Below, in pieces: positions 1 to 64,000 of a DNA stretch of 64,000 nucleotides. The notes below the pieces were generated by a model. It was not told where the DNA came from, ran no database searches, and was given only the letters and a program-made list of their open reading frames with translations. Position 1 is the first letter of the stretch; each line of letters begins with the position of its first letter. The stretch is from Baekduia alba (GTDB lineage Bacteria > Actinomycetota > Thermoleophilia > Solirubrobacterales > Solirubrobacteraceae). Position numbers and translations under genes: made by a program. The DNA is taken from assembly GCF_028416635.1 (NCBI RefSeq), contig NZ_CP114013.1:682001-746000 (forward strand). The letters run 5' to 3'.

Positions 1-914
1 TGCACGGCGAGCAGGGACGACAACTGCTCGCCGTCGGGCGCGAAGCGCTCGAAGCCGAAGACGGCGAGCGCCTGACGCAGCGCCTCGTGCGCGACCGCGT
101 GCCGCGCCCAGCGCGCCTCCAGGCCCTCCTCGTCGACGATCCGCAGCCCTTCGTGCAGCGCGTAGATCATGTTGATGGGCGCGGTGTGGTGGTACGCGCG
201 CGGCCCGTCGGCGAACCAGTAGTCGACCATCGCCTGGAGGTCGAAGTACCAGGATCGCCGTCGGAGCCGCGCGAGCGCGCGGTCGCCGACCGTGAAGGGC
301 GCGAGGCCGGGGGGCACGTTGAGGCACTTCTGGGTCCCGGAGAACGCGGCGTCGACGCCGGCCGCGTCGAGGTCCAGCGGGTGCCCGGCCAGCGACGTCA
401 CGCAGTCGACGAGCAGCAGCCCGTCGTGCCCGTGGATCGCGTCGGCCAGCCCGTCGAGCGGCTGCGCGACGCCGGTCGACGTCTCGCCGTGGACGACGAA
501 CAGCGCCCGCGTCGCCTCGTCGGCCGCGGCCTCGACCAGCCGCTCGACCTCGATCGCGCGGCCCCACTGCTGCTCGACCTTCACGACGTCCGCGCCCGCG
601 CGGCCGAGCGCGTCGGCCATGCGGCCGCCGAACGCGCCGTGCACGCCGACGACGACGCGGTCGCCCGGCGCGATCAAGGTGTCCACCATCGCCTGCATCC
701 CGCCGCTGCCGGTCGCGCTGAGCGGGAATGTGACCTTGTTGGTGGTCTTCATCACGCGACGCAGCCGCGCGGCGAGGTCGTCCTGCAGCGCGCCGAACGC
801 GGGGTCCAGGTGCCCGACGGTCGGATGGCTCAGGGCCTTCAGGATCCGGTAGGGCACCGGCGACGGGCCGGAGCCGAGCAGCAGGCGGGCGGGAACGTCT
901 TCGACGGTCGGCAC
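1..914 (-). CDS. Class V aminotransferase (alanine-glyoxylate / serine-pyruvate type), 3' end outside window
   Basis: PLP-dependent fold-type I aminotransferase, cytosolic, probably moving an amino group between alanine or serine and glyoxylate or another 2-oxo acid. About 304 residues are visible; the family usually has 360-390, so the C-terminus lies beyond base 1. Seen in the sequence: the glycine-rich phosphate loop SATGSGGM near residue 66, the cofactor aspartate in DCVTSLAG near 170, and the Schiff-base lysine in SGTQKCLN near 192. The GTG at 914 is the only start that keeps the typical N-terminus (VPARLLLGSGPSPVP). It lies 33 nt after the upstream PKD/PASTA remnant on the same strand. 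The exact substrate cannot be told from sequence. Confidence 0.88.
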   Translation of the reverse strand, partial: MPTVEDVPARLLLGSGPSPVPYRILKALSHPTVGHLDPAFGALQDDLAARLRRVMKTTNKVTFPLSATGSGGMQAMVDTLIAPGDRVVVGVHGAFGGRMADALGRAGADVVKVEQQWGRAIEVERLVEAAADEATRALFVVHGETSTGVAQPLDGLADAIHGHDGLLLVDCVTSLAGHPLDLDAAGVDAAFSGTQKCLNVPPGLAPFTVGDRALARLRRRSWYFDLQAMVDYWFADGPRAYHHTAPINMIYALHEGLRIVDEEGLEARWARHAVAHEALRQALAVFGFERFAPDGEQLSSLLAV

Positions 915-947
915 GCCGGGGGACGTTACCGGCCCGTGCCCGTGCGC

Positions 948-1895
948 CTAGTGCTTCTTGGCCTTCTTGTGCTTCGGCTTGGGCTTGACCTTCATGGTGA
1001 TGTCGACCTTCGCGCCGGAGGTCGTCGACGTCCCGGCCTTGCGCGACTGCGCCTTGACCACGAGGTTCTTGGTGGTCTTGCGGCCCTTCGGCTTCGTGGT
1101 CTTGCCGACCTTGCAGTGCGCGCTGGTGAGCTTCGCCTTGGCCTGGGCGTAGGTGAGGCCGGTCAGCTTGGGGACCTTGCACTTGGCCGGCGTCTTCGCG
1201 ACCGGCGGCGGCTTGACGCCCGGTGGCGTCGTCGCCGGCGGCGTCACCGCCGCGCCCACCGCGATCGACCGCGTCGCGCTCGTCGCGTTGCCGACGGCGT
1301 CGGTCGCGGTGACCTTGATCGTGTAGGTGCCGGCGTTGTTGTAGGTGTGCGAGACGCTGCCGCCGTCCGCGCCGGCGCCGTCGCCGAAGTCCCAATGCGG
1401 CGTGCCGACCGCCGAGAACGTGTCGAACGTCGCGACCGAGAACCCGCCGACCGCGGTGCCCGCGGTGGCGCTGCCGGGAACGTTGACCGCCCGCAGCTCG
1501 GGCCCGGTGACGTCGAGGACGCTGAAGCCCTCCCGCGACCCGGCGGCCCCCCAGGCGGCGATCGCGTCGCCGGCGCCGTCGAACAGCACCGGCGTGACCG
1601 CGACGTTCCCGTACCACCAGTAGAGGTCGCTGGTGATCGGGGCCGTCTCGGTGAACGCGCTGCCGCCGGCCTCCCGGAGGGCCGTGTGCAGCGACGGTCC
1701 AGGGTTCGCGCCCCAGATCACGGCCGTCCGCCCGGTCGGCGTCATGTCGACCGATGGCGCGGAGCCGCCCGATGCGAACGTCGCGGCCGCGCTGGTGAAC
1801 GGCTGGCCGAACGTGCCCAGGCGCGCCGCGATGCTTCCCGAGGCGCTGTCGACCCACGCCACCGCGACCTCGTTGCCGTCGGACAGCGCGATCAC
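948..1895 (-). CDS. PKD + PASTA domain surface protein, 5'-truncated remnant
   Basis: 315 residues as opened from the GTG at 1895. Residues 1-130 resemble the beta-rich repeats of long secreted proteins, about 133-215 form a PKD domain (WDFGDG, HTYNNAGTYTIKVTA), a Pro/Thr-rich linker follows, about 238-303 are a PASTA-like domain, and the end is a very basic tail (KPKPKHKKAKKH). The domains belong outside the cell, yet there is no signal peptide and no Shine-Dalgarno sequence. The same frame runs upstream to about 1979 with coding-like sequence (GYYPV) but no ATG, GTG or TTG before a stop that overlaps the previous gene. It is best read as the 3' part of a longer exported protein whose beginning was lost; expression is doubtful. 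Confidence 0.6.
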   Translation of the reverse strand: MIALSDGNEVAVAWVDSASGSIAARLGTFGQPFTSAAATFASGGSAPSVDMTPTGRTAVIWGANPGPSLHTALREAGGSAFTETAPITSDLYWWYGNVAVTPVLFDGAGDAIAAWGAAGSREGFSVLDVTGPELRAVNVPGSATAGTAVGGFSVATFDTFSAVGTPHWDFGDGAGADGGSVSHTYNNAGTYTIKVTATDAVGNATSATRSIAVGAAVTPPATTPPGVKPPPVAKTPAKCKVPKLTGLTYAQAKAKLTSAHCKVGKTTKPKGRKTTKNLVVKAQSRKAGTSTTSGAKVDITMKVKPKPKHKKAKKH

Positions 1896-1965
1896 GGGGT
1901 AGTAGCCGGCACTCTCGCGGTGGACGCCACAGCGCGCAACGGACGAACGTCCAGGAAACGGGCCC

Positions 1966-2340
1966 CTATGGGACCTTCACGTCGGGGAACCACTCGGCGC
2001 AGTGCTCGCGCAGCACGTCGGTGATCCACGTGCGCTCGGCGCGCGTCGCCGCGCGGTAGCGGGCCAGCAGCGCCTTGGCGCCCGCGGTCGCGACCTCGTT
2101 GACGACCCACGTCGCGACCAGGCGCTCGAACAGGAACTCGATCGCGCGGGCGCGGACGTCCTCGACGTTGGCCGCGGCGCGCGCCTGCGCGGGGTCGGCG
2201 GTCGCGGCGTACTGCTGGCGCGACTTCGGCGAGAGCGCCCCGCGCAGGGTCAGGACCTGCTCGCCGTCGGGCGAGGCGTAGTCGGTGGTCGGCGCCTCGA
2301 GCTTGTCGGTGCGCCCGCGCTGGCGGCTGCGGCGGCCCAT
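1966..2340 (-). CDS. Conserved-looking hypothetical protein, 124 aa
   Basis: Not recognised. A basic N-terminus (MGRRSRQRGRTDK) leads into a mostly helical, Ala-rich body with a stretch IEFLFERLVATWVVNEV and a C-terminal WFPDVKVP. No membrane segment, signal peptide or known motif is visible. Codon use is typical of the region. It starts 10 nt after the metallo-hydrolase gene on the same strand, so the two are probably one transcript. The ATG at 2340 is the only sensible start. Confidence 0.7.
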   Translation of the reverse strand: MGRRSRQRGRTDKLEAPTTDYASPDGEQVLTLRGALSPKSRQQYAATADPAQARAAANVEDVRARAIEFLFERLVATWVVNEVATAGAKALLARYRAATRAERTWITDVLREHCAEWFPDVKVP

Positions 2341-2350
2341 GGTGCAGAGG

Positions 2351-3115
2351 CTACGTCGTCGCCGCGGCGTGCTCGAGCTGCGCGGCCACGTCGCCGGTCA
2401 GCGGGTTCGCGTGCCCGGCCCACGCCGTGTTCGGCTCCAGCGCGGCGAGCTTGCGGATCGAGGCGCGCGCGACCTCCGTGTCCCAGTTGAATGCGCGGTG
2501 CGGGACGCGCGGATGGCCGTGCAGGCCGGTCTGCGGGTCGAGTGTGTAGAAGGTGTCGCTGACGAGGGCGAGGCGGTCGCTGGGCCGCCACAGGCCGATG
2601 AGCCCCGGCGCGTGGCCGGGCAGGTGGACGACCTGGAAGCCGGCGACGTCGTCGCCCTCGGAGACGGTGCCCGCGACCTTCACCGGCCCGCCGTCCCAGG
2701 CGCCGAGCATCGCGCCGAGCACGACGCGGCCGTGCGGCGCGAGCTCGGACAGGTTGAAGTAGTGCATCCCGCCGTCGCCCTCGGCGTCGGCGACCTCGTC
2801 CGGATGGCAGAAGACGGGCACGTCGGACAGCCCGGGCGCGACGCCGCGATGGTCCGGATGGCCGTGGCCGAGCACGATCCGCGTGAGCCCGCCGAGCTGC
2901 CGCGCCGCGAGCGCGACGGACGCGGTCATCGCCTCGATCCCGGCGTCGAAGGCCAGGACCCCACCACCGTCCCGGACCAAGTACACGTTCATGGTCCTGC
3001 TCGGGAAGCCGCCGCGCACGACCCACACGCCGTCGGCGATCGACTCCGGCCCGCCGGCGTTCAGGCGCGCGAGGCGGGGACGAGCGCGGATCCGACCGGC
3101 GGCAGCTTGGGACAT
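2351..3115 (-). CDS. Metallo-beta-lactamase-fold hydrolase
   Basis: 254 residues. Hydrolase of the MBL superfamily, with the dinuclear metal signature HGHPDH at residues 84-89, a later metal-binding histidine in HLPGHAPG, and a bridging aspartate in LVSDTF. N-terminal strands (VWVVRGG, MNVYLVRD) are typical of glyoxalase II-like members. Substrate unknown; a thioester or lactone is common for this branch. The ATG at 3115 was chosen because a TAGACT -10 box ends 8 nt upstream and the protein then begins at a normal family N-terminus. It is transcribed divergently from a second MBL enzyme and is followed at 10 nt by a hypothetical gene. Confidence 0.88.
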   Translation of the reverse strand: MSQAAAGRIRARPRLARLNAGGPESIADGVWVVRGGFPSRTMNVYLVRDGGGVLAFDAGIEAMTASVALAARQLGGLTRIVLGHGHPDHRGVAPGLSDVPVFCHPDEVADAEGDGGMHYFNLSELAPHGRVVLGAMLGAWDGGPVKVAGTVSEGDDVAGFQVVHLPGHAPGLIGLWRPSDRLALVSDTFYTLDPQTGLHGHPRVPHRAFNWDTEVARASIRKLAALEPNTAWAGHANPLTGDVAAQLEHAAATT

Positions 3116-3142
3116 CTGCGCGCAGTCTAGGGTTGAACCCAG
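3116..3142. promoter_or_regulatory. 27-bp divergent promoter with interlocked -10 boxes
   Basis: The whole gap between two divergent ATGs is 27 bp. A minus-strand TAGACT (3129 to 3124) and a plus-strand TAGGGT (3128-3133) share two bases, and lie 8 and 9 nt before their start codons. GGGTTGAACCC (3130-3140) is an inverted repeat with a one-base centre covering the plus-strand initiation region. RNA polymerase could hardly serve both genes at once, so the two genes are probably exclusive or share one control. Inferred from sequence only. Confidence 0.5.
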
Positions 3143-4144
3143 ATGCCGGAGGCCAATCGCAAGCGGGAAGTCGGTCGAGGGGAGCGTGTCCTGCCGGGTG
3201 TGTGGCGGCTGCGGCTGCCGCTCCCGTGGCCGGGCGTCCCGCACTGCAACGCCTGGGCCCTGGCCGCCGGCGACGGCATCGTCCTGGTCGACACCGGCAT
3301 GCACGAGCCGGGCTCGATGGGTCACCTGGAGCGGGCGCTGGCGCAGGTCAACCTCAACCTGGACCTCGTCCGGCTGTTGGTCTGCACGCACGCGCACTCC
3401 GACCACTACGGGCAGGCGGCGACGATCGTCGAGCGCACCGGGTGCGAGCTGTGGATGCATCCCAACCACGATCACATGCTCAGCGCCGCGCGCGATCCGG
3501 ATGCCGCGTTCGACCGGCGCATCGAGGTCGCGCGGCAGTCGGGCGTGCCCGAGGACCCGCTCACCCGCTACGCGCAGACGCGCCGCGGCCAGGGCTACGG
3601 CATCGCCGGGATCGTCGAGCCGCATCGCGACCTCGTGCCCGACGTCGAGGTCCACACCGACCTCGGCACCTGGCAGGTCTTCGAGACGCCCGGCCACGCG
3701 CCGTCGCACGTCTGCCTCTACCAGGAGGAGCGCCGGATCCTGCTCTCGGGCGACCACCTCCTCGGCCGCGTGTCGTTGTACTACGACTACGGCTACTCGC
3801 CCGATCCGGCCGGCGAGTTCCTGCACTCGCTCGACCTCGTCCAGGAGCTCGACGCGCGGCTCTGCCTCTCCGGCCACGGCCGCACGTTCACCGACGTCCA
3901 GGCCCACATCAACGCCAACCGGACGCTCGTGCGCGACCGCCTCGCGCGCGTGGAGGCGGTGATCGCGGCCGAGCCCGGCCTGACCGCCTTCGACGCGATC
4001 CCGAAGATCTACGGCGCCGCGATCACGCCGATGAACGCGAACTGGTGGCTCTCGGAGACGCTGTCCTACCTCCGCCACCTGGAGCACGCCGACCGGGTCC
4101 ACCGCGTCGACGACGGCCCGGAGCGCTGGGCCGCGAAGACCTGA
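3143..4144 (+). CDS. Metallo-beta-lactamase-fold hydrolase with C-terminal helical domain
   Basis: 333 residues. MBL superfamily: metal motif THAHSDH at 82-88, later histidine in TPGHAPSH, bridging aspartate in LLSGDHLLG, and the final histidine in LSGHGRTF. The C-terminal 80 residues add a helical domain (IPKIYGAAITPMNANWW), as in LACTB2-like MBL proteins. The enzyme probably cleaves a thioester, RNA end or lactone; the substrate is not clear. It is divergent from another MBL hydrolase of different length and low similarity, so the pair is not a recent duplication. Confidence 0.87.
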   Translation: MPEANRKREVGRGERVLPGVWRLRLPLPWPGVPHCNAWALAAGDGIVLVDTGMHEPGSMGHLERALAQVNLNLDLVRLLVCTHAHSDHYGQAATIVERTGCELWMHPNHDHMLSAARDPDAAFDRRIEVARQSGVPEDPLTRYAQTRRGQGYGIAGIVEPHRDLVPDVEVHTDLGTWQVFETPGHAPSHVCLYQEERRILLSGDHLLGRVSLYYDYGYSPDPAGEFLHSLDLVQELDARLCLSGHGRTFTDVQAHINANRTLVRDRLARVEAVIAAEPGLTAFDAIPKIYGAAITPMNANWWLSETLSYLRHLEHADRVHRVDDGPERWAAKT

Positions 4145-4167
4145 CCGGACACCCGTCCCAAACCTTG

Positions 4168-4179
4168 ACACGATCGTGT
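4168..4179. promoter_or_regulatory. Perfect 12-bp palindrome upstream of metF
   Basis: ACACGATCGTGT is a perfect palindrome 16 nt before the metF start codon. It overlaps a TTGACA-like -35 (4165-4170). A weak -10 (TAGGCG, 4186-4191) is 15 nt from that -35. The site is suited to a dimeric repressor of TetR type. Which protein binds is unknown; no regulator gene adjoins metF. Confidence 0.5.
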
Positions 4180-4195
4180 TAGGGTTAGGCGGACC

Positions 4196-5125
4196 ATGCC
4201 ACGGATCAGCGAGCTGCTCGGCGGCGACGACCCGACGTTCTCCTTCGAGTTCTTCCCGCCCAAGACGCCCGAGGGCGAGGAGAACTTCAAGCACGCGCTG
4301 ACCGAGCTCGCGCCGCTGGACCCGTCCTTCGTGTCGGTCACCTACGGCGCCGGCGGGGCCACGCGCGACAAGACGGTCGAGATCGTCCGCCACATCAAGG
4401 AGACGCACGGCCTGGAGGCGATGGCGCACTTCACGTGCGTCGGCGCGACCACCGACGAGCTGCGCGAGACGCTCGCGGAGATCCGCGAGGCCGGCATCGA
4501 CAACGTCCTCGCGCTCCGCGGCGACCCGCCGCGCGGGCAGACCGAGTGGGTCGCGTCCGAGGGCGGTCTGGAGTACTCCCATCAGCTCGTCGCGCTGCTG
4601 CGCGAGGACTACGACTTCGCGATTGCCGCCGCGTGCTTCCCGGAGACGCACATCCACGCGACGTCGCCCGAGGACGACCTGCGCTACCTGAAGGAGAAGG
4701 TCGACGCCGGCGTCGACTTCCTCATCACGCAGCTGTTCTTCGACAACCAGTTGTACTACGACTTCGTCGAGCGGGCGCGCGCGGTCGGGATCGGCGTCCC
4801 GATCATCCCGGGCATCATGCCGATCACCAGCTACGGGCAGATCAAGACGATCACCGGGCTGTGCGGCGCGACGATGCCCGAGCATGTCCTCGGCGAGCTC
4901 GACGCGCGCCAGGACGACAAGGAGGCCGTCGCGGAGTTCGGCGTCTCCTACGCGACGATGCAGTGCGCCGACCTGCTCGCGCACGGCGCGCCCGGGATCC
5001 ACTTCTGCACCATGAACCGCTCGCCCGCGACGCGGGCGATCCTCAGCGCGCTGCGGCTGTGGCAGCCGTGGGACGCACGGCGCACGGGCCTCGGCGAGCC
5101 GCGCCGGCCGCCCGTCGGCGCGTAG
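4196..5125 (+). CDS. metF: 5,10-methylenetetrahydrofolate reductase
   Basis: 309 residues, the usual length for bacterial MetF. The flavoenzyme reduces methylene-THF to methyl-THF for methionine synthesis. Visible hallmarks: N-terminal FSFEFFPPKT with the catalytic glutamate, VTYGAGG, LALRGDPP, AAACFPETH, ITQLFFDN, and PIIPGIMPI. The frame continues about 17 residues past the conserved end (LRLWQPWD) in an Arg/Pro-rich tail. The ATG at 4196 gives the standard N-terminus. Upstream is a 12-bp palindrome next to a TTGACA box, so transcription may be controlled. A methyltransferase gene follows after 22 nt. Confidence 0.96.
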   Translation: MPRISELLGGDDPTFSFEFFPPKTPEGEENFKHALTELAPLDPSFVSVTYGAGGATRDKTVEIVRHIKETHGLEAMAHFTCVGATTDELRETLAEIREAGIDNVLALRGDPPRGQTEWVASEGGLEYSHQLVALLREDYDFAIAAACFPETHIHATSPEDDLRYLKEKVDAGVDFLITQLFFDNQLYYDFVERARAVGIGVPIIPGIMPITSYGQIKTITGLCGATMPEHVLGELDARQDDKEAVAEFGVSYATMQCADLLAHGAPGIHFCTMNRSPATRAILSALRLWQPWDARRTGLGEPRRPPVGA

Positions 5126-5147
5126 GCGCCGAGGCACAGGCATCGTC

Positions 5148-5957
5148 ATGGCCGACCACCCCGCGACCACCTGGGGCGTCGGCGAGTACCCGCTGATGGC
5201 CCAGCGGCTCAAGCCGGCGGCGCAGCGCGCGGTGGACCTCGCCCGCGTCGCGCCCGGCGACCGCGTCCTGGACCTCGCCTGCGGCACGGGCAACGCCGCG
5301 CTGATGGCGGCCGCCCGCGGCGCCGAGCAGGTTATAGGCGTCGACTTCGAGCCCGCGCTCCTGGCGATCGCGCGCGAGCGCGGCGAGGGCCTGGACCTCA
5401 CGATCGACTGGCGCGTCGGCGACCTCGGCGCGCTGCCGGTGGCCGACGCGAGCGTCGACGTCGTGGTCTCGGCCTTCGGGATCATGTACGCCTCGGATCA
5501 GCCCCGCGCCGCGGCCGAGCTGGCGCGCGTGTGCGCGCCCGGGGCACGCGTCGTGCTCGCGAGTTGGACGCCGGGCGGCGTAATGCCCGGCCTGGGCGCC
5601 GCGGTGGCGCCGTTCGTCGCGCCCCCGCCGCTGGCCGGCCTGCCCCCGTCGCGCTGGGGCGACCCCGACGCGGCCCGCGCGCTGCTCACCGACGCCGGCG
5701 TCGTCGCCGGCGCCGCGCACCCCGAAGCGCTCACGCTGACGTTCGAGAACCGCCTGAGCGCGGTCGCCTTCCTGGTCCGGACCGCCGGTCACGTGGTCGC
5801 CGAGCGGCCGCGCCTGGAGGCCGAAGGCCGCTGGCCGCAGCTGCTCGCCGCGGTGGCCGCGCACGTCAGCGCGAGCGCGACGACCGACGACGACGGCCGC
5901 GTCGCGCTGTCGCTCGAGTACCTGCTGGTCGAGGCGCGCGCCGCCGCCGAGGCCTAG
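5148..5957 (+). CDS. Class I SAM-dependent methyltransferase
   Basis: 269 residues with a complete Rossmann methyltransferase core: motif I LDLACGTGNA at about 41-50, acidic motif II VIGVDFEP, and motif IV VDVVVSAFGIMYA, followed by ARVVLASWTPGG. Closest in pattern to UbiE/Methyltransf_11 proteins acting on small molecules; the substrate is unknown. It lies 22 nt after metF on the same strand and may be co-transcribed. Its stop overlaps the end of a convergent methyltransferase gene by 4 bp. Confidence 0.85.
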   Translation: MADHPATTWGVGEYPLMAQRLKPAAQRAVDLARVAPGDRVLDLACGTGNAALMAAARGAEQVIGVDFEPALLAIARERGEGLDLTIDWRVGDLGALPVADASVDVVVSAFGIMYASDQPRAAAELARVCAPGARVVLASWTPGGVMPGLGAAVAPFVAPPPLAGLPPSRWGDPDAARALLTDAGVVAGAAHPEALTLTFENRLSAVAFLVRTAGHVVAERPRLEAEGRWPQLLAAVAAHVSASATTDDDGRVALSLEYLLVEARAAAEA

Positions 5958-6610
5958 CCCACCCGCGCCCACGCCTGCACGAGCGTGAACGTCGTCCCGC
6001 GCCGGTCGGGGTCCGCGAGCTCGGACGCGGCCTGGCGGTGCAGGTAGGCCAGGCCGTCGCCGCCGAGGATGTCGGCGAGGCGGTCGGCGTAGAGGTCGGC
6101 GAGGTGCAGCGGGAGGTGGAGGTAGGGGTGGCCGGCCTCGAGCCCGAGGACGTGGGTCCGGACGTGCGGCTCCAGGCCCGCGCGGCGCATGAGCGCCGGG
6201 AGCCGGCGGCCGGCGTCGAGGTCGCCGCCGGCGACCTTCAGCGCCTGCGCGGCGCGGCCGACGAGGTGGGCGGTCGCGGGCGCGTAGGGCTCGTGGACGA
6301 GCGTCCGGGTGTCCGGCTCCTCGATCACCAGCACGCCGCCCGGCGCGACGAGCGTCTTGTAGGTCTCGATCTGCTCGCCGGCCCGGCCGAGCATCGAGAG
6401 CTGGAAGCGGGCGTGGACGAGGTCGAAGGTGCCGGACGGCGGCGCGCCGTCGTGGTCGTGCCAGCCGATGCGCAGCACGGTCGCGTCCGCGGGCAGCGCG
6501 AGGTCGTCGAGCAGCGCGCGGGCCGCGGGCTCCCACACCCGCGACTGCAGCGCGAGCGCACCGCGCTGCTGCGCGCGGTCGGGGAGGACGTACAGGGCGG
6601 GGGCGGACAT
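5954..6610 (-). CDS. Methyltransferase-like protein lacking the SAM-binding loop
   Basis: 218 residues. N-terminus (LYVLPDRAQQRGALALQSRVWEP) and C-terminal two thirds (FDLVHARFQLSMLGRAGEQ, GGVLVIEEPD, AGRRLPALMRRAGLEP) match a common actinobacterial family of SAM-dependent methyltransferases. Between them the glycine-rich motif I and acidic motif II, about 50 residues, are missing: VLRIGWHDHDG runs straight into FDLVHAR. The frame is open, so this is an in-frame internal deletion. The product probably cannot bind SAM normally and may be inactive. ATG at 6610 gives the family N-terminus. Confidence 0.75.
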   Translation of the reverse strand: MSAPALYVLPDRAQQRGALALQSRVWEPAARALLDDLALPADATVLRIGWHDHDGAPPSGTFDLVHARFQLSMLGRAGEQIETYKTLVAPGGVLVIEEPDTRTLVHEPYAPATAHLVGRAAQALKVAGGDLDAGRRLPALMRRAGLEPHVRTHVLGLEAGHPYLHLPLHLADLYADRLADILGGDGLAYLHRQAASELADPDRRGTTFTLVQAWARVG

Positions 6611-6699
6611 GCCACGAAGGGTCCCTCCTGCCCAGACCTGCGCAAAGCGGGGTAGCCGTACCTCCCCCGGGCGGAGAGCCCGCCGCGACGTCCCCCTGC

Positions 6700-6990
6700 C
6701 TAGGCGCCGTCGTCCTCGGCGACGATCTCCAGCCCCTCGGCGACCATCGGCCGCCCGTTGAGCGTGTAGCGGACGTCGACCGAGTCGTTCTGCCGGTAGG
6801 TCCCGACGCCCCACGCGCCCAGGAACCACCGCCAGCCGGAGACCTTGTCCTTGCGCAGCGCGCGGCCCTCGAAGACGAGGTCGCGGCCGTCGAGGACGAA
6901 GTCGACGCCCTGCTGCTGCGGCACGCCCGAGATGAAGACCTCGAACGGCGGCTGGACCTGCGGTGGCAGGCGTGCGATGGAACGGGGCAC
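6700..6990 (-). CDS. Small hypothetical protein, 96 aa
   Basis: Not recognised. The GTG at 6990 opens a 96-residue protein with a compact, well-mixed sequence (FEVFISGVPQQQGVDFVLDGRDLVFEGR, then GWRWFLGAWGVGTYRQNDSVDVRY, read here in parts) that looks like an all-beta domain. Codon use is typical. It is divergent from the decarboxylase-fold gene with 24 nt between start codons, so the two probably share a promoter region. No signal peptide or membrane segment. Confidence 0.65.
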   Translation of the reverse strand: MPRSIARLPPQVQPPFEVFISGVPQQQGVDFVLDGRDLVFEGRALRKDKVSGWRWFLGAWGVGTYRQNDSVDVRYTLNGRPMVAEGLEIVAEDDGA

Positions 6991-7014
6991 GGCAGGGCAT
7001 GATGCCGGATCACC

Positions 7015-8478
7015 ATGGACCCGATCCCGTCGTCGCCGATCGTCCGCGTCCTCAACGAGGACGTGCGCAAGTACCACCGCTGGTGCACGCCGTCGATCCT
7101 GCCCGGCCAGGAGCGGGTCGAGGACTTCTACGCATCGGACGTCTCGATCTCCGCCGGCTTCTTCGGCACGCTGGTCGACCACACCGGCGTCTTCGGCGAG
7201 GCCGAGCGCTTCGCCGCCGCCGCGCAGGGCGCCGACCGCACCATGTTCAGCGTCCACGGGTCCAGCGGCTCGAACTGGGTCGTCCTGCGGATGCTGGCGA
7301 TGGAGCGCCAGGACGCGCTCGTGCTCGTCGCGCGCAACATCCATCACTCGATGATGAACGCGATCAAGGCCTTCGACTTGGACTTCCGGTTCCTGCCGGC
7401 GCCCTACGACGCGCGCTTCGAGGCGCTGCTGCCGCCGTCGGTCGACGACGTCGTCAGCGCGCTGGACCGCTACCCCGAGGCGCTCGCGGTCGTCTACACG
7501 TCGCCGACCTACGAGGGGCTGGTGGGCAACACGGAGGACATCGTGGCCGCGGTGCACGAGCGGTCGCCGGACTGCCTGGTGTTCGTCGACGAGGCGTGGG
7601 GCGGGCACCTGCACTTCCACGAGGACCTGCCGTGCTCGGCGATGGCCGCCGGCGCCGACATCTGCGTGCAGTCGACCCACAAGCTCGCGGGCGGCCTGCA
7701 GCAGACGGGGCTGATCCACTGGCGCGAGGAGCGCGTCGACACCGAGCTGCTCGAAGAGGCCTACCGCGAGTACGTGACCACGTCGCCGTCCTACGGGCTG
7801 CTGGCCAGCGCCGACGCCGCGGTCCGGGCGCTGAGCGCGCGCGGCTCCGAGTTGTTGGGGGCGTCGATCGAGCGGACCGAGCGGCTGAAGGCGGCGCTGC
7901 GCCGCGCGCTGCCCGACCTCGACCACCTCGACGACTCGCGCTGGCTGGAGGCCGTGGGCCGCAACGTCGCGGGCGCGGACCTCGTCAAGACGACGCTCGG
8001 GCTGTCGCGCTTCTCGCTGTCGGGCTACGACGTCGCCGAGGCGCTCGTCGACCGCGGGATCGTCATCGAGAAGGCCGGCGTGCAGACCGTCACCCTGATC
8101 ACGACGTTCCAGCTCGGCGACGGCGCGGTGGGCGCGACGGTCGACGCGCTCGTCGCGATCCTCGACGGCCGGCAGCTGCCCGGTCGCACGCGCCAGCCCG
8201 CGCCCGGCAACCCGTTCGGCGGCATCGGCGACCGGCCGGTCATCCGCCCCTACGACGCCAAGCGCCTGGCCAAGTCGATCGGCCACGAGGTGCCGCTGCG
8301 CGAGGCGATCGGCAAGGTCGCGGCCGAGGAGGTCGAGGTCTACCCGCCGGGCATCCCGCTGATCCTGGAGGGCTTCCGCGTCGGCGCCGACGCGGTGATG
8401 TACCTCGAGCAGGCCCGCGCATCCGGCGGCTCGATCGTCGCCCGCGACACGTCGCTGAAGACGCTGCGCGTGCTGTAG
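7015..8478 (+). CDS. Orn/Lys/Arg decarboxylase-fold PLP enzyme
   Basis: 487 residues. PLP-dependent fold-type I enzyme of the SpeA/CadA-like Orn/Lys/Arg decarboxylase class (short form without the N-terminal wing domain). Seen: SVHGSSGSNW (substrate/PLP loop), VYTSPTYEGLVGN, VFVDEAWGGHL (cofactor aspartate), and STHKLAGGLQQTG, where the lysine forms the Schiff base. A C-terminal domain (EVEVYPPGIPLILEG) is typical of the family. It probably decarboxylates a basic amino acid for polyamine synthesis, but the related sphingosine-like or aminotransferase activities cannot be excluded. It starts 24 nt from a divergent small gene. Confidence 0.85.
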   Translation: MDPIPSSPIVRVLNEDVRKYHRWCTPSILPGQERVEDFYASDVSISAGFFGTLVDHTGVFGEAERFAAAAQGADRTMFSVHGSSGSNWVVLRMLAMERQDALVLVARNIHHSMMNAIKAFDLDFRFLPAPYDARFEALLPPSVDDVVSALDRYPEALAVVYTSPTYEGLVGNTEDIVAAVHERSPDCLVFVDEAWGGHLHFHEDLPCSAMAAGADICVQSTHKLAGGLQQTGLIHWREERVDTELLEEAYREYVTTSPSYGLLASADAAVRALSARGSELLGASIERTERLKAALRRALPDLDHLDDSRWLEAVGRNVAGADLVKTTLGLSRFSLSGYDVAEALVDRGIVIEKAGVQTVTLITTFQLGDGAVGATVDALVAILDGRQLPGRTRQPAPGNPFGGIGDRPVIRPYDAKRLAKSIGHEVPLREAIGKVAAEEVEVYPPGIPLILEGFRVGADAVMYLEQARASGGSIVARDTSLKTLRVL

Positions 8479-8540
8479 CGAAGAAAAAGTCACTAGGGAC
8501 ATGGGCGTTCCTGTACGCTGCCGCCTCCTCGGAGGCAGCC

Positions 8541-9386
8541 ATGGCTCGGCTCGACCACACCTCGCACGCCGTAGGGACCGCGAATGGACGGGACGGCGCG
8601 TCGGCGCTCGGCGACGGGGCCGTCACCGGGCTGCGGGTGACGATGGCGGGCGCGCTGCTGCGGCGCGGTCGCGCGTTCGCGCGCGCGGGTCGTCTGGAGG
8701 AGGCGATCGCGACGCTGCGCGAGCTGCTCGTCCGGTTCGGGGCCGAGGACGCGCCGGCGGTCGTCGCGGTCGTGCACCGGGCGCGCCGCCAGCTCGGCGG
8801 GGCGCTGGAGCAGTCCGGCCGACACGACGAGGCGGTCGTCGTGTTCGACGCGCTGCTGGCCGAGGATCGCGCCGACCCCGTCGCCGCGACGCGCGACGCG
8901 CTGGCGCGGGCGCTCGCGCTGCACCGCGGTGGGCGGCTCGACGAGGCGATCGAGGCCTACAACTCGCTGGACGCCGCGTTGGAGGGCGTCGACGCGGGAC
9001 CGCTGCTGGTGCCGCGGGTCTTCGCGCTCATGAACGTCGTCGAGGCGCTGGCCCAAGCGCGGCGCGACGACGAGGAGCTGGACGCGGCGCACGACCGCTA
9101 CGTGGCCGTCGTGGCGACCGACGTGGCGGGGACGTTCGCGGCGCTGCGCGCCGACCTCGGCGAGCGCGACGACCCGGCCGCCCGCGCGCGGCGGGCCGCG
9201 CTCGACCTCAAGCAGGCCGCGGTGCTGCTCGAGCTGGGCTCGCCGGCCGTGGCGATCGGGCTGCTGCGCCGGCTGATCGCGCGCTGGGAGGACGAGCGCG
9301 TGCCCGACGTCGTGCGCGTGGTCGCGAGGGCCCGGGATCTGGTCGCGCGCTTCGGGGAAGAGGACGAGGGCGCCGACCTGCTGTAG
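8541..9386 (+). CDS. Tetratricopeptide-repeat protein, first of a TPR operon
   Basis: 281 residues, almost entirely Ala/Leu/Arg-rich helical pairs with TPR spacing (ALLRRGRAFARAGRLEEAIATLRELL, quoted by position 45-70). Cytosolic: no signal peptide. A strong GGAGG lies 5 nt before the ATG at 8541, unusual here because many neighbours have no ribosome site. It is 8 nt upstream of a second TPR gene and both are followed by an overlapping small acidic protein, so the three form one operon. Role unknown; TPR proteins scaffold partners. Confidence 0.78.
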   Translation: MARLDHTSHAVGTANGRDGASALGDGAVTGLRVTMAGALLRRGRAFARAGRLEEAIATLRELLVRFGAEDAPAVVAVVHRARRQLGGALEQSGRHDEAVVVFDALLAEDRADPVAATRDALARALALHRGGRLDEAIEAYNSLDAALEGVDAGPLLVPRVFALMNVVEALAQARRDDEELDAAHDRYVAVVATDVAGTFAALRADLGERDDPAARARRAALDLKQAAVLLELGSPAVAIGLLRRLIARWEDERVPDVVRVVARARDLVARFGEEDEGADLL

Positions 9387-9394
9387 TTGGCGGC

Positions 9395-10327
9395 ATGGCT
9401 GATGACGTCCATCGCTCCGGATCGATCGGGGAGGGCCTGCGCGCGCAGGCCGCGCACGAGTACGCGGAGGCCGAGCGGCTGCTGCGCGGCGCGGTCGACG
9501 CCGGCGAGCCCGACGCCGGGTACTACCTCGGCGAGCTGCTGATCGAGCTGGACCGCGCCGCCGAGGCCGTCCCGGTGTTGCGCGACGCGGTCGACACGGG
9601 CGACCCGGACGCGCTGATCCCGCTCGGCAACGCGCTGTGGGATCAGGGCGACCTGGCGGGGGCGGAGACGTCCTACCGCGCCGCGGCCGATCGCGGCGAG
9701 CTCGCCGCAGGCCACAACCTCGGGCTGTTGTTGTACGACATCGGGCGCGTCGAGGAGGCGATCGCCCTGTGGCGCACGACCGTCGCGATCGGCGAGACCG
9801 AGCATCGGCTGCTCGCCAACGCGCTCGCCGACGTCGACGAGGTCGAGGCCGCCGAGGCGCTGTTTCGCGAGGGCGCGACGGCGGGCGACGCCAACGCCCT
9901 GGTCGACCTCGGCGCGCTGCTCCAGGACGAGGACCGCCTGGACGAGGCCGAGGTCGTCTTGCGCGAGGCGATCGCCGCCGGCGGGCTCGAGGCCTATGCC
10001 TTCCTGGCGTCCGTGCTGCGCCTCGACGACCGCGTGGAGGAGGCCGTCGCGGTGCTGCGCGAGGGCGCCGGGCGCGAGGTCGCGACCGCCGAGACGCAGT
10101 TGGCCAATCACTTGAGCGACCGCGACCCGGCGTCCGGCGAGGCCGAGGAGCTGTACCGCCGCGCCGCCCTCCACGGAGACGACGAGGCCTACAACAACCT
10201 CGGCGTCATGCTCTGGGACCAGGGTCGCGTCGACGACGCCGAGCTGGCGTTCCGCCGCGGGGCCGAGCTGGGCGACGACCTGGCGGTGGCCAACCTCGCG
10301 GGGCTGCTGGAGGAGCGCCGCGGGTGA
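9395..10327 (+). CDS. Tetratricopeptide / Sel1-like repeat protein
   Basis: 310 residues built from about eight helical repeats of 34-37 residues, each with a core like G(D/E)xxAxxxLGxLLxDxxRxxEA (for example GHNLGLLLYDIGRVEEAI and AYNNLGVMLWDQGRVDDAE). The spacing and AxNNLG pattern lie between TPR and Sel1. Very acidic; no signal peptide. Its stop overlaps the next start in GTGA, which implies translational coupling. A scaffold for a cytosolic complex is likely, partner unknown. Confidence 0.8.
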   Translation: MADDVHRSGSIGEGLRAQAAHEYAEAERLLRGAVDAGEPDAGYYLGELLIELDRAAEAVPVLRDAVDTGDPDALIPLGNALWDQGDLAGAETSYRAAADRGELAAGHNLGLLLYDIGRVEEAIALWRTTVAIGETEHRLLANALADVDEVEAAEALFREGATAGDANALVDLGALLQDEDRLDEAEVVLREAIAAGGLEAYAFLASVLRLDDRVEEAVAVLREGAGREVATAETQLANHLSDRDPASGEAEELYRRAALHGDDEAYNNLGVMLWDQGRVDDAELAFRRGAELGDDLAVANLAGLLEERRG

Positions 10328-10644
10328 GCGAGGAGCGCCGGCGCTGGTACGCGCTGGTCGGGGTGGTCCGGCGGGAAGGGGCCGCGGAGTGCGAGCTGCC
10401 CGACGACGCCGAGGGCGGGTTCATCCACACCGCGGCGCTCGCGCCCGACATCGGCACGTTCACCGCGCTCGTCGCGACCGCCGCGGCGGAGCTCGGGCTG
10501 GTCGTCGACGCATGGGACTGGGTCGCCGTGGACGACGAGATCCCGGAGGAGGACGGGTGGGACGCCACCACGCTGGCCGCCTGGAACGCGCTCGTGGACG
10601 ACGACGACGGTGTCGTCTGGAGCGACACGATGGTCGTCTGGTGA
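10324..10644 (+). CDS. Small acidic hypothetical protein, 106 aa, coupled to the TPR operon
   Basis: Not recognised. Starts with GTG inside the stop of the TPR gene (GTGA overlap). Pattern: RRRWYALVGVVRREG, then CELPDDAEGGFIHTAALAPD, and an acidic tryptophan-rich C-terminal half (AWDWVAVDDEIPEEDGWD, VVWSDTMVVW). Net charge strongly negative. It may be the partner bound by the two TPR proteins, which is an inference from operon position only. Confidence 0.68.
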   Translation: MSEERRRWYALVGVVRREGAAECELPDDAEGGFIHTAALAPDIGTFTALVATAAAELGLVVDAWDWVAVDDEIPEEDGWDATTLAAWNALVDDDDGVVWSDTMVVW

Positions 10645-10679
10645 CGGCGCGCGCCGCCTGAGCCGTCGGCCGCGCGTCG

Positions 10680-10685
10680 TACCCT
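10680..10685 (+). promoter_or_regulatory. TACCCT -10 box, near-leaderless start
   Basis: TACCCT ends 9 nt before the ATG of the YgjP-like gene and no Shine-Dalgarno sequence follows. Same arrangement as at many other starts in the window. Confidence 0.45.
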
Positions 10686-10694
10686 GCAGCGCCG

Positions 10695-11375
10695 ATGTCC
10701 GCGCCCGGCGCCGCCGCTCCGTTCGAGTACACCATCCGCCGGTCCGACCGTGCGCGGCGCGTGCGCGTGCGGGTCGATCCGCGCGACGGGGCGGTCGAGG
10801 TCGTCCTGCCCAAGCGCGCGGCGGCGCGGGACGCCGAGCGGGCGGTCGTCGAGCTGCGCACGTGGATCGCGCGGCGGCGGGCCGAGGTCGAGCGGTCGCG
10901 GGCGCGCGTCGCCGCGCGGGCGCCCGGGACGGTGCCCTACCTCGGCGTCGACCTCGTGCTGACGCCGCAGGCCGGCCGGACCCGCGTGCACCGGCGCGGC
11001 GACGTGCTACTCGTGCCGGGCGACGACGCGGCGCGCGTCGCGATCGAGCGGTGGTACCGCAAGCAGGCGCGGATCGAGATCGCGCCGCGGCTGGACGCGG
11101 CGGCGGGCGCGATCGGGCGCGAGTACACCAGGTTGACGATCCGCGACCAGCGGACGCGGTGGGGCTCCTGCTCGTCGCGCGGCGCGATGTCGTTCAACTG
11201 GCGGCTGCTGCTCGCGCCCGAGGCGGTGCTGGAGTACGTCGTCCGCCACGAGGCCGCGCACCTGGCGGTCATGGACCACTCGCCGCGCTTCTGGGCGGCG
11301 ATGGAGCGGCTGATGCCGGGCTACGAGGTCCCGCGCCGCTGGCTGCGCGACCACGGCGCGACGCTGGTGCTGTGA
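10695..11375 (+). CDS. YgjP-like (DUF45 / M48-type) zinc metallopeptidase
   Basis: 226 residues. The YgjP family signature is complete: RWGSCSSRGAMSFNWRLLLAP, then the zinc motif HEAAH in YVVRHEAAHLAVMDHS, and HSPRFWAAMERLMPGY. The N-terminal half (YTIRRSDRARRVRVRVDP) is a beta domain found in all members. Predicted cytosolic metallopeptidase of the SprT/M48 clan; physiological substrate unknown. Its stop overlaps the GTG of the next gene (GTGA), so peptidase and kinase are translated together. Confidence 0.9.
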   Translation: MSAPGAAAPFEYTIRRSDRARRVRVRVDPRDGAVEVVLPKRAAARDAERAVVELRTWIARRRAEVERSRARVAARAPGTVPYLGVDLVLTPQAGRTRVHRRGDVLLVPGDDAARVAIERWYRKQARIEIAPRLDAAAGAIGREYTRLTIRDQRTRWGSCSSRGAMSFNWRLLLAPEAVLEYVVRHEAAHLAVMDHSPRFWAAMERLMPGYEVPRRWLRDHGATLVL

Positions 11376-12226
11376 AGCTCGCGGTCGTCGGGCACGTCGA
11401 GTGGGTCGACTTCGTGGTCGTCGGGCGACTCCCACGGGCCGGCGAGATCCTGCACGCCGAGTCCGCGCACGAGGAGCCGGCGGGCGGCGGCGGGATGGCG
11501 GCCTATGCCTTGCGGTCGCTTACCGGTCGCTGCGCGTTCTACTGCGCGGTCGGCGACGACGCGCGGGCGCAGCGGACGGTCGCGCGGCTGGGGGAGGCCG
11601 GGATCGACGTGCGCGCCGGCGTCCACGCGGGGCGCGAGCAGCGACGGGTGATCACGTACCTCACGACGGGCGAGGGCGACGGCGACGGCGACGGTGACCG
11701 CACGATCACCGTCCTCGGCCCGCGGCTCGTGCCGCACGGCGACGACGCGGTCGACTGGGCGGCGCTGGCGTCGTTCGACGGCGTCTTCCTCACCGCCGGC
11801 GACGCGGCGGCGGTCCGGGCGGCGCGCGGCGCGAAGGTGCTCGTCGCGACGCCGCGTGCCCGCGACCCGCTGATCGCGGCGGGCGTGTCCGTCGACGTCC
11901 TGGTCGGCAGCGCCGGCGATCCCGGTGAGGCGATCGACGATGCCCTGGTCGCCGCGACCCGCCCGCGCTGGATCGTCCAGACCGAAGGCGCCGCCGGAGG
12001 CTCCTGGCGCGCGGCCGACGGCACGACCGGCCGCTGGGACGCCGTGGCGCTGCCCGGCGCGCCCGTCGACGACTACGGCTGCGGCGACGCGTTCGCCGCC
12101 GCGCTGACCGCCGCGCTGGCCCGCGGCGACGACCTCCCCGCCGCCTGCGCGCTGGGCGCCCGGGTCGGCGCCGCCCTGCTCTGCGAGCGCGCGCCGGTGG
12201 TCGGCGAGTTGTCGGCCTACTGGTGA
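11372..12226 (+). CDS. PfkB-family carbohydrate/nucleoside kinase
   Basis: 284 residues. Ribokinase fold: N-terminal VVGHVEWVDFVVV and EPAGGGGMAAYAL, C-terminal PfkB signature DDYGCGDAFAAAL with the catalytic aspartate in GCGD. The substrate class is open (sugar, sugar phosphate or nucleoside). Residues around 104-111 are an alternating Gly-Asp run coded by a short in-frame repeat, likely a length-variable loop. Starts at a GTG overlapping the previous stop and is abutted by the AraC gene. Confidence 0.85.
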   Translation: MKLAVVGHVEWVDFVVVGRLPRAGEILHAESAHEEPAGGGGMAAYALRSLTGRCAFYCAVGDDARAQRTVARLGEAGIDVRAGVHAGREQRRVITYLTTGEGDGDGDGDRTITVLGPRLVPHGDDAVDWAALASFDGVFLTAGDAAAVRAARGAKVLVATPRARDPLIAAGVSVDVLVGSAGDPGEAIDDALVAATRPRWIVQTEGAAGGSWRAADGTTGRWDAVALPGAPVDDYGCGDAFAAALTAALARGDDLPAACALGARVGAALLCERAPVVGELSAYW

Positions 12227-12991
12227 GTGCGCAACCATGGAGGCGTGTCCGTCGCCTACCGCGAATACGCCCCGCCGCCCGGGCTGGAGGCGCTCGTCGC
12301 GTGCGTCTGGGTCTCGCACGGCGGTGAGACGCGGGTCCTGCCGGACGCGTGCGTCGACGTCGTGATGGACGGCGGGCGGCTGGTCGTGGCGGGGCCGGCG
12401 ACGGCGGCGGTGCTCGCGCCGGCGACGCCGGGGCAGGCCCGGGTCGGCGTGCGCTTCCGCGTGGGGGCCGCGGGCGCGGCGCTGGGGCTGCCGGTCGGCG
12501 AGCTCCGCGACCAGGGTGTAGGACTCGAGGAGATCTGGGGCGCGCACGCGCGGCGGGTCGAGGCGCGCGCGCTCGCCGCGCCGACGCCCGAGGACGCGCT
12601 GCTGGCGCTGATCGGCGGGGTCGCCGAGCGGCTGCCCGCGCCGGAGGCCGCCGACCACGAGGTCCGGCGCGCGGCGCTGGCGCTGGCACGACCGCGCAGG
12701 GGCGAGGCGGAGGCGGCCGCCGTGGCGGGCCTGAGCGCGCGCCAGCTGCGGCGCCGCTTCGAGGCCGCCGTCGGCTACGGCCCGGCGACGCTCGTGCGCG
12801 TGCTGCGGTTCCAGCGCTTCCTGCGCGCGGCGCGCACGATCGACGCGCCGCTCGCCCGCCTCGCCGCCGAAGCCGGCTACGCCGACCAGGCCCACCTCGC
12901 CCGCGAGTCCCGCCGCCTCGCCGGCCTGCCGCCCTCGGCGCTGCTCGCGGCCGGCGCCGGCCCGGCAGGCGAGCCGCCGCGCCCGCGCTGA
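12227..12991 (+). CDS. AraC-family transcriptional regulator
   Basis: 254 residues from the GTG directly after the previous stop; a second GTG at 12245 gives the more usual N-terminus (VAYREYAPPPGL) but its GGAGG is only 1 nt away. The N-terminal half is the DUF6597-type ligand domain (ALVACVWVSHG, LPDACVDVVM). The C-terminal third is a double helix-turn-helix: GLSARQLRRRFEAAVGYGP and a second helix pair ending in EAGYADQAHLARESRRLAG. DNA-binding activator or repressor; it could control the peptidase/kinase pair it follows. Confidence 0.87.
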   Translation: MRNHGGVSVAYREYAPPPGLEALVACVWVSHGGETRVLPDACVDVVMDGGRLVVAGPATAAVLAPATPGQARVGVRFRVGAAGAALGLPVGELRDQGVGLEEIWGAHARRVEARALAAPTPEDALLALIGGVAERLPAPEAADHEVRRAALALARPRRGEAEAAAVAGLSARQLRRRFEAAVGYGPATLVRVLRFQRFLRAARTIDAPLARLAAEAGYADQAHLARESRRLAGLPPSALLAAGAGPAGEPPRPR

Positions 12992-13065
12992 GCCGCCCCC
13001 GCCCGCCGCGCGGATGGCCGATCCGTTCAAGGCGGCGCCGCGCCTGATGCGCCAGGCTCCGTGCC

Positions 13066-13929
13066 ATGCCCGATCTCGACGCCGCCGCGCAGTTCGTCCA
13101 CACCCACGGCCGCCTGCTCGAACGGCGACGCTTCGAGCACCGCTACGGCGGCGCGCCCGATGCCGCCGCGGTCCTGCGTGCCGTCGAGGCCTACAGGAAC
13201 GCCGACGGCGGCTTCGGCTTCATGGAGCCCGACCTCCGGACGCCGGCCAGCCAGCCGTCGGCGGTCCTCTACGCCTTCGAGGTCCTCGAGGAGATCCCGG
13301 GCCAGGCGCCGAAGGCGCTCACCGACGGCGCGCTCGACTGGCTGACCACCGTCACCAACGACGACGGCGGCATCCCGTTCGTGCTGCACACCGCCGAGGG
13401 CTACGCGCACGCGCCGTGGTGGGCGCCGCAGCCCGATCCGCCGTCGTCGCTGCTGATGACCGCGGGCGTCGCGTCGGTCGCCTACCGGCTCGGCCTCGAC
13501 CATCCCTGGCTCGGCCCGGCCACCGCGTACATCTGGGGTGCGATCGCCGACCTGAAGCTGAGCGACCCCTATGCCTTCCGGTACACGATGCACTTCCTCG
13601 ACGCCGTCCCCGACCGGGCGCGAGCCGACGCGGAGATCGAGGTCTTCCGGGATCGCATGCCGGCCGACGGCGTGCTCAAGGTCGAGGCGGGCGTGGAAGG
13701 CGAGGCGCTCGGCGCGCTCGAGGTCGCGCCGCGCCCCGACCACGCCGGCCGCCGGCTGTTCCCGGACGCGCTCGTCGAGCGCGAGCTCGACGAGCTTGCC
13801 AACGCCCAGAAGCCCGACGGCGGCTGGGACTTCGGCTGGGCCGCCTGGAACCCCGCGGTGGCCTGGGAGTGGCGCGGCATGGTCACCCTCTCCGCGCTGA
13901 GCACCCTCAAGGCCTACAACAGGCTCTAG
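13066..13929 (+). CDS. Alpha/alpha-toroid protein (squalene-cyclase / prenyltransferase-like fold)
   Basis: 287 residues. Repeated QW-like motifs mark an alpha/alpha toroid: [28 protein letters not shown], and [15 protein letters not shown]. The protein is about half the size of a squalene-hopene cyclase and lacks an obvious DxDD motif, so it is probably not a classical cyclase. Related short proteins are common in actinobacteria without assigned activity. A CAGGCT box lies 7 nt before the ATG, resembling the TAGGCT leaderless promoters. Its end overlaps a convergent gene by 4 bp. Confidence 0.75.
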
Positions 13930-14789
13930 CCCGCCGCCTCCAGCGTCGCCAGCTCCTCGTCGCTCAGCGTCAGCTCCGCCGCCGCCACGTTCTCCTCCAG
14001 GTGCGCGACCGAGCTCGTGCCCGGGATCGGCAGCATCACGGGGGACTTGGCCAGCAGCCACGCGAGCGCGACCTGGCCGGCCGTCGCGTCGTGGGCCCGC
14101 GCGATCGCGTCCACGGCGCCGCCGGGCTTGGCCAGCTCGCCGGCCGCCAGCGGGAACCACGGGATGAACCCGATGCCCTGCTCCTCGCAGTAGGCGAGCA
14201 CGTCCTCGGACTGGCGATTGGTCAGGTTGTACAGGTTCTGCACGGTCGTGACCGTGAAGACCTCCTGGGCCGCCTTGATCTCGTCGACGCTGACCTCGCT
14301 GAGCCCGAGGTGCCGGACCACGCCGTCGTCCTGCAAGGCCTTCAACTCGCCGAACTGCTCCTCGTGCGAGGTGCGCGGGTCGATGCGGTGCAACTGGTAC
14401 AGGTCGATCACGTCGACCTTCAGCCGGCGCAGCGACGTCAGCGCGCACTGGCGCAGGTACTCCCACCGGCCGACCTCCTTCCAGACGCCCGGCCCGTGCC
14501 GGGTGAAGCCGCCCTTGGTCGCGACCGTCGTCCCGTTCGCGGCGTACGGCGCCAGCGCCTCGGCGATGTAGTCCTCGCTGAAGTACGGCCCGTAGGAGTC
14601 GGCCGTGTCGATGAAGTCGACGCCCAGCTCGGGCAGCCGCCGCAGCACCTCGAGCACCTTGTCGTGGTCCTGCGCCGGCCCCCAGACGCCGTCCCCGACG
14701 ATGCGCATCGCCCCGTACCCGAGGCGCGTCACCTCGAGGTCGCCGCCGATCTTGAAGGTGCCGGACGCCGCTGCGGAGATCGAGGCCAT
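13926..14789 (-). CDS. Aldo/keto reductase
   Basis: 287 residues, normal for the family. NADPH-dependent reduction of an aldehyde or ketone. Visible catalytic tetrad: aspartate and tyrosine in DTADSYGPY, lysine in VATKGGF, histidine in LYQLHRID. The C-terminal [14 protein letters not shown] loop is the coenzyme-binding segment. The ATG at 14789 is 7 nt from a TAGCGT box. Similar to actinobacterial AKRs acting on lipid or xenobiotic aldehydes; exact substrate unknown. Confidence 0.93.
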
Positions 14790-14796
14790 GCGCTCG

Positions 14797-14802
14797 ACGC
14801 TA
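14797..14802 (-). promoter_or_regulatory. TAGCGT -10 box for the aldo/keto reductase
   Basis: Read on the minus strand, TAGCGT ends 7 nt before the ATG at 14789 and no ribosome-binding site is present. The box overlaps the stop codon region of the upstream gene. Confidence 0.42.
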
Positions 14803-15159
14803 GCGCGCCGGGAGCCCGACCTCGCGCCGCAGCGCCGACCAGGCGTCCTCGCGGTCGCGCACCTCGATCAACCGGCGGTGCACGACGCCGACGAACGCCT
14901 CCGTCGAGCCGTCGCCGCGGACGTCGACGCCCGCGCGCAGCCGCCCCGGACCGCGCAGCTCGCCGCGGACCGCGACCTGCTGCGCCGGCTCGTAGTCGCG
15001 CCCCAGCGCGCGCTCGACCCGCGGCGCCCGGCGCAGCTGCGTGGCATCCGCGCGCAGCTCCGTCTCCAGCGCGTCGACGGCCTCGGCCAGCGTCGCGAAG
15101 CCGCGCTTCTCGGGCTTTCCGCGGCGGCGCAGGACGATGGTGAACGGCGACGACGGCAG
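14800..15159 (-). CDS. Hypothetical protein, ~119 aa, with no ATG/GTG/TTG start
   Basis: Coding-like frame ending at 14800. Residues [21 protein letters not shown] form a typical short N-terminus, followed by a charged helical middle and [18 protein letters not shown]. Codon use is strongly coding. Between the GNAT stop (15170) and this sequence there is no ATG, GTG or TTG in frame; the only near-cognate candidate is CTG at 15159. Either CTG is used, or the start codon was mutated and the gene is dying, or it is translated by reinitiation after the GNAT stop. No function is recognised. Confidence 0.5.
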
Positions 15160-15169
15160 GCCGCGAAGC

Positions 15170-15679
15170 CTACGCGGCGACGAGCGGCGCGACCATCTCG
15201 TCCACGCCGCGCTCGCGCGTGAACGACAGCTGCGAGGAGATCTTCGCGAAGAGCCGGTGCGCGGCCTGGTTGGTCGGCAGCATCGAGGCCGTGAAGCGCT
15301 GCACGCCGCGCTCCCGCGCCGCGTCGGCCAGCGCGCGGCCCAGCGCCGTCCCAACGCCGCGGCCCTGAAGGTCGTCGGCGATCACGATGGCGATCTCCGC
15401 GTCGCCCGGAGCGTCGCCGTCGCGCACCCAGCGACCGACGCCGACGACGACGTCGGGCGCCTGGGCCAAAACGGCGACCAGGGCGTGGTGGTCGACGAAG
15501 TCGACCTCGGTCAGGTACGTCAGCTCGCTCGCCGACAGCCGCGGCTTCGGCGACAGGAACCGCTGGTAGACCGACCGCTCGGACAGGCGCCCGAGGCCGG
15601 CGACCAGCGCGTCCTTGTCCGCCGGCCTGATGCGGCGGACGAGGAGCTCGGGCACTGCGGCTGAGGGGCGTAGCGTCAT
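15170..15679 (-). CDS. GNAT-family N-acetyltransferase
   Basis: 169 residues. Acetyl-CoA binding motif A is IAIVIADDLQGRGVGTALGRAL; the preceding VGRWVRDG and following FTASMLPTNQAAHRLFAKI complete the fold. The N-terminus (VRRIRPADKDALVAGLGRLSERSVYQRFL) is that of the GNAT domains found fused to or beside acyl-CoA synthetases and acting on protein lysines, which is only a similarity. A TAGCAT box lies 9 nt before the ATG. Downstream is the frame with no clear start. Confidence 0.88.
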   Translation of the reverse strand: MTLRPSAAVPELLVRRIRPADKDALVAGLGRLSERSVYQRFLSPKPRLSASELTYLTEVDFVDHHALVAVLAQAPDVVVGVGRWVRDGDAPGDAEIAIVIADDLQGRGVGTALGRALADAARERGVQRFTASMLPTNQAAHRLFAKISSQLSFTRERGVDEMVAPLVAA

Positions 15680-15766
15680 GCAACGGACATGCTAGGCCGC
15701 ACCCACCGCAAGTCTGTGCGGCCGGTCACGCACGCTCGCGCGCGCCACCGGCCGCCAGACGAAGGA

Positions 15767-17098
<1,332 letters not shown>

Positions 17099-17189
17099 GA
17101 TCGGGTGCCCTCTCTCGGGTAAGGGGATCGTCTCTGCATACTAGTGTCCGCGCGCCCTCGGGGACCCACTCGACGCCCCGGCGCTCGGC

Positions 17190-17549
17190 TCAGCGACGGT
17201 CCCAGCGGTCGCGGGCCCGCTCGCCCGCCCGCTTGGCCCGGCGCGCCGTGGTGGTGTTGCCGAGGACGCGGGCGATCCGCGACCCGCGGTCGACCAGGTG
17301 CGCGGCCTTCTCGGCCGCCGGGAACGTGGTCGTCACGAACCGCTCGGCGATCCGGGCGACCTCCGGCGCGTCCAGGAAGCGCAGGCCGTCCGGCGTGTCG
17401 ACGTCGATGCCGTCGAAGATGTGCTCGCGCTTGGCCTCGTGGGCGCGGCGGACCGTGCCGAGCTCGACGCCGTCGGCGCTGCGCACGGTCGTCCCGCGCC
17501 GCAGCACCTGGTAGCTGATCGCGTGGCCGTCGTCCTCGAGGTCCGTCAC
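17190..17549 (-). CDS. PRC-barrel-like (DUF2171-type) protein, 119 aa
   Basis: Starts at the GTG at 17549, 11 nt after a small membrane protein gene. The N-terminal 65 residues ([49 protein letters not shown], seen in parts) have the beta-barrel pattern of PRC-barrel/DUF2171 proteins. The C-terminal part is basic and helical ([18 protein letters not shown]). Cytosolic. Function unknown; such domains often bind RNA or membranes' inner face. Confidence 0.68.
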
Positions 17550-17560
17550 GCGCGAGAACG

Positions 17561-17791
17561 CTACGCGGTGATGACCGCGGTCGCCATCGCGGCGGCCACG
17601 AAGAGCGCGGTCAAGGCGATGACGCCCCGCTTGGCGCCGACGGTCGCCGGGAAGGTGGCGGACGCCATCCCGATGCCGGAGAGCACCACGGCCCACACGG
17701 CGAGGAGTCCGCCGCAGATGTAGAACGCGGTCTTCGAGGACTCCTCGACGCCCTCTTCCGCGGCCAGCACCAACCCGATCAGCGCGTGCAT
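17561..17791 (-). CDS. Small two-helix membrane protein, 76 aa
   Basis: Two membrane helices are clear: about 24-44 ([21 protein letters not shown]) and 56-75 ([20 protein letters not shown]), joined by a short loop with a basic residue pair. The N-terminal helix-like [13 protein letters not shown] is amphipathic. ATG at 17791 lies 6 nt after a TAAGGT box, with no Shine-Dalgarno. Not recognised beyond being membrane-embedded. Divergent from ilvD. Confidence 0.72.
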
Positions 17792-17830
17792 GGCGCGACC
17801 TTATCCGAGGTGGCGCCCGCGTGTGCGAGG

Positions 17831-17836
17831 TACTGT
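17831..17836 (+). promoter_or_regulatory. TACTGT -10 box of ilvD
   Basis: TACTGT ends 6 nt before the ATG at 17843, so transcription would begin at or next to the start codon. No ribosome-binding site. This spacing decides the start at 17843 over an upstream ATG at 17786. Confidence 0.5.
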
Positions 17837-17842
17837 TTGGGC

Positions 17843-19735
17843 ATGCCCCATCTGCGTTCTCGCACGGTCACGCACGGACGGAACATGGCGGGCGCTCGCT
17901 CGCTCCTGCGGGCGGCCGGCGTAGAACGCGAGGACATCGGGCGCAAGCCGATCATCGCGATCGCCAACAGCTACACGCAGTTCGTCCCCGGGCACACGCA
18001 CCTCAGCCCGGTCGGCCGGGTCGTCTCCGACGCCATCCACGCGGCCGGCGGCATCGCCCGCGAGTTCAACACGATCGCGGTCGACGACGGCATCGCGATG
18101 GGCCACGACGGCATGCTCTACTCGCTGCCGTCGCGCGACCTGATCGCCGACTCGGTCGAGTACATGGTCAACGCGCACTGCGCCGACGCCATGGTCTGCA
18201 TCTCCAACTGCGACAAGATCACGCCGGGGATGCTCAACGCCGCGCTGCGGCTGAACATCCCGACGGTCTTCGTCTCCGGCGGCCCGATGGAGGGCGGCCA
18301 GGCGACGCTCGTGGACGGGACGGTCCGCAAGGGCCTGAACCTCGTCACCGCGATCGCCGACGCCGTGGCCGACACGGTCTCCGACGACGACCTCGCCCGC
18401 ATCGAGGAGGCCGCGTGCCCGACGTGCGGCTCCTGCTCGGGCATGTTCACGGCCAACTCGATGAACTGCCTGACCGAGGCGCTGGGCCTGGCGCTGCCGG
18501 GCAACGGCTCGACGCTGGCGACGCACACCGCGCGCCGGGAGCTCTACGAGGCCGCCGGGCGCACGGCGGTCGAGCTGTGCACCAGGTACTACGACGGCGA
18601 CGACGCGACGGTCCTGCCGCGCGCGATCGCCACGCGCGACGCGTTCGAGAACGCGATGACGCTCGACGTCGCGATGGGCGGCTCGACCAACACCGTGCTG
18701 CATCTGCTCGCCGCCGCCCAGGAGGCGGGCATCGACTTCACGATGGGCGACATCGACGCGATCTCGCGCCGCGTGCCGTGCGTCTGCAAGGTCGCGCCCA
18801 ACGGCACGTACCTGATGGAGGACGTCCACCGCGCCGGCGGCATCCCCGCGATCCTCGGCGAGCTGCACCGCGGCGGCCTGCTCCACGACGGCGTCACCGC
18901 GGTCCACGCCGGGACGCTGAGCGGGTGGCTGGCGACGTGGGACGTCCGCGGCGGCGACGCGTCGGACGAGGCGATCGAGCTCTTCCACGCCGCGCCCGGT
19001 TGCCGGCGCTCGGCCGAGGCGTTCTCGCAGTCCGAGCGCTGGGACACGCTGGACGTCGACGCGGCCGAGGGCTGCATCCGCGACGTCGAGCACGCCTACA
19101 CCAGGGACGGCGGCCTGGCGATCCTGTACGGGAACGTCGCGGTCGACGGCTGCGTCGTCAAGACGGCCGGCGTCGACGAGTCGATCTGGACGTTCTCGGG
19201 CCCGGCCGTCGTGGTCGAGTCCCAGGAGGCCGCGGTCGAGGCGATCCTCGGCGACCGGATCAAGCCGGGCGACGTGGTGGTCATCCGCTACGAGGGCCCG
19301 CGCGGCGGCCCGGGCATGCAGGAGATGCTGTACCCGACGAGCTACCTGAAGGGCCGCGGCCTCGGCGCCGAGTGCGCGCTGATCACCGACGGGCGCTTCA
19401 GCGGCGGCACCTCGGGCCTGTCGATCGGTCACATCTCGCCCGAGGCGGCGTCCGGCGGCGCGATCGCGCTGATCGAGGACGGCGACACGGTGCACATCGA
19501 CATCCCGAACCGCACGCTCGACCTCGCCGTCACCGACGCCGAGCTCGAGGACCGCCGGGCGCGCCTGGAGGCCACGACGGGCTACAGGCCGGCCGCGGAC
19601 CGCCCGCGCCAGGTGACGCCCGCGCTGCGCGCCTACGCGGCGATGGCGACGTCGGCCGACAAGGGCGCGGTCCGCGACGTCTCGCGCATCGAGGCGCTGC
19701 AGGACGCGGCGACGCGCTCGGTCGAGCCGGCCTAG
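17843..19735 (+). CDS. ilvD: Dihydroxy-acid dehydratase
   Basis: 630 residues. Fe-S dehydratase of isoleucine, valine and pantothenate synthesis. Cluster and active-site motifs are complete: [30 protein letters not shown], and the C-terminal [17 protein letters not shown]. Start chosen at [19 protein letters not shown] because this is the family N-terminus and a -10 box lies directly upstream. The gene stands alone, not in an ilvBNC operon. The C-terminal residues overlap a convergent small gene by 4 bp. Confidence 0.97.
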
Positions 19736-20007
19736 CGCGCGACGCGCCTGGCGCGCGCGACGATCGTCGTGCGCGTCCGCGGCGGGGCCGATGGCACCGG
19801 CGAGCCGTGCGGGCCGCGGTGGCGCGGGAGGCGCGGGGGAGCGGGACGGCGGCCGCCGTCGTGGGGGTACACCTTCGTGCCCCCGTCACCGCCGTCGGAG
19901 CCGACGTCGGGCTCGGTGTCCTGATGCACCGCCCACCACACGAGGTAGAGCAGGGCGGCGAGCGGGATCTTGAGCACCAGCATCAGCCAGATCAGGCCCC
20001 AAGTCAT
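19732..20007 (-). CDS. Single-pass membrane protein with basic tail, 91 aa
   Basis: Residues 3-26 are one long hydrophobic, Trp-rich helix ([20 protein letters not shown]). After it comes an acidic Gly/Asp stretch and then a Pro/Arg/His-rich basic end ([12 protein letters not shown]). Probably anchored in the membrane with a disordered tail. A TAGCGT box lies 9 nt before the ATG. Not recognised by function. Downstream of the subtilase gene's far end; convergent with ilvD. Confidence 0.62.
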
Positions 20008-20081
20008 GGTGAGACAACGCTACCCGCGCGGCGGGTCGCGCAGGGGTTTTCGTGCGCCCGGTTGTTCGCGCGTCGTCGCGG

Positions 20082-21455
20082 CTAGCGCCGGCGGGACCGC
20101 GCGCGGGCCTTGGCCTTGGCCTTCGCGCGGGCCTTGGCCTTGGCGTGGGCGCGCGCCTTGGCCTTCTTGCGGGCGGCCGCGGCGCGCTTCTTCCTGGCGG
20201 CGGCCGAGAGCTTCTTGCTCTTCTTCTTGATGGCCTTGCTGGTCTTCTTCGCCTTGGACTTCGGCGCCGCGGTCGCGGCGTAGGTCGACAGCGCCTCGGC
20301 CGGCGGGTTCTTCCAGGCGCCGGCCGGGATCACGGTGCGCAGCGCGGCGCCGGCGTCGATCGCGCCGTCCTGCACCGGCAGGCCGCTGTGGCGGACGCCG
20401 GCCAGGAGCGCGTTGCGCAGGCCGTTGGCGTCGAGGTCCGGGCGCGCGGCGGCGAGCAGCACGAGCGCGCCGGTGACCTGCGGCGCGGCCATCGACGTGC
20501 CGGTGCGCCACTCGTAGCCGCCGCCCAGCGCGGTGGAGAGGATCTCCTCGCCGGGCGCGGCGACGTCGGCGCCGGGGCCGTAGTCCGACACGCTCGACAG
20601 GCCGCCGGCGCGCGTGGTCGCCGCGACGCCGAGCACGTTGTCCTCGCCGTAGGCGGCCGGGTAGGTCGGGGCGGCCGCGAGGTCGGCGCCGTCGTTGCCG
20701 GCGGCGACCACGACCAGGACGCCGCGGGCCTGCGCGTACTGGATCGCGCCCTCGAGGTCCGGCGTCGAGGACGGCCCGGCGAGGCTGAGGTTGACGATGC
20801 GCGCGCCGTTGTCGACGGCGTAGCGGATGCCCGACGCCACGCCGGCCGTGGTGCCGCGGGCGGCGGCGTCCAGGACGCGGACCGCCATCAGCTTGGCGCG
20901 CCAGGCGACGCCCGCGGTGCCGATCCCGTTGCCGCCGCGCGCGGCGACGATGCCGGCGACGTGCGTGCCGTGGCCGTTGCCGTCCTGCGGCGTGCCGTCG
21001 TTCTCGACGAAGTCGTAGCCGTGGACGTCGTCGACGTAGCCGTTGCCGTCGTCGTCGACGCCGTTGCCCGGGATCTCGCCCGGGTTCGTCCACAGGTTCG
21101 GGACGAGGTCGGGGTGGCCGAGGTCGATGCCGGAGTCGACGATCGCGACGGTCACGTCGGCCCCGGTGGTCTGGCGCCAGGCGGTCTCGACGCCCATCGG
21201 CAGGTCGCCGTCCAGCGCCCACTGCTCGGCGGCGCGCGGGTCGGACGCCGCGGCCTGCGCGGTGTGGGCCTTGACGCCGTGGCCGAGCGTGCGGGCGAGC
21301 GGGGCGGCGCGGGTGACGGTGTGGTCCGGCCGGCCCGCCAACCCATCCGGCGCGCCGATCCCGGCGGCCGACGCACCCGCGACGGGGGCCAGCGCCAGGG
21401 CGGCGAGCGTGGATGTGGTGAGCAGGGCGAGTGCGCGGGGAACGAGCAGCGGCAT
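20082..21455 (-). CDS. Secreted subtilisin-like serine protease with histone-like basic tail
   Basis: 457 residues from the ATG at 21455, chosen because it gives a clear signal peptide (MPLLVPRALALLTTSTLAAL, Ala-rich cleavage region) and has GGAGG 4 nt upstream. S8 catalytic triad: aspartate in AIVDSGIDLGHPDL near residue 107, histidine in GNGHGTHVAGI near 162, serine in TGTSMAAPQVTG near 325. The oxyanion asparagine is in VVAAGNDG. A calcium-like loop NGVDDDGNGYVDD is present. The last 70 residues are almost only Lys, Ala and Arg, like a histone H1 tail, and could hold the enzyme on the acidic cell wall. Confidence 0.93.
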   Translation of the reverse strand: MPLLVPRALALLTTSTLAALALAPVAGASAAGIGAPDGLAGRPDHTVTRAAPLARTLGHGVKAHTAQAAASDPRAAEQWALDGDLPMGVETAWRQTTGADVTVAIVDSGIDLGHPDLVPNLWTNPGEIPGNGVDDDGNGYVDDVHGYDFVENDGTPQDGNGHGTHVAGIVAARGGNGIGTAGVAWRAKLMAVRVLDAAARGTTAGVASGIRYAVDNGARIVNLSLAGPSSTPDLEGAIQYAQARGVLVVVAAGNDGADLAAAPTYPAAYGEDNVLGVAATTRAGGLSSVSDYGPGADVAAPGEEILSTALGGGYEWRTGTSMAAPQVTGALVLLAAARPDLDANGLRNALLAGVRHSGLPVQDGAIDAGAALRTVIPAGAWKNPPAEALSTYAATAAPKSKAKKTSKAIKKKSKKLSAAARKKRAAAARKKAKARAHAKAKARAKAKAKARARSRRR

Positions 21456-21630
21456 CCGGCCTCCGTGCCGGCGTGAAGTCCGTCCGCGGCCTTCCGTGGC
21501 GGCGCGGACACTCCCTGGGTCGGCCGCCGCGCCCGGCCCGCGCACACGGTTGGCCGGACGTCCGATCGGGCCGCTCGCCATATGTCCAGAGGGCGACGCG
21601 TTCGCTCAAGGCCTATAAGATCGGCGGACG

Positions 21631-22635
21631 ATGCTGGACACGCTCGCAGTGCCGATCGCGCAGGCCCCGATGGCCGGTGGGCCGTCGACGCCGGAGCTGG
21701 CCGCGGCGGTCGCCAACGCCGGCGGGCTCGGGGTCGTCGCCGCGGGCTACAAGACCGCCGACGGGCTCGCGCACGACCTCGCGGCCACCCGCGGTCTGAC
21801 CGACGGGCCGATCGCGGTCAACGTGTTCGCGCCCAGCGGGGCGCCTGCCGATCCCGCGGTGGTCGCGGCCTACGCCGCGCGGCTGGAGCCCGAGGCGGAG
21901 CGGGCCGGCGTCGGGCTCGGGACGCCGCGCTTCGACGACGACGATTACGCCGCGAAGCTCGCGTTGCTGGCGCGTGAACCCGTCGCCGCGGTGTCGTTCA
22001 CGTTCGGCTGCCCGGCGCCGGAGGCGGTCGCGGCGCTCCAGGCCGCCGGCAGCGCGGTGTGGGTGACGGTGACCGACCCCGACGAGGCGCGCGAGGCCGC
22101 GGCGGCGGGCGCCGACGCGCTCGTGGTCCAGGGCGCGGAGGCCGGCGGCCACCGCGGCGCGTTCGTCGACCGCGACGACCGCGTGGACTACGGGTTGTTG
22201 TCGTTGTTGGCCCTGGTGCGTGACGCCGTGGACCTGCCGCTGGTCGCGACCGGCGGGATCGCGACGGCCGCGGGCGTCGCGGCCGTGCTCGCCGCGGGCG
22301 CGCGCGCCGCGCAGGTCGGCACCGGCTTCATGCTCTGCCCGGAGGCCGGGACGTCGGCCGCGCACCGCGCGGCGATCGAGGACCCCAACAACGTCACCGG
22401 CCTGACCCGCGCCTTCTCCGGCCGCCTGGCCCGCGGGATCGTCAACCGCCTCCAGCGCGAGCAGACGGCCGCCGCGCCGATCGCCTACCCCGAGATCCAC
22501 CACATCACGGCGCCCCTCCGCGCGCACGCGCGCACCTCCGGCGACGCCGACCTCATCAACCTCTGGGCCGGCGAGGCCCACGCCCTCGCCCGCGCGCTCC
22601 CCGCCGCCGAGGTCGTCGCCCGGCTTACGCCCTGA
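21631..22635 (+). CDS. Nitronate monooxygenase family (2-nitropropane dioxygenase-like)
   Basis: 334 residues. FMN-dependent TIM barrel. Seen: PIAQAPMAGGPSTPELAAAV, GGLGVVAAGY, SFTFGCP, GADALVVQGAEAGGHRG (phosphate-binding and catalytic histidine region), and LVATGGIATAAGVAAVLAAGA. Oxidises nitronates such as propionate 3-nitronate or acts as a related flavin oxidoreductase. A TATAAGAT sequence ends 9 nt before the ATG. Overlaps the convergent kinase gene by 11 bp. Confidence 0.88.
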   Translation: MLDTLAVPIAQAPMAGGPSTPELAAAVANAGGLGVVAAGYKTADGLAHDLAATRGLTDGPIAVNVFAPSGAPADPAVVAAYAARLEPEAERAGVGLGTPRFDDDDYAAKLALLAREPVAAVSFTFGCPAPEAVAALQAAGSAVWVTVTDPDEAREAAAAGADALVVQGAEAGGHRGAFVDRDDRVDYGLLSLLALVRDAVDLPLVATGGIATAAGVAAVLAAGARAAQVGTGFMLCPEAGTSAAHRAAIEDPNNVTGLTRAFSGRLARGIVNRLQREQTAAAPIAYPEIHHITAPLRAHARTSGDADLINLWAGEAHALARALPAAEVVARLTP

Positions 22636-23560
22636 GCGCGACCGGGTCGACCGTGAAGGCCGTCATGCGCTGGAGGTCGGCGACGCGCTGCTGGATCTCG
22701 TCGGCGGTGAGGCGCTCGACGCGCTCGGTGCCGAACTCCTCGACGTTGTAGGACGCCAGCGCGGTGCCGTAGGCCATCGCGCGGGACAGCAACGTGTGGT
22801 CGATCTCCTCGTCGGGGTGCGCGGCGACGTAGCCGACGAAGCCGCCGGCGAAGGTGTCGCCGGCGCCGGTCGGGTCGATGACCTCGCTCAGCGGGTAGGC
22901 GGGCAGCGCGAAGAAGTCGTCGGCCGTGAAGAGCGCGGCGCCGTACTTGCCGAGCTTGGCGACGACGGCCTTCGGGCCCCAGGACAAGATCTCCCGGGCG
23001 GCCTGCTGGAGCGTCGGCTTCTCGGTCAGCTGCTCGAGCTCCTCGTCGTTGAGGATCAGGCAGTCGACGGTCCCGATGACCTTCTTCAGCGACGCGTTGG
23101 CGATCTCGATCCAGAGGTTCATCGAGTCCATCGCGACGAAGCGCGCCTTCGTGCACTGGTCGCGCACGTGGAGCTGGAGGTCGGGCTGGATGTTGGCCAG
23201 GAACAGGACGTCGGCGTCCTGCGAGGCGTGCGACAGCTTCGGCTCGAACGACTCGAAGACGTTGAGGTCGGTGACCAGCGTGTCGCGCTGGTTGAGGTTG
23301 TCGGAGTAGACGCCCTTCCAGAAGAACGTCTTGCCGCCGGGGACGACCTCGACGTCGTCGGTCACCGTGCCGCGCGTGCGCAGCGAGGCGAGCGACTCCT
23401 CGTCGAAGTCCTCGCCGACGGGCCCGACCGGGCGCACCTCGTCGAAGAACGAGGCCGCGAGGGCGAAGTGGGTGGCGGCGCCGCCGAGCATCCGCTCGCG
23501 CTCCCCGAAGGGCGTCTTGACGGCGTCGTAGGCGATGGATCCGACGACAGTGAGGCTCAT
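22625..23560 (-). CDS. PfkB-family kinase (adenosine kinase / ribokinase-like)
   Basis: 311 residues from the ATG at 23560, which gives the usual MSLTVVGSIAYDAVKTPFGE. PfkB hallmarks: LGGAATHFALAASFF, CLILNDEELEQLT, VVAKLGKYGA, and the catalytic IDPTGAGDTFAGGFVGYV. Proteins of this pattern (with FFDEVRPVGPVGEDF) are annotated as sugar kinases of unknown substrate; an adenosine or guanosine kinase is possible. TACCCT lies 10 nt upstream. Divergent from the quinone oxidoreductase by 44 bp. Confidence 0.88.
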   Translation of the reverse strand: MSLTVVGSIAYDAVKTPFGERERMLGGAATHFALAASFFDEVRPVGPVGEDFDEESLASLRTRGTVTDDVEVVPGGKTFFWKGVYSDNLNQRDTLVTDLNVFESFEPKLSHASQDADVLFLANIQPDLQLHVRDQCTKARFVAMDSMNLWIEIANASLKKVIGTVDCLILNDEELEQLTEKPTLQQAAREILSWGPKAVVAKLGKYGAALFTADDFFALPAYPLSEVIDPTGAGDTFAGGFVGYVAAHPDEEIDHTLLSRAMAYGTALASYNVEEFGTERVERLTADEIQQRVADLQRMTAFTVDPVALRA

Positions 23561-23590
23561 ACGGCGGGGGAGGGTACCCATGCGCCGAGG

Positions 23591-23596
23591 TAGATT
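23591..23596 (+). promoter_or_regulatory. TAGATT -10 box of the quinone oxidoreductase gene
   Basis: TAGATT ends 8 nt before the ATG at 23605; no Shine-Dalgarno. A minus-strand TACCCT (23576 to 23571) for the divergent kinase is 14 bp away. Confidence 0.45.
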
Positions 23597-23604
23597 GCCG
23601 CGCG

Positions 23605-24573
23605 ATGCGCGCGATCCAGCAGGTGGAGTTCGGCGGCCCCGAGGTCCTGGAGCTGGTCGAGCTGCCGGTTCCGGAGCCGACCGAGGGCCAGGTCCTGATC
23701 CGGGTCAGCCGCGCCGGGCTGAACTTCGCCGACACCCACCAGCGCGAGGACGAGTACGTCCAGAAGCAGGCGCTGCCGCTGATCCCGGGCTCCGAGGTCG
23801 CGGGCGTCCGGACCGACACCGGCGAGCGCGTGGTGGCGCTGGTCGGCCACGGCGGCTACGCCGAGTACGCGCTCGCGCCCGCCGACCGCGTCTTCCCGAT
23901 CCCGGACCGCCTGGACGACGGCACGGCGCTCGCGCTGCTCCTCCAGGGCCTCACCGCGTGGCACCTGTACCGGACCTGCGCCCGGCTGAGCGGCGAAGGA
24001 TCGGAGTCGGTCCTGGTCGTCAGCGGCGCGGGCGGGGTCGGCTCGCTCGCCGTGCAGCTGGCCAAGCCGCTCGGCGCCGGGCGCGTGATCGCGACCGCGT
24101 CGTCGCCCGAGAAGCGCGACCTGTGCCTGGAGCTCGGCGCCGACGCCGCGATCGACGGTGACGCGAGCGACCCCGAGCTGCTGCGCAACCGGATCATCGG
24201 CGCCAACGACGGCCGCGAGGTCGACGTCGTCCTGGAGATGGCCGGCGGCCCGCTGTTCGACGTCGCGCTGCGCGCGATGGCCGACATGGGGCGGTTGGTC
24301 GTCTACGGGATCTCGTCGCGCGAGCAGAACGAGGTCCGCACCGGCCGGCTGCTCAAGCGCTCGCAGGCGATCGTCGGCTTCTGGCTCTTCCACTACCTGG
24401 AGCGCCCGGAGCACCTACGTGCGCCCCTGGCCGAGCTGTTCGCGCTCGCGGCGGCCGGCGACGTCCGCGCGGTCGTCGGCGAGACCTACCCGTTGAGCGA
24501 CGCGCGGCGCGCGCAGGAGGATCTCAGCGCCCGCCGGACGCGCGGCAAGTTGCTTCTGGACCCCAGCGGGTAG
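23605..24573 (+). CDS. Quinone oxidoreductase-like MDR enzyme
   Basis: 322 residues. Medium-chain dehydrogenase/reductase without the zinc ligands, NADPH-dependent. Seen: GLNFADTHQRE, PGSEVAGV, the Rossmann motif VVSGAGGVGSLAVQLAKPLGA, ATASSPEKRDLCLELGAD, and GRLVVYGISS. Probable quinone or enone reductase. Stop is followed after 23 nt by the cytidylate-kinase-like gene on the same strand. Confidence 0.92.
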   Translation: MRAIQQVEFGGPEVLELVELPVPEPTEGQVLIRVSRAGLNFADTHQREDEYVQKQALPLIPGSEVAGVRTDTGERVVALVGHGGYAEYALAPADRVFPIPDRLDDGTALALLLQGLTAWHLYRTCARLSGEGSESVLVVSGAGGVGSLAVQLAKPLGAGRVIATASSPEKRDLCLELGADAAIDGDASDPELLRNRIIGANDGREVDVVLEMAGGPLFDVALRAMADMGRLVVYGISSREQNEVRTGRLLKRSQAIVGFWLFHYLERPEHLRAPLAELFALAAAGDVRAVVGETYPLSDARRAQEDLSARRTRGKLLLDPSG

Positions 24574-24596
24574 CCCCGCCCCGGGCACCCCGACCC

Positions 24597-25265
24597 ATGG
24601 CGACGCCGGCCGACATCACGCTCGTCACGATCTCCGCCTCCTACGGCGCCGGCGGCAGCGTCGTCGGCCCCGCGCTGGCCGAGCGCCTCGGCGTCCCGTT
24701 CGTCGACCGCGCCGTGCCCGCCCGGATCGCCGACGCGCTCGGGATCTCGCACTCCGCCGCCGAGAAGCTCGACGAGGACGTCGAGCGCGGCCTGGACCGC
24801 GTCCTCGCCCACCTCGCGCCGATCGGCGAGTACTACGGCGACGTCGACCCCGACCTGCTCAAGCGCAGCTCGCACCACGAGGCGGCCGAGCAGGCGATCC
24901 AGGAGCTGGCCGCCGCCACCGGCCGCGCCGTCGTCCTGGGCCGCGCCGGCGCCGTGGTCCTGGCCCGCGACCCGCGCGCACTGCACGTCCGCCTCGACGG
25001 GCCGACGCCGGCCCGGATCGAGCAGGCGATGCGCATCGAGTCCGTCGACCGGGAGACCGCGCAGCGCCGGATGAGGAAGACCGACCGGGCCCGCGAGGCC
25101 TACGTCCGGCGCTATTACCGCTGCGACGCGCGCGACCTCGAGCTGTACGACTTGGTCCTCGACTCCACGCGGCTGGAGCTCGACGTGTGCGTCGAGGTGA
25201 TCGCGGCCGCCTGCACCGCGTCGGCTATGCCGCCTTCGACGGCTCCGGCAGCTCCTGGGCCATGA
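24597..25265 (+). CDS. Cytidylate kinase-like protein
   Basis: 222 residues. P-loop-like N-terminus TISASYGAGGSVVGPALAERLG matches the cytidylate kinase-like family (AAA-type NMP kinase relatives), in which GxGGxxxG replaces the strict Walker A. VVLGRAGAVVLARDPRALHVRL and the lid RMRKTDRAREAYVRRYY follow the family order. Substrate not settled. The last 41 bp overlap the end of the convergent LuxR gene. Confidence 0.85.
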   Translation: MATPADITLVTISASYGAGGSVVGPALAERLGVPFVDRAVPARIADALGISHSAAEKLDEDVERGLDRVLAHLAPIGEYYGDVDPDLLKRSSHHEAAEQAIQELAAATGRAVVLGRAGAVVLARDPRALHVRLDGPTPARIEQAMRIESVDRETAQRRMRKTDRAREAYVRRYYRCDARDLELYDLVLDSTRLELDVCVEVIAAACTASAMPPSTAPAAPGP

Positions 25266-28047
25266 GCGACGCGAGCTGCGTGCGCGAGCGCAGGTCGAGC
25301 TTCCGGTAGATCTGCGACAGGTGGTACTCGATGGTCTTCGGTGAGAGGAACAGCTTCGCCGCGACCTCGCGGTTGGTCATGCCGTAGGCGACCAGGCGCG
25401 CGATCTGGAGCTCGTGCGCCGTCAGCTCCTCGAGGCCGGCGGCCGCCACGGCCTCCTTCTCGGCGGCGTCGCCCCCGGCCGCCGCGCCGCCGGTGGCGCG
25501 CATCTCGACGCGGGCGCGGTCGGCCCACGGCGCCGCGCCGAGCCGCTCGAAGGCGTCGAGCGCCGCGGACAGCTGCTCGCGCGCGTCGGCGCGCCGGCGG
25601 TCGCGCCGCAGGCGCTCGCCGTAGGCCAGCTGCGTGCGGGCCTTCTCGAACGGCTGGCCGTCGTGCTCGTGGTGGCTGAGCGCGGTCTGGAAGTGGTGCT
25701 CGGCGGTCTTGTCGGCCAGGATCCCGCGGCAGCGGGCCAGCGCGCCGAGCGCCCAGCGCCCGCCGCCGAGGCGATCGGCGAACTCCTCCAGCGCCTGGAA
25801 CGCGTCGTCGGTGCGGCCCAGCCGGGCCAGCGCCTCGACGCGATCGGCGCCGTACTGCACGACCCCGCGCTGCGTGTGGAGCTTCTGCGTGAAGCGGTGG
25901 ACGCGGTCGTACAGCTCGGTCGCGGCCTCGACCTCGCCGGCGCCGAGCGCGTCCAAGGCCATGGCGTTGAGCCCGTAGACCGCGATCGCCGGCCCGTTGA
26001 GCAGCTCGGCGATCTGCACGGACTCGCGGCCGTGGGCGCGCGCGTCGTCGCGGCGGCCCATCGCGGCCTCGACGTGTGCGAGCACCGCGAGCGAGAACGT
26101 CAACAACGGCTGGAGGTTCGTCTCGCGCGCCAGCCGCGCCGCCTCGGACGCGTCGGCCAGCGACGCCGCCCAGTAGCCGCGGCGGAAGTCCAGGATCGCG
26201 TGCGCGGCCAGCGGGTAGATGATGTGGTTGATCGCGCTGGCCTCGCGGGCAAGGCCTACAAGGTGGTCGAGGACGCCGGTGGCGCGGTCCCAGCGCTCGT
26301 ACCAGATGGCGCACTGGCCGGCCATGCCCACGAGCTCGGACGGCATCGTCAGCACGTACTCGCTGGTCAGGAACGGCATCGCCGGATCCAGCAGCGCGTC
26401 GGCCTCGTCCTCGTGGCCCAGCGCGGCGTGCGCCTCGCCGACCAGGACGCCGGACAGCACCTCGACGACCGGGTCGGAGATGTCGTCCCGCCCGGCCAGC
26501 AGCGCTCGCGCGCGGTCGCCGGCGGCGATCAAGGCCTCCATGTCGCCGGTCATCATGTGGGCGACCGCGGCCTCGACGAGCAGCGACGCTGCCGCCCCGG
26601 GGTCCTCGTCCTGGATGCGCTCGGCCTCGGCGACCAGGAGGTCGTGCGCGGTGACCGGCGCGCCGCGGCGCATCTCGACGCGGCCGCGCACGCGGACGAT
26701 CTCGGTCACCAGCGCGCTGCCGGGGATCAGGTCCTGCGCGAGGTCGACCAGCGCCAGCGCGTGGTCGGCCTGGCCGACCTGGGCGAAGTCGCTGGCGGCC
26801 TCCAGCAGCCGGCGCGCCCGCGCCTCGTCGTCGGTGGACAGGTTGGCTGCGCGCTCGTAGGCGCGGGCGCCGGCCGCCACGCCGCCGCGGGCCCGCGCCT
26901 CGGACGCCGCGAGCTCCAGCGCCGCCGCGACCTCCTCGTCGGGCGCGTCGGCCGCCGCGGCCAGGTGCCAGGCGCGGCGGGCGGGCGCGGTCGCGACATC
27001 GGCGAGCGTGGCGTGGACCGAGCGGCGCTGCACCGGATCGGCCGCGTGGTAGACCGCCGAGCGCAGCAGCGGGTGGAAGAAGTCGACGCGCCCGTCGATC
27101 GCGATCAGCTCGGCGCTGATCGCCGGGTCCAGCGCGGCGGCCGCCAGCCCGCGCGCCTCCAACGCCGCGACGAAGAGGTCGTGGCGGCCGGTCTGCATCG
27201 CCGCGGCGACGAGCAGCGCCTCGCGCGTCTCGGGCGGTAGGTCGGCGAGCTGGCGGGCGAAGGCCTCCTCGATCCGGTCGCCCGCGGCCACCGGGCCGGC
27301 CAGCGGCTCGCGGCCGGCGAGCTGCTCGGCGCTCAACGCGCGCGGGATCTCGGTCAGCGCGAGCGGGTTGCCGTGCGCGGTGGCGACGAGGTCGGCGGCG
27401 ACCGCGTCGGAGACGCGGTGCTTGGACTCGCGGCGCAGGAGCTCGGCGGCGTCGCCGTCGTCCAGCGGCGCGGCCGCGAGCTGGTCGACGCCCGCGAAGG
27501 CGTCGACGACCTCGCGCACCTCGCGCGACGCGCAGAGCAGCACGACGCCCTCGGCGCCGAGCCGGCGCCCGACGAAGATCAGCGCCTCGCGCGACGCGTC
27601 GTCGAGCCAGTGGACGTCGTCGGCCAGGACGACGTAGGGCTTGTCCTCCGCGGCGGCGGCCAGGAGCGAGAGCATCCCGGCCGGGACGGCGAAGCGGTCG
27701 AACGGCGTGGGCGGCTCCAGCGCCAGCGCGCTGCCCAGCGCGCGCGCCTGGACCTCGGGGATCCGGTCGCGCAGCGGCAGCAGCGGCGTGAGCAGCTCGA
27801 GCAGGCCGGCGAACGGGATGTCGGACTCCGACTCGAAGCCGCGCGTGCGCAGGACGCCGTAGCCGAGCGCGGTCGCCTGGTCCAGCGTGGCGCGCAGCAG
27901 CGCCGACTTCCCGATGCCCGGCTCGCCTCGCAACAGGAGCGCGGCGCTGGTCCCATCCTGCGCCGCGGTCAGCAGGTCTTCGATGTGCGCGAGCTCGCGC
28001 TGGCGGCCGAGAAGCAAGGTGGTTCGGAGGGGTGACGGGCCCGGCAT
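25225..28047 (-). CDS. LAL-type LuxR transcriptional regulator (AAA ATPase + TPR-like + HTH)
   Basis: 940 residues from the ATG at 28047; a TTG at 28065 is an alternative. N-terminal AAA/STAND ATPase: Walker A GEPGIGKSALL at 41-51, Walker B VLADDVHWLDD. A long Ala-rich helical repeat region follows (about 330-860). C-terminal LuxR HTH: LTAHELQIARLVAYGMTNRE and LFLSPKTIEYHLSQIYRKL. Large ATP-dependent regulators of this type (MalT relatives) respond to small molecules. The target is not adjacent by any clear logic. It is divergent from a DEAD-box helicase with 50 bp between starts. Confidence 0.93.
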   Translation of the reverse strand: MPGPSPLRTTLLLGRQRELAHIEDLLTAAQDGTSAALLLRGEPGIGKSALLRATLDQATALGYGVLRTRGFESESDIPFAGLLELLTPLLPLRDRIPEVQARALGSALALEPPTPFDRFAVPAGMLSLLAAAAEDKPYVVLADDVHWLDDASREALIFVGRRLGAEGVVLLCASREVREVVDAFAGVDQLAAAPLDDGDAAELLRRESKHRVSDAVAADLVATAHGNPLALTEIPRALSAEQLAGREPLAGPVAAGDRIEEAFARQLADLPPETREALLVAAAMQTGRHDLFVAALEARGLAAAALDPAISAELIAIDGRVDFFHPLLRSAVYHAADPVQRRSVHATLADVATAPARRAWHLAAAADAPDEEVAAALELAASEARARGGVAAGARAYERAANLSTDDEARARRLLEAASDFAQVGQADHALALVDLAQDLIPGSALVTEIVRVRGRVEMRRGAPVTAHDLLVAEAERIQDEDPGAAASLLVEAAVAHMMTGDMEALIAAGDRARALLAGRDDISDPVVEVLSGVLVGEAHAALGHEDEADALLDPAMPFLTSEYVLTMPSELVGMAGQCAIWYERWDRATGVLDHLVGLAREASAINHIIYPLAAHAILDFRRGYWAASLADASEAARLARETNLQPLLTFSLAVLAHVEAAMGRRDDARAHGRESVQIAELLNGPAIAVYGLNAMALDALGAGEVEAATELYDRVHRFTQKLHTQRGVVQYGADRVEALARLGRTDDAFQALEEFADRLGGGRWALGALARCRGILADKTAEHHFQTALSHHEHDGQPFEKARTQLAYGERLRRDRRRADAREQLSAALDAFERLGAAPWADRARVEMRATGGAAAGGDAAEKEAVAAAGLEELTAHELQIARLVAYGMTNREVAAKLFLSPKTIEYHLSQIYRKLDLRSRTQLASLMAQELPEPSKAA

Positions 28048-28077
28048 CCTGCCGGCGCAGCCCAATCATGCCACGGC

Positions 28078-28087
28078 GCACTACCCT
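28078..28087. promoter_or_regulatory. Overlapping divergent -10 boxes between LAL regulator and helicase
   Basis: Plus-strand TACCCT (28082-28087) ends 10 nt before the helicase ATG. Minus-strand TAGTGC (28083 to 28078) points to the regulator and shares two bases with it. Same interlocked layout as at 3116-3142. Confidence 0.4.
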
Positions 28088-28097
28088 CTTGGGGTAC

Positions 28098-29519
28098 ATG
28101 ACCGCCTTCGCGGACCTCGGCCTGAGTGAGCCGACCCTCCAAGCACTGCAAGACGTCGGCTACGAGCAGCCCAGCCCGATCCAGGAGCAGGCCATCCCGA
28201 TCCTCCTCCAGGGCGAGGACATCATCGGCCAGGCCCAGACCGGATCCGGCAAGACGGCCGCCTTCGGCCTGCCGATCGTCGAGCACGTCGATCCCACCGT
28301 CGGCGAGGTCCAGGCGCTCGTCCTGACCCCGACGCGTGAGCTCTGCATCCAGGTGACGCAGGCGCTGCGCACGTACGGCGCGCGCAAGGGCGTCGACGTC
28401 GTCGCCGTCTTCGGCGGCGCGCCGATCCGCAGCCAGCAGGCGCAGCTGCGCGCCGGCGGCCACGTCGTCGTCGGGACCGTCGGGCGCGTGCTCGACCTCC
28501 TCAGCCGCGCGTCGCTGCACCTCAGCGACTGCCGCTTCGTCGTCCTCGACGAGGCCGACGAGATGCTCGACCTCGGCTTCCTCGAGGACGTCGAGAAGAT
28601 CCTCAAGCTCTGCCCCAACGGCCGCCAGACCGCGCTGTTCAGCGCGACGATGCCGCCGCCGATCCGCGAGCTGGCCGACCGCTACCTCTACCACCCGCAG
28701 ACGGTGAAGGTGAAGTCGGCGAACCTGACCGTCGACACCGTCGAGCAGTTCCGGCTCGAGGTCAAGACGGCCGACAAGCCCGAGGCGCTCGTCGACGTCC
28801 TGGGCAAGGAGCGGCCCGACCAGGCGATCGTCTTCACGCGCACGAAGATCCGCGCCGACCAGCTGTACAAGAAGCTGCGCGACAAGGGCATGAACGTCAA
28901 GGCGCTGCACGGCGACATGTCGCAGGGCCAGCGCGACGGCGTGATGCTGTCGTTCAAGGGCGGCCGCGTGCCGATCCTGGTGGCGACCGACGTCGCCGCG
29001 CGCGGCCTGGACATCTCGACCGTCACGCACGTCGTGAACTTCGACGTCCCGACGTCGCCTGACGTCTACGTGCACCGCATCGGCCGAACTGGCCGCGTCG
29101 GCCGCAGCGGGCGGGCCATCACCTTCGTCGAGCCCAAGCAGCAGAAGGAGCTGCAGGCGATCGAGAAGCACGTCGGCATGGAGCTCAAGCCCTGGGCGCC
29201 GGGTGCGCACGCCGTGCCCGCCAAGCTCGAGGAGAAGCCGAAGCGCCACACCAAGCCGCAGCTCTCGCGCAACGGCGCCGAGGAGTACCGGCGCGTGCTG
29301 GCCAGCGGCGGCAGCGCCGACGGCCTCGAGGTCGCCGACGTCATCCACGCGGTGACCAGCGCGGCCGGGCTGGACGGCGAGGCGGTGCGCGACGTGCGCC
29401 TGCTGGAGCGCTTCACGCTGTTCTCGGTGCCCGACAGCGAGGCCGAGCGGATCGTGGCCGCGGTCGACGGCAGCTCGCTCGGCGGGCGCCCGCTGCGCGT
29501 CGAGCTCGCACGAACCTGA
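28098..29519 (+). CDS. DEAD-box RNA helicase with DbpA-type RNA-binding C-terminus
   Basis: 473 residues. All helicase motifs are visible: Q motif FADLGLSEPTLQAL..PSPIQEQAIP, motif I AQTGSGKT, Ia PTRELC, GGAPI, Ib TVGR, II DEADE, III SATMP, then VFTRTK, ATDVAARGLD and HRIGRTGRVGR. The last 70 residues (ADVIHAVTSAAGLDGEAVRDV, LGGRPLRVEL) match the DbpA/CsdA RNA-binding domain. Likely rRNA maturation or mRNA decay. ATG at 28098 was chosen at MTAFADLGL, the family start. Confidence 0.95.
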   Translation: MTAFADLGLSEPTLQALQDVGYEQPSPIQEQAIPILLQGEDIIGQAQTGSGKTAAFGLPIVEHVDPTVGEVQALVLTPTRELCIQVTQALRTYGARKGVDVVAVFGGAPIRSQQAQLRAGGHVVVGTVGRVLDLLSRASLHLSDCRFVVLDEADEMLDLGFLEDVEKILKLCPNGRQTALFSATMPPPIRELADRYLYHPQTVKVKSANLTVDTVEQFRLEVKTADKPEALVDVLGKERPDQAIVFTRTKIRADQLYKKLRDKGMNVKALHGDMSQGQRDGVMLSFKGGRVPILVATDVAARGLDISTVTHVVNFDVPTSPDVYVHRIGRTGRVGRSGRAITFVEPKQQKELQAIEKHVGMELKPWAPGAHAVPAKLEEKPKRHTKPQLSRNGAEEYRRVLASGGSADGLEVADVIHAVTSAAGLDGEAVRDVRLLERFTLFSVPDSEAERIVAAVDGSSLGGRPLRVELART

Positions 29520-29577
29520 GCAAGGACCGCAACCTAAGTGCCCCGAAAGCCGTTCGGGGTATGGTGAGGACCTGTAG

Positions 29578-30630
29578 ATGACGCTGCTGCTCAAGGACAC
29601 CGAGACGAAGACGGACGCGCCCGAGGGCGAGGCGCCCCCCGAGGCGGCGCCGGCCACCGCCGTGTGTCCGAAGTGCCAGGCGCCGGTCGAGCCCGGTCAG
29701 GACTGGTGCCTGAACTGCGGCGAGGCCCAGGCCTCGCGCCGCGTGACGCTGCCGGGCAAGCGCGCCGCCGCGACGGTCCTCGCGCTGACCACCGTGCTGG
29801 TCGGCGGCGCCGTCGCCGCGTCCTACGCCGCGCTCAACGACGGCACCGCGACGGGCACGACGCCGACGCAGCTCGCGCAGGCCCCCGCGCCGGCGCCCGC
29901 GCCGACGGCCGCCGCGCCCGCGCCGACCCCCGATCCTTCCGCCGCCGCGCCGTCGTCGACGCTGCCGCCGGACGCGACCACGGACACGACGCCGCCGCCC
30001 GCCGCGTCGTCCTCGCCGCCCGCCAGCGACACGCCCGCGACGCCGACCCCGACCCCGACGCCGTCGTCCACCGGGTCCTCGTCCGGCACCGCGACCGGCG
30101 ACGACAGCAGCAGCAAGGGCACGGGCAAGGACACGACCGCCGACACGCGGACGTCCACGACGCCGGCCGAGACCGAGCCGGTCGCGATCAAGCTCGACGC
30201 GTCCGCCGCGGCGCTCTACGACCCCTTCAAGCGCGACACCGCCGCCGGCGACCCGACCAAGGCGCTGGACGGCGACCCGGGCACCTCGTTCCCGGTCACC
30301 GTCGCCCCGGGCAGCCAGCAGATCGGCGCCGGCCTGACCGTCGACCTCGGCGAGAAGCGCGGCGTCCGCGAGGTCGACGTGACGACCAAGACGCCGGGCT
30401 TCAAGATCGAGATCTACGCCACCGACGAGACCGACCTGCCGCCCGACGTCCTCGACACCCGCTGGGCGCACCTCAAGGACGTCACCGGCGTCGGCACCGA
30501 CACCGACGGCAAGGAGATCGTGTCGCTCGGATCGGGCACCTCCAAGTACCGCCACGTGCTCCTCTGGTTCACGGCGCCGCCGACGGACGGCTCGACCGTC
30601 CGCATCTCCGAGCTGAAGATCCTGGGCTAG
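29578..30630 (+). CDS. Zinc-ribbon, single-TM surface protein with discoidin-like C-terminal domain
   Basis: 350 residues. Residues 30-47 are a zinc ribbon (CPKCQAP..WCLNCGEA). One membrane helix at about 61-83 (AATVLALTTVLVGGAVAASY) follows. Residues 95-200 are a Pro/Ala/Thr/Ser disordered linker, which would cross the wall. The C-terminal 145 residues (PTKALDGDPGTSFPVTV, LTVDLGEKRGVREVDVTT, RISELKILG) have the jelly-roll pattern of F5/8 type C (galactose-binding) domains. Likely cytoplasmic zinc ribbon and outside carbohydrate-binding domain. ATG at 29578 is preceded by a weak site. Function unknown. Confidence 0.82.
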   Translation: MTLLLKDTETKTDAPEGEAPPEAAPATAVCPKCQAPVEPGQDWCLNCGEAQASRRVTLPGKRAAATVLALTTVLVGGAVAASYAALNDGTATGTTPTQLAQAPAPAPAPTAAAPAPTPDPSAAAPSSTLPPDATTDTTPPPAASSSPPASDTPATPTPTPTPSSTGSSSGTATGDDSSSKGTGKDTTADTRTSTTPAETEPVAIKLDASAAALYDPFKRDTAAGDPTKALDGDPGTSFPVTVAPGSQQIGAGLTVDLGEKRGVREVDVTTKTPGFKIEIYATDETDLPPDVLDTRWAHLKDVTGVGTDTDGKEIVSLGSGTSKYRHVLLWFTAPPTDGSTVRISELKILG

Positions 30631-30922
30631 CTCGCTTCTGCGGGCCGCCTCGCCGCGCCTGACGGTCGCCGACCCGCTTCACGGGCTGGCGCCCGCTGAC
30701 GCTGGGAGGGCGACGTCAGCCACGACGATCCGGGCCGCAGAACCGGCTAGCACGGTGACGTCGCTGCGGTCCCCGACGGTTCGAGCGCGCCCAGCGTCAC
30801 CGACGAGCTCGGGTGTCGGGGGGGACCAGCCGCGCCCGACGCGCGCCTCGCCATCGATCGTCATCTCGTACCCGTGCCGTTCGTCAAGTCCCACCGGTCC
30901 CGCTGGGGTGTTCGACGCTCGC
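30631..30922. other. Gene-free 292-bp stretch with interleaved inverted repeats
   Basis: No gene is supported here. TTCTGCGG (30636-30643) pairs with CCGCAGAA (30735-30742). TGACGCTGGG (30697-30706) pairs with CCCAGCGTCA (30790-30799). The pairs interlock, so both can form only as a pseudoknot. A third hairpin, GCTGACG/CGTCAGC (30695-30701 with 30714-30720), competes with the second. It may be an untranslated structured RNA or decayed sequence. Confidence 0.35.
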
Positions 30923-30928
30923 TAGGCT
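30923..30928 (+). promoter_or_regulatory. TAGGCT -10 box of the cyclophilin gene
   Basis: TAGGCT ends 6 nt before the ATG at 30935. The box and the following bases are nearly identical to those at 51451 before sixA. Confidence 0.5.
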
Positions 30929-30934
30929 CAGCCC

Positions 30935-31393
30935 ATGTCTACCGCCACGATGACCACCAGCGAGGGGCCGATCACGATCGAGCTCTTCGACGCGGACGCG
31001 CCGAAGACCGTCGCGAACTTCAAGAAGCTCGCCGGTGACGGCTTCTACGACGGCCTGATCTTCCATCGCGTCATCCGCGACTTCATGATCCAGGGCGGCT
31101 GCCCGGAGGGCACCGGCACCGGTGGCCCGGGCTACACGTTCGAGGACGAGTTCAACCAGCACAAGATCGTGCGCGGCGCCCTGGCCATGGCCAACGCCGG
31201 CCCGAACACCAACGGCTCGCAGTTCTTCCTCGTCACGACCGGCGAGGCGCCGTGGCTCGACGGCAAGCACACGGTCTTCGGCCAGATCACCGAGGGCCTG
31301 GACGTCGTCGACAAGATCGAGGCCAAGCCCACCGACGCCCGCGACAAGCCCGCCGAGGACGTCACGATCGAGTCCCTCACCATCACGGAGTAG
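30935..31393 (+). CDS. Peptidyl-prolyl cis-trans isomerase, cyclophilin type
   Basis: 152 residues, cytosolic (no signal peptide). Cyclophilin core residues are visible: [17 protein letters not shown] with the catalytic arginine, [24 protein letters not shown], and [10 protein letters not shown]. Folding helper for proline bonds. ATG at 30935 follows a TAGGCT box, leaderless type. The start of nagA lies 66 nt downstream behind its own operator. Confidence 0.95.
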
Positions 31394-31423
31394 CGGGGTC
31401 CGCGCGAGCGGCTCCTTCGCGAG

Positions 31424-31473
31424 GGAAGGCCGGACCATGGGTATAGTGGTCTAGACCACATGTCCGGCCTTCC
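31424..31473. promoter_or_regulatory. Nested palindromes at the nagA start: dre-type operator inside a 12-bp inverted repeat
   Basis: GTGGTCTAGACCAC (31446-31459) is a perfect 14-bp palindrome and matches the DasR dre core (TGGTCTAGACCA). It ends on the base before the nagA ATG. A -10-like TATAGT (31442-31447) overlaps its left edge. Around it lies a second inverted repeat, GGAAGGCCGGAC (31424-31435) with GTCCGGCCTTCC (31462-31473), which includes codons 1-5 of nagA. Repressor binding would block initiation, and any RNA starting upstream could fold to hide the start codon. Confidence 0.8.
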
Positions 31474-32614
31474 GTCTGTCTCCTTGAGTGCTTCGCGACT
31501 GGGCGTGCGCGCCGCGCTGGTCGACGGCGAGCTCGTCCCCGGCGACGTCGTCGTCGCGGATGGGCGCGTGCTGGAGGTCGGCGCGTCGCCGGCGCCGGGC
31601 GGCGGGTCGGGGATCGCGGTCCCGGGCTTCCTCGACCTCCACATCAACGGCCTGGTCGGCGTCGACTTCCTGTCGACCGACCTGGACGGCTACCGCGCGG
31701 CCGGCGCCGCGCTGGCGGCCACGGGCGTCACGGGCTACCTGCCGACGTTCATCACCTCGCCGCTGGGCGACTACGACGACGCGCTGCGCGCGGTCGGCGC
31801 CGCGGCGTCCGACGAGCTGGCCGGGATCGGCGCGCGCGTCCTCGGCGTCCACCTCGAAGGCCCGTACCTGTCGCCGCGCTGGCCGGGCGCGCACGACCCC
31901 GAGCAGCTGCGCACGCCCGACGTCGACGAGGCGCTCGGCCTGTGCGACCGCGGCCCGGTGCGGATGATGACGCTCGCGCCCGAGCTGCCCGGCGGCCTGG
32001 ACCTCGTGAGCGCGCTGACCGCCCGCGGCATCGTCGTCTCCTGCGGCCACACCGACGCCGACGCGGCCACCGCCAACGCCGCGTTCGACCGCGGCGCCCG
32101 CGCGATCACCCACCTCTACAACGCCCACCGCCGCTGGGCGCCGCGGGACCCCGGCGTCGGCGGCGCCGCGCTCGTGCGCCCCGGCGTGACCGTGCAGGCG
32201 ATCGTCGACCACGTCCACCTCGCGCCGGAGGCCGCGTACGCCGCGTTCCTGACCGCGCGCGAGCGCTTCTCGCTCGTGACCGACGCGATGGAGGCCGCCG
32301 GCCAGGGCGACGGCACCTACCGCCTGGGCCGCCGCGAGGTCGCCGTCCACGGCGCGTCGGCCGAGCTCTCCGACGGCACGCTCGCCGGCTCGGTCCTCAC
32401 GATGGACGCCGCCGTCCGCAACCTCCACGGCTGCGGCGCGACGCTCGCCGAGGCGATCTGGGCAGCGACCGCCGCTCCCGCCCGCCTCCTCGGCGACCCC
32501 GAGCTCGGCATCCTGCGCACCGGCGCCCGGGCCAACATCACCGTGTTGGACGACGACCTGGCCGTCGTGCGGACGCTCGTCGAGGGCGCCGAGCAGTTCG
32601 TGGCGATCGCCTAG
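31460..32614 (+). CDS. nagA: N-acetylglucosamine-6-phosphate deacetylase
   Basis: 384 residues. Amidohydrolase that removes acetate from GlcNAc-6-P in amino-sugar catabolism and wall recycling. Seen: VPGFLDLHINGLVGVDF (the N-terminal metal motif is HIN rather than HxH, as in NagA), GVHLEGPYLSP with the metal glutamate, VSCGHTDAD, THLYNAH, IVDHVHLAP, and the catalytic aspartate in LVTDAMEAAG. Normal length. ATG at 31460 sits directly on the dre operator. It is separated from the rest of the nag genes by a 0.95-kb island. Confidence 0.95.
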   Translation: MSGLPSVSLSASRLGVRAALVDGELVPGDVVVADGRVLEVGASPAPGGGSGIAVPGFLDLHINGLVGVDFLSTDLDGYRAAGAALAATGVTGYLPTFITSPLGDYDDALRAVGAAASDELAGIGARVLGVHLEGPYLSPRWPGAHDPEQLRTPDVDEALGLCDRGPVRMMTLAPELPGGLDLVSALTARGIVVSCGHTDADAATANAAFDRGARAITHLYNAHRRWAPRDPGVGGAALVRPGVTVQAIVDHVHLAPEAAYAAFLTARERFSLVTDAMEAAGQGDGTYRLGRREVAVHGASAELSDGTLAGSVLTMDAAVRNLHGCGATLAEAIWAATAAPARLLGDPELGILRTGARANITVLDDDLAVVRTLVEGAEQFVAIA

Positions 32615-32730
32615 CGCGATCCTGCGGCCCGCATCGTCGCGGCTGACGTCGCCGGCCCAGCGGCAGCGTGGGCCCGGGTCGCGATCGCGGCGCCTATGCA
32701 CAGTGTTACTGTTTACTCGGTATCTCAGAT

Positions 32731-32777
32731 AAAAAAGAGAAGCCGGCCGCGACCCGGGCTGGCTGCCCGGGACCGCG
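32731..32777 (-). terminator. Intrinsic terminator after the Cys-rich membrane protein gene
   Basis: On the minus strand, CCCGGGC / GCCCGGG (32765-32771 with 32753-32759) form a 7-bp stem with a 5-nt loop, extended by CGCG pairs with a small bulge. After 11 further bases comes a run of six T (32736 to 32731). The stem to T-run gap is longer than ideal. It lies 10-50 nt beyond the stop of the minus-strand gene ending at 32788, which supports that gene being real. Confidence 0.55.
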
Positions 32778-32787
32778 ACCTTTCAGA

Positions 32788-33069
32788 TCAGCCCAGCCTG
32801 TTGTGCGTCACCTTGAGCGCGAAGGCCGTCAGCGACTTGATGGTGCACTCGTCGTAGCTGCATCCGTCGGTGAGGCAGCGAACGCGCCAGTGGCTCACGT
32901 TGATCAGCTGGCAGTTGCACGCCTGCTTCACTGTGCGGTGGCGCACCGGTGTCGTCATGAAGACGCCGGCGACCTCCGCGAGGCTGATCAGGGCGAGCAC
33001 GAGCCCCACGAAGCGCGGGGGCGCGCTCGAAGTCCTCCCGCGACTGGCGTCTGGTCCGTCGTTGTGCAT
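32788..33069 (-). CDS. Small Cys-rich single-pass membrane protein, 93 aa, in an accessory island
   Basis: Not recognised. The ATG at 33069 has AAGGAAGG 7 nt upstream. Residues 20-38 form one membrane helix (FVGLVLALISLAEVAGVF). The second half holds five cysteines (QACNCQLINVSHW, RCLTDGCSYDEC), which suggests metal binding or disulfides. Codon third positions are less GC-rich than in neighbours. The gene has a terminator behind it and a long structured leader before it. It interrupts the nag genes on the opposite strand from nagA. Transfer from elsewhere is likely. Confidence 0.55.
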   Translation of the reverse strand: MHNDGPDASRGRTSSAPPRFVGLVLALISLAEVAGVFMTTPVRHRTVKQACNCQLINVSHWRVRCLTDGCSYDECTIKSLTAFALKVTHNRLG

Positions 33070-33127
33070 GATCGATCCTTCCTTGACCTCGTGCCCCCTC
33101 GAAGCGTGCGTTGGTTAGTCGCACTTG

Positions 33128-33286
33128 GGGGCGCTGCCGGGAGGCGTCCCGGCGCGAGGGGCGGCGGCCTGAGCCGCCCGCCGACCCCGAAGGGTCAGCG
33201 GGTTGGTAGCGCCCCTTGCCGCCGCATCGTCGTAGGCGATGCGGCAACAGGGAGCTCAAGGAAGGGCAGGGCTGACCTCAGCCCTG
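33128..33286 (-). ncRNA. Candidate structured RNA / leader of the Cys-rich protein gene
   Basis: Five perfect or near-perfect stems in 160 nt. A closing stem AGCGCCCC/GGGGCGCT (33208-33215 with 33128-33135) encloses three hairpins: GCCGGGA/TCCCGGC (33136-33142, 33147-33153), GGCGGC/GCCGCC (33163-33168, 33173-33178) and GACCC/GGGTC (33183-33187, 33192-33196). In the minus-strand RNA the last one has a C(UUCG)G tetraloop. Outside it are GCCGCATCG/CGATGCGGC (33221-33229, 33237-33245) and CAGGGCTGA/TCAGCCCTG (33267-33275, 33278-33286). Strand is inferred from the UUCG loop and the downstream gene. No known RNA family is recognised. Confidence 0.45.
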
Positions 33287-33365
33287 TTCGATCATAGGTT
33301 CGCGGGAAAGACAGGGGGGCGGGAGGGCCCCGGAGGTTGGCTCGCATGTGCGAGAGAGCGGTCAC
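33195..33365 (-). CDS. Possible 56-aa leader ORF overlapping the structured RNA
   Basis: A GTG at 33365 follows a perfect AAGGAGGT (33377 to 33370) by 4 nt, the best ribosome site in this part of the window. The frame runs 56 codons and stops at 33195, inside the UUCG hairpin. Residues (LRSALPFLELPVAASPTTMRR) show no known motif and codon use is atypical. A ribosome translating it would pass through two hairpins and the right arm of the closing stem, as in attenuators. It may equally be chance. Confidence 0.35.
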   Translation of the reverse strand: MTALSHMRANLRGPPAPLSFPRTYDRTGLRSALPFLELPVAASPTTMRRQGALPTR

Positions 33366-33567
33366 AGGGACCTCCTTGTCTGAAGACGGCATCCTGCCTG
33401 GTCACGTCTTCGCCGAATCCCAAATCCCTTCGCCGAAGCGGCGAATCAGCGGTTCGCGCGCAGCGCTTCGCGAGACCTCTGGGGTCGTCGGTCGAAGCGT
33501 GGGGAATGGACTACAGGAGAAGAAGGGCGAAAACGAGCCATGGACGATACCTCTTCGGAGGCCGCGT
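33366..33567. other. Gap between island ORF and SIS gene
   Basis: No firm gene. A minus-strand frame of 31 codons (33541 to 33446, MARFRPSSPVVHSPRFDRRP..) has a weak AGAGG upstream. TTCGCCG/CGGCGAA (33429-33435, 33439-33445) forms a short hairpin, and CTTCGCCGAA occurs twice (near 33408 and 33428). Base composition is less GC-rich than the flanks, as in the rest of the island. Confidence 0.35.
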
Positions 33568-34605
33568 CTAGTGCGTCTCGGTGACCTTCGACAGCCCGAA
33601 GGGGCTGTCCGGGTCGATGCCGCGCAGGAGGGAGACCTCGCGGGCGAGCTGCTGGGCGCGGACGGTCGCGGTGATCGCGGCGAGGCCGTCGGGGATCGAG
33701 GTGGGGATCGGGAGGTCGGCGGACGCGTCGGGGGCGATCGTCAGGACCCGGCCGCCGCGGGCGCGGGCGGCGTCGGCGAACTCGGCCACGTCGGCGGCCG
33801 CGGGGCCGCCGGCGGCGAGCGTCAGGACCGGCAGCTCGCGCCGCACGACCGCGATCGGGCCGTGCAGGAAGTCGGCGGCCGACGCGCCCTCGGCGAGGAT
33901 GCCGGTCATCTCCTTCAACTTCAGCGCGGCCTCCAGCGCGGCGCCGAGCAGCAGGCCGCGGGCGATGGCGACGAGGCCCTGGGCGTCCCCGACGACCTCG
34001 GCCGCCGCGCGGGCGGGCGCGTCGTCGGCGAGGATCGCTTCCACCGCGTCGGGCAGCGCGGCCCACGCGTCGGCGCTCCAGGGCAGCTCGCTGCCGCCGC
34101 TCAGCGCCTCGGCCAACAGCGCGAACGCCGCGAACTGCGCGGTCACGGTCTTGGTCGCCGGGACGGCCTTCTCGGCCCCGGCGGCCGTGTCGATCGTCGC
34201 GGCGGCGACGCGCGCGAGCGCGCTGTCGCGGTCGTTGGTGATCGCGACGGTGGTCGCGCCCGCGGCGCCGAAGGACTCGAGGACCGAGACGATCTCCGGC
34301 GTCCGGCCGGACTGCGAGACGCCGACGGCCAGCCAGCCGTCCAGGCGGTCCTGCACGCCGTAGCGCGTGACCAGCGACGGCGCGGCCAGCGCGACCGGGC
34401 GGCGCGTCGCGAGCTCCAGCACGTAGCGGCCGAAGACCGCGGCGTTGTCGGACGAGCCGCGCGCGACCAGGACGATCCCGGTCGGGCCCGCCGGCACGGC
34501 GTCGCGCACGTGCGCGGTCAGCTCGTCGCGCCGCGCGGCCAGCGCCGCGAGGACCCGCGGCTGCTCGGCCATCTCCGCGGTCATCTGCGCGCCGGCCGCG
34601 GTCAC
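33568..34605 (-). CDS. Double SIS-domain sugar isomerase/deaminase (NagB-II / AgaS type)
   Basis: 345 residues from a GTG that overlaps the regulator stop (GTGA). Two SIS domains: the first with VLVARGSSDNAAVF and GVSQSGRTPEIVSVL, the second with ALKLKEMTGILAEGASAADFLHGP, the signature of GlmS-type isomerase domains. Without a glutaminase domain, such proteins deaminate glucosamine-6-P or related amino-sugar phosphates to fructose-6-P. Third gene of the minus-strand operon SBP - GntR - SIS. It fits the step after NagA. Confidence 0.87.
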   Translation of the reverse strand: MTAAGAQMTAEMAEQPRVLAALAARRDELTAHVRDAVPAGPTGIVLVARGSSDNAAVFGRYVLELATRRPVALAAPSLVTRYGVQDRLDGWLAVGVSQSGRTPEIVSVLESFGAAGATTVAITNDRDSALARVAAATIDTAAGAEKAVPATKTVTAQFAAFALLAEALSGGSELPWSADAWAALPDAVEAILADDAPARAAAEVVGDAQGLVAIARGLLLGAALEAALKLKEMTGILAEGASAADFLHGPIAVVRRELPVLTLAAGGPAAADVAEFADAARARGGRVLTIAPDASADLPIPTSIPDGLAAITATVRAQQLAREVSLLRGIDPDSPFGLSKVTETH

Positions 34606-35390
34606 GCGCGGCGCTCCTGGCGCAGCCGGATCTCGTAGCGGTCGCCGCGGAAGAGCGACCACGCGTAGGCCAGCGGCCGGTCGTCGGCGTCGATCAAGAT
34701 GGTGTGGAACTTCAGGCCCGCGCGGCCAGGCGCGACGCGCAGGAGGTTGGCGTCCTCGCCGACGATCTCGACCGCGACGACGCGCTGGTCGGCCTCCGGG
34801 AAGCGCGCGCCGAAGCGCTCCTCCAACACCGTGAACAACGAGGCGCCCTCGAGATCCTCGTCGGCCATCTCGCCGAACCGGTCGGCGGGCAGGAAGGCCT
34901 CCTCGAGCGCCATCGGCTCGCCGTCGGCGGTGCGCACGCGGCGGACGCGCACGACGGGTGTGCCGACGTCGATCCCCAGGCGGCGCGAGACGAGGTCGTC
35001 GGCCGGCACCGTGCCCTGGCCGAGCACCTGCGACCCAGGCTTGAGCCCCCGCGCGCGCATGTCCTCCGTGAACGACGACAGCGCGGCGGCCTGCGCGACG
35101 CGGGCCTCTGCGACGAACGTGCCGCGGCCCTGCACGCGCTCCACCAGCCCCTCCGCCGCGAGCCGGGTGATCTCGGCGCGCACGGTCATCCGCGCGACGT
35201 CGTAGCGCTCGGCCAGCTCGCGCTCGGAGGGGAGGGGATCGCCCGGCTTCAGGGCGTCGATCAAGTCCTCCAGGATGGACCTGAGCTGCTCGCCCTTCGG
35301 GCTGCGACGGGACAGCTTGCGCGGCAGCTCCGCGCCGGCGGCTGCGCGCCGGCGCGGAGAGTCTGCGGTCTGCCCGTCGCGCGCGGTCAC
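34602..35390 (-). CDS. GntR/HutC-family regulator (DasR/NagR-like)
   Basis: 262 residues. N-terminal winged HTH: LRSILEDLIDALKPGDPLPSE, ELAERYDVARMTVRAEITRL, EGLVERVQGRGTFV (seen in parts). C-terminal UTRA ligand domain: FTEDMRARGLKPGSQVLG through LKFHTILIDADDRPLAYAWS and the terminal YEIRLRQ. Family members DasR and NagR sense amino-sugar phosphates and bind dre operators; three such sites are in the window, next to nagA and the operon start. GTG start overlaps the stop of the sugar-binding gene. N-terminal 30 residues are an extra basic extension. Confidence 0.9.
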   Translation of the reverse strand: MTARDGQTADSPRRRAAAGAELPRKLSRRSPKGEQLRSILEDLIDALKPGDPLPSERELAERYDVARMTVRAEITRLAAEGLVERVQGRGTFVAEARVAQAAALSSFTEDMRARGLKPGSQVLGQGTVPADDLVSRRLGIDVGTPVVRVRRVRTADGEPMALEEAFLPADRFGEMADEDLEGASLFTVLEERFGARFPEADQRVVAVEIVGEDANLLRVAPGRAGLKFHTILIDADDRPLAYAWSLFRGDRYEIRLRQERRA

Positions 35391-36529
35391 TGGATGCCGG
35401 CGTCCTTGCAGGCGCTGGCGTAGGCGGCGGTGCAGATGTCGGCGGGCTTCAGGAACCCGTCCTTGACCACCGTGTCGTTGACGTTGCTCTTGTCGACCGA
35501 GAGGGTCGGGACGAGCACCGACGGGACCTGGCCCGCGCCGTTGTCGGTCTTCGCGGTCGCGATGCCCGCGGGGACCGGCTTGCCCTGCGCGAGCGGCACG
35601 GCGATCTCGGCCGACTTGCTCGCGATGATCTTCAGCGGCTGGTAGACGGTCTCCAGCTGCTCGCCCTTGAGGATGCGCTGCACGCCCGTCACCTCGGCGT
35701 CCTGGCCCGTCACGTAGAACTTGGCCGGGTCCATGCCCGCCGACTTCATCGCGGCGATCGCGCCGCCGGCCATGCCGTCGTTGGCGACGTAGACGCCGTC
35801 GAAGCCGGTCTTGCCGAGCGAGGTGATGGACTGCTCCATCTCCTGCTGGGCCTTGTCGGGTGACCAGTCGGGCGTGTCGTAGGACTTGACGATCTTGGCC
35901 CCGGCCTGCTTGTAGACCTGCTCGGCGCCCTTCTTGTACGGGGCGGAGTTCGAGTCGGTCGGGGAGCCGTTGATCATCAGGATGCTCGGGTTGGCCTTGC
36001 CGGCGGCCTTGAGGGCCTTCAGCTGCTCCTGCGCCTGCTGCTGGCCCACCTTGAACGGATCGATCGACACGTAGTAGTCCAGCGGCGCGTTGGAGACGAG
36101 TCGACCGTAGCTGACGACGGGGACCTTCTGCTGCTTGGCGCGGTTGACGATCGCCGCGGCCGAGGCGACGTCGACGGCGTCGAGGACGAGGACCTTGGCG
36201 CCCTGCGTCAGCGCGGCCTCAGCCTGCTGCTGCTGCTTGGCGGCGTCCTGGGTCGCGTTCTCGTAGATGACCTCGCACTTGGGGCACAGCTCCTTCACCT
36301 TGGCGATGAAGAACGGCTTGTCCTGGTTCTCGTAGCGCGCGGTCTTGTTCTCGGGCAGCAGGAAGGCGATCTTGCCGCCCTTGTCGGCGCTGGACGAGGC
36401 GGCCGCGGTGCTGGCGTTCGACGTGGTGCCGCCGTTGTCGTCGTCGGAGCCGCAGCCGGCGCCGACGGCGGCGAGCGCGGTCACCAGCAGGACACCGGCG
36501 CCCGCTCGTGGGCTGAACTTCGGGAACAT
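35387..36529 (-). CDS. Sugar ABC transporter substrate-binding lipoprotein (XylF/ChvE type)
   Basis: 380 residues. Lipoprotein signal: hydrophobic LLVTALAAVGAGC with the lipobox cysteine at about 26, then an Asp/Ser/Thr-rich linker. Type I periplasmic-binding fold: IAFLLPENKTARYENQD, KVLVLDAVDVASAAAIVNRAK, YVSIDPFKVGQQQAQ, GVYVANDGMAGG, FYVTGQDAEV. This is the xylose/ribose-binding family. Two extra cysteines (ELCPKCEV) are unusual. GAGGAGGAG lies just before the ATG at 36529. No permease or ATPase gene is nearby, so it must work with a transporter encoded elsewhere. Confidence 0.92.
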   Translation of the reverse strand: MFPKFSPRAGAGVLLVTALAAVGAGCGSDDDNGGTTSNASTAAASSSADKGGKIAFLLPENKTARYENQDKPFFIAKVKELCPKCEVIYENATQDAAKQQQQAEAALTQGAKVLVLDAVDVASAAAIVNRAKQQKVPVVSYGRLVSNAPLDYYVSIDPFKVGQQQAQEQLKALKAAGKANPSILMINGSPTDSNSAPYKKGAEQVYKQAGAKIVKSYDTPDWSPDKAQQEMEQSITSLGKTGFDGVYVANDGMAGGAIAAMKSAGMDPAKFYVTGQDAEVTGVQRILKGEQLETVYQPLKIIASKSAEIAVPLAQGKPVPAGIATAKTDNGAGQVPSVLVPTLSVDKSNVNDTVVKDGFLKPADICTAAYASACKDAGIQ

Positions 36530-36575
36530 CTCTCCTCCTCGGCAAAAGGTACGTGCCGGGCGAGCCTAGCACCGG

Positions 36576-36587
36576 TGGTCTAGACCA
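36576..36587. promoter_or_regulatory. dre-type operator upstream of the sugar-binding gene (perfect)
   Basis: TGGTCTAGACCA, a perfect 12-bp palindrome identical to the core of the nagA site, 47 bp before the SBP start codon. Confidence 0.8.
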
Positions 36588-36596
36588 GCAAGCGGA

Positions 36597-36612
36597 AGTG
36601 GACTACACCAGT
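36597..36612. promoter_or_regulatory. Second dre-like operator in tandem
   Basis: AGTGGACTACACCAGT matches the 16-base consensus ASTGGTCTAGACCAST at 14 positions. Its centre is 23 bp (about two helical turns) from that of the perfect site, allowing cooperative binding. Confidence 0.65.
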
Positions 36613-36648
36613 TGGAGGCGCGGTGGCGCCGGTCGGCCGAGCGCGCGG

Positions 36649-37161
36649 CTACGGCGTGCCCACCGAGCTGTCGGGCGTCGCCGGGTTGGGGATCGTCACC
36701 GGCGCGTCCGCGGTGCCGGTCGCGGTCCCGGCGTCGCCGGTCGTGCCGGTGCCCGTGCCCGGCGCGGGCGCGGTCGGCTGCGTCTCGGTCGGTGGCGGCG
36801 CGCCGGTCGTGTCGGTCGCCTCGGAGGGCACCGTGCCGGTGTCGCGCGGCGACGGCTTGGCCGGCGGCGTGGGCGCGTGCTGCCGCTGCGCGCTCGCCGC
36901 GGCAGCGGCCGCGGCCGGCGGCGCGGCCACCGGCGACGACGCCGCCGCGACCGGCGCCCTGCGGTGCCCGCCCGGCGAGCGATGGTGCCCGTGCAGCGTC
37001 ACCGACCGCATCGGCGCCGCGCTCTCCGGCGAGGTGGCGGTCGTGCGCGCCGCGCTCGGGCGCGCGCCGGCGTCGCCACCGTCGTCCGAGCGGACCAGCA
37101 GCACCACGGCGAGCGCCACGACGGCACCGGTGATGAAGCAGAGGAGATTGCGGGGCATCAC
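36649..37161 (-). CDS. Membrane-anchored Ala/Pro/Thr-rich protein, 170 aa
   Basis: One N-terminal helix (about 6-23, LLCFITGAVVALAVVLLV) serves as membrane anchor or signal. The rest is low complexity: a His/Arg patch (LHGHHRSPGGHRRAP), poly-Ala, then Pro/Thr/Gly repeats (GTGTGTTGDAGTATGTA). No domain is recognised. Likely a disordered wall-spanning protein. Start ATG at 37161 (a second ATG follows directly). Confidence 0.6.
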   Translation of the reverse strand: MMPRNLLCFITGAVVALAVVLLVRSDDGGDAGARPSAARTTATSPESAAPMRSVTLHGHHRSPGGHRRAPVAAASSPVAAPPAAAAAAASAQRQHAPTPPAKPSPRDTGTVPSEATDTTGAPPPTETQPTAPAPGTGTGTTGDAGTATGTADAPVTIPNPATPDSSVGTP

Positions 37162-37264
37162 GACATCGACCCCAACGATTGTGACGCGCCGAAGGTGACG
37201 CGGTCGTCACCGCGGACATCAGCCGGTATGTTTGACACCCCGTCAGCAACCAGGAGAGGGACGG

Positions 37265-38812
37265 ATGGCAGCCATCGAGGAGACGGTGCACGAGCCCGTC
37301 GCCGCCAAGAACGAGTTCGCGGTCGAGAACCCGGCCACGGGCGAGGTCATCGCCCACTGCCCGGACCTGGGCGCCGAGGCCATCGCGGCCATGGCCAAGC
37401 GCGGCCGCGAGGTCCAGCCCGCCTGGGAGGCCCTCGGCTTCGAGGGGCGCGCGCGGATCCTCAAGCGCATGCAGAAGTGGGTGATCGACCACCAGGAGGA
37501 GATCATCGCGGTCATCCGGTCCGAGACCGGCAAGACCTACGAGGACGCCCTGATCGCCGAGATCTCCTACGGCGCCGCCGCGTTCGGCTTCTGGGCCACC
37601 AACGCCGAGAAGTACCTGGCCGACGAGAAGGTCAAGTCCTCCGCCATCCTGGTCAAGGGCAAGAAGCTGCTGCTGCGCTATCGCCCGCTCGGCCTCGTCG
37701 GCGTCATCGGCCCGTGGAACTACCCGCTCACCAACTCGTTCGGCGACTGCGTCCCGGCGCTGGCCGCGGGCAACGCCGTGATCCTCAAGCCGTCGGAGAT
37801 CACGCCGCTGACGAGCCTCAAGCTCGCCGAGGGCCTGAAGGAGTGCGGCATCCCGGACGGCGTCTTCCAGGTCGCGACCGGCCTGGGCGCCACCGGCGCC
37901 GCGCTGGTCGACCAGGTCGACATGATCATGTTCACCGGCTCCACCGCGACCGGCAAGAAGGTCATGGCCAAGGCGGCCGAGACGCTCACGCCCGTCTCGC
38001 TCGAGCTCGGCGGCAAGGACCCGATGATCGTCCTGGCCGACGCCGACGTCGAGCGCGCCGCGAACACCGCCCTGTACTACGGCATGCTCAACGGCGGCCA
38101 GACCTGCATCTCGGTCGAGCGCGTCTACGTCGAGGAGCCGGTCTACGACGCCTTCGTCGCCAAGGTCACCGAGAAGGCCCGCGCGCTGCGCCAGGGCACG
38201 GGCGCGGCCGGGTCGGTCGACGTCGGGTCGATGACGTTCCCGCCGCAGGTCGACATCGTCGAGCGCCACGTCGAGGACGCCAAGGCCAAGGGCGCGACGG
38301 TCCTGGTCGGCGGCTCGCGCGGCAAGAAGTCGGACCCCACCCACCCCGGCTACTGGTACGAGCCGACGATCCTCGTCGACGTCGACCACACCATGTCGGC
38401 GATGACCGAGGAGACGTTCGGGCCGACGCTGCCGATCATGAAGGTCCGCGACGAGGAGGAGGCGATCCGCCTCGCCAACGACTCGCCCTACGGGCTGGGC
38501 GCGTCGGTCTTCGGCAAGGACACCAAGCACGCCGAGGCCGTCGCCCGCCGCGTCGAGGCCGGCGCGGTCTGCGTCAACGACGCGCTGGTCAACTACAGCG
38601 CGCTGGAGCTGCCGATGGGCGGCGCGAAGGCGTCGGGCCTCGGCTCGCGCCACGGCGCCGGCGGCATCCGCAAGTACTGCCAGCAGCAGGCCATCCTCGT
38701 CACGCGCTTCGCGACGAAGAAGGACCCGCACATGTACCCGTACAGCGCGAAGATGACGGCCCGCCTGGGCAAGTTCTTCTCCTTCCTGTACGGGCGCGGC
38801 AACCGCGACTAG
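37265..38812 (+). CDS. NAD(P)-dependent aldehyde dehydrogenase
   Basis: 515 residues. Oxidises an aldehyde to its acid; the FFSFLYGRGNRD C-terminus and lack of a special signature leave the substrate open (succinate semialdehyde or a long-chain aldehyde). Catalytic features: GVIGPWNYPLTNSFG, KPSEITPL (cofactor lysine), LELGGKDPMIV (general base glutamate), and NGGQTCISVERVYV (nucleophile cysteine). ATG at 37265 has AGGAGAGGG upstream; a TTGACA lies 30 nt before. Downstream gene is convergent. Confidence 0.93.
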   Translation: MAAIEETVHEPVAAKNEFAVENPATGEVIAHCPDLGAEAIAAMAKRGREVQPAWEALGFEGRARILKRMQKWVIDHQEEIIAVIRSETGKTYEDALIAEISYGAAAFGFWATNAEKYLADEKVKSSAILVKGKKLLLRYRPLGLVGVIGPWNYPLTNSFGDCVPALAAGNAVILKPSEITPLTSLKLAEGLKECGIPDGVFQVATGLGATGAALVDQVDMIMFTGSTATGKKVMAKAAETLTPVSLELGGKDPMIVLADADVERAANTALYYGMLNGGQTCISVERVYVEEPVYDAFVAKVTEKARALRQGTGAAGSVDVGSMTFPPQVDIVERHVEDAKAKGATVLVGGSRGKKSDPTHPGYWYEPTILVDVDHTMSAMTEETFGPTLPIMKVRDEEEAIRLANDSPYGLGASVFGKDTKHAEAVARRVEAGAVCVNDALVNYSALELPMGGAKASGLGSRHGAGGIRKYCQQQAILVTRFATKKDPHMYPYSAKMTARLGKFFSFLYGRGNRD

Positions 38813-38813
38813 C

Positions 38814-40106
38814 TCAGCTCGGGGATGCGCCGCCGCCGCCCCAGCGCGCGGCGGCGGCGCGCTCCAGCATCAGCTCGCGCTCACGGGCGTTGCGCGTCAT
38901 CCCCGCCGCCCGCGTGAAGTCCGCGTGCGCCTCGGGGTAGCGGCCCAGCTTGCACAGCAGGTCGCCGCGCACGCTCAGGACCAGGTGGTAGTCCTTCAGC
39001 ACGTCCGCCGCGATGACCGCGTCGATGACGCGCAGCCCCGACAGCGGGCCGAACGCGAAGCCGACCGCGACCGCGCGGTTGACCTCCAGCACGGGCGACG
39101 GCGCGATCCGCGCCAGCGCCTCGTAGAGCGCGGCGATCTTGACCCAGTCGGTCTCCGCCGCCGTGCGCGCCCGCGCGTGGCACGCGGCGATCGCCGCCTG
39201 CAGCGTGTACGGCCCGGCCGGCGCCGGCAGGCCCAGCGCGGTGTCCAGCGACGCGAGCCCGCGCGTGACCAGCAGCCGGTCCCAGCGGGCGCGGTCCTGG
39301 TCGAGCAGCAGGATCGGGGCGCCGCCGGCCGCGGTCCGCGCGCGGAGCCGCGAGGCCTGCAGCTCCAACAGCGACAACAACCCGTGGACCTCGGGCTCGC
39401 GCGGCTCGAGCGACGCCAGGATCCGGGCCAGGCGCAGCGCGTCGAAGCACAGGTCCGGCCGCAGCCAGTCGTCGCCCGCCGTCGCCGCGTAGCCCTCGTT
39501 GAAGATGAGGTAGACGACCTCCAGGACGGAGGCCAGCCGCGGCGCCAGCTCGTCGCCTTCCGGGATCGCGAACCCGACGCCGGACTCCGCCAGCGTGCGC
39601 TTGGCGCGCACGACGCGCTGCTGGACCGTCGCCTCGCTGGTCAGGAACGCGCGCGCGATCTCGTCGGTCCTCAGCCCGCCGAGCATCCGCAGCGTCAGCG
39701 CGATCCGCGCCTGCGGTCCGAGCACCGGATGGCAGCAGGTGAAGATCAGCGCCAGCAGGCCGTCGCCGATCTCGTCCTCGACCGACGCGGCCACGATGTC
39801 GCCCTGCAGCGCCATCGCGAGCCCGACGTCGAAGGCCAGCTCCTCCTGCTTGCGCTCGAGGTTGGCCGCCCGGCGGAACTGGTCGATGGCGCGGCGCTTG
39901 GCCGTCGCCATCAACCAGGCGCCCGGGTTGTCGGGCACGCCGTCGCGCGGCCAGCGCTCCAGCGCCGCGACCAGCGCGTCCTGCGCGAGGTCTTCGGCGC
40001 GGCCGACGTCGCGCGTCATCCGCGCGAGGCCGGCGATCAGCCGCGGCGACTCGATGCGCCAGACCGCGTCGATCGCCCGCCGGGCGCGCTCGGCGTCGTC
40101 AGCCAC
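38814..40106 (-). CDS. ECF RNA polymerase sigma factor, ECF42-type (with DUF6596/TPR C-terminus)
   Basis: 430 residues, far longer than ordinary ECF sigmas. Sigma region 2 (RVGRAEDLAQDALVAALERWP, reading near 33-53), and region 4 (LRTDEIARAFLTSEATVQQRVVRAKRTL) are present. Beyond residue 180 is the SnoaL-free helical domain typical of the ECF42 group (VVYLIFNEGYAAT, LLLLDQDRARWDR, VLEVNRAVAVGFA). Groups of this type have no anti-sigma factor and are coded with a DGPF protein, as here 6 bp upstream. It is likely to drive its own operon and some stress or antibiotic genes. Confidence 0.92.
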   Translation of the reverse strand: MADDAERARRAIDAVWRIESPRLIAGLARMTRDVGRAEDLAQDALVAALERWPRDGVPDNPGAWLMATAKRRAIDQFRRAANLERKQEELAFDVGLAMALQGDIVAASVEDEIGDGLLALIFTCCHPVLGPQARIALTLRMLGGLRTDEIARAFLTSEATVQQRVVRAKRTLAESGVGFAIPEGDELAPRLASVLEVVYLIFNEGYAATAGDDWLRPDLCFDALRLARILASLEPREPEVHGLLSLLELQASRLRARTAAGGAPILLLDQDRARWDRLLVTRGLASLDTALGLPAPAGPYTLQAAIAACHARARTAAETDWVKIAALYEALARIAPSPVLEVNRAVAVGFAFGPLSGLRVIDAVIAADVLKDYHLVLSVRGDLLCKLGRYPEAHADFTRAAGMTRNARERELMLERAAAARWGGGGASPS

Positions 40107-40112
40107 CGAGTC

Positions 40113-40529
40113 CTACAGGTCGGACGTCTGCTCAGGCGGCGTCGCCGACAGCTCGCCGGCCGCGTCCTGGAGCTCGGCCGGGAAGTCCGACATCTCGAAG
40201 ATCTGGCGCAGCTCGATCTTCGTGCCCGGCTCCGCGGGGACGCGCGTCGCCCACTCGACCGCCTCCTCCTTGGACTTGGTCTGGATGATCCAGTAGCCGC
40301 CGACGACCTCCTTGGCCTCGGCGAACGGCCCGTCGACGACGTCGGCCTTGCCGTCGGCGCCGAACGTGATCGTGGCGCCCTTGGACGGCGGCTGCAGGCC
40401 GTCGAGGGCGAGCAGCACGCCCGCCTGCGTCAGCTCCTCGTTGTACCGCATCATCGGCGCGACGTCGGCCTCGGTCGGCTCGAAGTTCTCGTCGCCGGGC
40501 TCGACCTTGATGAACATCATGAAGCGCAT
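40113..40529 (-). CDS. YciI-like DGPF-domain protein, partner of the ECF42 sigma factor
   Basis: 138 residues. YCII-related fold with the name-giving motif VVDGPFAEAKEVVGGYWIIQ and the N-terminal MRFMMFIKVEPGDENF. GGAGG lies 9 nt before the ATG at 40529. It is the first gene of the pair with the ECF sigma 6 nt downstream, the standard ECF42 arrangement. DGPF proteins are thought to help the sigma factor sense its cue; mechanism is not established. Confidence 0.93.
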   Translation of the reverse strand: MRFMMFIKVEPGDENFEPTEADVAPMMRYNEELTQAGVLLALDGLQPPSKGATITFGADGKADVVDGPFAEAKEVVGGYWIIQTKSKEEAVEWATRVPAEPGTKIELRQIFEMSDFPAELQDAAGELSATPPEQTSDL

Positions 40530-40628
40530 GGGGGTGATCCTCCGTGTCGGTTCAGGGTGGCTTCTACCGAGGGCGACGATCGGCCGCGGGTGAGATCGAC
40601 AACGGGCGCCGAGTTGGCGCGTTGGCGC

Positions 40629-40994
40629 TCAACCGAGCTCGTCGACGAGCCGCAGCAGGTCGAGCGGGCTGAACGGCTTGGTGAGGAAGAGGTCGGCGCC
40701 GGCGGTGCGGGCGCGCGTCTCGTTCTCCTGCGCGCCGGCGGCGGTCAGCATCACGATCGTCGCCTTGGCGGCGCCGTTGTCCTGCGCGCGGATCAGGCGG
40801 CACGCCTCGATGCCGTCCATGCGCGGCATGTCGATGTCGAGGAACACGAGCTCGGGATGGACCTCGTTGGCGCGCTCGACGGCCTCGACGCCGTTGGCGG
40901 CCTCGTGCAGCTGGAAGCCGGCGACGTCCTCCAAGGTCGTCGAGACGAGCTTCCGGATGAACGGGTCGTCGTCGACGATCAGGACGCTACGCAT
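40629..40994 (-). CDS. Stand-alone response-regulator receiver protein
   Basis: 121 residues, receiver domain only. Phospho-acceptor D53 in VFLDIDMPRMDG, acidic pair VDDDP, switch threonine in VMLTAAG and lysine K106 in FLTKPFSP. With no output domain, it must act by contact with a partner. Starts inside the end of the HD-GYP gene (8-bp overlap) in the kinase operon, so it is probably phosphorylated by that kinase. Confidence 0.92.
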   Translation of the reverse strand: MRSVLIVDDDPFIRKLVSTTLEDVAGFQLHEAANGVEAVERANEVHPELVFLDIDMPRMDGIEACRLIRAQDNGAAKATIVMLTAAGAQENETRARTAGADLFLTKPFSPLDLLRLVDELG

Positions 40995-41736
40995 CGCCGA
41001 CCTCGACCTGGATGCGCGCCAGGCGCTCGGGCGTGATCTCGAGGAACGCGTCGACCACCTCGGGGTCGAACTGCGTGCCGGAGCACTCCCGGATCATGGC
41101 GCGCGCCTCGACGATCTCCGACGGCGCCCGATACGGGCGCACCGTCGTCAGGGCGTCGAGGACGTCGGCCACCGCGAACACGCGCGCGCTCAGCGGGATC
41201 AGCTCGCCCGCCAGGCCGTCCGGGTACCCGGCGCCGTCCCAGCGCTCGTGGTGGTGGCGGACGACGAGCTTTGCCTCGCCGAGGAATTCGATCTCGCGCA
41301 GGATCTCCCACCCGACGAGCGGATGGCGCTCCATCAGCGTGCGCTCCTCGGGCGTCAGCGGCTCCGGCTTCCAGAGGATCGAGTCCGGGACCGCGACCTT
41401 GCCGACGTCGTGCAGCAGGAACCCGAACTCGACCTCGGGGTCCTCGCTGAACGGCGCGTCGAGCACCTTCGCGATCTCCATGCCGTAGGCGGCGACCCGC
41501 TCGGCGTGCTTGCCGGTGTAGGCGTCGCGCGCCTCGACGGCGTTGCACAGCGCCCGCACCGTGGCCATGTAGGACCGGCGCAGCTCGTGGCGGCGCTCGC
41601 GCTCGCGCTTGAACGTCTCGCGCAGATCGGCCGCGTAGCGCTCGAGCTGCTGCTCCTTCTCGGCCGCCGATCGCTCGACCGTCGCCAGCCGTTCTTGCAG
41701 CACCGAGACGTCGGTGGTGGTCCCCTTGCCAGGCAT
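40987..41736 (-). CDS. HD-GYP domain phosphodiesterase
   Basis: 249 residues. N-terminal coiled coil (about 10-55) then an HD-GYP domain: metal motif HDVGK at 109-113 and the diagnostic HHHERWDGAGYPDGL at 161-175. This variant is expected to hydrolyse c-di-GMP (or a related cyclic dinucleotide). No sensor of its own; the coiled coil probably joins it to the kinase or receiver of the same operon. Starts 15 nt after the kinase gene. Confidence 0.93.
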   Translation of the reverse strand: MPGKGTTTDVSVLQERLATVERSAAEKEQQLERYAADLRETFKRERERRHELRRSYMATVRALCNAVEARDAYTGKHAERVAAYGMEIAKVLDAPFSEDPEVEFGFLLHDVGKVAVPDSILWKPEPLTPEERTLMERHPLVGWEILREIEFLGEAKLVVRHHHERWDGAGYPDGLAGELIPLSARVFAVADVLDALTTVRPYRAPSEIVEARAMIRECSGTQFDPEVVDAFLEITPERLARIQVEVGDA

Positions 41737-41751
41737 CGCTCGCCGCCGAGC

Positions 41752-44196
41752 CTACAAGTCCGCAGCGGCCGTCGGCTGCAACAGCGCCAAGACGGCCGCT
41801 CCGGCCTCCTCGACCGGGATCGGCTCGGCGTCCAGCCGGGCCAGCCCGGGAACGCCGTCGCCGTCGGCCGAGACCACGACGACCGAGCGCCGCAGGCGCC
41901 GCCCGCGCAGGTCCAGGCCGGCGATGGCGGCCTCGACGTCGGGTAGGCCGGCGTCGACCAGCGCGACCTCGAAGCGCCGTGACGCGCAGAGCCTCGCGGC
42001 CTCCAGCGGCGTGGACGCCCATTCGTGCTCGATCGCCAGCTCGTCGAGCGTGCGGCGCAGGTTGGACCGCACGTCCGGCCGGCCGACGGCCAGGACGCGC
42101 ACGCGGCCGGCCATGACCGCGGAGCCGAGCGCGTCGGCCAGCTCCTCGGCGTCGATCGGCTTGCTGATGACCCACTCGCCCGACAGCGCCTCGCGGCCGG
42201 AGAAGACCGAGACGACGACGACCGGCAGCTCGGCCAGGCGCGGGTCGGCGCGCAGCTCGCGCAGCACCTCGAAGCCGGAGACGCCCGGCATCAGGACGTC
42301 GAGCGTCATCGCGTCGAAGTCCTCGGCGCGCAGGCGCTCCAGCGCGGTCGCGCCGTCGTGGACGATCTCGCACTCCACGCCGAACGGCTCCAGGCGCTCG
42401 GCGATCAGCCGCGCGGTCTCGGGCTCGTCGTCCATCACCAGGACGCGGCGGCCGCGCAGCGCGTCGCTGGGCCGCGTGACCACGCCGGGCTGCGGGGCCG
42501 CGGGCAAGGTGATGGCGAACGTCGTGCCCTCGCCGGGCGTTGAGGCGACGTCGATCGTGCCGCCGTGCAGGTCGACCAAGGACTTCACGATCGACAGCCC
42601 GAGCCCGGTGCCGGGCGTGCCCGTCGAGCCCGCCCCGCGCGAGAAGCGCTCGAAGACGTGCTCCAGCTCGGCCGGCGTCATGCCGCGGCCGGTGTCGGCG
42701 ACCTCGATCCGGACACCGCTCGCCCCGTGCGCTCCGGCGCGCAGCGTGAGCGTCCCGCCGTCGTCGGTGTAGAGGTGGGCGTTGGTGACCAGGTTGGTCA
42801 ACATCTGGCGCAGGCGCGTGGCGTCGGCCAGGACGCGCGGCGTGTCGGCCGCGACGTCGACGTTGACGTCCTGGTCCTTGGTCGTGATGCGGCCGCGCAG
42901 GAGCGTGACGACGTCGTCGAGCACCTCGCCGACGTCGACCGGCCGGCGATGGACCTCGACGCGCCCGGCCTCCAGCCGCGCGACGTCGAGCAGGTCGTTG
43001 ACGAGGTCGACCAGGCGGTTGGTGGAGACCAGGACGATGTCCAGGAACTCGCGCTGGCGGTCGTCCAGGCTGTCGCCCGCGCGCAGCAGCTCGACGAAGC
43101 CCTTGATGGAGGTCAGCGGCGAGCGCAGCTCGTGCGAGGCGGTCGCGACGAACTCGCTCTTCAGGCGCTCCAGCCGCGCGCGCTCGGTCGCGTCGCGCAG
43201 CGTCCAGACCACGCCGCCGCCGTCGCCGTGCTCCTCCAGGCGCGCGGCGGTGACCGCGAGCGTGCGACCCTCGTGCTCGAGCAGGATCTCGACGCCGACC
43301 GCCTCGTCGACCGTCGGCAGCACGACGCCGCCGCGCTCGGGCGGATGGCCGACCTCGAGCTCGGGCGCGAGGCGCAGCGCGCGCGGGTTCGCGGACGCGA
43401 CGAGGCCTTCGTCGTCGACGATCAGCAGGCCGTCGCCGAGCGAGCGGACCGTGACGGCGAGGCGCCGGCGCTCCGCCTCCAGACGCTCGTTGGCCTCCTC
43501 GAGGTCGGTCGCCATCGCGTTGAACGACGTGCCGAGCTGGCGCAGCTCGTCCGGGCCGGTCTGGTCGTTGACGCGCGCGCTGAGGTCGCCGCCCGCGAGC
43601 TTCGCGCTCGCGTCGACCAGCGACTCCAGCGGCCGGCGGACGCCGGCGAGCAGCAGCGCGACGAGCGCGATCGCCCCCGCCAGCGCGAGGCCACCGGCCG
43701 CGGTGATCGACGCCAGCGCCTGGCGCGAGTCGTCGCGCGCGGCGTCGTCGGCCTTGGCCAGGCGCACGTCCTGGCGCCGGGAGAGCGCGTTGATCGGCGC
43801 GCGCGCGGCCAGGGCGGCGCCGGCCGGGGCGTCGGGCTGCCGCAGGCGCGCCTGCGCGGCGCCGGCGGCGTCGACGAGCTTGAGCGACTCCTCGTCGTCG
43901 GCGGCGCGCCGGCGCGTGTCGGCCAGCGCCTGGGTGTAGGCGGCCTTCGCGCGCGCCTCGGCGTTGGCGTCGACGTCGCCGCCGCCCCCGGCGCGCAGCG
44001 TGGCCTCCTCGACGACGGACGCCGCGAGCAGCTTCCCGGACGACGCCTTGACCTCGAACGCGCGGGCGAGCTGGTCTTCGTAGTGCTGGCGGGAGGAGTA
44101 CAGCGCGCCCACGCCGAAACCCGCGATCGCCGTGAGAGCGATCGTCAACCCCAAGAGCGCCAGTTGGACCGAGCGCGCGATGGAAAGCCGGCGCAC
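41752..44196 (-). CDS. Hybrid sensor histidine kinase (CHASE-like/HAMP/PAS/HisKA/HATPase/REC/REC)
   Basis: 814 residues. Two membrane helices (about 11-33 and 166-187) frame an Ala-rich outside sensor. HAMP follows (190-240), a PAS-like domain (about 245-340), HisKA with H355 in FVATASHELRSPLTSIKGF, and an ATPase with N box NLVTNAHLY and GLGLSIVKSLV. Then a receiver (MTLDVLMPG) and a second, degenerate receiver (VALVDAGLPD without a clear switch lysine). Start GTG at 44196 follows a TACCGT box by 7 nt. First gene of the kinase - HD-GYP - receiver operon. Confidence 0.92.
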   Translation of the reverse strand: MRRLSIARSVQLALLGLTIALTAIAGFGVGALYSSRQHYEDQLARAFEVKASSGKLLAASVVEEATLRAGGGGDVDANAEARAKAAYTQALADTRRRAADDEESLKLVDAAGAAQARLRQPDAPAGAALAARAPINALSRRQDVRLAKADDAARDDSRQALASITAAGGLALAGAIALVALLLAGVRRPLESLVDASAKLAGGDLSARVNDQTGPDELRQLGTSFNAMATDLEEANERLEAERRRLAVTVRSLGDGLLIVDDEGLVASANPRALRLAPELEVGHPPERGGVVLPTVDEAVGVEILLEHEGRTLAVTAARLEEHGDGGGVVWTLRDATERARLERLKSEFVATASHELRSPLTSIKGFVELLRAGDSLDDRQREFLDIVLVSTNRLVDLVNDLLDVARLEAGRVEVHRRPVDVGEVLDDVVTLLRGRITTKDQDVNVDVAADTPRVLADATRLRQMLTNLVTNAHLYTDDGGTLTLRAGAHGASGVRIEVADTGRGMTPAELEHVFERFSRGAGSTGTPGTGLGLSIVKSLVDLHGGTIDVASTPGEGTTFAITLPAAPQPGVVTRPSDALRGRRVLVMDDEPETARLIAERLEPFGVECEIVHDGATALERLRAEDFDAMTLDVLMPGVSGFEVLRELRADPRLAELPVVVVSVFSGREALSGEWVISKPIDAEELADALGSAVMAGRVRVLAVGRPDVRSNLRRTLDELAIEHEWASTPLEAARLCASRRFEVALVDAGLPDVEAAIAGLDLRGRRLRRSVVVVSADGDGVPGLARLDAEPIPVEEAGAAVLALLQPTAAADL

Positions 44197-44203
44197 GCGC
44201 GTG

Positions 44204-44209
44204 ACGGTA
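44204..44209 (-). promoter_or_regulatory. TACCGT -10 box of the kinase operon
   Basis: On the minus strand TACCGT ends 7 nt before the GTG at 44196, with no Shine-Dalgarno sequence between. Confidence 0.42.
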
Positions 44210-44224
44210 CCGGGCCGGGGAGAC

Positions 44225-44572
44225 GTGCGCGCACGGTTTTGGCGTGTATCGCTGCCGGTGGTGCTCGTCGGCGTCGCCGTGGCGGCGGTCGCGACGACCG
44301 GCGACGGCGGTGTCGGGCGCGCGCACTACCTGCGTCAGCTGGTGTTCGGCCCGGCCGGGCCGGGCGTCGCGCACCCCGCGCCGGCGACCCGCGCGCGGGG
44401 CCTGGCGCTCGGCGCCGTCGCGGTCCCGGCGATCCCGGCGACGCCGGCCGGGGGCTTCACGGCGCGCGCCCTGCCAGGATCCGGCGTGCATGGCCATCGC
44501 CCTCGCTCTCGCCGCCGCGGCGTCCTGGGGTCTGTCGGACTTCCTCGCCGGGCTCGCCAGCCGCAGGGTTAG
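44225..44572 (+). CDS. Doubtful 115-aa membrane-anchored protein, C-terminus overlapping the DMT gene
   Basis: From the GTG at 44225 the frame shows strong coding-type codon use up to 44490, with a membrane helix (VSLPVVLVGVAVAAVATTG, residues 8-26). It then has VGRAHYLRQLVFGPAGPG and an Ala/Pro-rich stretch. The last 27 codons lie inside the DMT transporter gene in another frame and look non-coding. Either a real small gene with a long overlap or one that lost its original end. Function unknown. Confidence 0.35.
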   Translation: MRARFWRVSLPVVLVGVAVAAVATTGDGGVGRAHYLRQLVFGPAGPGVAHPAPATRARGLALGAVAVPAIPATPAGGFTARALPGSGVHGHRPRSRRRGVLGSVGLPRRARQPQG

Positions 44573-45329
44573 CGTCCCGGTCGTCCTGCTGCTCGTCGAG
44601 GGCGGCGGGCTGGTGGTCATCGTCGCGATCACGCTGCTCTCGGGCGCCGCGTTCTTCGACAGCTCGCGGGACTTCTGGTCGGCGATCGCCGGCGGGTTGA
44701 GCGGCGTCCTCGGCCTCGGCTGCTTCTACCGCGCGCTGGCGATCGGGACGATGAGCGTGGTCGCCCCGATCTCCTCGGCGGGCGTGGCGCTGCCGGTCGT
44801 GGTCGGGATCGCCACCGGCAACCGGCCGTCGGCGCTCACGGCCGTCGGGCTCGCGGCGATCGTCGCCGGCGTGGTGCTCGCCTCGCGCGAGGAGCACGCG
44901 GACGCCGCGTCGGCGGAGGCGGGGCGGACGGCGCTGCTGCTCGCGCTGCTGAGCGCCGTCGGCTTCGGCGGGTTCTTCGCGCTGACCGACGCGCCGTCGG
45001 ACGCGTCGGTGCCGTGGACGCTGGTGTGCGCGCGCTCGGCGGCGCTGCCGTTCGTCGCGGCCGTCATCGCCTACAACAGGCCGGCGTGGCCGGCGCGGCG
45101 CCTCGGCCTCGGGATCGCCGCGGTCGGCTGCATCGACCTGGCCGCGACCGCGCTGATCGCCATCGCCAACACCAAGGGCGACCTCAGCGTCGTCTCGGTG
45201 CTCGGCGGGATGTACCCGGTCGCGACCGTGCTGCTGGCCGCGGTGGTGCTGCACGAGCGGGTGCGCGCGCCGCAGGTCGTCGGGATCGTGCTGGCGCTCG
45301 GCGGCGTGGCGCTGGTGGCGGCGGGATGA
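44490..45329 (+). CDS. DMT-superfamily permease (EamA family)
   Basis: 279 residues with ten hydrophobic segments in two repeated halves; each half has the EamA pattern (AAASWGLSDFLAGLASRRV; AVGFGGFFALTDAPS). Typical conserved ends of halves: IGTMSVVAPISSAGVALPVVVG and GDLSVVSVLGGMYPVATVLLAAVVLHE. Exporter or importer of small metabolites; substrate unknown. ATG at 44490 is the family N-terminus. Its stop overlaps the next start (ATGA). Confidence 0.88.
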   Translation: MAIALALAAAASWGLSDFLAGLASRRVSVPVVLLLVEGGGLVVIVAITLLSGAAFFDSSRDFWSAIAGGLSGVLGLGCFYRALAIGTMSVVAPISSAGVALPVVVGIATGNRPSALTAVGLAAIVAGVVLASREEHADAASAEAGRTALLLALLSAVGFGGFFALTDAPSDASVPWTLVCARSAALPFVAAVIAYNRPAWPARRLGLGIAAVGCIDLAATALIAIANTKGDLSVVSVLGGMYPVATVLLAAVVLHERVRAPQVVGIVLALGGVALVAAG

Positions 45330-46234
45330 GCGCGATGGTCGCGAGCGCGTCGTTCACGTTCGCGCCGCTGCAGCTGGCGCCGGCGGCGATCAGCGCGGGG
45401 CTGTACGCCAAGCGGGTGCGGACGCTGCGCGGGACGCCGCGGGCGGTGCCCGGGTGGCGCCAGGCGTCCTTCTACGCCGGCGTCGCGCTGATCGTGGCCG
45501 TGCTCGTCTCGCCGCTGTCGACGCTGAGCGACGAGCTGTTCTGGGTGCACATGGTCGAGCACCTGATCATCTCCGACGCGGGCGCGTTGTTGGTGGTGTT
45601 GGGCCTGACCGCGCCGGTCATCGCGCCGCTGTTGCGCATCAAGCTGTTCGACCGGCTGCGCGTCCTGGCCCATCCGCTCGTCGCGCTGCCGCTCTGGGCG
45701 ATCGACCTGTACGCCTGGCACGTCCCGGCGCTGCACGAGGCCGCGCTGCGCCACGACGGCATCCACGCGCTGGAGCACCTGTGCTTCATCTTCTTCAGCG
45801 CGAACATGTGGATGTGCCTGCTCGGGCCGCTGCCCCAGCCGGCGTGGTTCGGGACGGCGTGGAAGGCCGGGTACATCGTCGGCGTCCGGCTGTTCGGCGC
45901 GATCCTCGCCAACACGCTGCTGTTCGGCAGCACCTTCTACACGGCTTACGCGCCCGGCGAGGCGGCGCACGGCATCACGGCCAAGTCTGACCAGGCGATC
46001 GCCGGCGGGATCATGGACATCGAGGCGCCGCTGCTCACGGTCTGCCTGTTCTGCTGGCTGTTCCTGCGCGCGGCGCGCGAGAGCGACGAGCGCCAGGAGC
46101 TGCTCGACTACGCGTCGGCCCAGGGCGTCGCGCTGACGCCCGAGCGCGCGGCGCGCGCGGTCTCAGCGGGACGGGGCGGCGAGCTCCGCGCCCGGATCGA
46201 CCGGGACCGCGGCCGCGGCCGCGACCGCGACTGA
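45326..46234 (+). CDS. ctaG: Cytochrome c oxidase assembly factor CtaG (caa3 type)
   Basis: 302 residues, about seven membrane helices. CtaG family features: HMVEHLIISDAGALLVVLGL, LDRLRVLAHPLVALPLWAIDLYAWHVP, HALEHLCFIFFSANMWM (seen in parts), with metal-binding histidines, and MDIEAPLLTVCLFCWLFLRA. Helps insert copper into the oxidase CuB site. Translationally coupled to the DMT permease. C-terminus is an Arg/Asp-rich cytosolic tail. Oxidase subunit genes are not in the window. Confidence 0.88.
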   Translation: MSAMVASASFTFAPLQLAPAAISAGLYAKRVRTLRGTPRAVPGWRQASFYAGVALIVAVLVSPLSTLSDELFWVHMVEHLIISDAGALLVVLGLTAPVIAPLLRIKLFDRLRVLAHPLVALPLWAIDLYAWHVPALHEAALRHDGIHALEHLCFIFFSANMWMCLLGPLPQPAWFGTAWKAGYIVGVRLFGAILANTLLFGSTFYTAYAPGEAAHGITAKSDQAIAGGIMDIEAPLLTVCLFCWLFLRAARESDERQELLDYASAQGVALTPERAARAVSAGRGGELRARIDRDRGRGRDRD

Positions 46235-46374
46235 CGGCGCCATGGTCGAAGCGCGCGTCGGCGCGCGGCGCCATCGCGGTGTCCAAGAGCGACAGCGTGA
46301 TGACCCCGTCCCCTCTCCACCCCCACGCGAGATCGGCGGTCGACACGCCCACTCAAGGGCGGTCGCCGCCCTGC

Positions 46375-47052
46375 TCACCGCAGCGGGACGCCCAAGTGCA
46401 CCTGAAGGCGGCCGATCGTCGCCTCCGGGTCGTGGTGCAGGACGGTCGCCATGCCCAGCGCCGCGGCCGGCTCGAGGTTGAACGGGAGGTCGTCGACCAT
46501 CACGCAGGCCTCCGGCGCCAGGCCGAGGCGCTCGGCGCCGAGCCGGTACATGCGCGTGTCCGGCTTGCGGAAGCCCTCGTGGCCGGAGACGACGGTCGCG
46601 TCGAAGAGCTCGGCGACCAGCTCGGCCGGGTAGCGCAGCTCGCCCCAGGAGTTGGAGACCATCGCGACGCGGACGTCCGCCGCGCGCGCGTGCCTGACCA
46701 TGTCCACCATGGCGGGCTCGACGGTCGCGCCGGCCATCATGCGGTCGATCAGGCCGTCGGCGCGCTCGTGCGGCAGTCCGAGCGCCTTGGCGAGGTGGCT
46801 GGCGAACAGGTCGTCGTTCATCCGGCCCTCCTCGAAGGCGATCAGCGCGTCACGCGTCTCCTCGTCGTGGCGGAACGCCTCGCGCAGCAGGTCGGGCGCC
46901 ACGCCCTCGGTCGCGCAGAACGCGCCGAACGCCGCGAACAGGTTGGTGGTCATGACCCCGCCCCAGTCGAGGAGCAGGCCCTGGTGGGCGGCTGCGCCGC
47001 CGTGGCCGCTCCTCGACTCGTCGAGGAGCAGGCCGGTGTGGTCACTCGCCAC
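46375..47052 (-). CDS. HAD-superfamily hydrolase (subfamily IA), last gene of an ACAD10-like operon
   Basis: 225 residues. HAD motifs: I LLLDWGGVMT, II VAMVSNS, III/IV GFRKPDTRMY and VMVDDLPFN. Of the epoxide-hydrolase-N-terminal-like branch, the same HAD type that forms the N-terminus of human ACAD10. The only possible start is a GTG at 47052, overlapping the APH gene by 11 bp; it adds 25 residues in which LLLDESRSG repeats the LLLDWGG motif. Phosphatase role likely; substrate perhaps the phosphorylated hydroxyacid intermediate. Confidence 0.87.
   Translation of the reverse strand: MASDHTGLLLDESRSGHGGAAAHQGLLLDWGGVMTTNLFAAFGAFCATEGVAPDLLREAFRHDEETRDALIAFEEGRMNDDLFASHLAKALGLPHERADGLIDRMMAGATVEPAMVDMVRHARAADVRVAMVSNSWGELRYPAELVAELFDATVVSGHEGFRKPDTRMYRLGAERLGLAPEACVMVDDLPFNLEPAAALGMATVLHHDPEATIGRLQVHLGVPLR
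47008..47029. repeat. 10-bp inverted repeat and 15-bp direct repeat in the HAD gene start
   Basis: GCTCCTCGAC / GTCGAGGAGC with a 2-base centre (47008-47029) is a perfect inverted repeat. A 15-base segment, GTCGAGGAGCAGGCC, occurs twice (46966-46980 and 47020-47034), 54 bp apart, exactly 18 codons. It looks like a local in-frame duplication that extended the N-terminus. Confidence 0.7.
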
Positions 47053-48121
47053 GGGTGAGCGCCTCCGCCCGCTCGGCCAGGCCGACGACGCCGTCGCCGA
47101 AGGACTTCAGGTACGGGTCGTCGCTCATGCCGGCCGACGCGCGCTTGAAGTTGCCCTCCATGAACACGATCGACTTCCACAGCGCCAGCGTCCGGTACCA
47201 GCGGATGTCTGACATCGAGCGCCCGGACCGCTCTTCGTAGCGCGCGACGAGCTCGGCGCGCGTCGGCCAGCCCTCCCCGCGCGTGACCTTGGACAGCTCG
47301 AACTTGCCGAGCGACGGGTCGTCGCGCTCGACGTAGAGCGTGCAGAAGTACCCCAGGTCGGCGAGCGGGTCGCCGATCGTCGACATCTCCCAGTCGAGGA
47401 TCGCGGCGATGCGCGCCGGCGCGGCCGGCTCCAGCAGCACGTTGCCGAGGCGGTAGTCGCCGTGGACGACGGTCGCGGGCGGCGACGTCGGGAGGTTCTG
47501 CTTCAGCCACGCGCCGACGACCTCGACGGCCGGGATCTCGCGCGTCTTGTTGTGGTCCCAGAGCCCGAGGAAGCGGCGCAGCTGGCGCTCGAGGTAGCCG
47601 TCGGGCTTGCCGAAGCCCTCCAGCCCGGCCGCGCGCCAGTCGACGCCGTGCACCTCGACCATCGCGTCGATCAGGTCGTGCGCCGTGCGCCGCCGCTCCT
47701 CGGGCGTGTCGAGCACGGCCGGCATCGCGGTCGTGACGACGAAGCCCTCGACCAGCTCCATCACGTAGAACGGCGCGCCGATCACCGACGCGTCGTCGTT
47801 GACGGCCAGGACCCTCGGGACGCGCGCGCGGCCCTCGAGCCCGCGCAGGACGCGCGCCTCGCGCAGCATGTCGTTGGCCGACGGCGGGATCGGCGGCCGC
47901 GGCGGGCGGCGCAGCACGAAGCGCGCGCCGCCGCGCTCGAACAGGTACGTGGCGTTGGAGTGGCCGTCGCCGATCGGGCTGATCGTCGGCTCGCCGGCGC
48001 CGAGCCCGTGCTCGTCCAAGAACGACAACAACGGCTCGATCACGAGCAGCGGCGGGCGGTCGTTGCCCTCGCCCTCGGCGTGGGTGCGGACGACGTCGTC
48101 GGGTGCGATCTCGTGGGGCAT
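47042..48121 (-). CDS. APH-like phosphotransferase (ACAD10/11 N-domain type, LvaA-like)
   Basis: 359 residues. Aminoglycoside-phosphotransferase fold: ISPIGDGHSNATYLF, FVLRRPPR (ATP lysine equivalent region), catalytic VVHGDYRLGNVLL and metal-binding AILDWEMSTIGDPLADLGY. Homologues fused or next to acyl-CoA dehydrogenases phosphorylate the hydroxyl of 4-hydroxyacyl-CoA (LvaA in Pseudomonas, ACAD10/11 in animals). The ATG at 48121 directly abuts the ACAD stop. Hydroxyacid kinase activity is inferred from context. Confidence 0.9.
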   Translation of the reverse strand: MPHEIAPDDVVRTHAEGEGNDRPPLLVIEPLLSFLDEHGLGAGEPTISPIGDGHSNATYLFERGGARFVLRRPPRPPIPPSANDMLREARVLRGLEGRARVPRVLAVNDDASVIGAPFYVMELVEGFVVTTAMPAVLDTPEERRRTAHDLIDAMVEVHGVDWRAAGLEGFGKPDGYLERQLRRFLGLWDHNKTREIPAVEVVGAWLKQNLPTSPPATVVHGDYRLGNVLLEPAAPARIAAILDWEMSTIGDPLADLGYFCTLYVERDDPSLGKFELSKVTRGEGWPTRAELVARYEERSGRSMSDIRWYRTLALWKSIVFMEGNFKRASAGMSDDPYLKSFGDGVVGLAERAEALTRGE

Positions 48122-49351
48122 CTACGCGAGGTCTCCGGTCGCGGCCTTCGTGGACTCGCCGGACATCGCCAGCTTGAGCAGCTCGCGGGCGATCGTCATG
48201 CGGTGCACCTCCGAGGCGCCGTCGTAGATGCGCGCCGCGCGCGCGTCCTGGTAAATGCGGCCGACCGGCAGGTCGAGCGCGATGCCGGCGGCGCCGTGGA
48301 TCTGCACGGCGCGGTCGGCGATGCGGCCGAAGGCCTCCGACACGAAGGTCTTGGTCATCGCGACCTCCTGGCGGTGGGGGAGGCCGTGCTCCAGCTTCCA
48401 GGCCGTGTGCAGGACCATCAGCCGCGAGGCGTAGAGGTCCATCGCGCTGTCGGCGATCATCGCCTGGAGCATCTGGTGGCGCGCGAGCTCCTTGCCGAAC
48501 GCCCTGCGCTCCAGCAGCCGCGCCGTCGCCAGGTCCAGCGCGCGCTGCGACATCCCGATCCAGCGCATCGCGTGGGCGAGGCGGCCGCCGGCCAGGCGCT
48601 TCTGGGCGATGACGAAGCCCTCGCCCTCGGCGCCGAGCAGGTTGCTCGCCGGGACGCGCACGTCGGTCAGCGTGATGATCGGATGGCCGCCGGGCGAGTG
48701 GCTGCCCATCCACTCCGGGTCGCGCTCGACGGCCCAGCCGGGCGTGTCGGTCGGGACGAGGATGAGGCTGTAGTTGCGATGGCCGCGCGCCTCGTCGTCG
48801 CCCGTCTTGGCCACCACGATGCTGAACGCCGCGCCGATCGCCCCGGTGATGCACCACTTGCGGCCGTTGATGACGTACCCGGTCCCGTCGTCGGACCGGG
48901 CGGCCGTCGTCTCCAGGTTCGTGGGGTCGCTGGAGGCGACGTCCGGCTCGGTCATCGCGAAGCACGAGCGGATCGCGCCGTCGGCCAGCGGGCGCAGCCA
49001 GCGGTCCTTCTGCTCCTCGCTGCCCGCGATGAGCAGGGTGTGCATGTTGCCCTCGTCGGGCGCCATGCAGTTCATGCCCAGCGCGCCGAGCGGCGCGGTG
49101 CCCAGCTCCTGCGAGATCAGGGCCATGCCCAGCGCGCCGATGCCCACTCCGCCGTACTCCTCGGGCAGGTGCGGGGTGAAGATCCCGCGCTCGCGCGCCC
49201 GGTCGCGCAGCCGCTCGACGACCGCCCACGAGCCCAGCACGTCGTCGGGGTCGGCGATCTCGGACTCGGCCGGGATGACGTCCTCCGAGATGTAGGCCTT
49301 GATCCGGCCCAGGAGCTCGGTGAGCTCCGGCGGCACGGTGAAGTCGATCAC
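48122..49351 (-). CDS. Acyl-CoA dehydrogenase (ACAD10/11 / LvaC type)
   Basis: 409 residues from a GTG overlapping the TetR stop (GTGA). ACAD features: FTPHLPEEYGGVGIGALG, CFAMTEPDVASSDPTNLETTA (FAD/substrate loop), WCITGAIGAAFSIVVAKT, RRAFGKELARHQMLQ, VQIHGAAGIALDLPVGRIYQDARAARIYDG (seen in parts), ASEVHRMTIARELL. The DGASEVHR end is that of the ACAD10/11 branch. In that branch the enzyme works on 4-phosphoacyl-CoA, with loss of phosphate, rather than simple dehydrogenation. FAD-dependent, cytosolic. Confidence 0.93.
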   Translation of the reverse strand: MIDFTVPPELTELLGRIKAYISEDVIPAESEIADPDDVLGSWAVVERLRDRARERGIFTPHLPEEYGGVGIGALGMALISQELGTAPLGALGMNCMAPDEGNMHTLLIAGSEEQKDRWLRPLADGAIRSCFAMTEPDVASSDPTNLETTAARSDDGTGYVINGRKWCITGAIGAAFSIVVAKTGDDEARGHRNYSLILVPTDTPGWAVERDPEWMGSHSPGGHPIITLTDVRVPASNLLGAEGEGFVIAQKRLAGGRLAHAMRWIGMSQRALDLATARLLERRAFGKELARHQMLQAMIADSAMDLYASRLMVLHTAWKLEHGLPHRQEVAMTKTFVSEAFGRIADRAVQIHGAAGIALDLPVGRIYQDARAARIYDGASEVHRMTIARELLKLAMSGESTKAATGDLA

Positions 49352-49932
49352 AACAGGTCCTCCAACAGGGATCGGAACTTGGCGACCCACCGGCGCTGCT
49401 GCGCCGGCGGCTCGAGCTGCTGGGTCAGGAAGCCGGCCAACGCGGCGTTGACGGTGAGCCCGACGGCCTCGGCGTCGAGCGTCGCGTCGATCGAGCCGTC
49501 GCGCTGACCCTGGCGCACGAGGTCGATCATGAACTCGCGCTGGTTGCCCTGCATGCGCCGGGCGATGTCGGCGAGCGCCGGGCGGTCGGCCGCGGCGGCG
49601 ACGTGCAGCGAGCCGAGCACGCGGTAGAACGGCGTGCCGGACGCGTAGAGCCGCGCGCTGGCGTCGACCAGCGCGAGCAGCCGCGCGCGCCCGTCGCCGG
49701 CGGCCGACGCCGCCACGACGCGCTCGGCGTGGCGGCGGATCGCCTCCTTGTAGACGGCCTCCACCAGCCCCTCCTTGGAGCCGAAGTGGTGGTACAGCGC
49801 GCCCTTGGTCACGCCCACGTCGGCGGCCACGGCGTCGAACGAGGCGCCCAGCCCGTCGGCCGCGAAGCGCTCGATCGCGGCGTCGATGAGGCGGGTGCGC
49901 GTGACCTGCGCGGCTGCGGCCCGACTTGCCAT
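49348..49932 (-). CDS. TetR-family regulator of the acyl-CoA dehydrogenase operon
   Basis: 194 residues from the ATG at 49932, chosen because it begins MASRAAAAQVTRTRLI, places a -10 box 9 nt upstream and lies on a palindromic operator. HTH: LGASFDAVAADVGVTKGALYHHFGSKEGL. C-terminal ligand pocket is helical (FYRVLGSLHVAAAADRPAL). First gene of the operon TetR - ACAD - APH - HAD, all overlapping or abutting, so it probably represses itself and the enzymes and is released by an acyl-CoA. Confidence 0.93.
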   Translation of the reverse strand: MASRAAAAQVTRTRLIDAAIERFAADGLGASFDAVAADVGVTKGALYHHFGSKEGLVEAVYKEAIRRHAERVVAASAAGDGRARLLALVDASARLYASGTPFYRVLGSLHVAAAADRPALADIARRMQGNQREFMIDLVRQGQRDGSIDATLDAEAVGLTVNAALAGFLTQQLEPPAQQRRWVAKFRSLLEDLL

Positions 49933-49949
49933 ACCTACTCGAAGGTATG
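49930..49949. promoter_or_regulatory. TetR-type operator overlapping the -10 box and start codon
   Basis: CATACCT and AGGTATG (49930-49936 and 49943-49949) form a 7-bp inverted repeat around a 6-bp centre. The minus-strand -10 TACCTT (49947 to 49942) and the ATG of the TetR gene both lie in it. This is the usual ATACC..GGTAT shape of TetR operators, so autoregulation is likely. Confidence 0.7.
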
Positions 49950-50035
49950 TGAGATGCCGGCCCAACGCAACTCTCACGCGAGCCCCACAGAGCGCTCACG
50001 CAACTTCTCTCGTCGCTAGCGTGTCCTCCTTCGTG

Positions 50036-51436
50036 ATGACCGCTCTTCGACGCCTGCTCCCCCTCGCGCTCCTCCTCGTCCTGCTCGCGGCCGTGCCCGC
50101 CGCGCACGCCAACAAGACGGAGGAGGTCACGTTCGAGGCGCCCCGCGACCTCTTCGACCCCACGCACCGCGAGGCGGCGTTCGACGAGATCGACTCGCTC
50201 GGCGCCCACGCGCTGCGCATCGTCCTGTACTGGAAGGACGTCGCGCCCGACCACGACTCGCGCATCAAGCCCAAGCTCGACATGGCCGACCCGTCGGTCT
50301 ACGACTGGTCCAAGTACCAGCCGGTGCTCGACGAGGCCAAGGCCCGCGGCTGGACCGTGCAGGTCACCGCGTCCGGCCCGGTGCCGCGCTGGGCGACCAA
50401 CGGCGCCGTCGACAACACGACGCGGCCGAGCCCGAACGAGTTCCGCATGTTCATGACCGCGCTGTCCAAGCACTTCGGCAGCGAGGTCGCGCGCTGGTCG
50501 ATCTGGAACGAGCCCAACCACCCGGACTTCCTCGGGCCGCAGTACGACTCCAAGCAGCGCCCGGCGTCGCCGAAGATCTACCGCGGGCTCTACGCCGCCG
50601 CGCTGCGCGGCCTGGCCGCCGCCGGCGACACGAAGCCGGTCCTGATGGGCGAGACCGCGCCGACCGGCACGGGCAAGGACGTCGCGCCGCTCACGTTCCT
50701 GCGCGGCGCGCTGTGCCTGAACGACGACTACAAGAAGTCGGGCAAGTGCGACAAGCTGCGCGTGGACGGCTACGCCCACCACGCCTACACCAACCGCAGC
50801 GGCCCGCTCTACGTCTCGCCCGGGCCCAACAACGTGATGATCGGCTCGCTCTCGCGCCTGACCAAGGCCTTGGACAAGGCCGCGGCCGCGGGCGTCGTCA
50901 AGAAGAGCCTGCCCGTGTACCTGACCGAGTTCGGCATCCAGTCCACGCCGGACCCGTACGTCGGCGTCAGCCTCCAGCGCCAGGCCGAGTACCGCTCGTA
51001 CTCGGAGCGCATCGCCTATTACAACCCGCGCGTGCGGGCGTTCTCGCAGTACCTGCTCACCGACGACGAGCCCAAGGGCGACACGCCGGAGCAGAAGTAC
51101 AGCGGCTTCGAGTCCGGCCTGCGCACGGCGGCGGGCAAGGCCAAGCCGTCGCTCGACGGCTTCCGGCTCCCGCTCGTCGCCAAGAAGACCGCGGGGTCGA
51201 CCAAGGTCTCGCTGTGGGGCCTGGCCCGGCCGGCCGGCGGCGTGACGAAGGTCACCGTCCAGCAGGCGGCCAACGGCAAGGCGTTCTCGACGCTGAAGAC
51301 CGTGACGACCGACGCCGGCGGCTACTGGACGCTGTCGGCGAGCCTCGGCTCCAGCACCCGCGCCTGGCGCGTGAAGTGGACCGACGCGCAGGGCAAGACC
51401 TGGACGGGTCCCGCCACGCGCGCCATGGGCAAGTAG
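50036..51436 (+). CDS. Secreted glycoside hydrolase-like protein (clan GH-A TIM barrel)
   Basis: 466 residues. Signal peptide MTALRRLLPLALLLVLL ending AHA. TIM-barrel glycosidase signs: LYWKDVAPD, WSIWNEPNHPDFLGP with the acid/base glutamate after asparagine, YAHHAYTN, and the nucleophile glutamate in VYLTEFGIQSTPD. This matches clan GH-A (GH39/GH5-like), but a named family cannot be fixed. The C-terminal 85 residues are a beta domain (TKVTVQQAANGKAFSTLKTV). Acts outside the cell on a polysaccharide or glycoside. Start ATG at 50036 (a GTG is just before it). Confidence 0.83.
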   Translation: MTALRRLLPLALLLVLLAAVPAAHANKTEEVTFEAPRDLFDPTHREAAFDEIDSLGAHALRIVLYWKDVAPDHDSRIKPKLDMADPSVYDWSKYQPVLDEAKARGWTVQVTASGPVPRWATNGAVDNTTRPSPNEFRMFMTALSKHFGSEVARWSIWNEPNHPDFLGPQYDSKQRPASPKIYRGLYAAALRGLAAAGDTKPVLMGETAPTGTGKDVAPLTFLRGALCLNDDYKKSGKCDKLRVDGYAHHAYTNRSGPLYVSPGPNNVMIGSLSRLTKALDKAAAAGVVKKSLPVYLTEFGIQSTPDPYVGVSLQRQAEYRSYSERIAYYNPRVRAFSQYLLTDDEPKGDTPEQKYSGFESGLRTAAGKAKPSLDGFRLPLVAKKTAGSTKVSLWGLARPAGGVTKVTVQQAANGKAFSTLKTVTTDAGGYWTLSASLGSSTRAWRVKWTDAQGKTWTGPATRAMGK

Positions 51437-51450
51437 CCCGCGCCGCGCAC

Positions 51451-51456
51451 TAGGCT
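51451..51456 (+). promoter_or_regulatory. TAGGCT -10 box of sixA
   Basis: TAGGCT ends 6 nt before the ATG at 51463, giving a leaderless mRNA. Same box and spacing as at 30923. Confidence 0.5.
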
Positions 51457-51462
51457 CCGCCC

Positions 51463-51933
51463 ATGTCCAACCAGCTCTGGCTGCTGCGGCACGGCGAGGC
51501 GGAGCCTCATGACGCGCGACCCGACGCCGATCGCCGCCTCACCGAGCGCGGCGAGGAGCAGGCCCGGACCGCGGGGCGGGCGCTCGCGGCGCTGCAGCTG
51601 ACGTTCCAGGCGGTGTACACGAGCCCGAAGGTCCGGGCGCGCGACACCGCGCTGCTGGCCTGCGAGGCGCTGGGCGAGGAGCCGATCGTCACGCCGGTCC
51701 TGGCCGAGGACTTCGACGTCCCCGACGCCCGCGACCTGCTGCTCGGCGTCGAGCCCGACGGGCGGATCCTCGTGATCGGCCACAACCCGGACTTCGCGCA
51801 GGTCGTCTACGACCTCACGGGCGGGCGGGTCGACTTCAAGAAGGGCGGCGTCGCGGGCGTGCGCCTGGACGGGACGGGCGGCGAGCTGATCGCGCTGCTG
51901 CGCCCGCGCGAGCTGGACCGCATCGACGCCTGA
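51463..51933 (+). CDS. sixA: SixA-like phosphohistidine phosphatase
   Basis: 156 residues, the short SixA form of the histidine phosphatase superfamily. Catalytic LLRHGEAEPHDARPDADR with the phospho-accepting histidine; second histidine in ILVIGHNPDFAQ; AVYTSPKVRARDTA holds the phosphate-binding arginines. Removes phosphate from phosphohistidine proteins or small phosphates. TAGGCT promoter directly upstream and an intrinsic terminator at its stop codon make it a single-gene unit. Confidence 0.92.
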   Translation: MSNQLWLLRHGEAEPHDARPDADRRLTERGEEQARTAGRALAALQLTFQAVYTSPKVRARDTALLACEALGEEPIVTPVLAEDFDVPDARDLLLGVEPDGRILVIGHNPDFAQVVYDLTGGRVDFKKGGVAGVRLDGTGGELIALLRPRELDRIDA

Positions 51934-51957
51934 AAATGGGGCACGTGCACCCGTTTT
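51933..51957 (+). terminator. Intrinsic terminator at the sixA stop codon
   Basis: AAAATGGG, GCAC/GTGC and CCCGTTTT pair as one hairpin with a single bulged A, flanked by four A and four T. It begins within the stop codon and would work in both directions. Confidence 0.6.
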
Positions 51958-52035
51958 CCGGGGTTGAGACCTACCTCATCGGTGCGTTGATCGGGGGTGG
52001 GTGGTGCGCGTATGTTGCGTCGTGCAACTCGGCTT

Positions 52036-52641
52036 ATGCTCGACTCCGCGGACGTCACCCCACTGGACGGTCGCGTCGCACGATCCCGACGGACGCGCGC
52101 CGCGATCGTCGAGGCGCTCGTCAGCCTCCTCGAGGAAGGCACCCCGCAGCCCACGGTCGAGGAGATCGCGGTCCGCGCCTCCGTCGCCCCGCGCACGGTC
52201 TTCCAGCACTACGCCGACCGCGAGGCGCTGTTCGCCGCGGTCTCGGCCTACCGCGAGGCGCACCTGCAGGCGCTCATGGGCGCGATCGACCCCGCGTCGC
52301 CGCTGGCGCAGCGCATCGACGAGATCGTCGCCCAGCGGGCTCGCGTCTTCGAGTGGATCGCGGCGGTCCGCCGCGGCGCGCTGCTGATGGAGCCGTTCAG
52401 CGAGAGCGTGCACGCGTCGCTGGAGGGCTTCCGGCAGGCCAAGCGCGCCGAGCTGCAGCGCGTCTTCGCGAGCGAGATCGCGGCGCGGCCGGCCGGCGAG
52501 CGCGACGCGCTGATCGCGGCGCTCGGCGTCGCCGGGTGCTGGTCGTCGTGGGACGCGCTGCGCGTCCAGCAGCAGCTGAGCGTCGAGGAGGCCTCGGCCG
52601 CCCTGCGGCTGACGCTGCGGGCGCTGCTCGCCGCCTGCTGA
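52036..52641 (+). CDS. TetR-family transcriptional regulator
   Basis: 201 residues from the ATG at 52036; ATG 52012 and GTG 51997 are other possible starts. HTH: RAAIVEALVSLLEEG, TVEEIAVRASVAPRTVFQHYADREAL. The C-terminal domain is helical with no recognised ligand motif (QAKRAELQRVFASEI). It precedes the NHLRC2-like gene by 24 nt on the same strand and could regulate it. A GTTGC/GCAAC inverted repeat lies just upstream (52014-52028). Confidence 0.88.
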   Translation: MLDSADVTPLDGRVARSRRTRAAIVEALVSLLEEGTPQPTVEEIAVRASVAPRTVFQHYADREALFAAVSAYREAHLQALMGAIDPASPLAQRIDEIVAQRARVFEWIAAVRRGALLMEPFSESVHASLEGFRQAKRAELQRVFASEIAARPAGERDALIAALGVAGCWSSWDALRVQQQLSVEEASAALRLTLRALLAAC

Positions 52642-52665
52642 GCGCGACGCGGCACACTGGAGCGC

Positions 52666-54366
52666 ATGGATCGCGTGCGCGTCCGAGCGCCGGAGCTCGA
52701 AGGAGAGGGTGGCTGGATCGGGGTCGAGGACCTGTCGCTGGCGCAGCTGCGCGGCAAGGTCGTGCTGTTGGACTTCTGGACGCTGGCGTGCGCGAACTGC
52801 CAGCGCGTGGTCGAGGAGCTGCGGGGGCTGGAGCGGCGGTTCGCCGACGTGCTCGCCGTCGTCGGCGTGCACTCGCCGAAGTTCCCGCACGAGCACGAGC
52901 ACGCCGCGGTCCGGGCGGCCGTCGCGCGGCACCGGATCGAGCATCCGGTCCTCGACGACCCGGCGCTGACGACGTGGGACGCCTACGCGGTCAAGGCGTG
53001 GCCGACGCTCGTGCTCGTCGACGCCGAGGGAAGGGTCGCACTGACGGTCAGCGGCGAGGGGCACGCCGTCGAGCTGGCCGGGGCGATCGAGCGGCTGGTT
53101 GCCGAGGCCGACGCGGCGGGCACGCTGCGGCGCGGGCCGCTGGAGCTCGACGCGGCGATCGACGCGCAGGGCACCGGCGAGCTGGCGTTCCCGGGCAAGG
53201 TCGCGCTGGAGGACGGCGCGACGCGCGCGCCGCGGATCGCGATCGCCGACACCGGTCACGACCGCGTCCTGATCTGCTCGCTGGGCGGGGAGGTCGAGCT
53301 CGAGCTCGACGGGCTCTACCAGCCCCAGGGCGTGCGCTTCGACGGCGTCGGCGACACGGCGGCGCTGCTGGTCTGCGAGACCGGCGCCGACCGCGTCTGG
53401 CGGGTCCCGCTCGACGGCCGCTCGCCACGCGAGCTGATCACCGACCGGCTGAAGTCGCCCTGGGACGTCGTCGTCTGGCACGGCCACGCCGTGATCGCCG
53501 AGGCGGGCCGCCACCGCCTCTGGGCCGTCGACCGCGCGGGCGAGCTGCAGGTGCTCGCGGGCACGGGCGCCGAGGCGCTCGTCGACGGGCCGGGCCTGGA
53601 GGCCGTGCTCGCCCAGCCCAGCGCGATGGCGCTGACCGCCGAGGGCGACCTCGCGTTCCTCGACGCGGAGGCCAGCGCGCTGCGGGTCGTGCGCTCCGGG
53701 ACGTTCGCCGTCGAGACGCTGGCCGGCGCGGGCCTGTTCGCGTGGGGCGACGACGACGGCGACGGCGAGCGCGCGCGGCTCCAGCATCCCCTCGGGCTGT
53801 CGCTCGGCCGCGGCGGCGAGCTGTACGTCGCCGACACCTTCAACGACCTGATCCGGGTCTGGCGCGGCTCGCACCTGTGGACCGTGCCGGTCGAGGGCTT
53901 CGCCGAGCCCGGCGGGATCGCGGCGCTGCCCGACGGGCGGCTGCTGGTCGCCGACACCGGCAACCACCGAGTTGTCCGTGTCGATCCGCTGCGCGCCCGC
54001 GCGGTCACGCTCGACGTGGGCCGGCCGGCGTCGTCGGACGAGGCCGACGCGATGCCCGCGTCGGTCGCGGGCACGATCGTGCAGCCCGCGGGCTCGGCCG
54101 TCGCGGTCTCGCTCGCCCTCGACCCCGGCGACGACGACCTCGACCCGGCGGGCGGGCCGCCGATCCGCGTGCGCGCGCACGCCGACGTCCCCGGGCTGCT
54201 GCGGGAGCCGACGACGTGGACGGCGGGCGCGCTGCCCGTCGAGGTCGAGCTGGCGCTGGGCGAGGGCTCGGGCCGCATCACCGTCGAGGTGCTCGCCGCC
54301 ACGTGCGGCCCGGACGCCTGCCGCCTGCGCCGCACGCAGCGCGCCTACGACGTGTTGTTGACCTAA
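52666..54366 (+). CDS. Thioredoxin-NHL fusion protein, NHLRC2-like
   Basis: 566 residues. Residues 1-150 are a thioredoxin-like domain: LRGKVVLLDFWTLACANCQRVVEEL with a CxxC pair (CANC), and the cis-proline in AVKAWPTLVLVD. About 170-470 is an NHL-type beta-propeller (IADTGHDRVLICS, YQPQGVRFD, ELYVADTFNDLIRVWRG, LLVADTGNHRVVRVD). The C-terminal 90 residues form a beta domain with two cysteines (CGPDACRL). Same order and DFWTxxCxNC motif as NHLRC2. No signal peptide, so cytosolic. Probably redox, role unknown. Confidence 0.9.
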   Translation: MDRVRVRAPELEGEGGWIGVEDLSLAQLRGKVVLLDFWTLACANCQRVVEELRGLERRFADVLAVVGVHSPKFPHEHEHAAVRAAVARHRIEHPVLDDPALTTWDAYAVKAWPTLVLVDAEGRVALTVSGEGHAVELAGAIERLVAEADAAGTLRRGPLELDAAIDAQGTGELAFPGKVALEDGATRAPRIAIADTGHDRVLICSLGGEVELELDGLYQPQGVRFDGVGDTAALLVCETGADRVWRVPLDGRSPRELITDRLKSPWDVVVWHGHAVIAEAGRHRLWAVDRAGELQVLAGTGAEALVDGPGLEAVLAQPSAMALTAEGDLAFLDAEASALRVVRSGTFAVETLAGAGLFAWGDDDGDGERARLQHPLGLSLGRGGELYVADTFNDLIRVWRGSHLWTVPVEGFAEPGGIAALPDGRLLVADTGNHRVVRVDPLRARAVTLDVGRPASSDEADAMPASVAGTIVQPAGSAVAVSLALDPGDDDLDPAGGPPIRVRAHADVPGLLREPTTWTAGALPVEVELALGEGSGRITVEVLAATCGPDACRLRRTQRAYDVLLT

Positions 54367-54370
54367 CCGC

Positions 54371-54584
54371 GTCACAGCAGCGACCACCGCGCTCGCCGCC
54401 CCGGCCGTGGCCGGCGCCGGCGACGTCGTCCAGGTATCGCTCGGCCCGACGGCGCAGCACCTGGTGCCGCACCCGATCGCCCGCTATGACCGGACGTTCA
54501 CGCTGACGCCGAACACGACGCGGACGTTCACGATGCTGGCCGACGATCTCGGCAGCGAGCCGGGCATCTACCCTGAGGGCACCC
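54371..54584 (+). pseudogene. Coding-like fragment, about 70 codons, without start
   Basis: Between the NHL gene and mutM one frame shows near-perfect GC third positions (VTAATTALAAPAVAGAGDVVQVSLG.., later RYDRTFTLTPNTTRTFT) but no ATG; the first GTG is at 54407. The frame runs into the mutM start region. It reads like the middle of a lost secreted protein. The mutM promoter box (TACCCT, 54569) lies in its end. Confidence 0.4.
54569..54574 (+). promoter_or_regulatory. TACCCT -10 box of the Fpg/Nei gene
   Basis: TACCCT ends 10 nt before the ATG at 54585; no ribosome-binding site. Confidence 0.4.
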
Positions 54585-55448
54585 ATGCCCGAGCTTCCCG
54601 AGGTCGAGATCACCGCGCGTCGCCTGGGCGAGGCGCTGGCCGGGGCGACGATCGCGACGACGCTGGCGCCCGGCATCAACGCGCTGAAGACGTTCGACCC
54701 GCCGCTGCACGCGCTCGACGGCCGCCAGATCGAGGCCGTGCGGCGGATCGGCAAGCACCTGGTCGTCGACGTCTCCGGCGACCTGCACGTCCTGTGCCAC
54801 CTGATGAGCGCCGGCCGGTTGCAGTTGTATGACAAGCGCGCGTCGCTGCGCGACCGCACGTCGCGCCTGCTGATCCGGGTCGACGGCGGCAACGGCGAGC
54901 GCGAGCTGCGCCTGCGCGAGTTCGGGACCAAACAGGCGGCGTGGGTGAAGGTCCTGACGCCGGAGGGGCTGGCCACCGACGACGCGATCGCGACGCTCGG
55001 CCCGGAGGCGTGGCCCGATCCGCCGAAGGACCTCGCGGCGCTGCTCAAGCCCGTCGGCGCCCGGCCGCTGCAGGCCGCGCTGCGCGACCAGCGCGTCATC
55101 ACCGGCATCGGCCGCTCGTGGGTCGACGAGATCCTGTGGACGGCGAAGCTCTCGCCGTTCAAGCGCGCCAACGAGCTGGACGCCGACGAGGCCGCGACGC
55201 TGCGCGCCGCGATCCTGGAGCGGCTCGGCGGGGCGATCGCCCACTACGAGGACGTCGTCCACCTGCCGATCCCCGACAAGCTGCCGCTGCCGCTCCAGGT
55301 CCACCGCCACCACGGTGAGCCGTGCCCGCGTTGCGGCACGACGATCGAGGCGGTGCACTACGAGGACTACGTGCTCTGCTACTGCCCCGAGGAGCAGACC
55401 GGCGGCCGCGTGCTGAAGGACCGCCGGCTGTCGCGGTTGTTGAAGTAG
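54585..55448 (+). CDS. mutM: Formamidopyrimidine-DNA glycosylase family (Fpg/Nei), divergent
   Basis: 287 residues. Base-excision glycosylase/lyase: N-terminal catalytic PELPEVE, beta-hairpin lysine in RRIGKHLVV, CHLMSAGRL in place of the usual HLRMxGR-type loop. Odd points: the helix-two-turn-helix motif GIGNxYxxE reads GIGRSWVDE, and the zinc finger is CPRC plus CYC (CxC) instead of CxxC, with the usual fourth cysteine replaced by glutamate. The arginine normally just before the last Cys pair is absent. It is probably active on other lesions than 8-oxoG, or weakly active. Confidence 0.9.
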   Translation: MPELPEVEITARRLGEALAGATIATTLAPGINALKTFDPPLHALDGRQIEAVRRIGKHLVVDVSGDLHVLCHLMSAGRLQLYDKRASLRDRTSRLLIRVDGGNGERELRLREFGTKQAAWVKVLTPEGLATDDAIATLGPEAWPDPPKDLAALLKPVGARPLQAALRDQRVITGIGRSWVDEILWTAKLSPFKRANELDADEAATLRAAILERLGGAIAHYEDVVHLPIPDKLPLPLQVHRHHGEPCPRCGTTIEAVHYEDYVLCYCPEEQTGGRVLKDRRLSRLLK

Positions 55449-55480
55449 TCGCCCACGCCCCGGGTATCGGGGGCGTCCCG

Positions 55481-55800
55481 CTAGGTGGCGTCGAGGGGCG
55501 GGTAGCGCCGCGGCGGGCCGCCGGCTCGGGCAGGACGACGAGCGTGCCGAGCGTCTCGCCGTCGATCGTGAACGTGGCGTGGCCGGCGAGCACGATGTAG
55601 ACCTCCTCGTGGCCGCCGGAGCCCGAGCCGAGCTCGTCGTGGGTCTCCACGACGTCCTCGCCGGCGTCGGCCACGTAGGCGTTGATGCCGAACGCGTGGA
55701 TGCCGAGCGTCCGGCGTACGGGCTTCCAGCGCAGGGCGCCGCCCACCACGGGGATCTCGTCGATGGCGTCGATGGTCGTCGTGCGGAAGCGAGCGGTCAC
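55481..55800 (-). pseudogene. Cupin-domain protein, shortened and frameshifted
   Basis: From the GTG at 55800 the first 80 residues are a normal one-domain cupin start (IPVVGGALRWKPVRRTLGIHAFGINAYVADAG, HDELGSGSGGHEEVYIVLAGHATFTIDG). After that, TLGTLVVLPEPA lacks the usual loop and the frame runs on for 110 nonsense residues antisense to the mutM gene. One frame over, GGPPRRYPPLDAT and a stop at 55481-55483 look like a natural end. A small deletion with frameshift explains both. Cupin metal ligands HEE and H are retained in the first motif. Confidence 0.55.
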
Positions 55801-55805
55801 GGGCC

Positions 55806-55811
55806 TATCAT
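55806..55811 (+). promoter_or_regulatory. TATCAT -10 box of bcp
   Basis: TATCAT ends 7 nt before the ATG at 55819. This decides that start over the ATG at 55810, which lies inside the box. Confidence 0.45.
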
Positions 55812-55818
55812 GAACGTC

Positions 55819-56295
55819 ATGGGCAAGATCAAGGAAGGGACGCCGGCGCCGGACTTCGAGCTTCCCGACCAGCACGGGGAGCCGGTGCGGCTGTCCAGCT
55901 TCCGCGGCCAGAAGGTCGTGTTGTACTTCTACCCGAAGGCCAACACGCCGGGCTGTACGACGCAGGCCTGCGGGATCCGCGACCACCACCAGGACTTCAC
56001 CGACATCGGCGCGGTCGTCCTCGGCGTCTCGCCCGATCCGGTCAAGGCCGTCAAGAAGTTCTCCGAGAAGCAGCACCTCAACTTCGAGCTGCTGGCCGAC
56101 GAGGACCACGAGGTCTGCGAGGCCTACGGCGTCTGGGTCGAGAAGTCGATGTACGGCAAGACCTACTGGGGCGCCAAGCGCGCCACGTTCATCATCGACG
56201 CCGACGGCGTCGTCCGCCGCGCCTTCAAGGCCAACCCGGAGACGCACGACGCCGACGTGCTCGAAGCGCTCAACGAGCTGGCGACCGCCGCCTAG
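55819..56295 (+). CDS. bcp: Thioredoxin-dependent peroxiredoxin (Bcp/PrxQ)
   Basis: 158 residues. Reduces H2O2 and organic peroxides in the cytosol. Peroxidatic cysteine in KANTPGCTTQACGIRD; the second cysteine five residues later is the resolving one of atypical 2-Cys PrxQ. FELPDQHGEPVRLSSFRG and FIIDADGVVRRAF are family marks. ATG at 55819 gives the standard N-terminus MGKIKEGTPAPDFEL. Divergent from the cupin remnant. Confidence 0.95.
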   Translation: MGKIKEGTPAPDFELPDQHGEPVRLSSFRGQKVVLYFYPKANTPGCTTQACGIRDHHQDFTDIGAVVLGVSPDPVKAVKKFSEKQHLNFELLADEDHEVCEAYGVWVEKSMYGKTYWGAKRATFIIDADGVVRRAFKANPETHDADVLEALNELATAA

Positions 56296-56324
56296 ATCCG
56301 CCGTTGGCGTGCGAGGATGCACGC

Positions 56325-56603
56325 ATGTCTCGCCGCGAAGAGCTCGAAGCCCTCAGCTCCAAGGAGCTGCACGACCGCGCCGTGCGGCGTGCGCAGAAGC
56401 ACCTCGACGTCAAGTTCCTGTGGAACCTGATGAAGCTGGTCCCGGCCGCCGAGGCCGGTGCGGGCCAGGAGGACCAGGCCGACTACGACGTCCAGCACTG
56501 GTCCGGCCTGGTGGCCGACACGTTCCGCGACGACGACGGGCCGCTCTCCGACGCGCTGCGCCCGGTCTACCTCGAGTACCTCGAGAAGCACACCGACGGC
56601 TAG
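56325..56603 (+). CDS. Small hypothetical protein, 92 aa
   Basis: Not recognised. Begins SRREELEALSSKELHDRAVRRAQKHLDVKFL, all helical and charged; a second helix pair ends DALRPVYLEYLEKH. No cysteines, no membrane segment. Codon use is typical and the ATG at 56325 has GAGGAT 9 nt upstream. Follows bcp by 29 nt on the same strand and may be co-transcribed. Confidence 0.68.
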   Translation: MSRREELEALSSKELHDRAVRRAQKHLDVKFLWNLMKLVPAAEAGAGQEDQADYDVQHWSGLVADTFRDDDGPLSDALRPVYLEYLEKHTDG

Positions 56604-56723
56604 GTCGCGCCGCCGGAGCGTGTCCGCGCACGCCAACACCCCTCAGGAATCCACCATCCATGCCGACCATCCGAAAAGACGACCCGTGACGACCGCACGC
56701 GACAAGGAACAGGGACTCTCCGC

Positions 56724-57665
56724 ATGACGACGCAGGTGGCCGAGCGATACCGGCTGGTGACGCGCTCCGACTTCGACGGCTTGGTGTGCGCCGCGCTCCT
56801 GAAGGAGCTCGGCATCCTCGACGACATCCTGTTCGTCCACCCGAAGGACATGCAGGACGGCAAGGTCGAGCTGACCGACCGCGACATCACCACCAACCTG
56901 CCTTACGTCGCCGGCGTGCACCTGAGCTTCGACCACCACGACTCGGAGACGATCCGGGTCGAGGACTCGCCCGAGAACCACGTCATCGTCGCCGGCGCCA
57001 AGTCCGCCGCGCGCGTCGTGTACGACTACTTCGGCGGTGCCGACGTCTTCAAGGCCGTCGGCGAGGACATCATGTCCGCCGTCGACAAGGCCGACGCGGC
57101 CGACTTCACCCGCGAGGACATCCTCGAGCCCCAGGGCTGGGACTACATCTCGTTCCTGATGGACCCGCGCACCGGTCTCGGCCGCTTCCGCGAGTTCCGC
57201 ATCTCCAACTACCAGCTGATGATGCAGCTGATCGACGACATCACCACGAAGTCGATCGAGGAGATCCTCCAGACCCCGGACGTCGCCGAGCGCGTCGAGC
57301 TCTACCGCCAGCACGCCGACGCCGCGATCGACCAGGTCGCCCGCTGCGGCACGCAGCACGGCAACCTCGTCGTCCTCGACTTCCGCGACGAGGACGTCAT
57401 CTTCGCGACCAACCGCTTCACGGTCTACGCGCTGTGGCCCCAGTGCAACATCTCGATCCACATCCTGTGGGGCCTGCGCCAGCAGAACACGGTCTTCGCC
57501 ACGGGCAAGTCGATCCTCGACCGCTCCTCGCGGACCGACATCGGCGAGCTGATGCTCTCCTACGGCGGCGGCGGCCACTCCGCGGCCGGCACCTGCCAGG
57601 TCGCCAACGAGGACGCCGTCCGCGTCCTCGGCGAGCTGATCGCCACGATCAACGCCGACGGCTAG
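56724..57665 (+). CDS. DHH-family phosphoesterase (exopolyphosphatase/oligoribonuclease-like)
   Basis: 313 residues. Metal sites: TRSDFDGLVCAALL (DxD), SFDHHDSET (the DHH motif), DKADAADFT, and the DHHA1 C-terminal GGGGHSAAGTCQV. Cleaves phosphodiester or phosphoanhydride bonds; exopolyphosphatase-like and nanoRNase-like enzymes share this layout. The substrate is not determined. There are 120 bp of untranslated sequence before it with no clear promoter box. Confidence 0.88.
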   Translation: MTTQVAERYRLVTRSDFDGLVCAALLKELGILDDILFVHPKDMQDGKVELTDRDITTNLPYVAGVHLSFDHHDSETIRVEDSPENHVIVAGAKSAARVVYDYFGGADVFKAVGEDIMSAVDKADAADFTREDILEPQGWDYISFLMDPRTGLGRFREFRISNYQLMMQLIDDITTKSIEEILQTPDVAERVELYRQHADAAIDQVARCGTQHGNLVVLDFRDEDVIFATNRFTVYALWPQCNISIHILWGLRQQNTVFATGKSILDRSSRTDIGELMLSYGGGGHSAAGTCQVANEDAVRVLGELIATINADG

Positions 57666-57677
57666 GTCGTTCCTGAC

Positions 57678-57683
57678 TAAAGT
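57678..57683 (+). promoter_or_regulatory. TAAAGT -10 box of the GNAT gene
   Basis: TAAAGT ends 11 nt before the ATG at 57695. Confidence 0.35.
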
Positions 57684-57694
57684 CCGAGGGCGGC

Positions 57695-58285
57695 ATGGCC
57701 GTCCGTCCGGTCCACGAGCAGGACATCGACACGCTGGCGGGTGCGCTGACCCGCGCGTTCCACGACGATCCGGTCACGCGGTGGGTCTACGCGGGCGAGC
57801 CGAAGCGGCCGCAGTGGTCGGGGCGGTTCTTCGCCTGGCAGCTGGAGCGGCTGATGCCGCAGGACGTGTCGTGGACGACCGACGACGGCGCGGGCGGCGC
57901 GGCGCTGTGGGCGCTGCCCAACCGCTGGCGCGAGTCGGGACGGGAGACGCTGTCGCTGCTGCGCCTCACGCTGCCCGGCGTGCTCCCGCGCCTGCCGCGG
58001 GTCATGCGCGGCCTCGGCCAGGTCGAGCTGCGCCATCCCTCCGAGCGCCACCTCTACCTCGCGGTGCTCGGCGTCGACCCGGAGCGCCAGGGCCAGGGCG
58101 TCGGCTCACAGCTCATCCGGCCCGGCCTGGACCTCTGCGACCGCGAGCGCCTGCCCGCCTACCTGGAGACCGGCAAGGAGGCCAACGTCGCCTTCTACGG
58201 CCGCCACGGCTTCGCCGTCGTCGACCGCATCGACCTGCCCAAGGGGCCGCCGGTGTGGTTCCTGTGGCGTGAGCCGACCTCGTAG
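57695..58285 (+). CDS. GNAT-family N-acetyltransferase
   Basis: 196 residues. Motif A LAVLGVDPERQGQGVGSQLIRPG binds acetyl-CoA; the C-terminal part is YLETGKEANVAFYGRHGFAVVDR. N-terminus VRPVHEQDIDTLAGALTRAFHDDPV is the MSMEG-like pattern of acetyltransferases on small amines. Unrelated in sequence to the GNAT at 15170-15679. Substrate unknown. A HAD gene follows after 10 nt. Confidence 0.9.
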   Translation: MAVRPVHEQDIDTLAGALTRAFHDDPVTRWVYAGEPKRPQWSGRFFAWQLERLMPQDVSWTTDDGAGGAALWALPNRWRESGRETLSLLRLTLPGVLPRLPRVMRGLGQVELRHPSERHLYLAVLGVDPERQGQGVGSQLIRPGLDLCDRERLPAYLETGKEANVAFYGRHGFAVVDRIDLPKGPPVWFLWREPTS

Positions 58286-58295
58286 CTTGTAGCCC

Positions 58296-58964
58296 GTGAC
58301 CCCTGCCATCCCCGCCGCCGTCGTGTTCGACAACGACGGCCTCCTGCTCGACACCGAAGAGGCCTGGACCCGGGCCGAGACCGAGCTCTTCCGCCGCCAC
58401 GGCTCGACCTTCACCTACGAGCACAAGCGCGACCTGATCGGCTCGTCGCACGCGATCGCGGCCGGCAAGTTGGAGGTCATGCTCGGCCAGCCGGGCGGCG
58501 GCGTGGCGCTGATGGACGAGCTCCACGCGCTGGTCATGCTGGAGGCCGCGCAGGACGTCGAGCCGCGGCCCGGCGCCGTCGCGCTGGTCGACGCGCTCAA
58601 CGCGGCCGGGATCCCAGTCGCGGTCGCCTCCAACTCCCAGCGCGCGTTCCTGGACCTCGTGCTCGGTGCCGCGGGCGTCGCGGACAAGTTCGGCGTCACG
58701 GTCGCCGGCGACGAGGTCCCGAACCCCAAGCCGTGGCCGGACATCTACCTCGAGGCGTGCCGCCGCCTCGGCGCCGACCCCGCGGACTCCGTCGGCCTCG
58801 AGGACTCGCCCACGGGCGCGCAGGCCGCCAAGGCCGCCGGCCTGACCGTGATCGGCGTGCCCTACCTGCCGGACATCGAGATCGGACCGGCCGACATCGT
58901 CGCCGCGTCGCTGGCCGACGCCGTCGTCCTCGAGGCCGTCGGCCTCGTACCCTCGCGAGGGTGA
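58296..58964 (+). CDS. HAD-IA hydrolase (beta-phosphoglucomutase / phosphatase-like)
   Basis: 222 residues. HAD motifs: I VVFDNDGLLLDTEE, II VAVASNSQRAF, III/IV PNPKPWPDIYLEAC and SVGLEDSPTGAQAAKAAG. The FDNDG motif and cap domain place it with beta-phosphoglucomutase-like phosphatases; the asparagine in DNDG is a common variant. GTG at 58296 follows a TAGCTT box by 7 nt. Probable sugar-phosphate phosphatase or mutase. Confidence 0.9.
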   Translation: MTPAIPAAVVFDNDGLLLDTEEAWTRAETELFRRHGSTFTYEHKRDLIGSSHAIAAGKLEVMLGQPGGGVALMDELHALVMLEAAQDVEPRPGAVALVDALNAAGIPVAVASNSQRAFLDLVLGAAGVADKFGVTVAGDEVPNPKPWPDIYLEACRRLGADPADSVGLEDSPTGAQAAKAAGLTVIGVPYLPDIEIGPADIVAASLADAVVLEAVGLVPSRG

Positions 58965-59006
58965 AGGGCACGCCCCGCTCGATCGTTGCCGCGATGATCG
59001 GGGCCG

Positions 59007-59012
59007 TACCCT
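59007..59012 (+). promoter_or_regulatory. TACCCT -10 box of the flippase-like gene
   Basis: TACCCT ends 7 nt before GTG 59020. The preceding gene's end carries the near-copy GTACCCTCG at about 58946, so the same nine bases occur twice 60 bp apart. Confidence 0.45.
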
Positions 59013-59019
59013 CGGAGTG

Positions 59020-60036
59020 GTGAGCGCTGCCGTGGCCGCCATGATCTTCGCCGGCGTCGGCGGCTTCTTCGACGCGGCCGGCCAGTTCTTCAGCAACCTC
59101 GCCGACATCCGCTGGGGCGCCCTCGTGCTCGGGCTGCTCTGCTTCGGCACCTACCTCACGATCCGCTCGCGCGCCTTCTACAACGTGCTGCGCGCCGCGT
59201 ACCCGACCGAGCAGATCGAGTTCAAGCGGATCTGGGGCGCGTACATCGCGGCGTACGGCTTCAACAACGTCGTGCCGGCGCGCGGCGGCGACGTCATCAA
59301 GCTCTTCCTGGTCAAGACGTCGATCCCGAACTCGACCTACTCCGCGATCGCCGCGGCGTTCTGCGTGGAGTTCGGCTTCGACCTGTCGATGGGCGCGTTC
59401 ATCCTGCTCTTCGCGTTCACCCAGGGCGTCTTCCCCAAGCCCCCGGACTTCTCGAAGCTGCACGCGTTCGACCTCAGCTTCTTCGCGTCGCACCCGCGCT
59501 TCCTGCTGTTCCTGCTCACGGCGATCGCGATCGCCGGGCTGGTGAGCTTCGCGCTGCTGTCGACCAAGGTGAAGGCCTTCTGGGCGCGCGTGCGCCAGGG
59601 GTTGACCATCATCTTCGACCGGCCCCGCTACTTCCGCGAGGTGTGGCTGGTGCAGTTCGGCGGCTGGTGCTTCCGCTTCGCCGCGTTCTGGTTCCTGCTC
59701 GACGCGTTCCACATCGGCGGCTCGGTCAAGAACGTGCTGCTGGTCCTGGGCGTCAACGCGGTCGCGGCGGTCGTGCCGTTCACCCCGGGCGGCGCCGGCG
59801 TCCAGCAGGCGTTCCTGGTCAAGGTCTTCGCCGGCACCGCGGCGGGGGCGACGGTCGCGGCGTACTCCGTCGGCCAGCAGATCGCGATCGCGGCGTTCTC
59901 CCTCGCGGTCGGCTTCTTCGCGCTGGTGACCGTCTTCAAGTTCCGCTCCTTCAAGGAGGTCATCGCGGCCGGACGCGAGCACCGCGAGGCCGAGAAGGCA
60001 CGCAGCCAGGACCCGGTCGGCAGCGGGCTACAGTAG
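59020..60036 (+). CDS. Flippase-like / lysylphosphatidylglycerol-synthase TM-region protein
   Basis: 338 residues with about eight membrane helices. UPF0104/LPG synthase TM signature: YGFNNVVPARGGDVIKLFL, FCVEFGFDLSMGAF, FWFLLDAFHIGGS, and VVPFTPGGAGVQQAFLVKVF. Such proteins without a synthase domain are predicted to move lipids or lipid-linked glycans across the membrane. C-terminus is a short charged cytosolic helix. GTG 59020 was preferred to 59017 because of the -10 spacing. Confidence 0.88.
   Translation: MSAAVAAMIFAGVGGFFDAAGQFFSNLADIRWGALVLGLLCFGTYLTIRSRAFYNVLRAAYPTEQIEFKRIWGAYIAAYGFNNVVPARGGDVIKLFLVKTSIPNSTYSAIAAAFCVEFGFDLSMGAFILLFAFTQGVFPKPPDFSKLHAFDLSFFASHPRFLLFLLTAIAIAGLVSFALLSTKVKAFWARVRQGLTIIFDRPRYFREVWLVQFGGWCFRFAAFWFLLDAFHIGGSVKNVLLVLGVNAVAAVVPFTPGGAGVQQAFLVKVFAGTAAGATVAAYSVGQQIAIAAFSLAVGFFALVTVFKFRSFKEVIAAGREHREAEKARSQDPVGSGLQ
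60029..60034 (+). promoter_or_regulatory. TACAGT -10 box
   Basis: TACAGT overlaps the stop region of the flippase-like gene and ends 7 nt before the ATG at 60042. Confidence 0.48.
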
Positions 60037-60041
60037 GACGC

Positions 60042-60308
60042 ATGGAAGGCTTTGGTGGACTCTTCGGCGACCCAGACGAGCTCCAGCGCCGCATGGCGGA
60101 GTTCGCCGACCAGATGCAGGGTCAGCAGCGCCTCGCGTGGGCCGACAACGCGATCGGCCTCGCGGTGCAGATGACGGTCGCGGCCGTCAACCGCGTCAAC
60201 ATCCAGGGCACGACGGCCGAGCAGGCCGAGCAGATCCGCGCCGTGATGGCGACGGTCTTCCCGGAGGCCGTGACGCTGGTGCGCGAGGCTCGCGCGGGTC
60301 TTCAGTAG
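60042..60308 (+). CDS. Small hypothetical protein, 88 aa
   Basis: Not recognised. MEGFGGLFGDPDELQRRMAE then a helical middle (QRLAWADNAIGLAVQMTVAAVNRVN) and a final helix. The Gly/Phe start and QMQGQ stretch faintly recall YbaB-like nucleoid proteins, but this is too weak to name. Typical codon use, own -10 box. Confidence 0.68.
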   Translation: MEGFGGLFGDPDELQRRMAEFADQMQGQQRLAWADNAIGLAVQMTVAAVNRVNIQGTTAEQAEQIRAVMATVFPEAVTLVREARAGLQ

Positions 60309-60347
60309 CGCGCCTGCTCACCCAGCCCCCTGCACCCTCTCGCCGGG

Positions 60348-60353
60348 TAGGAT
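60348..60353 (+). promoter_or_regulatory. TAGGAT -10 box
   Basis: TAGGAT ends 7 nt before the GTG at 60361, no ribosome site. Confidence 0.48.
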
Positions 60354-60360
60354 CCGCGCC

Positions 60361-60564
60361 GTGGCGCAGCTCTCGTCCTCTCAGCTGATCTGGCGCGGCC
60401 GCATCGAGGCCGGGATCCGGATCGTCGCGCCGGCGCTCGACCTCGTGCTCGCCGCCGGCGACCGCGTCTCGCGCGCCGTGGACCGCGAGGAGCCGGAGCT
60501 GCTGATGCCCGGCCGCCTCGGCCACGACCACCACCAGCGCTCGTTGACCGATGGCCGCGACTGA
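60361..60564 (+). CDS. Small hypothetical protein, 67 aa
   Basis: Not recognised. LSSSQLIWRGRIEAGIRIVAPALDLVLAAGDRVSR is an amphipathic helical body; the tail is His-rich (GRLGHDHHQRS). Might bind a membrane surface or metal. GTG start with a -10 box in front. Overlaps the next gene by 14 bp. Confidence 0.62.
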   Translation: MAQLSSSQLIWRGRIEAGIRIVAPALDLVLAAGDRVSRAVDREEPELLMPGRLGHDHHQRSLTDGRD

Positions 60565-61510
60565 TCCCGCCGCCGACCTCGAGGTGACGCCCGAGCAGGT
60601 CGTCGCCCACGAGGCGCGCCTGCGACCGCGCGTCGGCCTGATCGCGCTCGCCGGCGCGATCTTCACGGTCCTCGCGAACGTCGTCCAGAACACCACGCTC
60701 GCCGACGGGCCGAAGGTCACCGAGATCGACGCGCTGCGCGAGGCCGCGGGCGAGCCGATCGGCCGGACCGGCCTCGCGTCCGCGCAGGCGTTGTACCTCA
60801 ACGACCATGCGGCCGGGCTGCTGCTCTCGATCGTCCTGCAGTCGCTCGTCTACGTCGGGCTCGGCCTCGTCCTGCTGCAACTGCTGCGGATGACGCTGGA
60901 CCGCGGCGGGCGCGTCGCCCGGCCCACGCGCTACCTGGTCTACATCGGCGCGACGCTGGCGTCGGTCGGCGGCCTGGCCCGGATCATCGGCCTGCTCACC
61001 AACGCGTCGGACTTCGCCGCGAGCAAGGACCAGGGCACGCAGGCCGCCCACGACGTCACGACCAGCGGCGGCCTGCTGGTCGGCGGCACGCTCGTCGGCC
61101 AGCTCGGGATCTTCGCGATGGCGGCGGCCATCGTCCTGGTCGCGCTCGCCGCCATGCGCGTCGGGCTGCTCACGCGCTTCGTCGGCGTCCTCGGCGCGAT
61201 CGTCGGCGTGCTGCAGATCCTCGGGCCGCTGTCGCAGGCCTCGTTCATCGTCACCGCGTTCTGGCTGGCCATGATCGGCGCGCTGATGCTCGGGCGCTGG
61301 CCGTCCGGGATGCCGCCGGCGTGGGCCGCGGGCGCGGCGGTGCCGTGGCCGAGCCAGCAGGAGATCCGCGAGCAGCGCGAGCACGCGCGAGGCGGCCGGG
61401 GCGGGGGCGGCGGCACCGCGAACGGGACGCCGGCCACCGTCACGGGTCCGGTGAGCGACGGGCCGAGCCCGTCCACGGCGGCGCGCAAGAAGCGCAAGCG
61501 CCGCGGCTGA
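60551..61510 (+). CDS. Six-helix membrane protein with basic C-terminal tail
   Basis: 319 residues. Helices near 28-48, 88-110, 126-147, 173-200, 205-225 and 228-246 (GLIALAGAIFTVLANVV, LLSIVLQSLVYVGLGLVLL, QLGIFAMAAAIVLVALAA). Topology and Ala/Leu content are unspecific. After residue 255 the protein is disordered: Gly/Arg-rich, then Pro/Thr/Ser and a terminal ARKKRKRRG. Not recognised; the last 60 residues should be cytosolic. Starts within the end of the preceding small gene. Confidence 0.75.
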   Translation: MAATDPAADLEVTPEQVVAHEARLRPRVGLIALAGAIFTVLANVVQNTTLADGPKVTEIDALREAAGEPIGRTGLASAQALYLNDHAAGLLLSIVLQSLVYVGLGLVLLQLLRMTLDRGGRVARPTRYLVYIGATLASVGGLARIIGLLTNASDFAASKDQGTQAAHDVTTSGGLLVGGTLVGQLGIFAMAAAIVLVALAAMRVGLLTRFVGVLGAIVGVLQILGPLSQASFIVTAFWLAMIGALMLGRWPSGMPPAWAAGAAVPWPSQQEIREQREHARGGRGGGGGTANGTPATVTGPVSDGPSPSTAARKKRKRRG

Positions 61511-61578
61511 GCGCGTCACCGGTTTGACGCCCGTCGTCCCAGCGCGGACAGCGCGCAGGCTTGGCCCGCGCAGCCTTG

Positions 61579-61609
61579 GGAACCCATCGAGAGCAAGGTT
61601 CTGGGTTCC
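61579..61609. promoter_or_regulatory. Inverted repeat upstream of the acetate gene pair
   Basis: GGAACCCA (61579-61586) and TGGGTTCC (61602-61609) are an 8-bp inverted repeat with a 15-bp spacer, ending 17 nt before the start codon of the broken transporter gene. Probably a regulator site for acetate genes. Confidence 0.5.
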
Positions 61610-61626
61610 TGAGAGGAGAGTGGGTC

Positions 61627-61986
61627 ATGGAGACCGCGGCGGCCAACGCCCCGCGGTTCACCCGGTCCGACAGCGCCGACGGCCGGGAGACCGTCGCCGC
61701 GCAGGACTTGACGTCGGCCTGTACCTGATCGCCTGGGGCATCTTCACGCTGTGCATGTTCGTGGCGTCGCTGCGGACGACGGCGGCGATCGCCACGGTCT
61801 TCGCCCTGCTGACGCTGACGTTCTTCGCGCTCGGCATCGGCAACGCGGGCGCGCACGAGAACATCGTGCACCTGGGTGGGGGGATCGGCCTGGCGACGGC
61901 GGCAGCCGCGTGGTATGCCTCGTTCGCGGCGGTGACGAACTCGACGTTCAAGCGCACCGTCCTCCCCGTCACAGCCCCTCAGCTAG
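61627..61986 (+). pseudogene. Acetate transporter (SatP/YaaH, GPR1/FUN34 family), internal deletion and frameshift
   Basis: GAGGAG lies before the ATG at 61627 and the first 27 residues read like a SatP N-terminus (METAAANAPRFTRSDSADGR). At about 61710 the sequence jumps to the C-terminal part in another frame: GLYLIAWGIFTLCMFVASLR, LLTLTFFALGIGNAG, and AAWYASFAAVTNSTFKRTVLPV, which are the last three helices. About 90-110 residues are missing. The N-terminal frame stops at 61726-61728. The C-terminal frame has no stop and runs directly into acs. The transporter should be non-functional. Confidence 0.8.
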
Positions 61987-62000
61987 CAAGGACCGACACC

Positions 62001-63974
62001 ATGGCCGGCACCACGACCGATCTCGAGCGGCAGCTCGCCGACCTCCTCGAGCAGAAGCGCTTCGAGCCGCCGGAGGCGTTCAAGGCCAATGCCTTGATCA
62101 AGGACCTCTCGGTGCACGAGGAGGCGGCGAAGGATCCGGTGGCGTGGTGGCGCGAGCAGGCCAACGCGCTGCACTGGTTCGAAGCGCCGCAGGCCACGCT
62201 GAACGACGACAACCCGCCGTTCTACAAGTGGTTCGAGGGCGGCAAGGTCAACGCCTCCTACAACTGCCTGGACCGACATGTAGAAGCTGGTCTGGGCGAC
62301 CGCGTCGCGTTCAAGTGGCGCGGGGAGGAGGGCGAGTCGCGTGACGTCACCTACGGGTGGCTGCTGGAGCAGACGCAGCGGGCGGCCAACGCGCTGAAGG
62401 ACTCCGGCGTCGAGGCTGGGGACGTCGTCGGGATCTTCCTGCCGATGATCCCGGAGGTCGTCGTCGCGATGCTGGCGTGCGCGCGGATCGGCGCGCCGCA
62501 CAACGTGGTCTTCGGCGGGTTCAGCGCCGAGTCGGTCAAGGAGCGCATGGAGTTCTCCGAGGCCAAGGCGCTGATCACCGTCGACGGCGCGCGGCGCAAG
62601 GGCAAGGCCGCGCCGGTCAAGAAGACGGTCGACGAGGTCGGGATGCCGGTCCAGACCACGTTCGTCGTCAAGCACACCGGGCTCGACGACTGCCCGATGG
62701 GCGACGGCGACGTCTGGTGGCACGAGGCGCTGGAGGCGGCGGACGCGGAGTGCCCGGCCGCCGAGCTGGACGCCGAGCATCCGCTGTTCATCCTGTACTC
62801 GAGCGGCTCGACGGCCAAGCCGAAGGGCATCCAGCACACGACGGGCGGCTACCTGACGCACGTCGCCTGGACGCACAAGCACGTCTTCGACCTCAAGCCC
62901 GAGAGCGACGTGTACTGGTGCAGCGCCGACGTCGGCTGGATCACCGGGCACTCCTACATCGTCTACGGGCCGCTGCTGAACGCGGCGACGTCGGTGATGT
63001 ACGAGGGCGCGCCCGACTACCCGCACAAGGGCATCTGGTGGGAGCTGGCCGAGAAGACCGAGACCACCATCTTCTACACCGCGCCCACCGCGATCCGCGC
63101 GTGCATCAAGTGGGGGACCGAGCACGTCGACAAGGCCGACCTGTCCAAGCTGCGGCTGCTGGGCAGCGTGGGCGAGCCGATCAACCCGAAGGCGTGGCTC
63201 TGGTACTGGAAGGTCGTCGGCGGCGGCAACTGCCCGGTCGTCGACACGTGGTGGCAGACCGAGACCGGCGGGATCATGATCACCACCCTGCCGGGCGCCC
63301 AGTCGATGAAGCCGGGGATCGCCGGGACGCCGCTGCCGGGCGTCGTGGCCGCCGTCCTCGACGAGGAGGGCAACGAGGTCTCGCGCGACACGCAGGGCTT
63401 GTTGTCGTTGTCGAAGCCGTGGCCCGGGATGCTGCGCACGCTCTACGGCGACGACGACCGCTACATCTCGACCTACTGGGACAAGTGGGGCCCGGAGACG
63501 TATCTCGTGGGCGACGCGTCCAAGCAGGACGAGGAGGGCTACATCAGCGTCATCGGGCGCGTCGACGACGTGCTCAACGTCAGCGGCCACCGGATGTCGA
63601 CGGCCGAGATCGAGTCCGCGATCGTCTCGCACGGCAAGGTCGCCGAGGCCGCCGTCATCGGCGCGACCGACGAGGACACGGGCCAGAGCGTCGCCGCGTT
63701 CGTCACGCTCGAGGGCGACATCGAAGGCACCGACGAGCTGGTCGCCGAGATCCGCGAGCACGTCGCGGTCCGCATCGGCAAGCTCGCGCGGCCCAAGCGC
63801 ATCATCTGGGCCGACGACCTCCCGAAGACCCGCTCCGGCAAGATCATGCGCCGGTTGTTGAAGGACATCGCCGAGGGCCGCGAGCTCGGCGACGTCACGA
63901 CCCTGCGCGACCCGGACGTCATGTCCCAGCTGCAGGGCAAGATCAGGGAGCGCCAGGCCACCGGCGAGGAATGA
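62001..63974 (+). CDS. acs: Acetyl-CoA synthetase
   Basis: 657 residues. ATP-dependent acetate activation via acetyl-AMP. Seen: YNCLDRHVEAGLGDRVAFKWRGE, the P-loop-like YSSGSTAKPKGIQHTTGGY, WCSADVGWITGHSYIVYGPL, VVDTWWQTETGG, GRVDDVLNVSGHRMSTAEIE, and the regulatory acetylation lysine in PKTRSGKIMRRLLKD. ATG at 62001 with AAGGA 8 nt upstream. It stands right behind the broken acetate transporter, in the same frame, so an N-terminally extended product is possible. About 26 bases follow to the window end with nothing in them. Confidence 0.96.
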   Translation: MAGTTTDLERQLADLLEQKRFEPPEAFKANALIKDLSVHEEAAKDPVAWWREQANALHWFEAPQATLNDDNPPFYKWFEGGKVNASYNCLDRHVEAGLGDRVAFKWRGEEGESRDVTYGWLLEQTQRAANALKDSGVEAGDVVGIFLPMIPEVVVAMLACARIGAPHNVVFGGFSAESVKERMEFSEAKALITVDGARRKGKAAPVKKTVDEVGMPVQTTFVVKHTGLDDCPMGDGDVWWHEALEAADAECPAAELDAEHPLFILYSSGSTAKPKGIQHTTGGYLTHVAWTHKHVFDLKPESDVYWCSADVGWITGHSYIVYGPLLNAATSVMYEGAPDYPHKGIWWELAEKTETTIFYTAPTAIRACIKWGTEHVDKADLSKLRLLGSVGEPINPKAWLWYWKVVGGGNCPVVDTWWQTETGGIMITTLPGAQSMKPGIAGTPLPGVVAAVLDEEGNEVSRDTQGLLSLSKPWPGMLRTLYGDDDRYISTYWDKWGPETYLVGDASKQDEEGYISVIGRVDDVLNVSGHRMSTAEIESAIVSHGKVAEAAVIGATDEDTGQSVAAFVTLEGDIEGTDELVAEIREHVAVRIGKLARPKRIIWADDLPKTRSGKIMRRLLKDIAEGRELGDVTTLRDPDVMSQLQGKIRERQATGEE

Positions 63975-64000
63975 GGCGACGGCTGCAGGCATGGTGCGGG

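What the first reader, a model, noticed from the sequence alone, without database searches (positions are those of the whole stretch)
46375..49949. A split ACAD10/11-like operon: TetR, acyl-CoA dehydrogenase, APH kinase, HAD phosphatase
The four genes abut or overlap and carry the three domains that are fused in animal ACAD10 (HAD, APH, ACAD) and partly in ACAD11. In Pseudomonas, LvaA (APH) and LvaC (ACAD) convert 4-hydroxyacyl-CoA to 3-hydroxyacyl-CoA through a phosphorylated intermediate. Here the HAD joins them as a separate gene, under a TetR repressor with its own operator, in an organism group where I know of no such pathway described. The job of the HAD domain is unsettled, so this operon could help define it.
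Basis: partly seen in the sequence, partly recalled or inferred. Interest (0 to 1): 0.72.

Follow-up and report, generated by a model that had tools for sequence, protein, structure and literature searches.

The report
Split ACAD10-like operon with kinase-paired HAD
A soil-type actinobacterium carries, as separate neighbouring genes under one repressor, the same three enzyme parts that animals fuse in the fat-breakdown protein ACAD10, and across Actinomycetota the poorly understood HAD part travels with the kinase, which gives a simple bacterial system for finding out what it does.

Summary
In detail: four abutting minus-strand genes (TetR, ACAD, APH kinase, HAD) and a palindrome over the tetR start codon, its core exact in five sampled relatives and unique in the genome. 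The ACAD is not an ordinary short- or medium-chain enzyme. It carries the ACAD10/11/LvaC signature (R...HxMR...catalytic Asp) and falls in that clade with full support, but in a subclade separate from ACAD11; the genome's nearest ACAD11 relative is another gene. The kinase keeps its catalytic residues but is only 30% identical to ACAD11's. The new point is the HAD: in 61 of 71 named loci it lies directly downstream of the kinase, usually without the ACAD. Full ACAD-APH-HAD operons also occur in two other families, with ACADs of both subclades. So the HAD is mainly a kinase partner, as in the mature N-terminal half of ACAD10. Its first motif is DxGG in all 46 homologues; ACAD10 likewise lacks the second Asp. 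The nucleophile, Lys and Asp-Asp are kept, and the phosphatase YihX has the same Gly, so phosphatase and kinase-restraining roles both stay open. Substrate and activities are inferred. It is not an lva operon. New variant of a known kind.

The parts
49930..49949 (.). Probable TetR operator: 20-bp palindrome CATACCTACTCGAAGGTATG overlapping the tetR start codon
   Evidence: 1 match, 0 in shuffles; core exact in L038, L039, L051, L091, L117 and near-exact in L052; core exact only once in the genome
49348..49932 (-). TetR-family regulator, 194 aa
   Evidence: Pfam TetR_N 1.3e-13; homologues in the same place in L038, L039, L051, L052, L091, L117, L118
48122..49351 (-). Acyl-CoA dehydrogenase, 409 aa, of the ACAD10/11/LvaC signature clade (R...HAMR...catalytic Asp), subclade A
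   Evidence: Pfam; best PDB matches ACAD11 8v3u/2wbi and 4hr3; signature residues; trees
47042..48121 (-). APH-fold kinase, 359 aa; HGDYRLGN catalytic loop at residue 220, DWE metal motif at residue 243
   Evidence: Pfam APH 4.4e-47; PDB 9o56, 3dxp and ACAD11; motifs and identities
46375..47052 (-). HAD-fold protein with DxGG motif I; predicted nucleophile D28, motif II S132, K162, D186/D187; nearest solved fold is the N-terminal domain of soluble epoxide hydrolase
   Evidence: TIGR02247 100.5 bits, below the 125.4 cut-off; invariant residues in 46 homologues; model pLDDT 93; Foldseek

Best explanation
This is a self-regulated operon that encodes the ACAD10 activities as separate proteins. The APH kinase would phosphorylate a 4-hydroxyacyl-CoA (or a similar gamma-hydroxyacyl-CoA) with ATP. 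The ACAD, using FAD and an active-site Asp with two Arg and a His that hold the phosphate, would eliminate the phosphate to give a 2-enoyl-CoA for beta-oxidation. The HAD is a partner of the kinase: it most likely binds the phosphorylated product or the kinase through its conserved Asp/Mg site and limits build-up of 4-phosphoacyl-CoA, by restraining the kinase as in ACAD10, by slow hydrolysis, or by both. TetR represses the operon by binding the palindrome over its own start codon and is probably released by an acyl-CoA-type ligand. Shown here: gene order, operator, ACAD signature and clade, kinase motifs, HAD motifs, and HAD-kinase linkage across the phylum. Inferred: substrate, reactions, HAD function and ligand.
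For: ACAD signature R..HAMR..D equals that of 4hr3 and, but for one residue, of ACAD11 (R..HCMR..D); only 4 of 28 ACADs compared from this genome have it, and most of the others have the usual Glu. The signature clade has 100/100 support and includes human and mouse ACAD11. In mouse ACAD11 these residues are needed or implicated for 4-phosphoacyl-CoA turnover (PMC12440821). Kinase motifs HGDYRLGN and DWE are present. The HAD lies directly downstream of the kinase in 61 of 71 loci and next to it in 22 of 29 loci of the phylum sample. ACAD-APH-HAD operons occur with two different ACAD subclades and with different flanks. ACAD10's HAD stays with the kinase after cleavage, lacks the second Asp, and D48A raises kinase output (PMC11342911); the bacterial HAD has the same lack. 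Operator.
Against: No substrate evidence: the flanks hold no lactonase, CoA ligase or ketoreductase, and the kinase is 30% identical to ACAD11's, closer (41%) to PDB 9o56, whose substrate I do not know. The ACAD is outside the ACAD11 subclade. HAD homologues without the kinase exist (Dactylosporangium, Actinospica), so the HAD has or had other uses. I could not compare with an ACAD10 HAD sequence.
Confidence: 0.62

Rival explanations
1. The HAD is a true phosphatase for housekeeping: it hydrolyses 4-phosphoacyl-CoA or the dead-end 4-phospho acid when the ACAD lags, undoing the kinase step.
For: All phosphotransfer residues except Asp+2 are invariant (D28, K162, D186, D187 in 46 of 46). YihX, named a glucose-1-phosphatase and solved with a transition-state analogue (8pno), also has Gly at +2 (DLGN). 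The nearest solved fold is the phosphatase domain of soluble epoxide hydrolase. In P. citronellolis a histidine phosphatase gene lies next to the lvaA homologue (PMC6692424).
Against: ACAD10's HAD showed negligible phosphatase activity on 4-phosphohydroxyhexanoyl-CoA (PMC11342911). A phosphatase made together with the kinase would run a futile cycle unless it is controlled.
Confidence: 0.3
2. The kinase and ACAD act on another hydroxylated acyl-CoA (for example branched, cyclic or terpenoid-derived), not on plain 4-hydroxy fatty acyl-CoAs, by the same phosphorylate-then-eliminate chemistry.
For: The ACAD forms its own subclade. This genome has three further signature ACADs, one much closer to ACAD11 (53%) in an operon with a CoA ligase and an SDR, which may be the plain 4-hydroxy acid enzyme.
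Against: The phosphate-binding residues are the same as in ACAD11; nothing in the neighbourhood points to another substrate.
Confidence: 0.3
3. The gene cluster reflects inherited synteny, and the HAD has no functional tie to the kinase and ACAD.
For: In close relatives the flanks (SixA, thioredoxin-NHL protein, sensor kinase) are also conserved.
Against: Linkage persists in other families with different flanks, with two ACAD subclades, and in a few loci with the kinase on the opposite strand (L020, L021, L115).
Confidence: 0.05

Closest known systems
Animal ACAD10 (HAD-APH-ACAD fusion)
   Same: The same three domains. The HAD is tied to the kinase: mature ACAD10 is cleaved so that HAD and kinase stay together (PMC11342911). 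The HAD lacks the second Asp of DxD. The ACAD has the Arg/His/Arg/Asp signature.
   Different: Separate genes in reverse order (ACAD-APH-HAD) under a TetR regulator; the ACAD belongs to a different subclade from ACAD11; orthology of the HAD was not tested, as no ACAD10 sequence was available.
Animal ACAD11 (APH-ACAD fusion; PDB 8v3u, 8v3v, 2wbi)
   Same: Best PDB match of the ACAD (265 bits); kinase homologous (30% identity); catalytic and phosphate-site residues kept.
   Different: ACAD11 has no HAD; 39.6% identity only; ACAD11 falls in the sister subclade.
Pseudomonas putida lva operon (lvaABCDE...)
   Same: Separate APH kinase and signature-type ACAD genes in one operon.
   Different: No LvaB, LvaD or LvaE equivalents and no sigma-54 LvaR here; HAD and TetR instead. 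lvaABCD homologues were reported from Proteobacteria (PMC6692424).
E. coli YihX and the N-terminal phosphatase domain of soluble epoxide hydrolase
   Same: Same HAD fold by profile and structure; YihX shares Gly at motif I +2.
   Different: Soluble epoxide hydrolase has the full DxD; I know of no APH kinase tied to either.

Membership tests
ACAD10/11/LvaC-type acyl-CoA dehydrogenases | Catalytic Asp in place of Glu, the upstream Arg and the HCMR-type motif | tested here: met
   R..HAMR..D in the window protein; R..HCMR..D in mouse ACAD11; R..HAMR..D in 4hr3
ACAD10/11/LvaC-type acyl-CoA dehydrogenases | Falls with ACAD11 apart from ordinary ACADs in a tree | tested here: met
   Clade of 39 rows, 100/100 support, stem 1.37
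ACAD11 ortholog group proper | Nested in the subclade that holds ACAD11 | tested here: not met
   Window ACAD in the sister subclade; own-genome gene L155 is in the ACAD11 subclade
ACAD10/11-type 4-hydroxyacyl-CoA kinases | Catalytic Asp and Asn of the HGDxxxxN loop and the metal Asp | tested here: met
   HGDYRLGN at residue 220 and DWE at residue 243
ACAD10/11-type 4-hydroxyacyl-CoA kinases | Groups with the ACAD11 kinase apart from other APH kinases | tested here: inconclusive
   30% identity; ACAD11 and 3dxp fall outside the window-type clade; long branches
lva operon | LvaB, LvaD and LvaE genes and the sigma-54 regulator LvaR | tested here: not met
   Only TetR, ACAD, APH and HAD are in the operon; lva gene set from PMC6692424; LvaB itself was not available as a query
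ACAD10 HAD domain | First Asp kept, second Asp of DxD missing | tested here: met
   DxGG in all 46 homologues; ACAD10 described so in PMC11342911
ACAD10 HAD domain | Sequence orthology to animal ACAD10 HAD | not testable with these tools
   No ACAD10 sequence held; a resemblance of motif I and the C-terminal end is from memory only
ACAD10 HAD domain | Physically or genetically tied to the kinase | tested here: met
   61 of 71 loci directly downstream of the APH; genetic linkage only
TIGR02247 HAD family | Score over the curated cut-off | tested here: not met
   100.5 bits against 125.4; still the best of all NCBIfam models for it

The most novel reading that the evidence does not exclude
Actinomycetota carry a regulated form of the 4-hydroxyacyl-CoA pathway in which a DxGG HAD protein is a dedicated product-sensing regulator of an acyl-CoA kinase. 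Animal ACAD10 would be a fused descendant of, or a parallel to, such a kinase-HAD unit. This would be a HAD fold used for metabolic feedback on a small-molecule kinase.
Probability: 0.3. Interest if true: 0.75.

Novelty: new variant of a known kind. Interest (0 to 1): 0.52.

Why it matters
The job of the HAD domain of ACAD10 is unsettled: the one study that tested it found little phosphatase activity but a restraining effect on the kinase, and the structural study left it aside (PMC11342911, PMC12440821). Here kinase, HAD and ACAD are small separate bacterial proteins, so each can be added or left out, and natural operons with and without the HAD can be compared. The linkage data say the HAD works with the kinase step rather than the ACAD step. 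The finding also extends the phosphorylated 4-hydroxy acid route, reported so far from Proteobacteria and animals in the papers I could read, as a prediction to a wide range of Actinomycetota, with a regulator of its own.

Tried and rejected
(1) Natural APH-HAD or TetR-ACAD fusions as further evidence: two apparent ones were found. The APH-HAD one (L018/L127) comes from a frameshift near the APH C-terminus of a metagenome contig. The TetR-ACAD one (L091) has no stop between the genes but crosses a run of nine C. Neither was used. (2) Finding the substrate through other genes of the TetR regulon: the operator core has no second exact copy in the genome, the near matches are no commoner than the control pattern, and the one 1-mismatch site lies by sugar-transporter and IclR-type genes as I read them. 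(3) Substrate clues from neighbours of operons in other families: only unrelated genes such as cytochrome oxidase, GreA and cyclophilin. (4) Literature on actinobacterial versions: no paper in the library; the 2017 lva paper itself is not held. (6) A binomial chance value for the linkage is not used as evidence, since the loci are related.

Full report
What is there. On the minus strand of the window lie four genes in one direction: tetR 49348-49932, an acyl-CoA dehydrogenase (ACAD) 48122-49351, an APH-type kinase 47042-48121 and a HAD-fold protein 46375-47052. Their ends abut or overlap by a few bases, which suggests translational coupling. Pfam places all four over its curated cut-offs. A 20-bp palindrome, CATACCT-6-AGGTATG, covers the tetR start codon (49930-49949). 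It is exact in the same position in L051 and L117; its 18-bp core is exact also in L038, L039 and L091; L052 has a near copy. No shuffle of the window gives it and the genome holds no second exact core. The genome is a single 5.86-Mb contig; named relatives are Conexibacter, Paraconexibacter and other Solirubrobacterales.

The ACAD. Its best solved relatives are mouse and human ACAD11 and 4hr3. The work on ACAD11 names an active-site Arg, an HCMR motif and a catalytic Asp (instead of the usual Glu) as the features that fit the enzyme to 4-phosphoacyl-CoA (PMC12440821). The window ACAD has R, HAMR and D at those places. Of 28 ACADs compared from this genome, four have the set; most others have the usual Glu. 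In a maximum-likelihood tree all signature proteins form one clade (100/100) that includes ACAD11, and the window protein sits in one of its two main subclades, ACAD11 in the other (a wider quick tree agrees). The nearest ACAD11 relative in this genome is another gene (L155, 53% identity against 39.6%), which sits with a CoA ligase and an SDR, as I read the open frames, and no kinase. So 'ACAD10/11-like' is right at clade level, 'ACAD11 ortholog' is not.

The kinase. The APH has the HGDYRLGN loop and the DWE metal motif. Identity is 30% to the ACAD11 kinase, 33% to 3dxp and 41% to 9o56. The tree does not place it firmly with the ACAD11 kinase. The genome has seven APH-family genes, of which only this one and one at C1:495045 score strongly.

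The HAD. The nearest solved folds are the phosphatase domain of soluble epoxide hydrolase and E. coli YihX (profile search; AlphaFold model with pLDDT 93 and Foldseek). Across 46 homologues the first Asp (D28), Lys162 and Asp186-Asp187 are invariant, and the position two after the first Asp, normally the acid/base Asp, is Gly in every one. The same loss of the second Asp is reported for ACAD10, where the HAD showed negligible phosphatase activity and mutation of the first Asp raised kinase output (PMC11342911). One caution must be set against reading the loss as proof of no catalysis: YihX, solved as a glucose-1-phosphatase with a transition-state analogue, has the same Gly (DLGN).

The new evidence: whom the HAD travels with. 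Of 71 named loci with enough upstream sequence, chosen by HAD similarity alone, 61 have the APH directly upstream on the same strand, mostly overlapping or within about 60 bases; one more has it divergent. Only six of the 61 also hold a signature ACAD within the locus, and five of these are full TetR-ACAD-APH-HAD operons (L051, L052, L091, L117, L118). In a sample of 296 Actinomycetota genomes the best 29 newly taken HAD loci have a neighbouring APH in 22 (a few of these genomes had been seen before, the window's own among them). Full ACAD-APH-HAD operons also occur in two other families: L215-L217 with an ACAD that groups with the window's subclade, and L214 with an ACAD11-subclade enzyme. 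The flanks I annotated there (L214, L215) are unrelated to the window's. Among the 41 genomes of the relatives search every genome with a close HAD also has an ACAD match at E below 1e-70, and the ACADs of that strength that were read carry the signature. Conversely some operons have ACAD and APH without HAD (L033, L035). The HAD is thus an accessory of the kinase, not needed for the core route, just as ACAD11 and LvaA/LvaC work without it. Exceptions, where HAD homologues stand without the APH, are Dactylosporangium and Actinospica.

Mechanism. The best-supported reading is: kinase makes 4-phosphoacyl-CoA from a 4-hydroxyacyl-CoA, ACAD eliminates the phosphate to a 2-enoyl-CoA, HAD limits the phosphorylated intermediate by acting on or with the kinase, TetR controls the set. 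The first two steps rest on homology at conserved catalytic residues; the HAD step rests on linkage and on the ACAD10 experiment; the TetR step on the conserved palindrome. Accessory partners of this kinase seem to be a theme: LvaB binds LvaA in P. putida, and P. citronellolis has a histidine phosphatase gene by its lvaA homologue (PMC6692424).

What is not shown. No substrate, no activity, no binding. LvaA, LvaC and ACAD10 sequences themselves were not available, so comparisons used ACAD11 (PDB) and published statements. The tree of kinases has long branches. The linkage counts come from related genomes and are not independent events.

Noticed in passing
Genome C1:911500-918500 (L155): CoA ligase, SDR and the genome's closest ACAD11 relative (R..HCMR..D, 53% to mouse ACAD11) in one operon without a kinase beside it: a possible kinase-in-trans arrangement.
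   Followed up: partly
Genome C1:484500-499500 (L143): A second region with a signature ACAD (R..HAMR..D, at 486987), an APH kinase (494991) and a further ACAD (496037) that lacks the catalytic Glu in the alignment.
   Followed up: partly
window 46965-47052: The HAD has about 18 extra N-terminal residues (GLLLDESRSGHGGAAAHQ before GLLLDWGG) that look like a partial duplication, absent from the 89%-identical relative L002 and poorly predicted in the model.
   Followed up: partly
L106 5974-8440; L081 2420-4929: In Actinospica the close HAD homologue (about 50% identity) lies next to a 611-612-residue protein that resembles, from memory, a FadE5-type acyl-CoA dehydrogenase, with no APH.
   Followed up: partly
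L091 3600-3690: In Paraconexibacter antarcticus tetR and the ACAD read in one frame without a stop, across a run of nine C: a possible TetR-ACAD fusion or a sequencing slip.
   Followed up: partly
L020/L043, L021/L044 and L115: A second layout in related families: HAD beside a kinase on the opposite strand and an ACAD11-subclade ACAD.
   Followed up: partly
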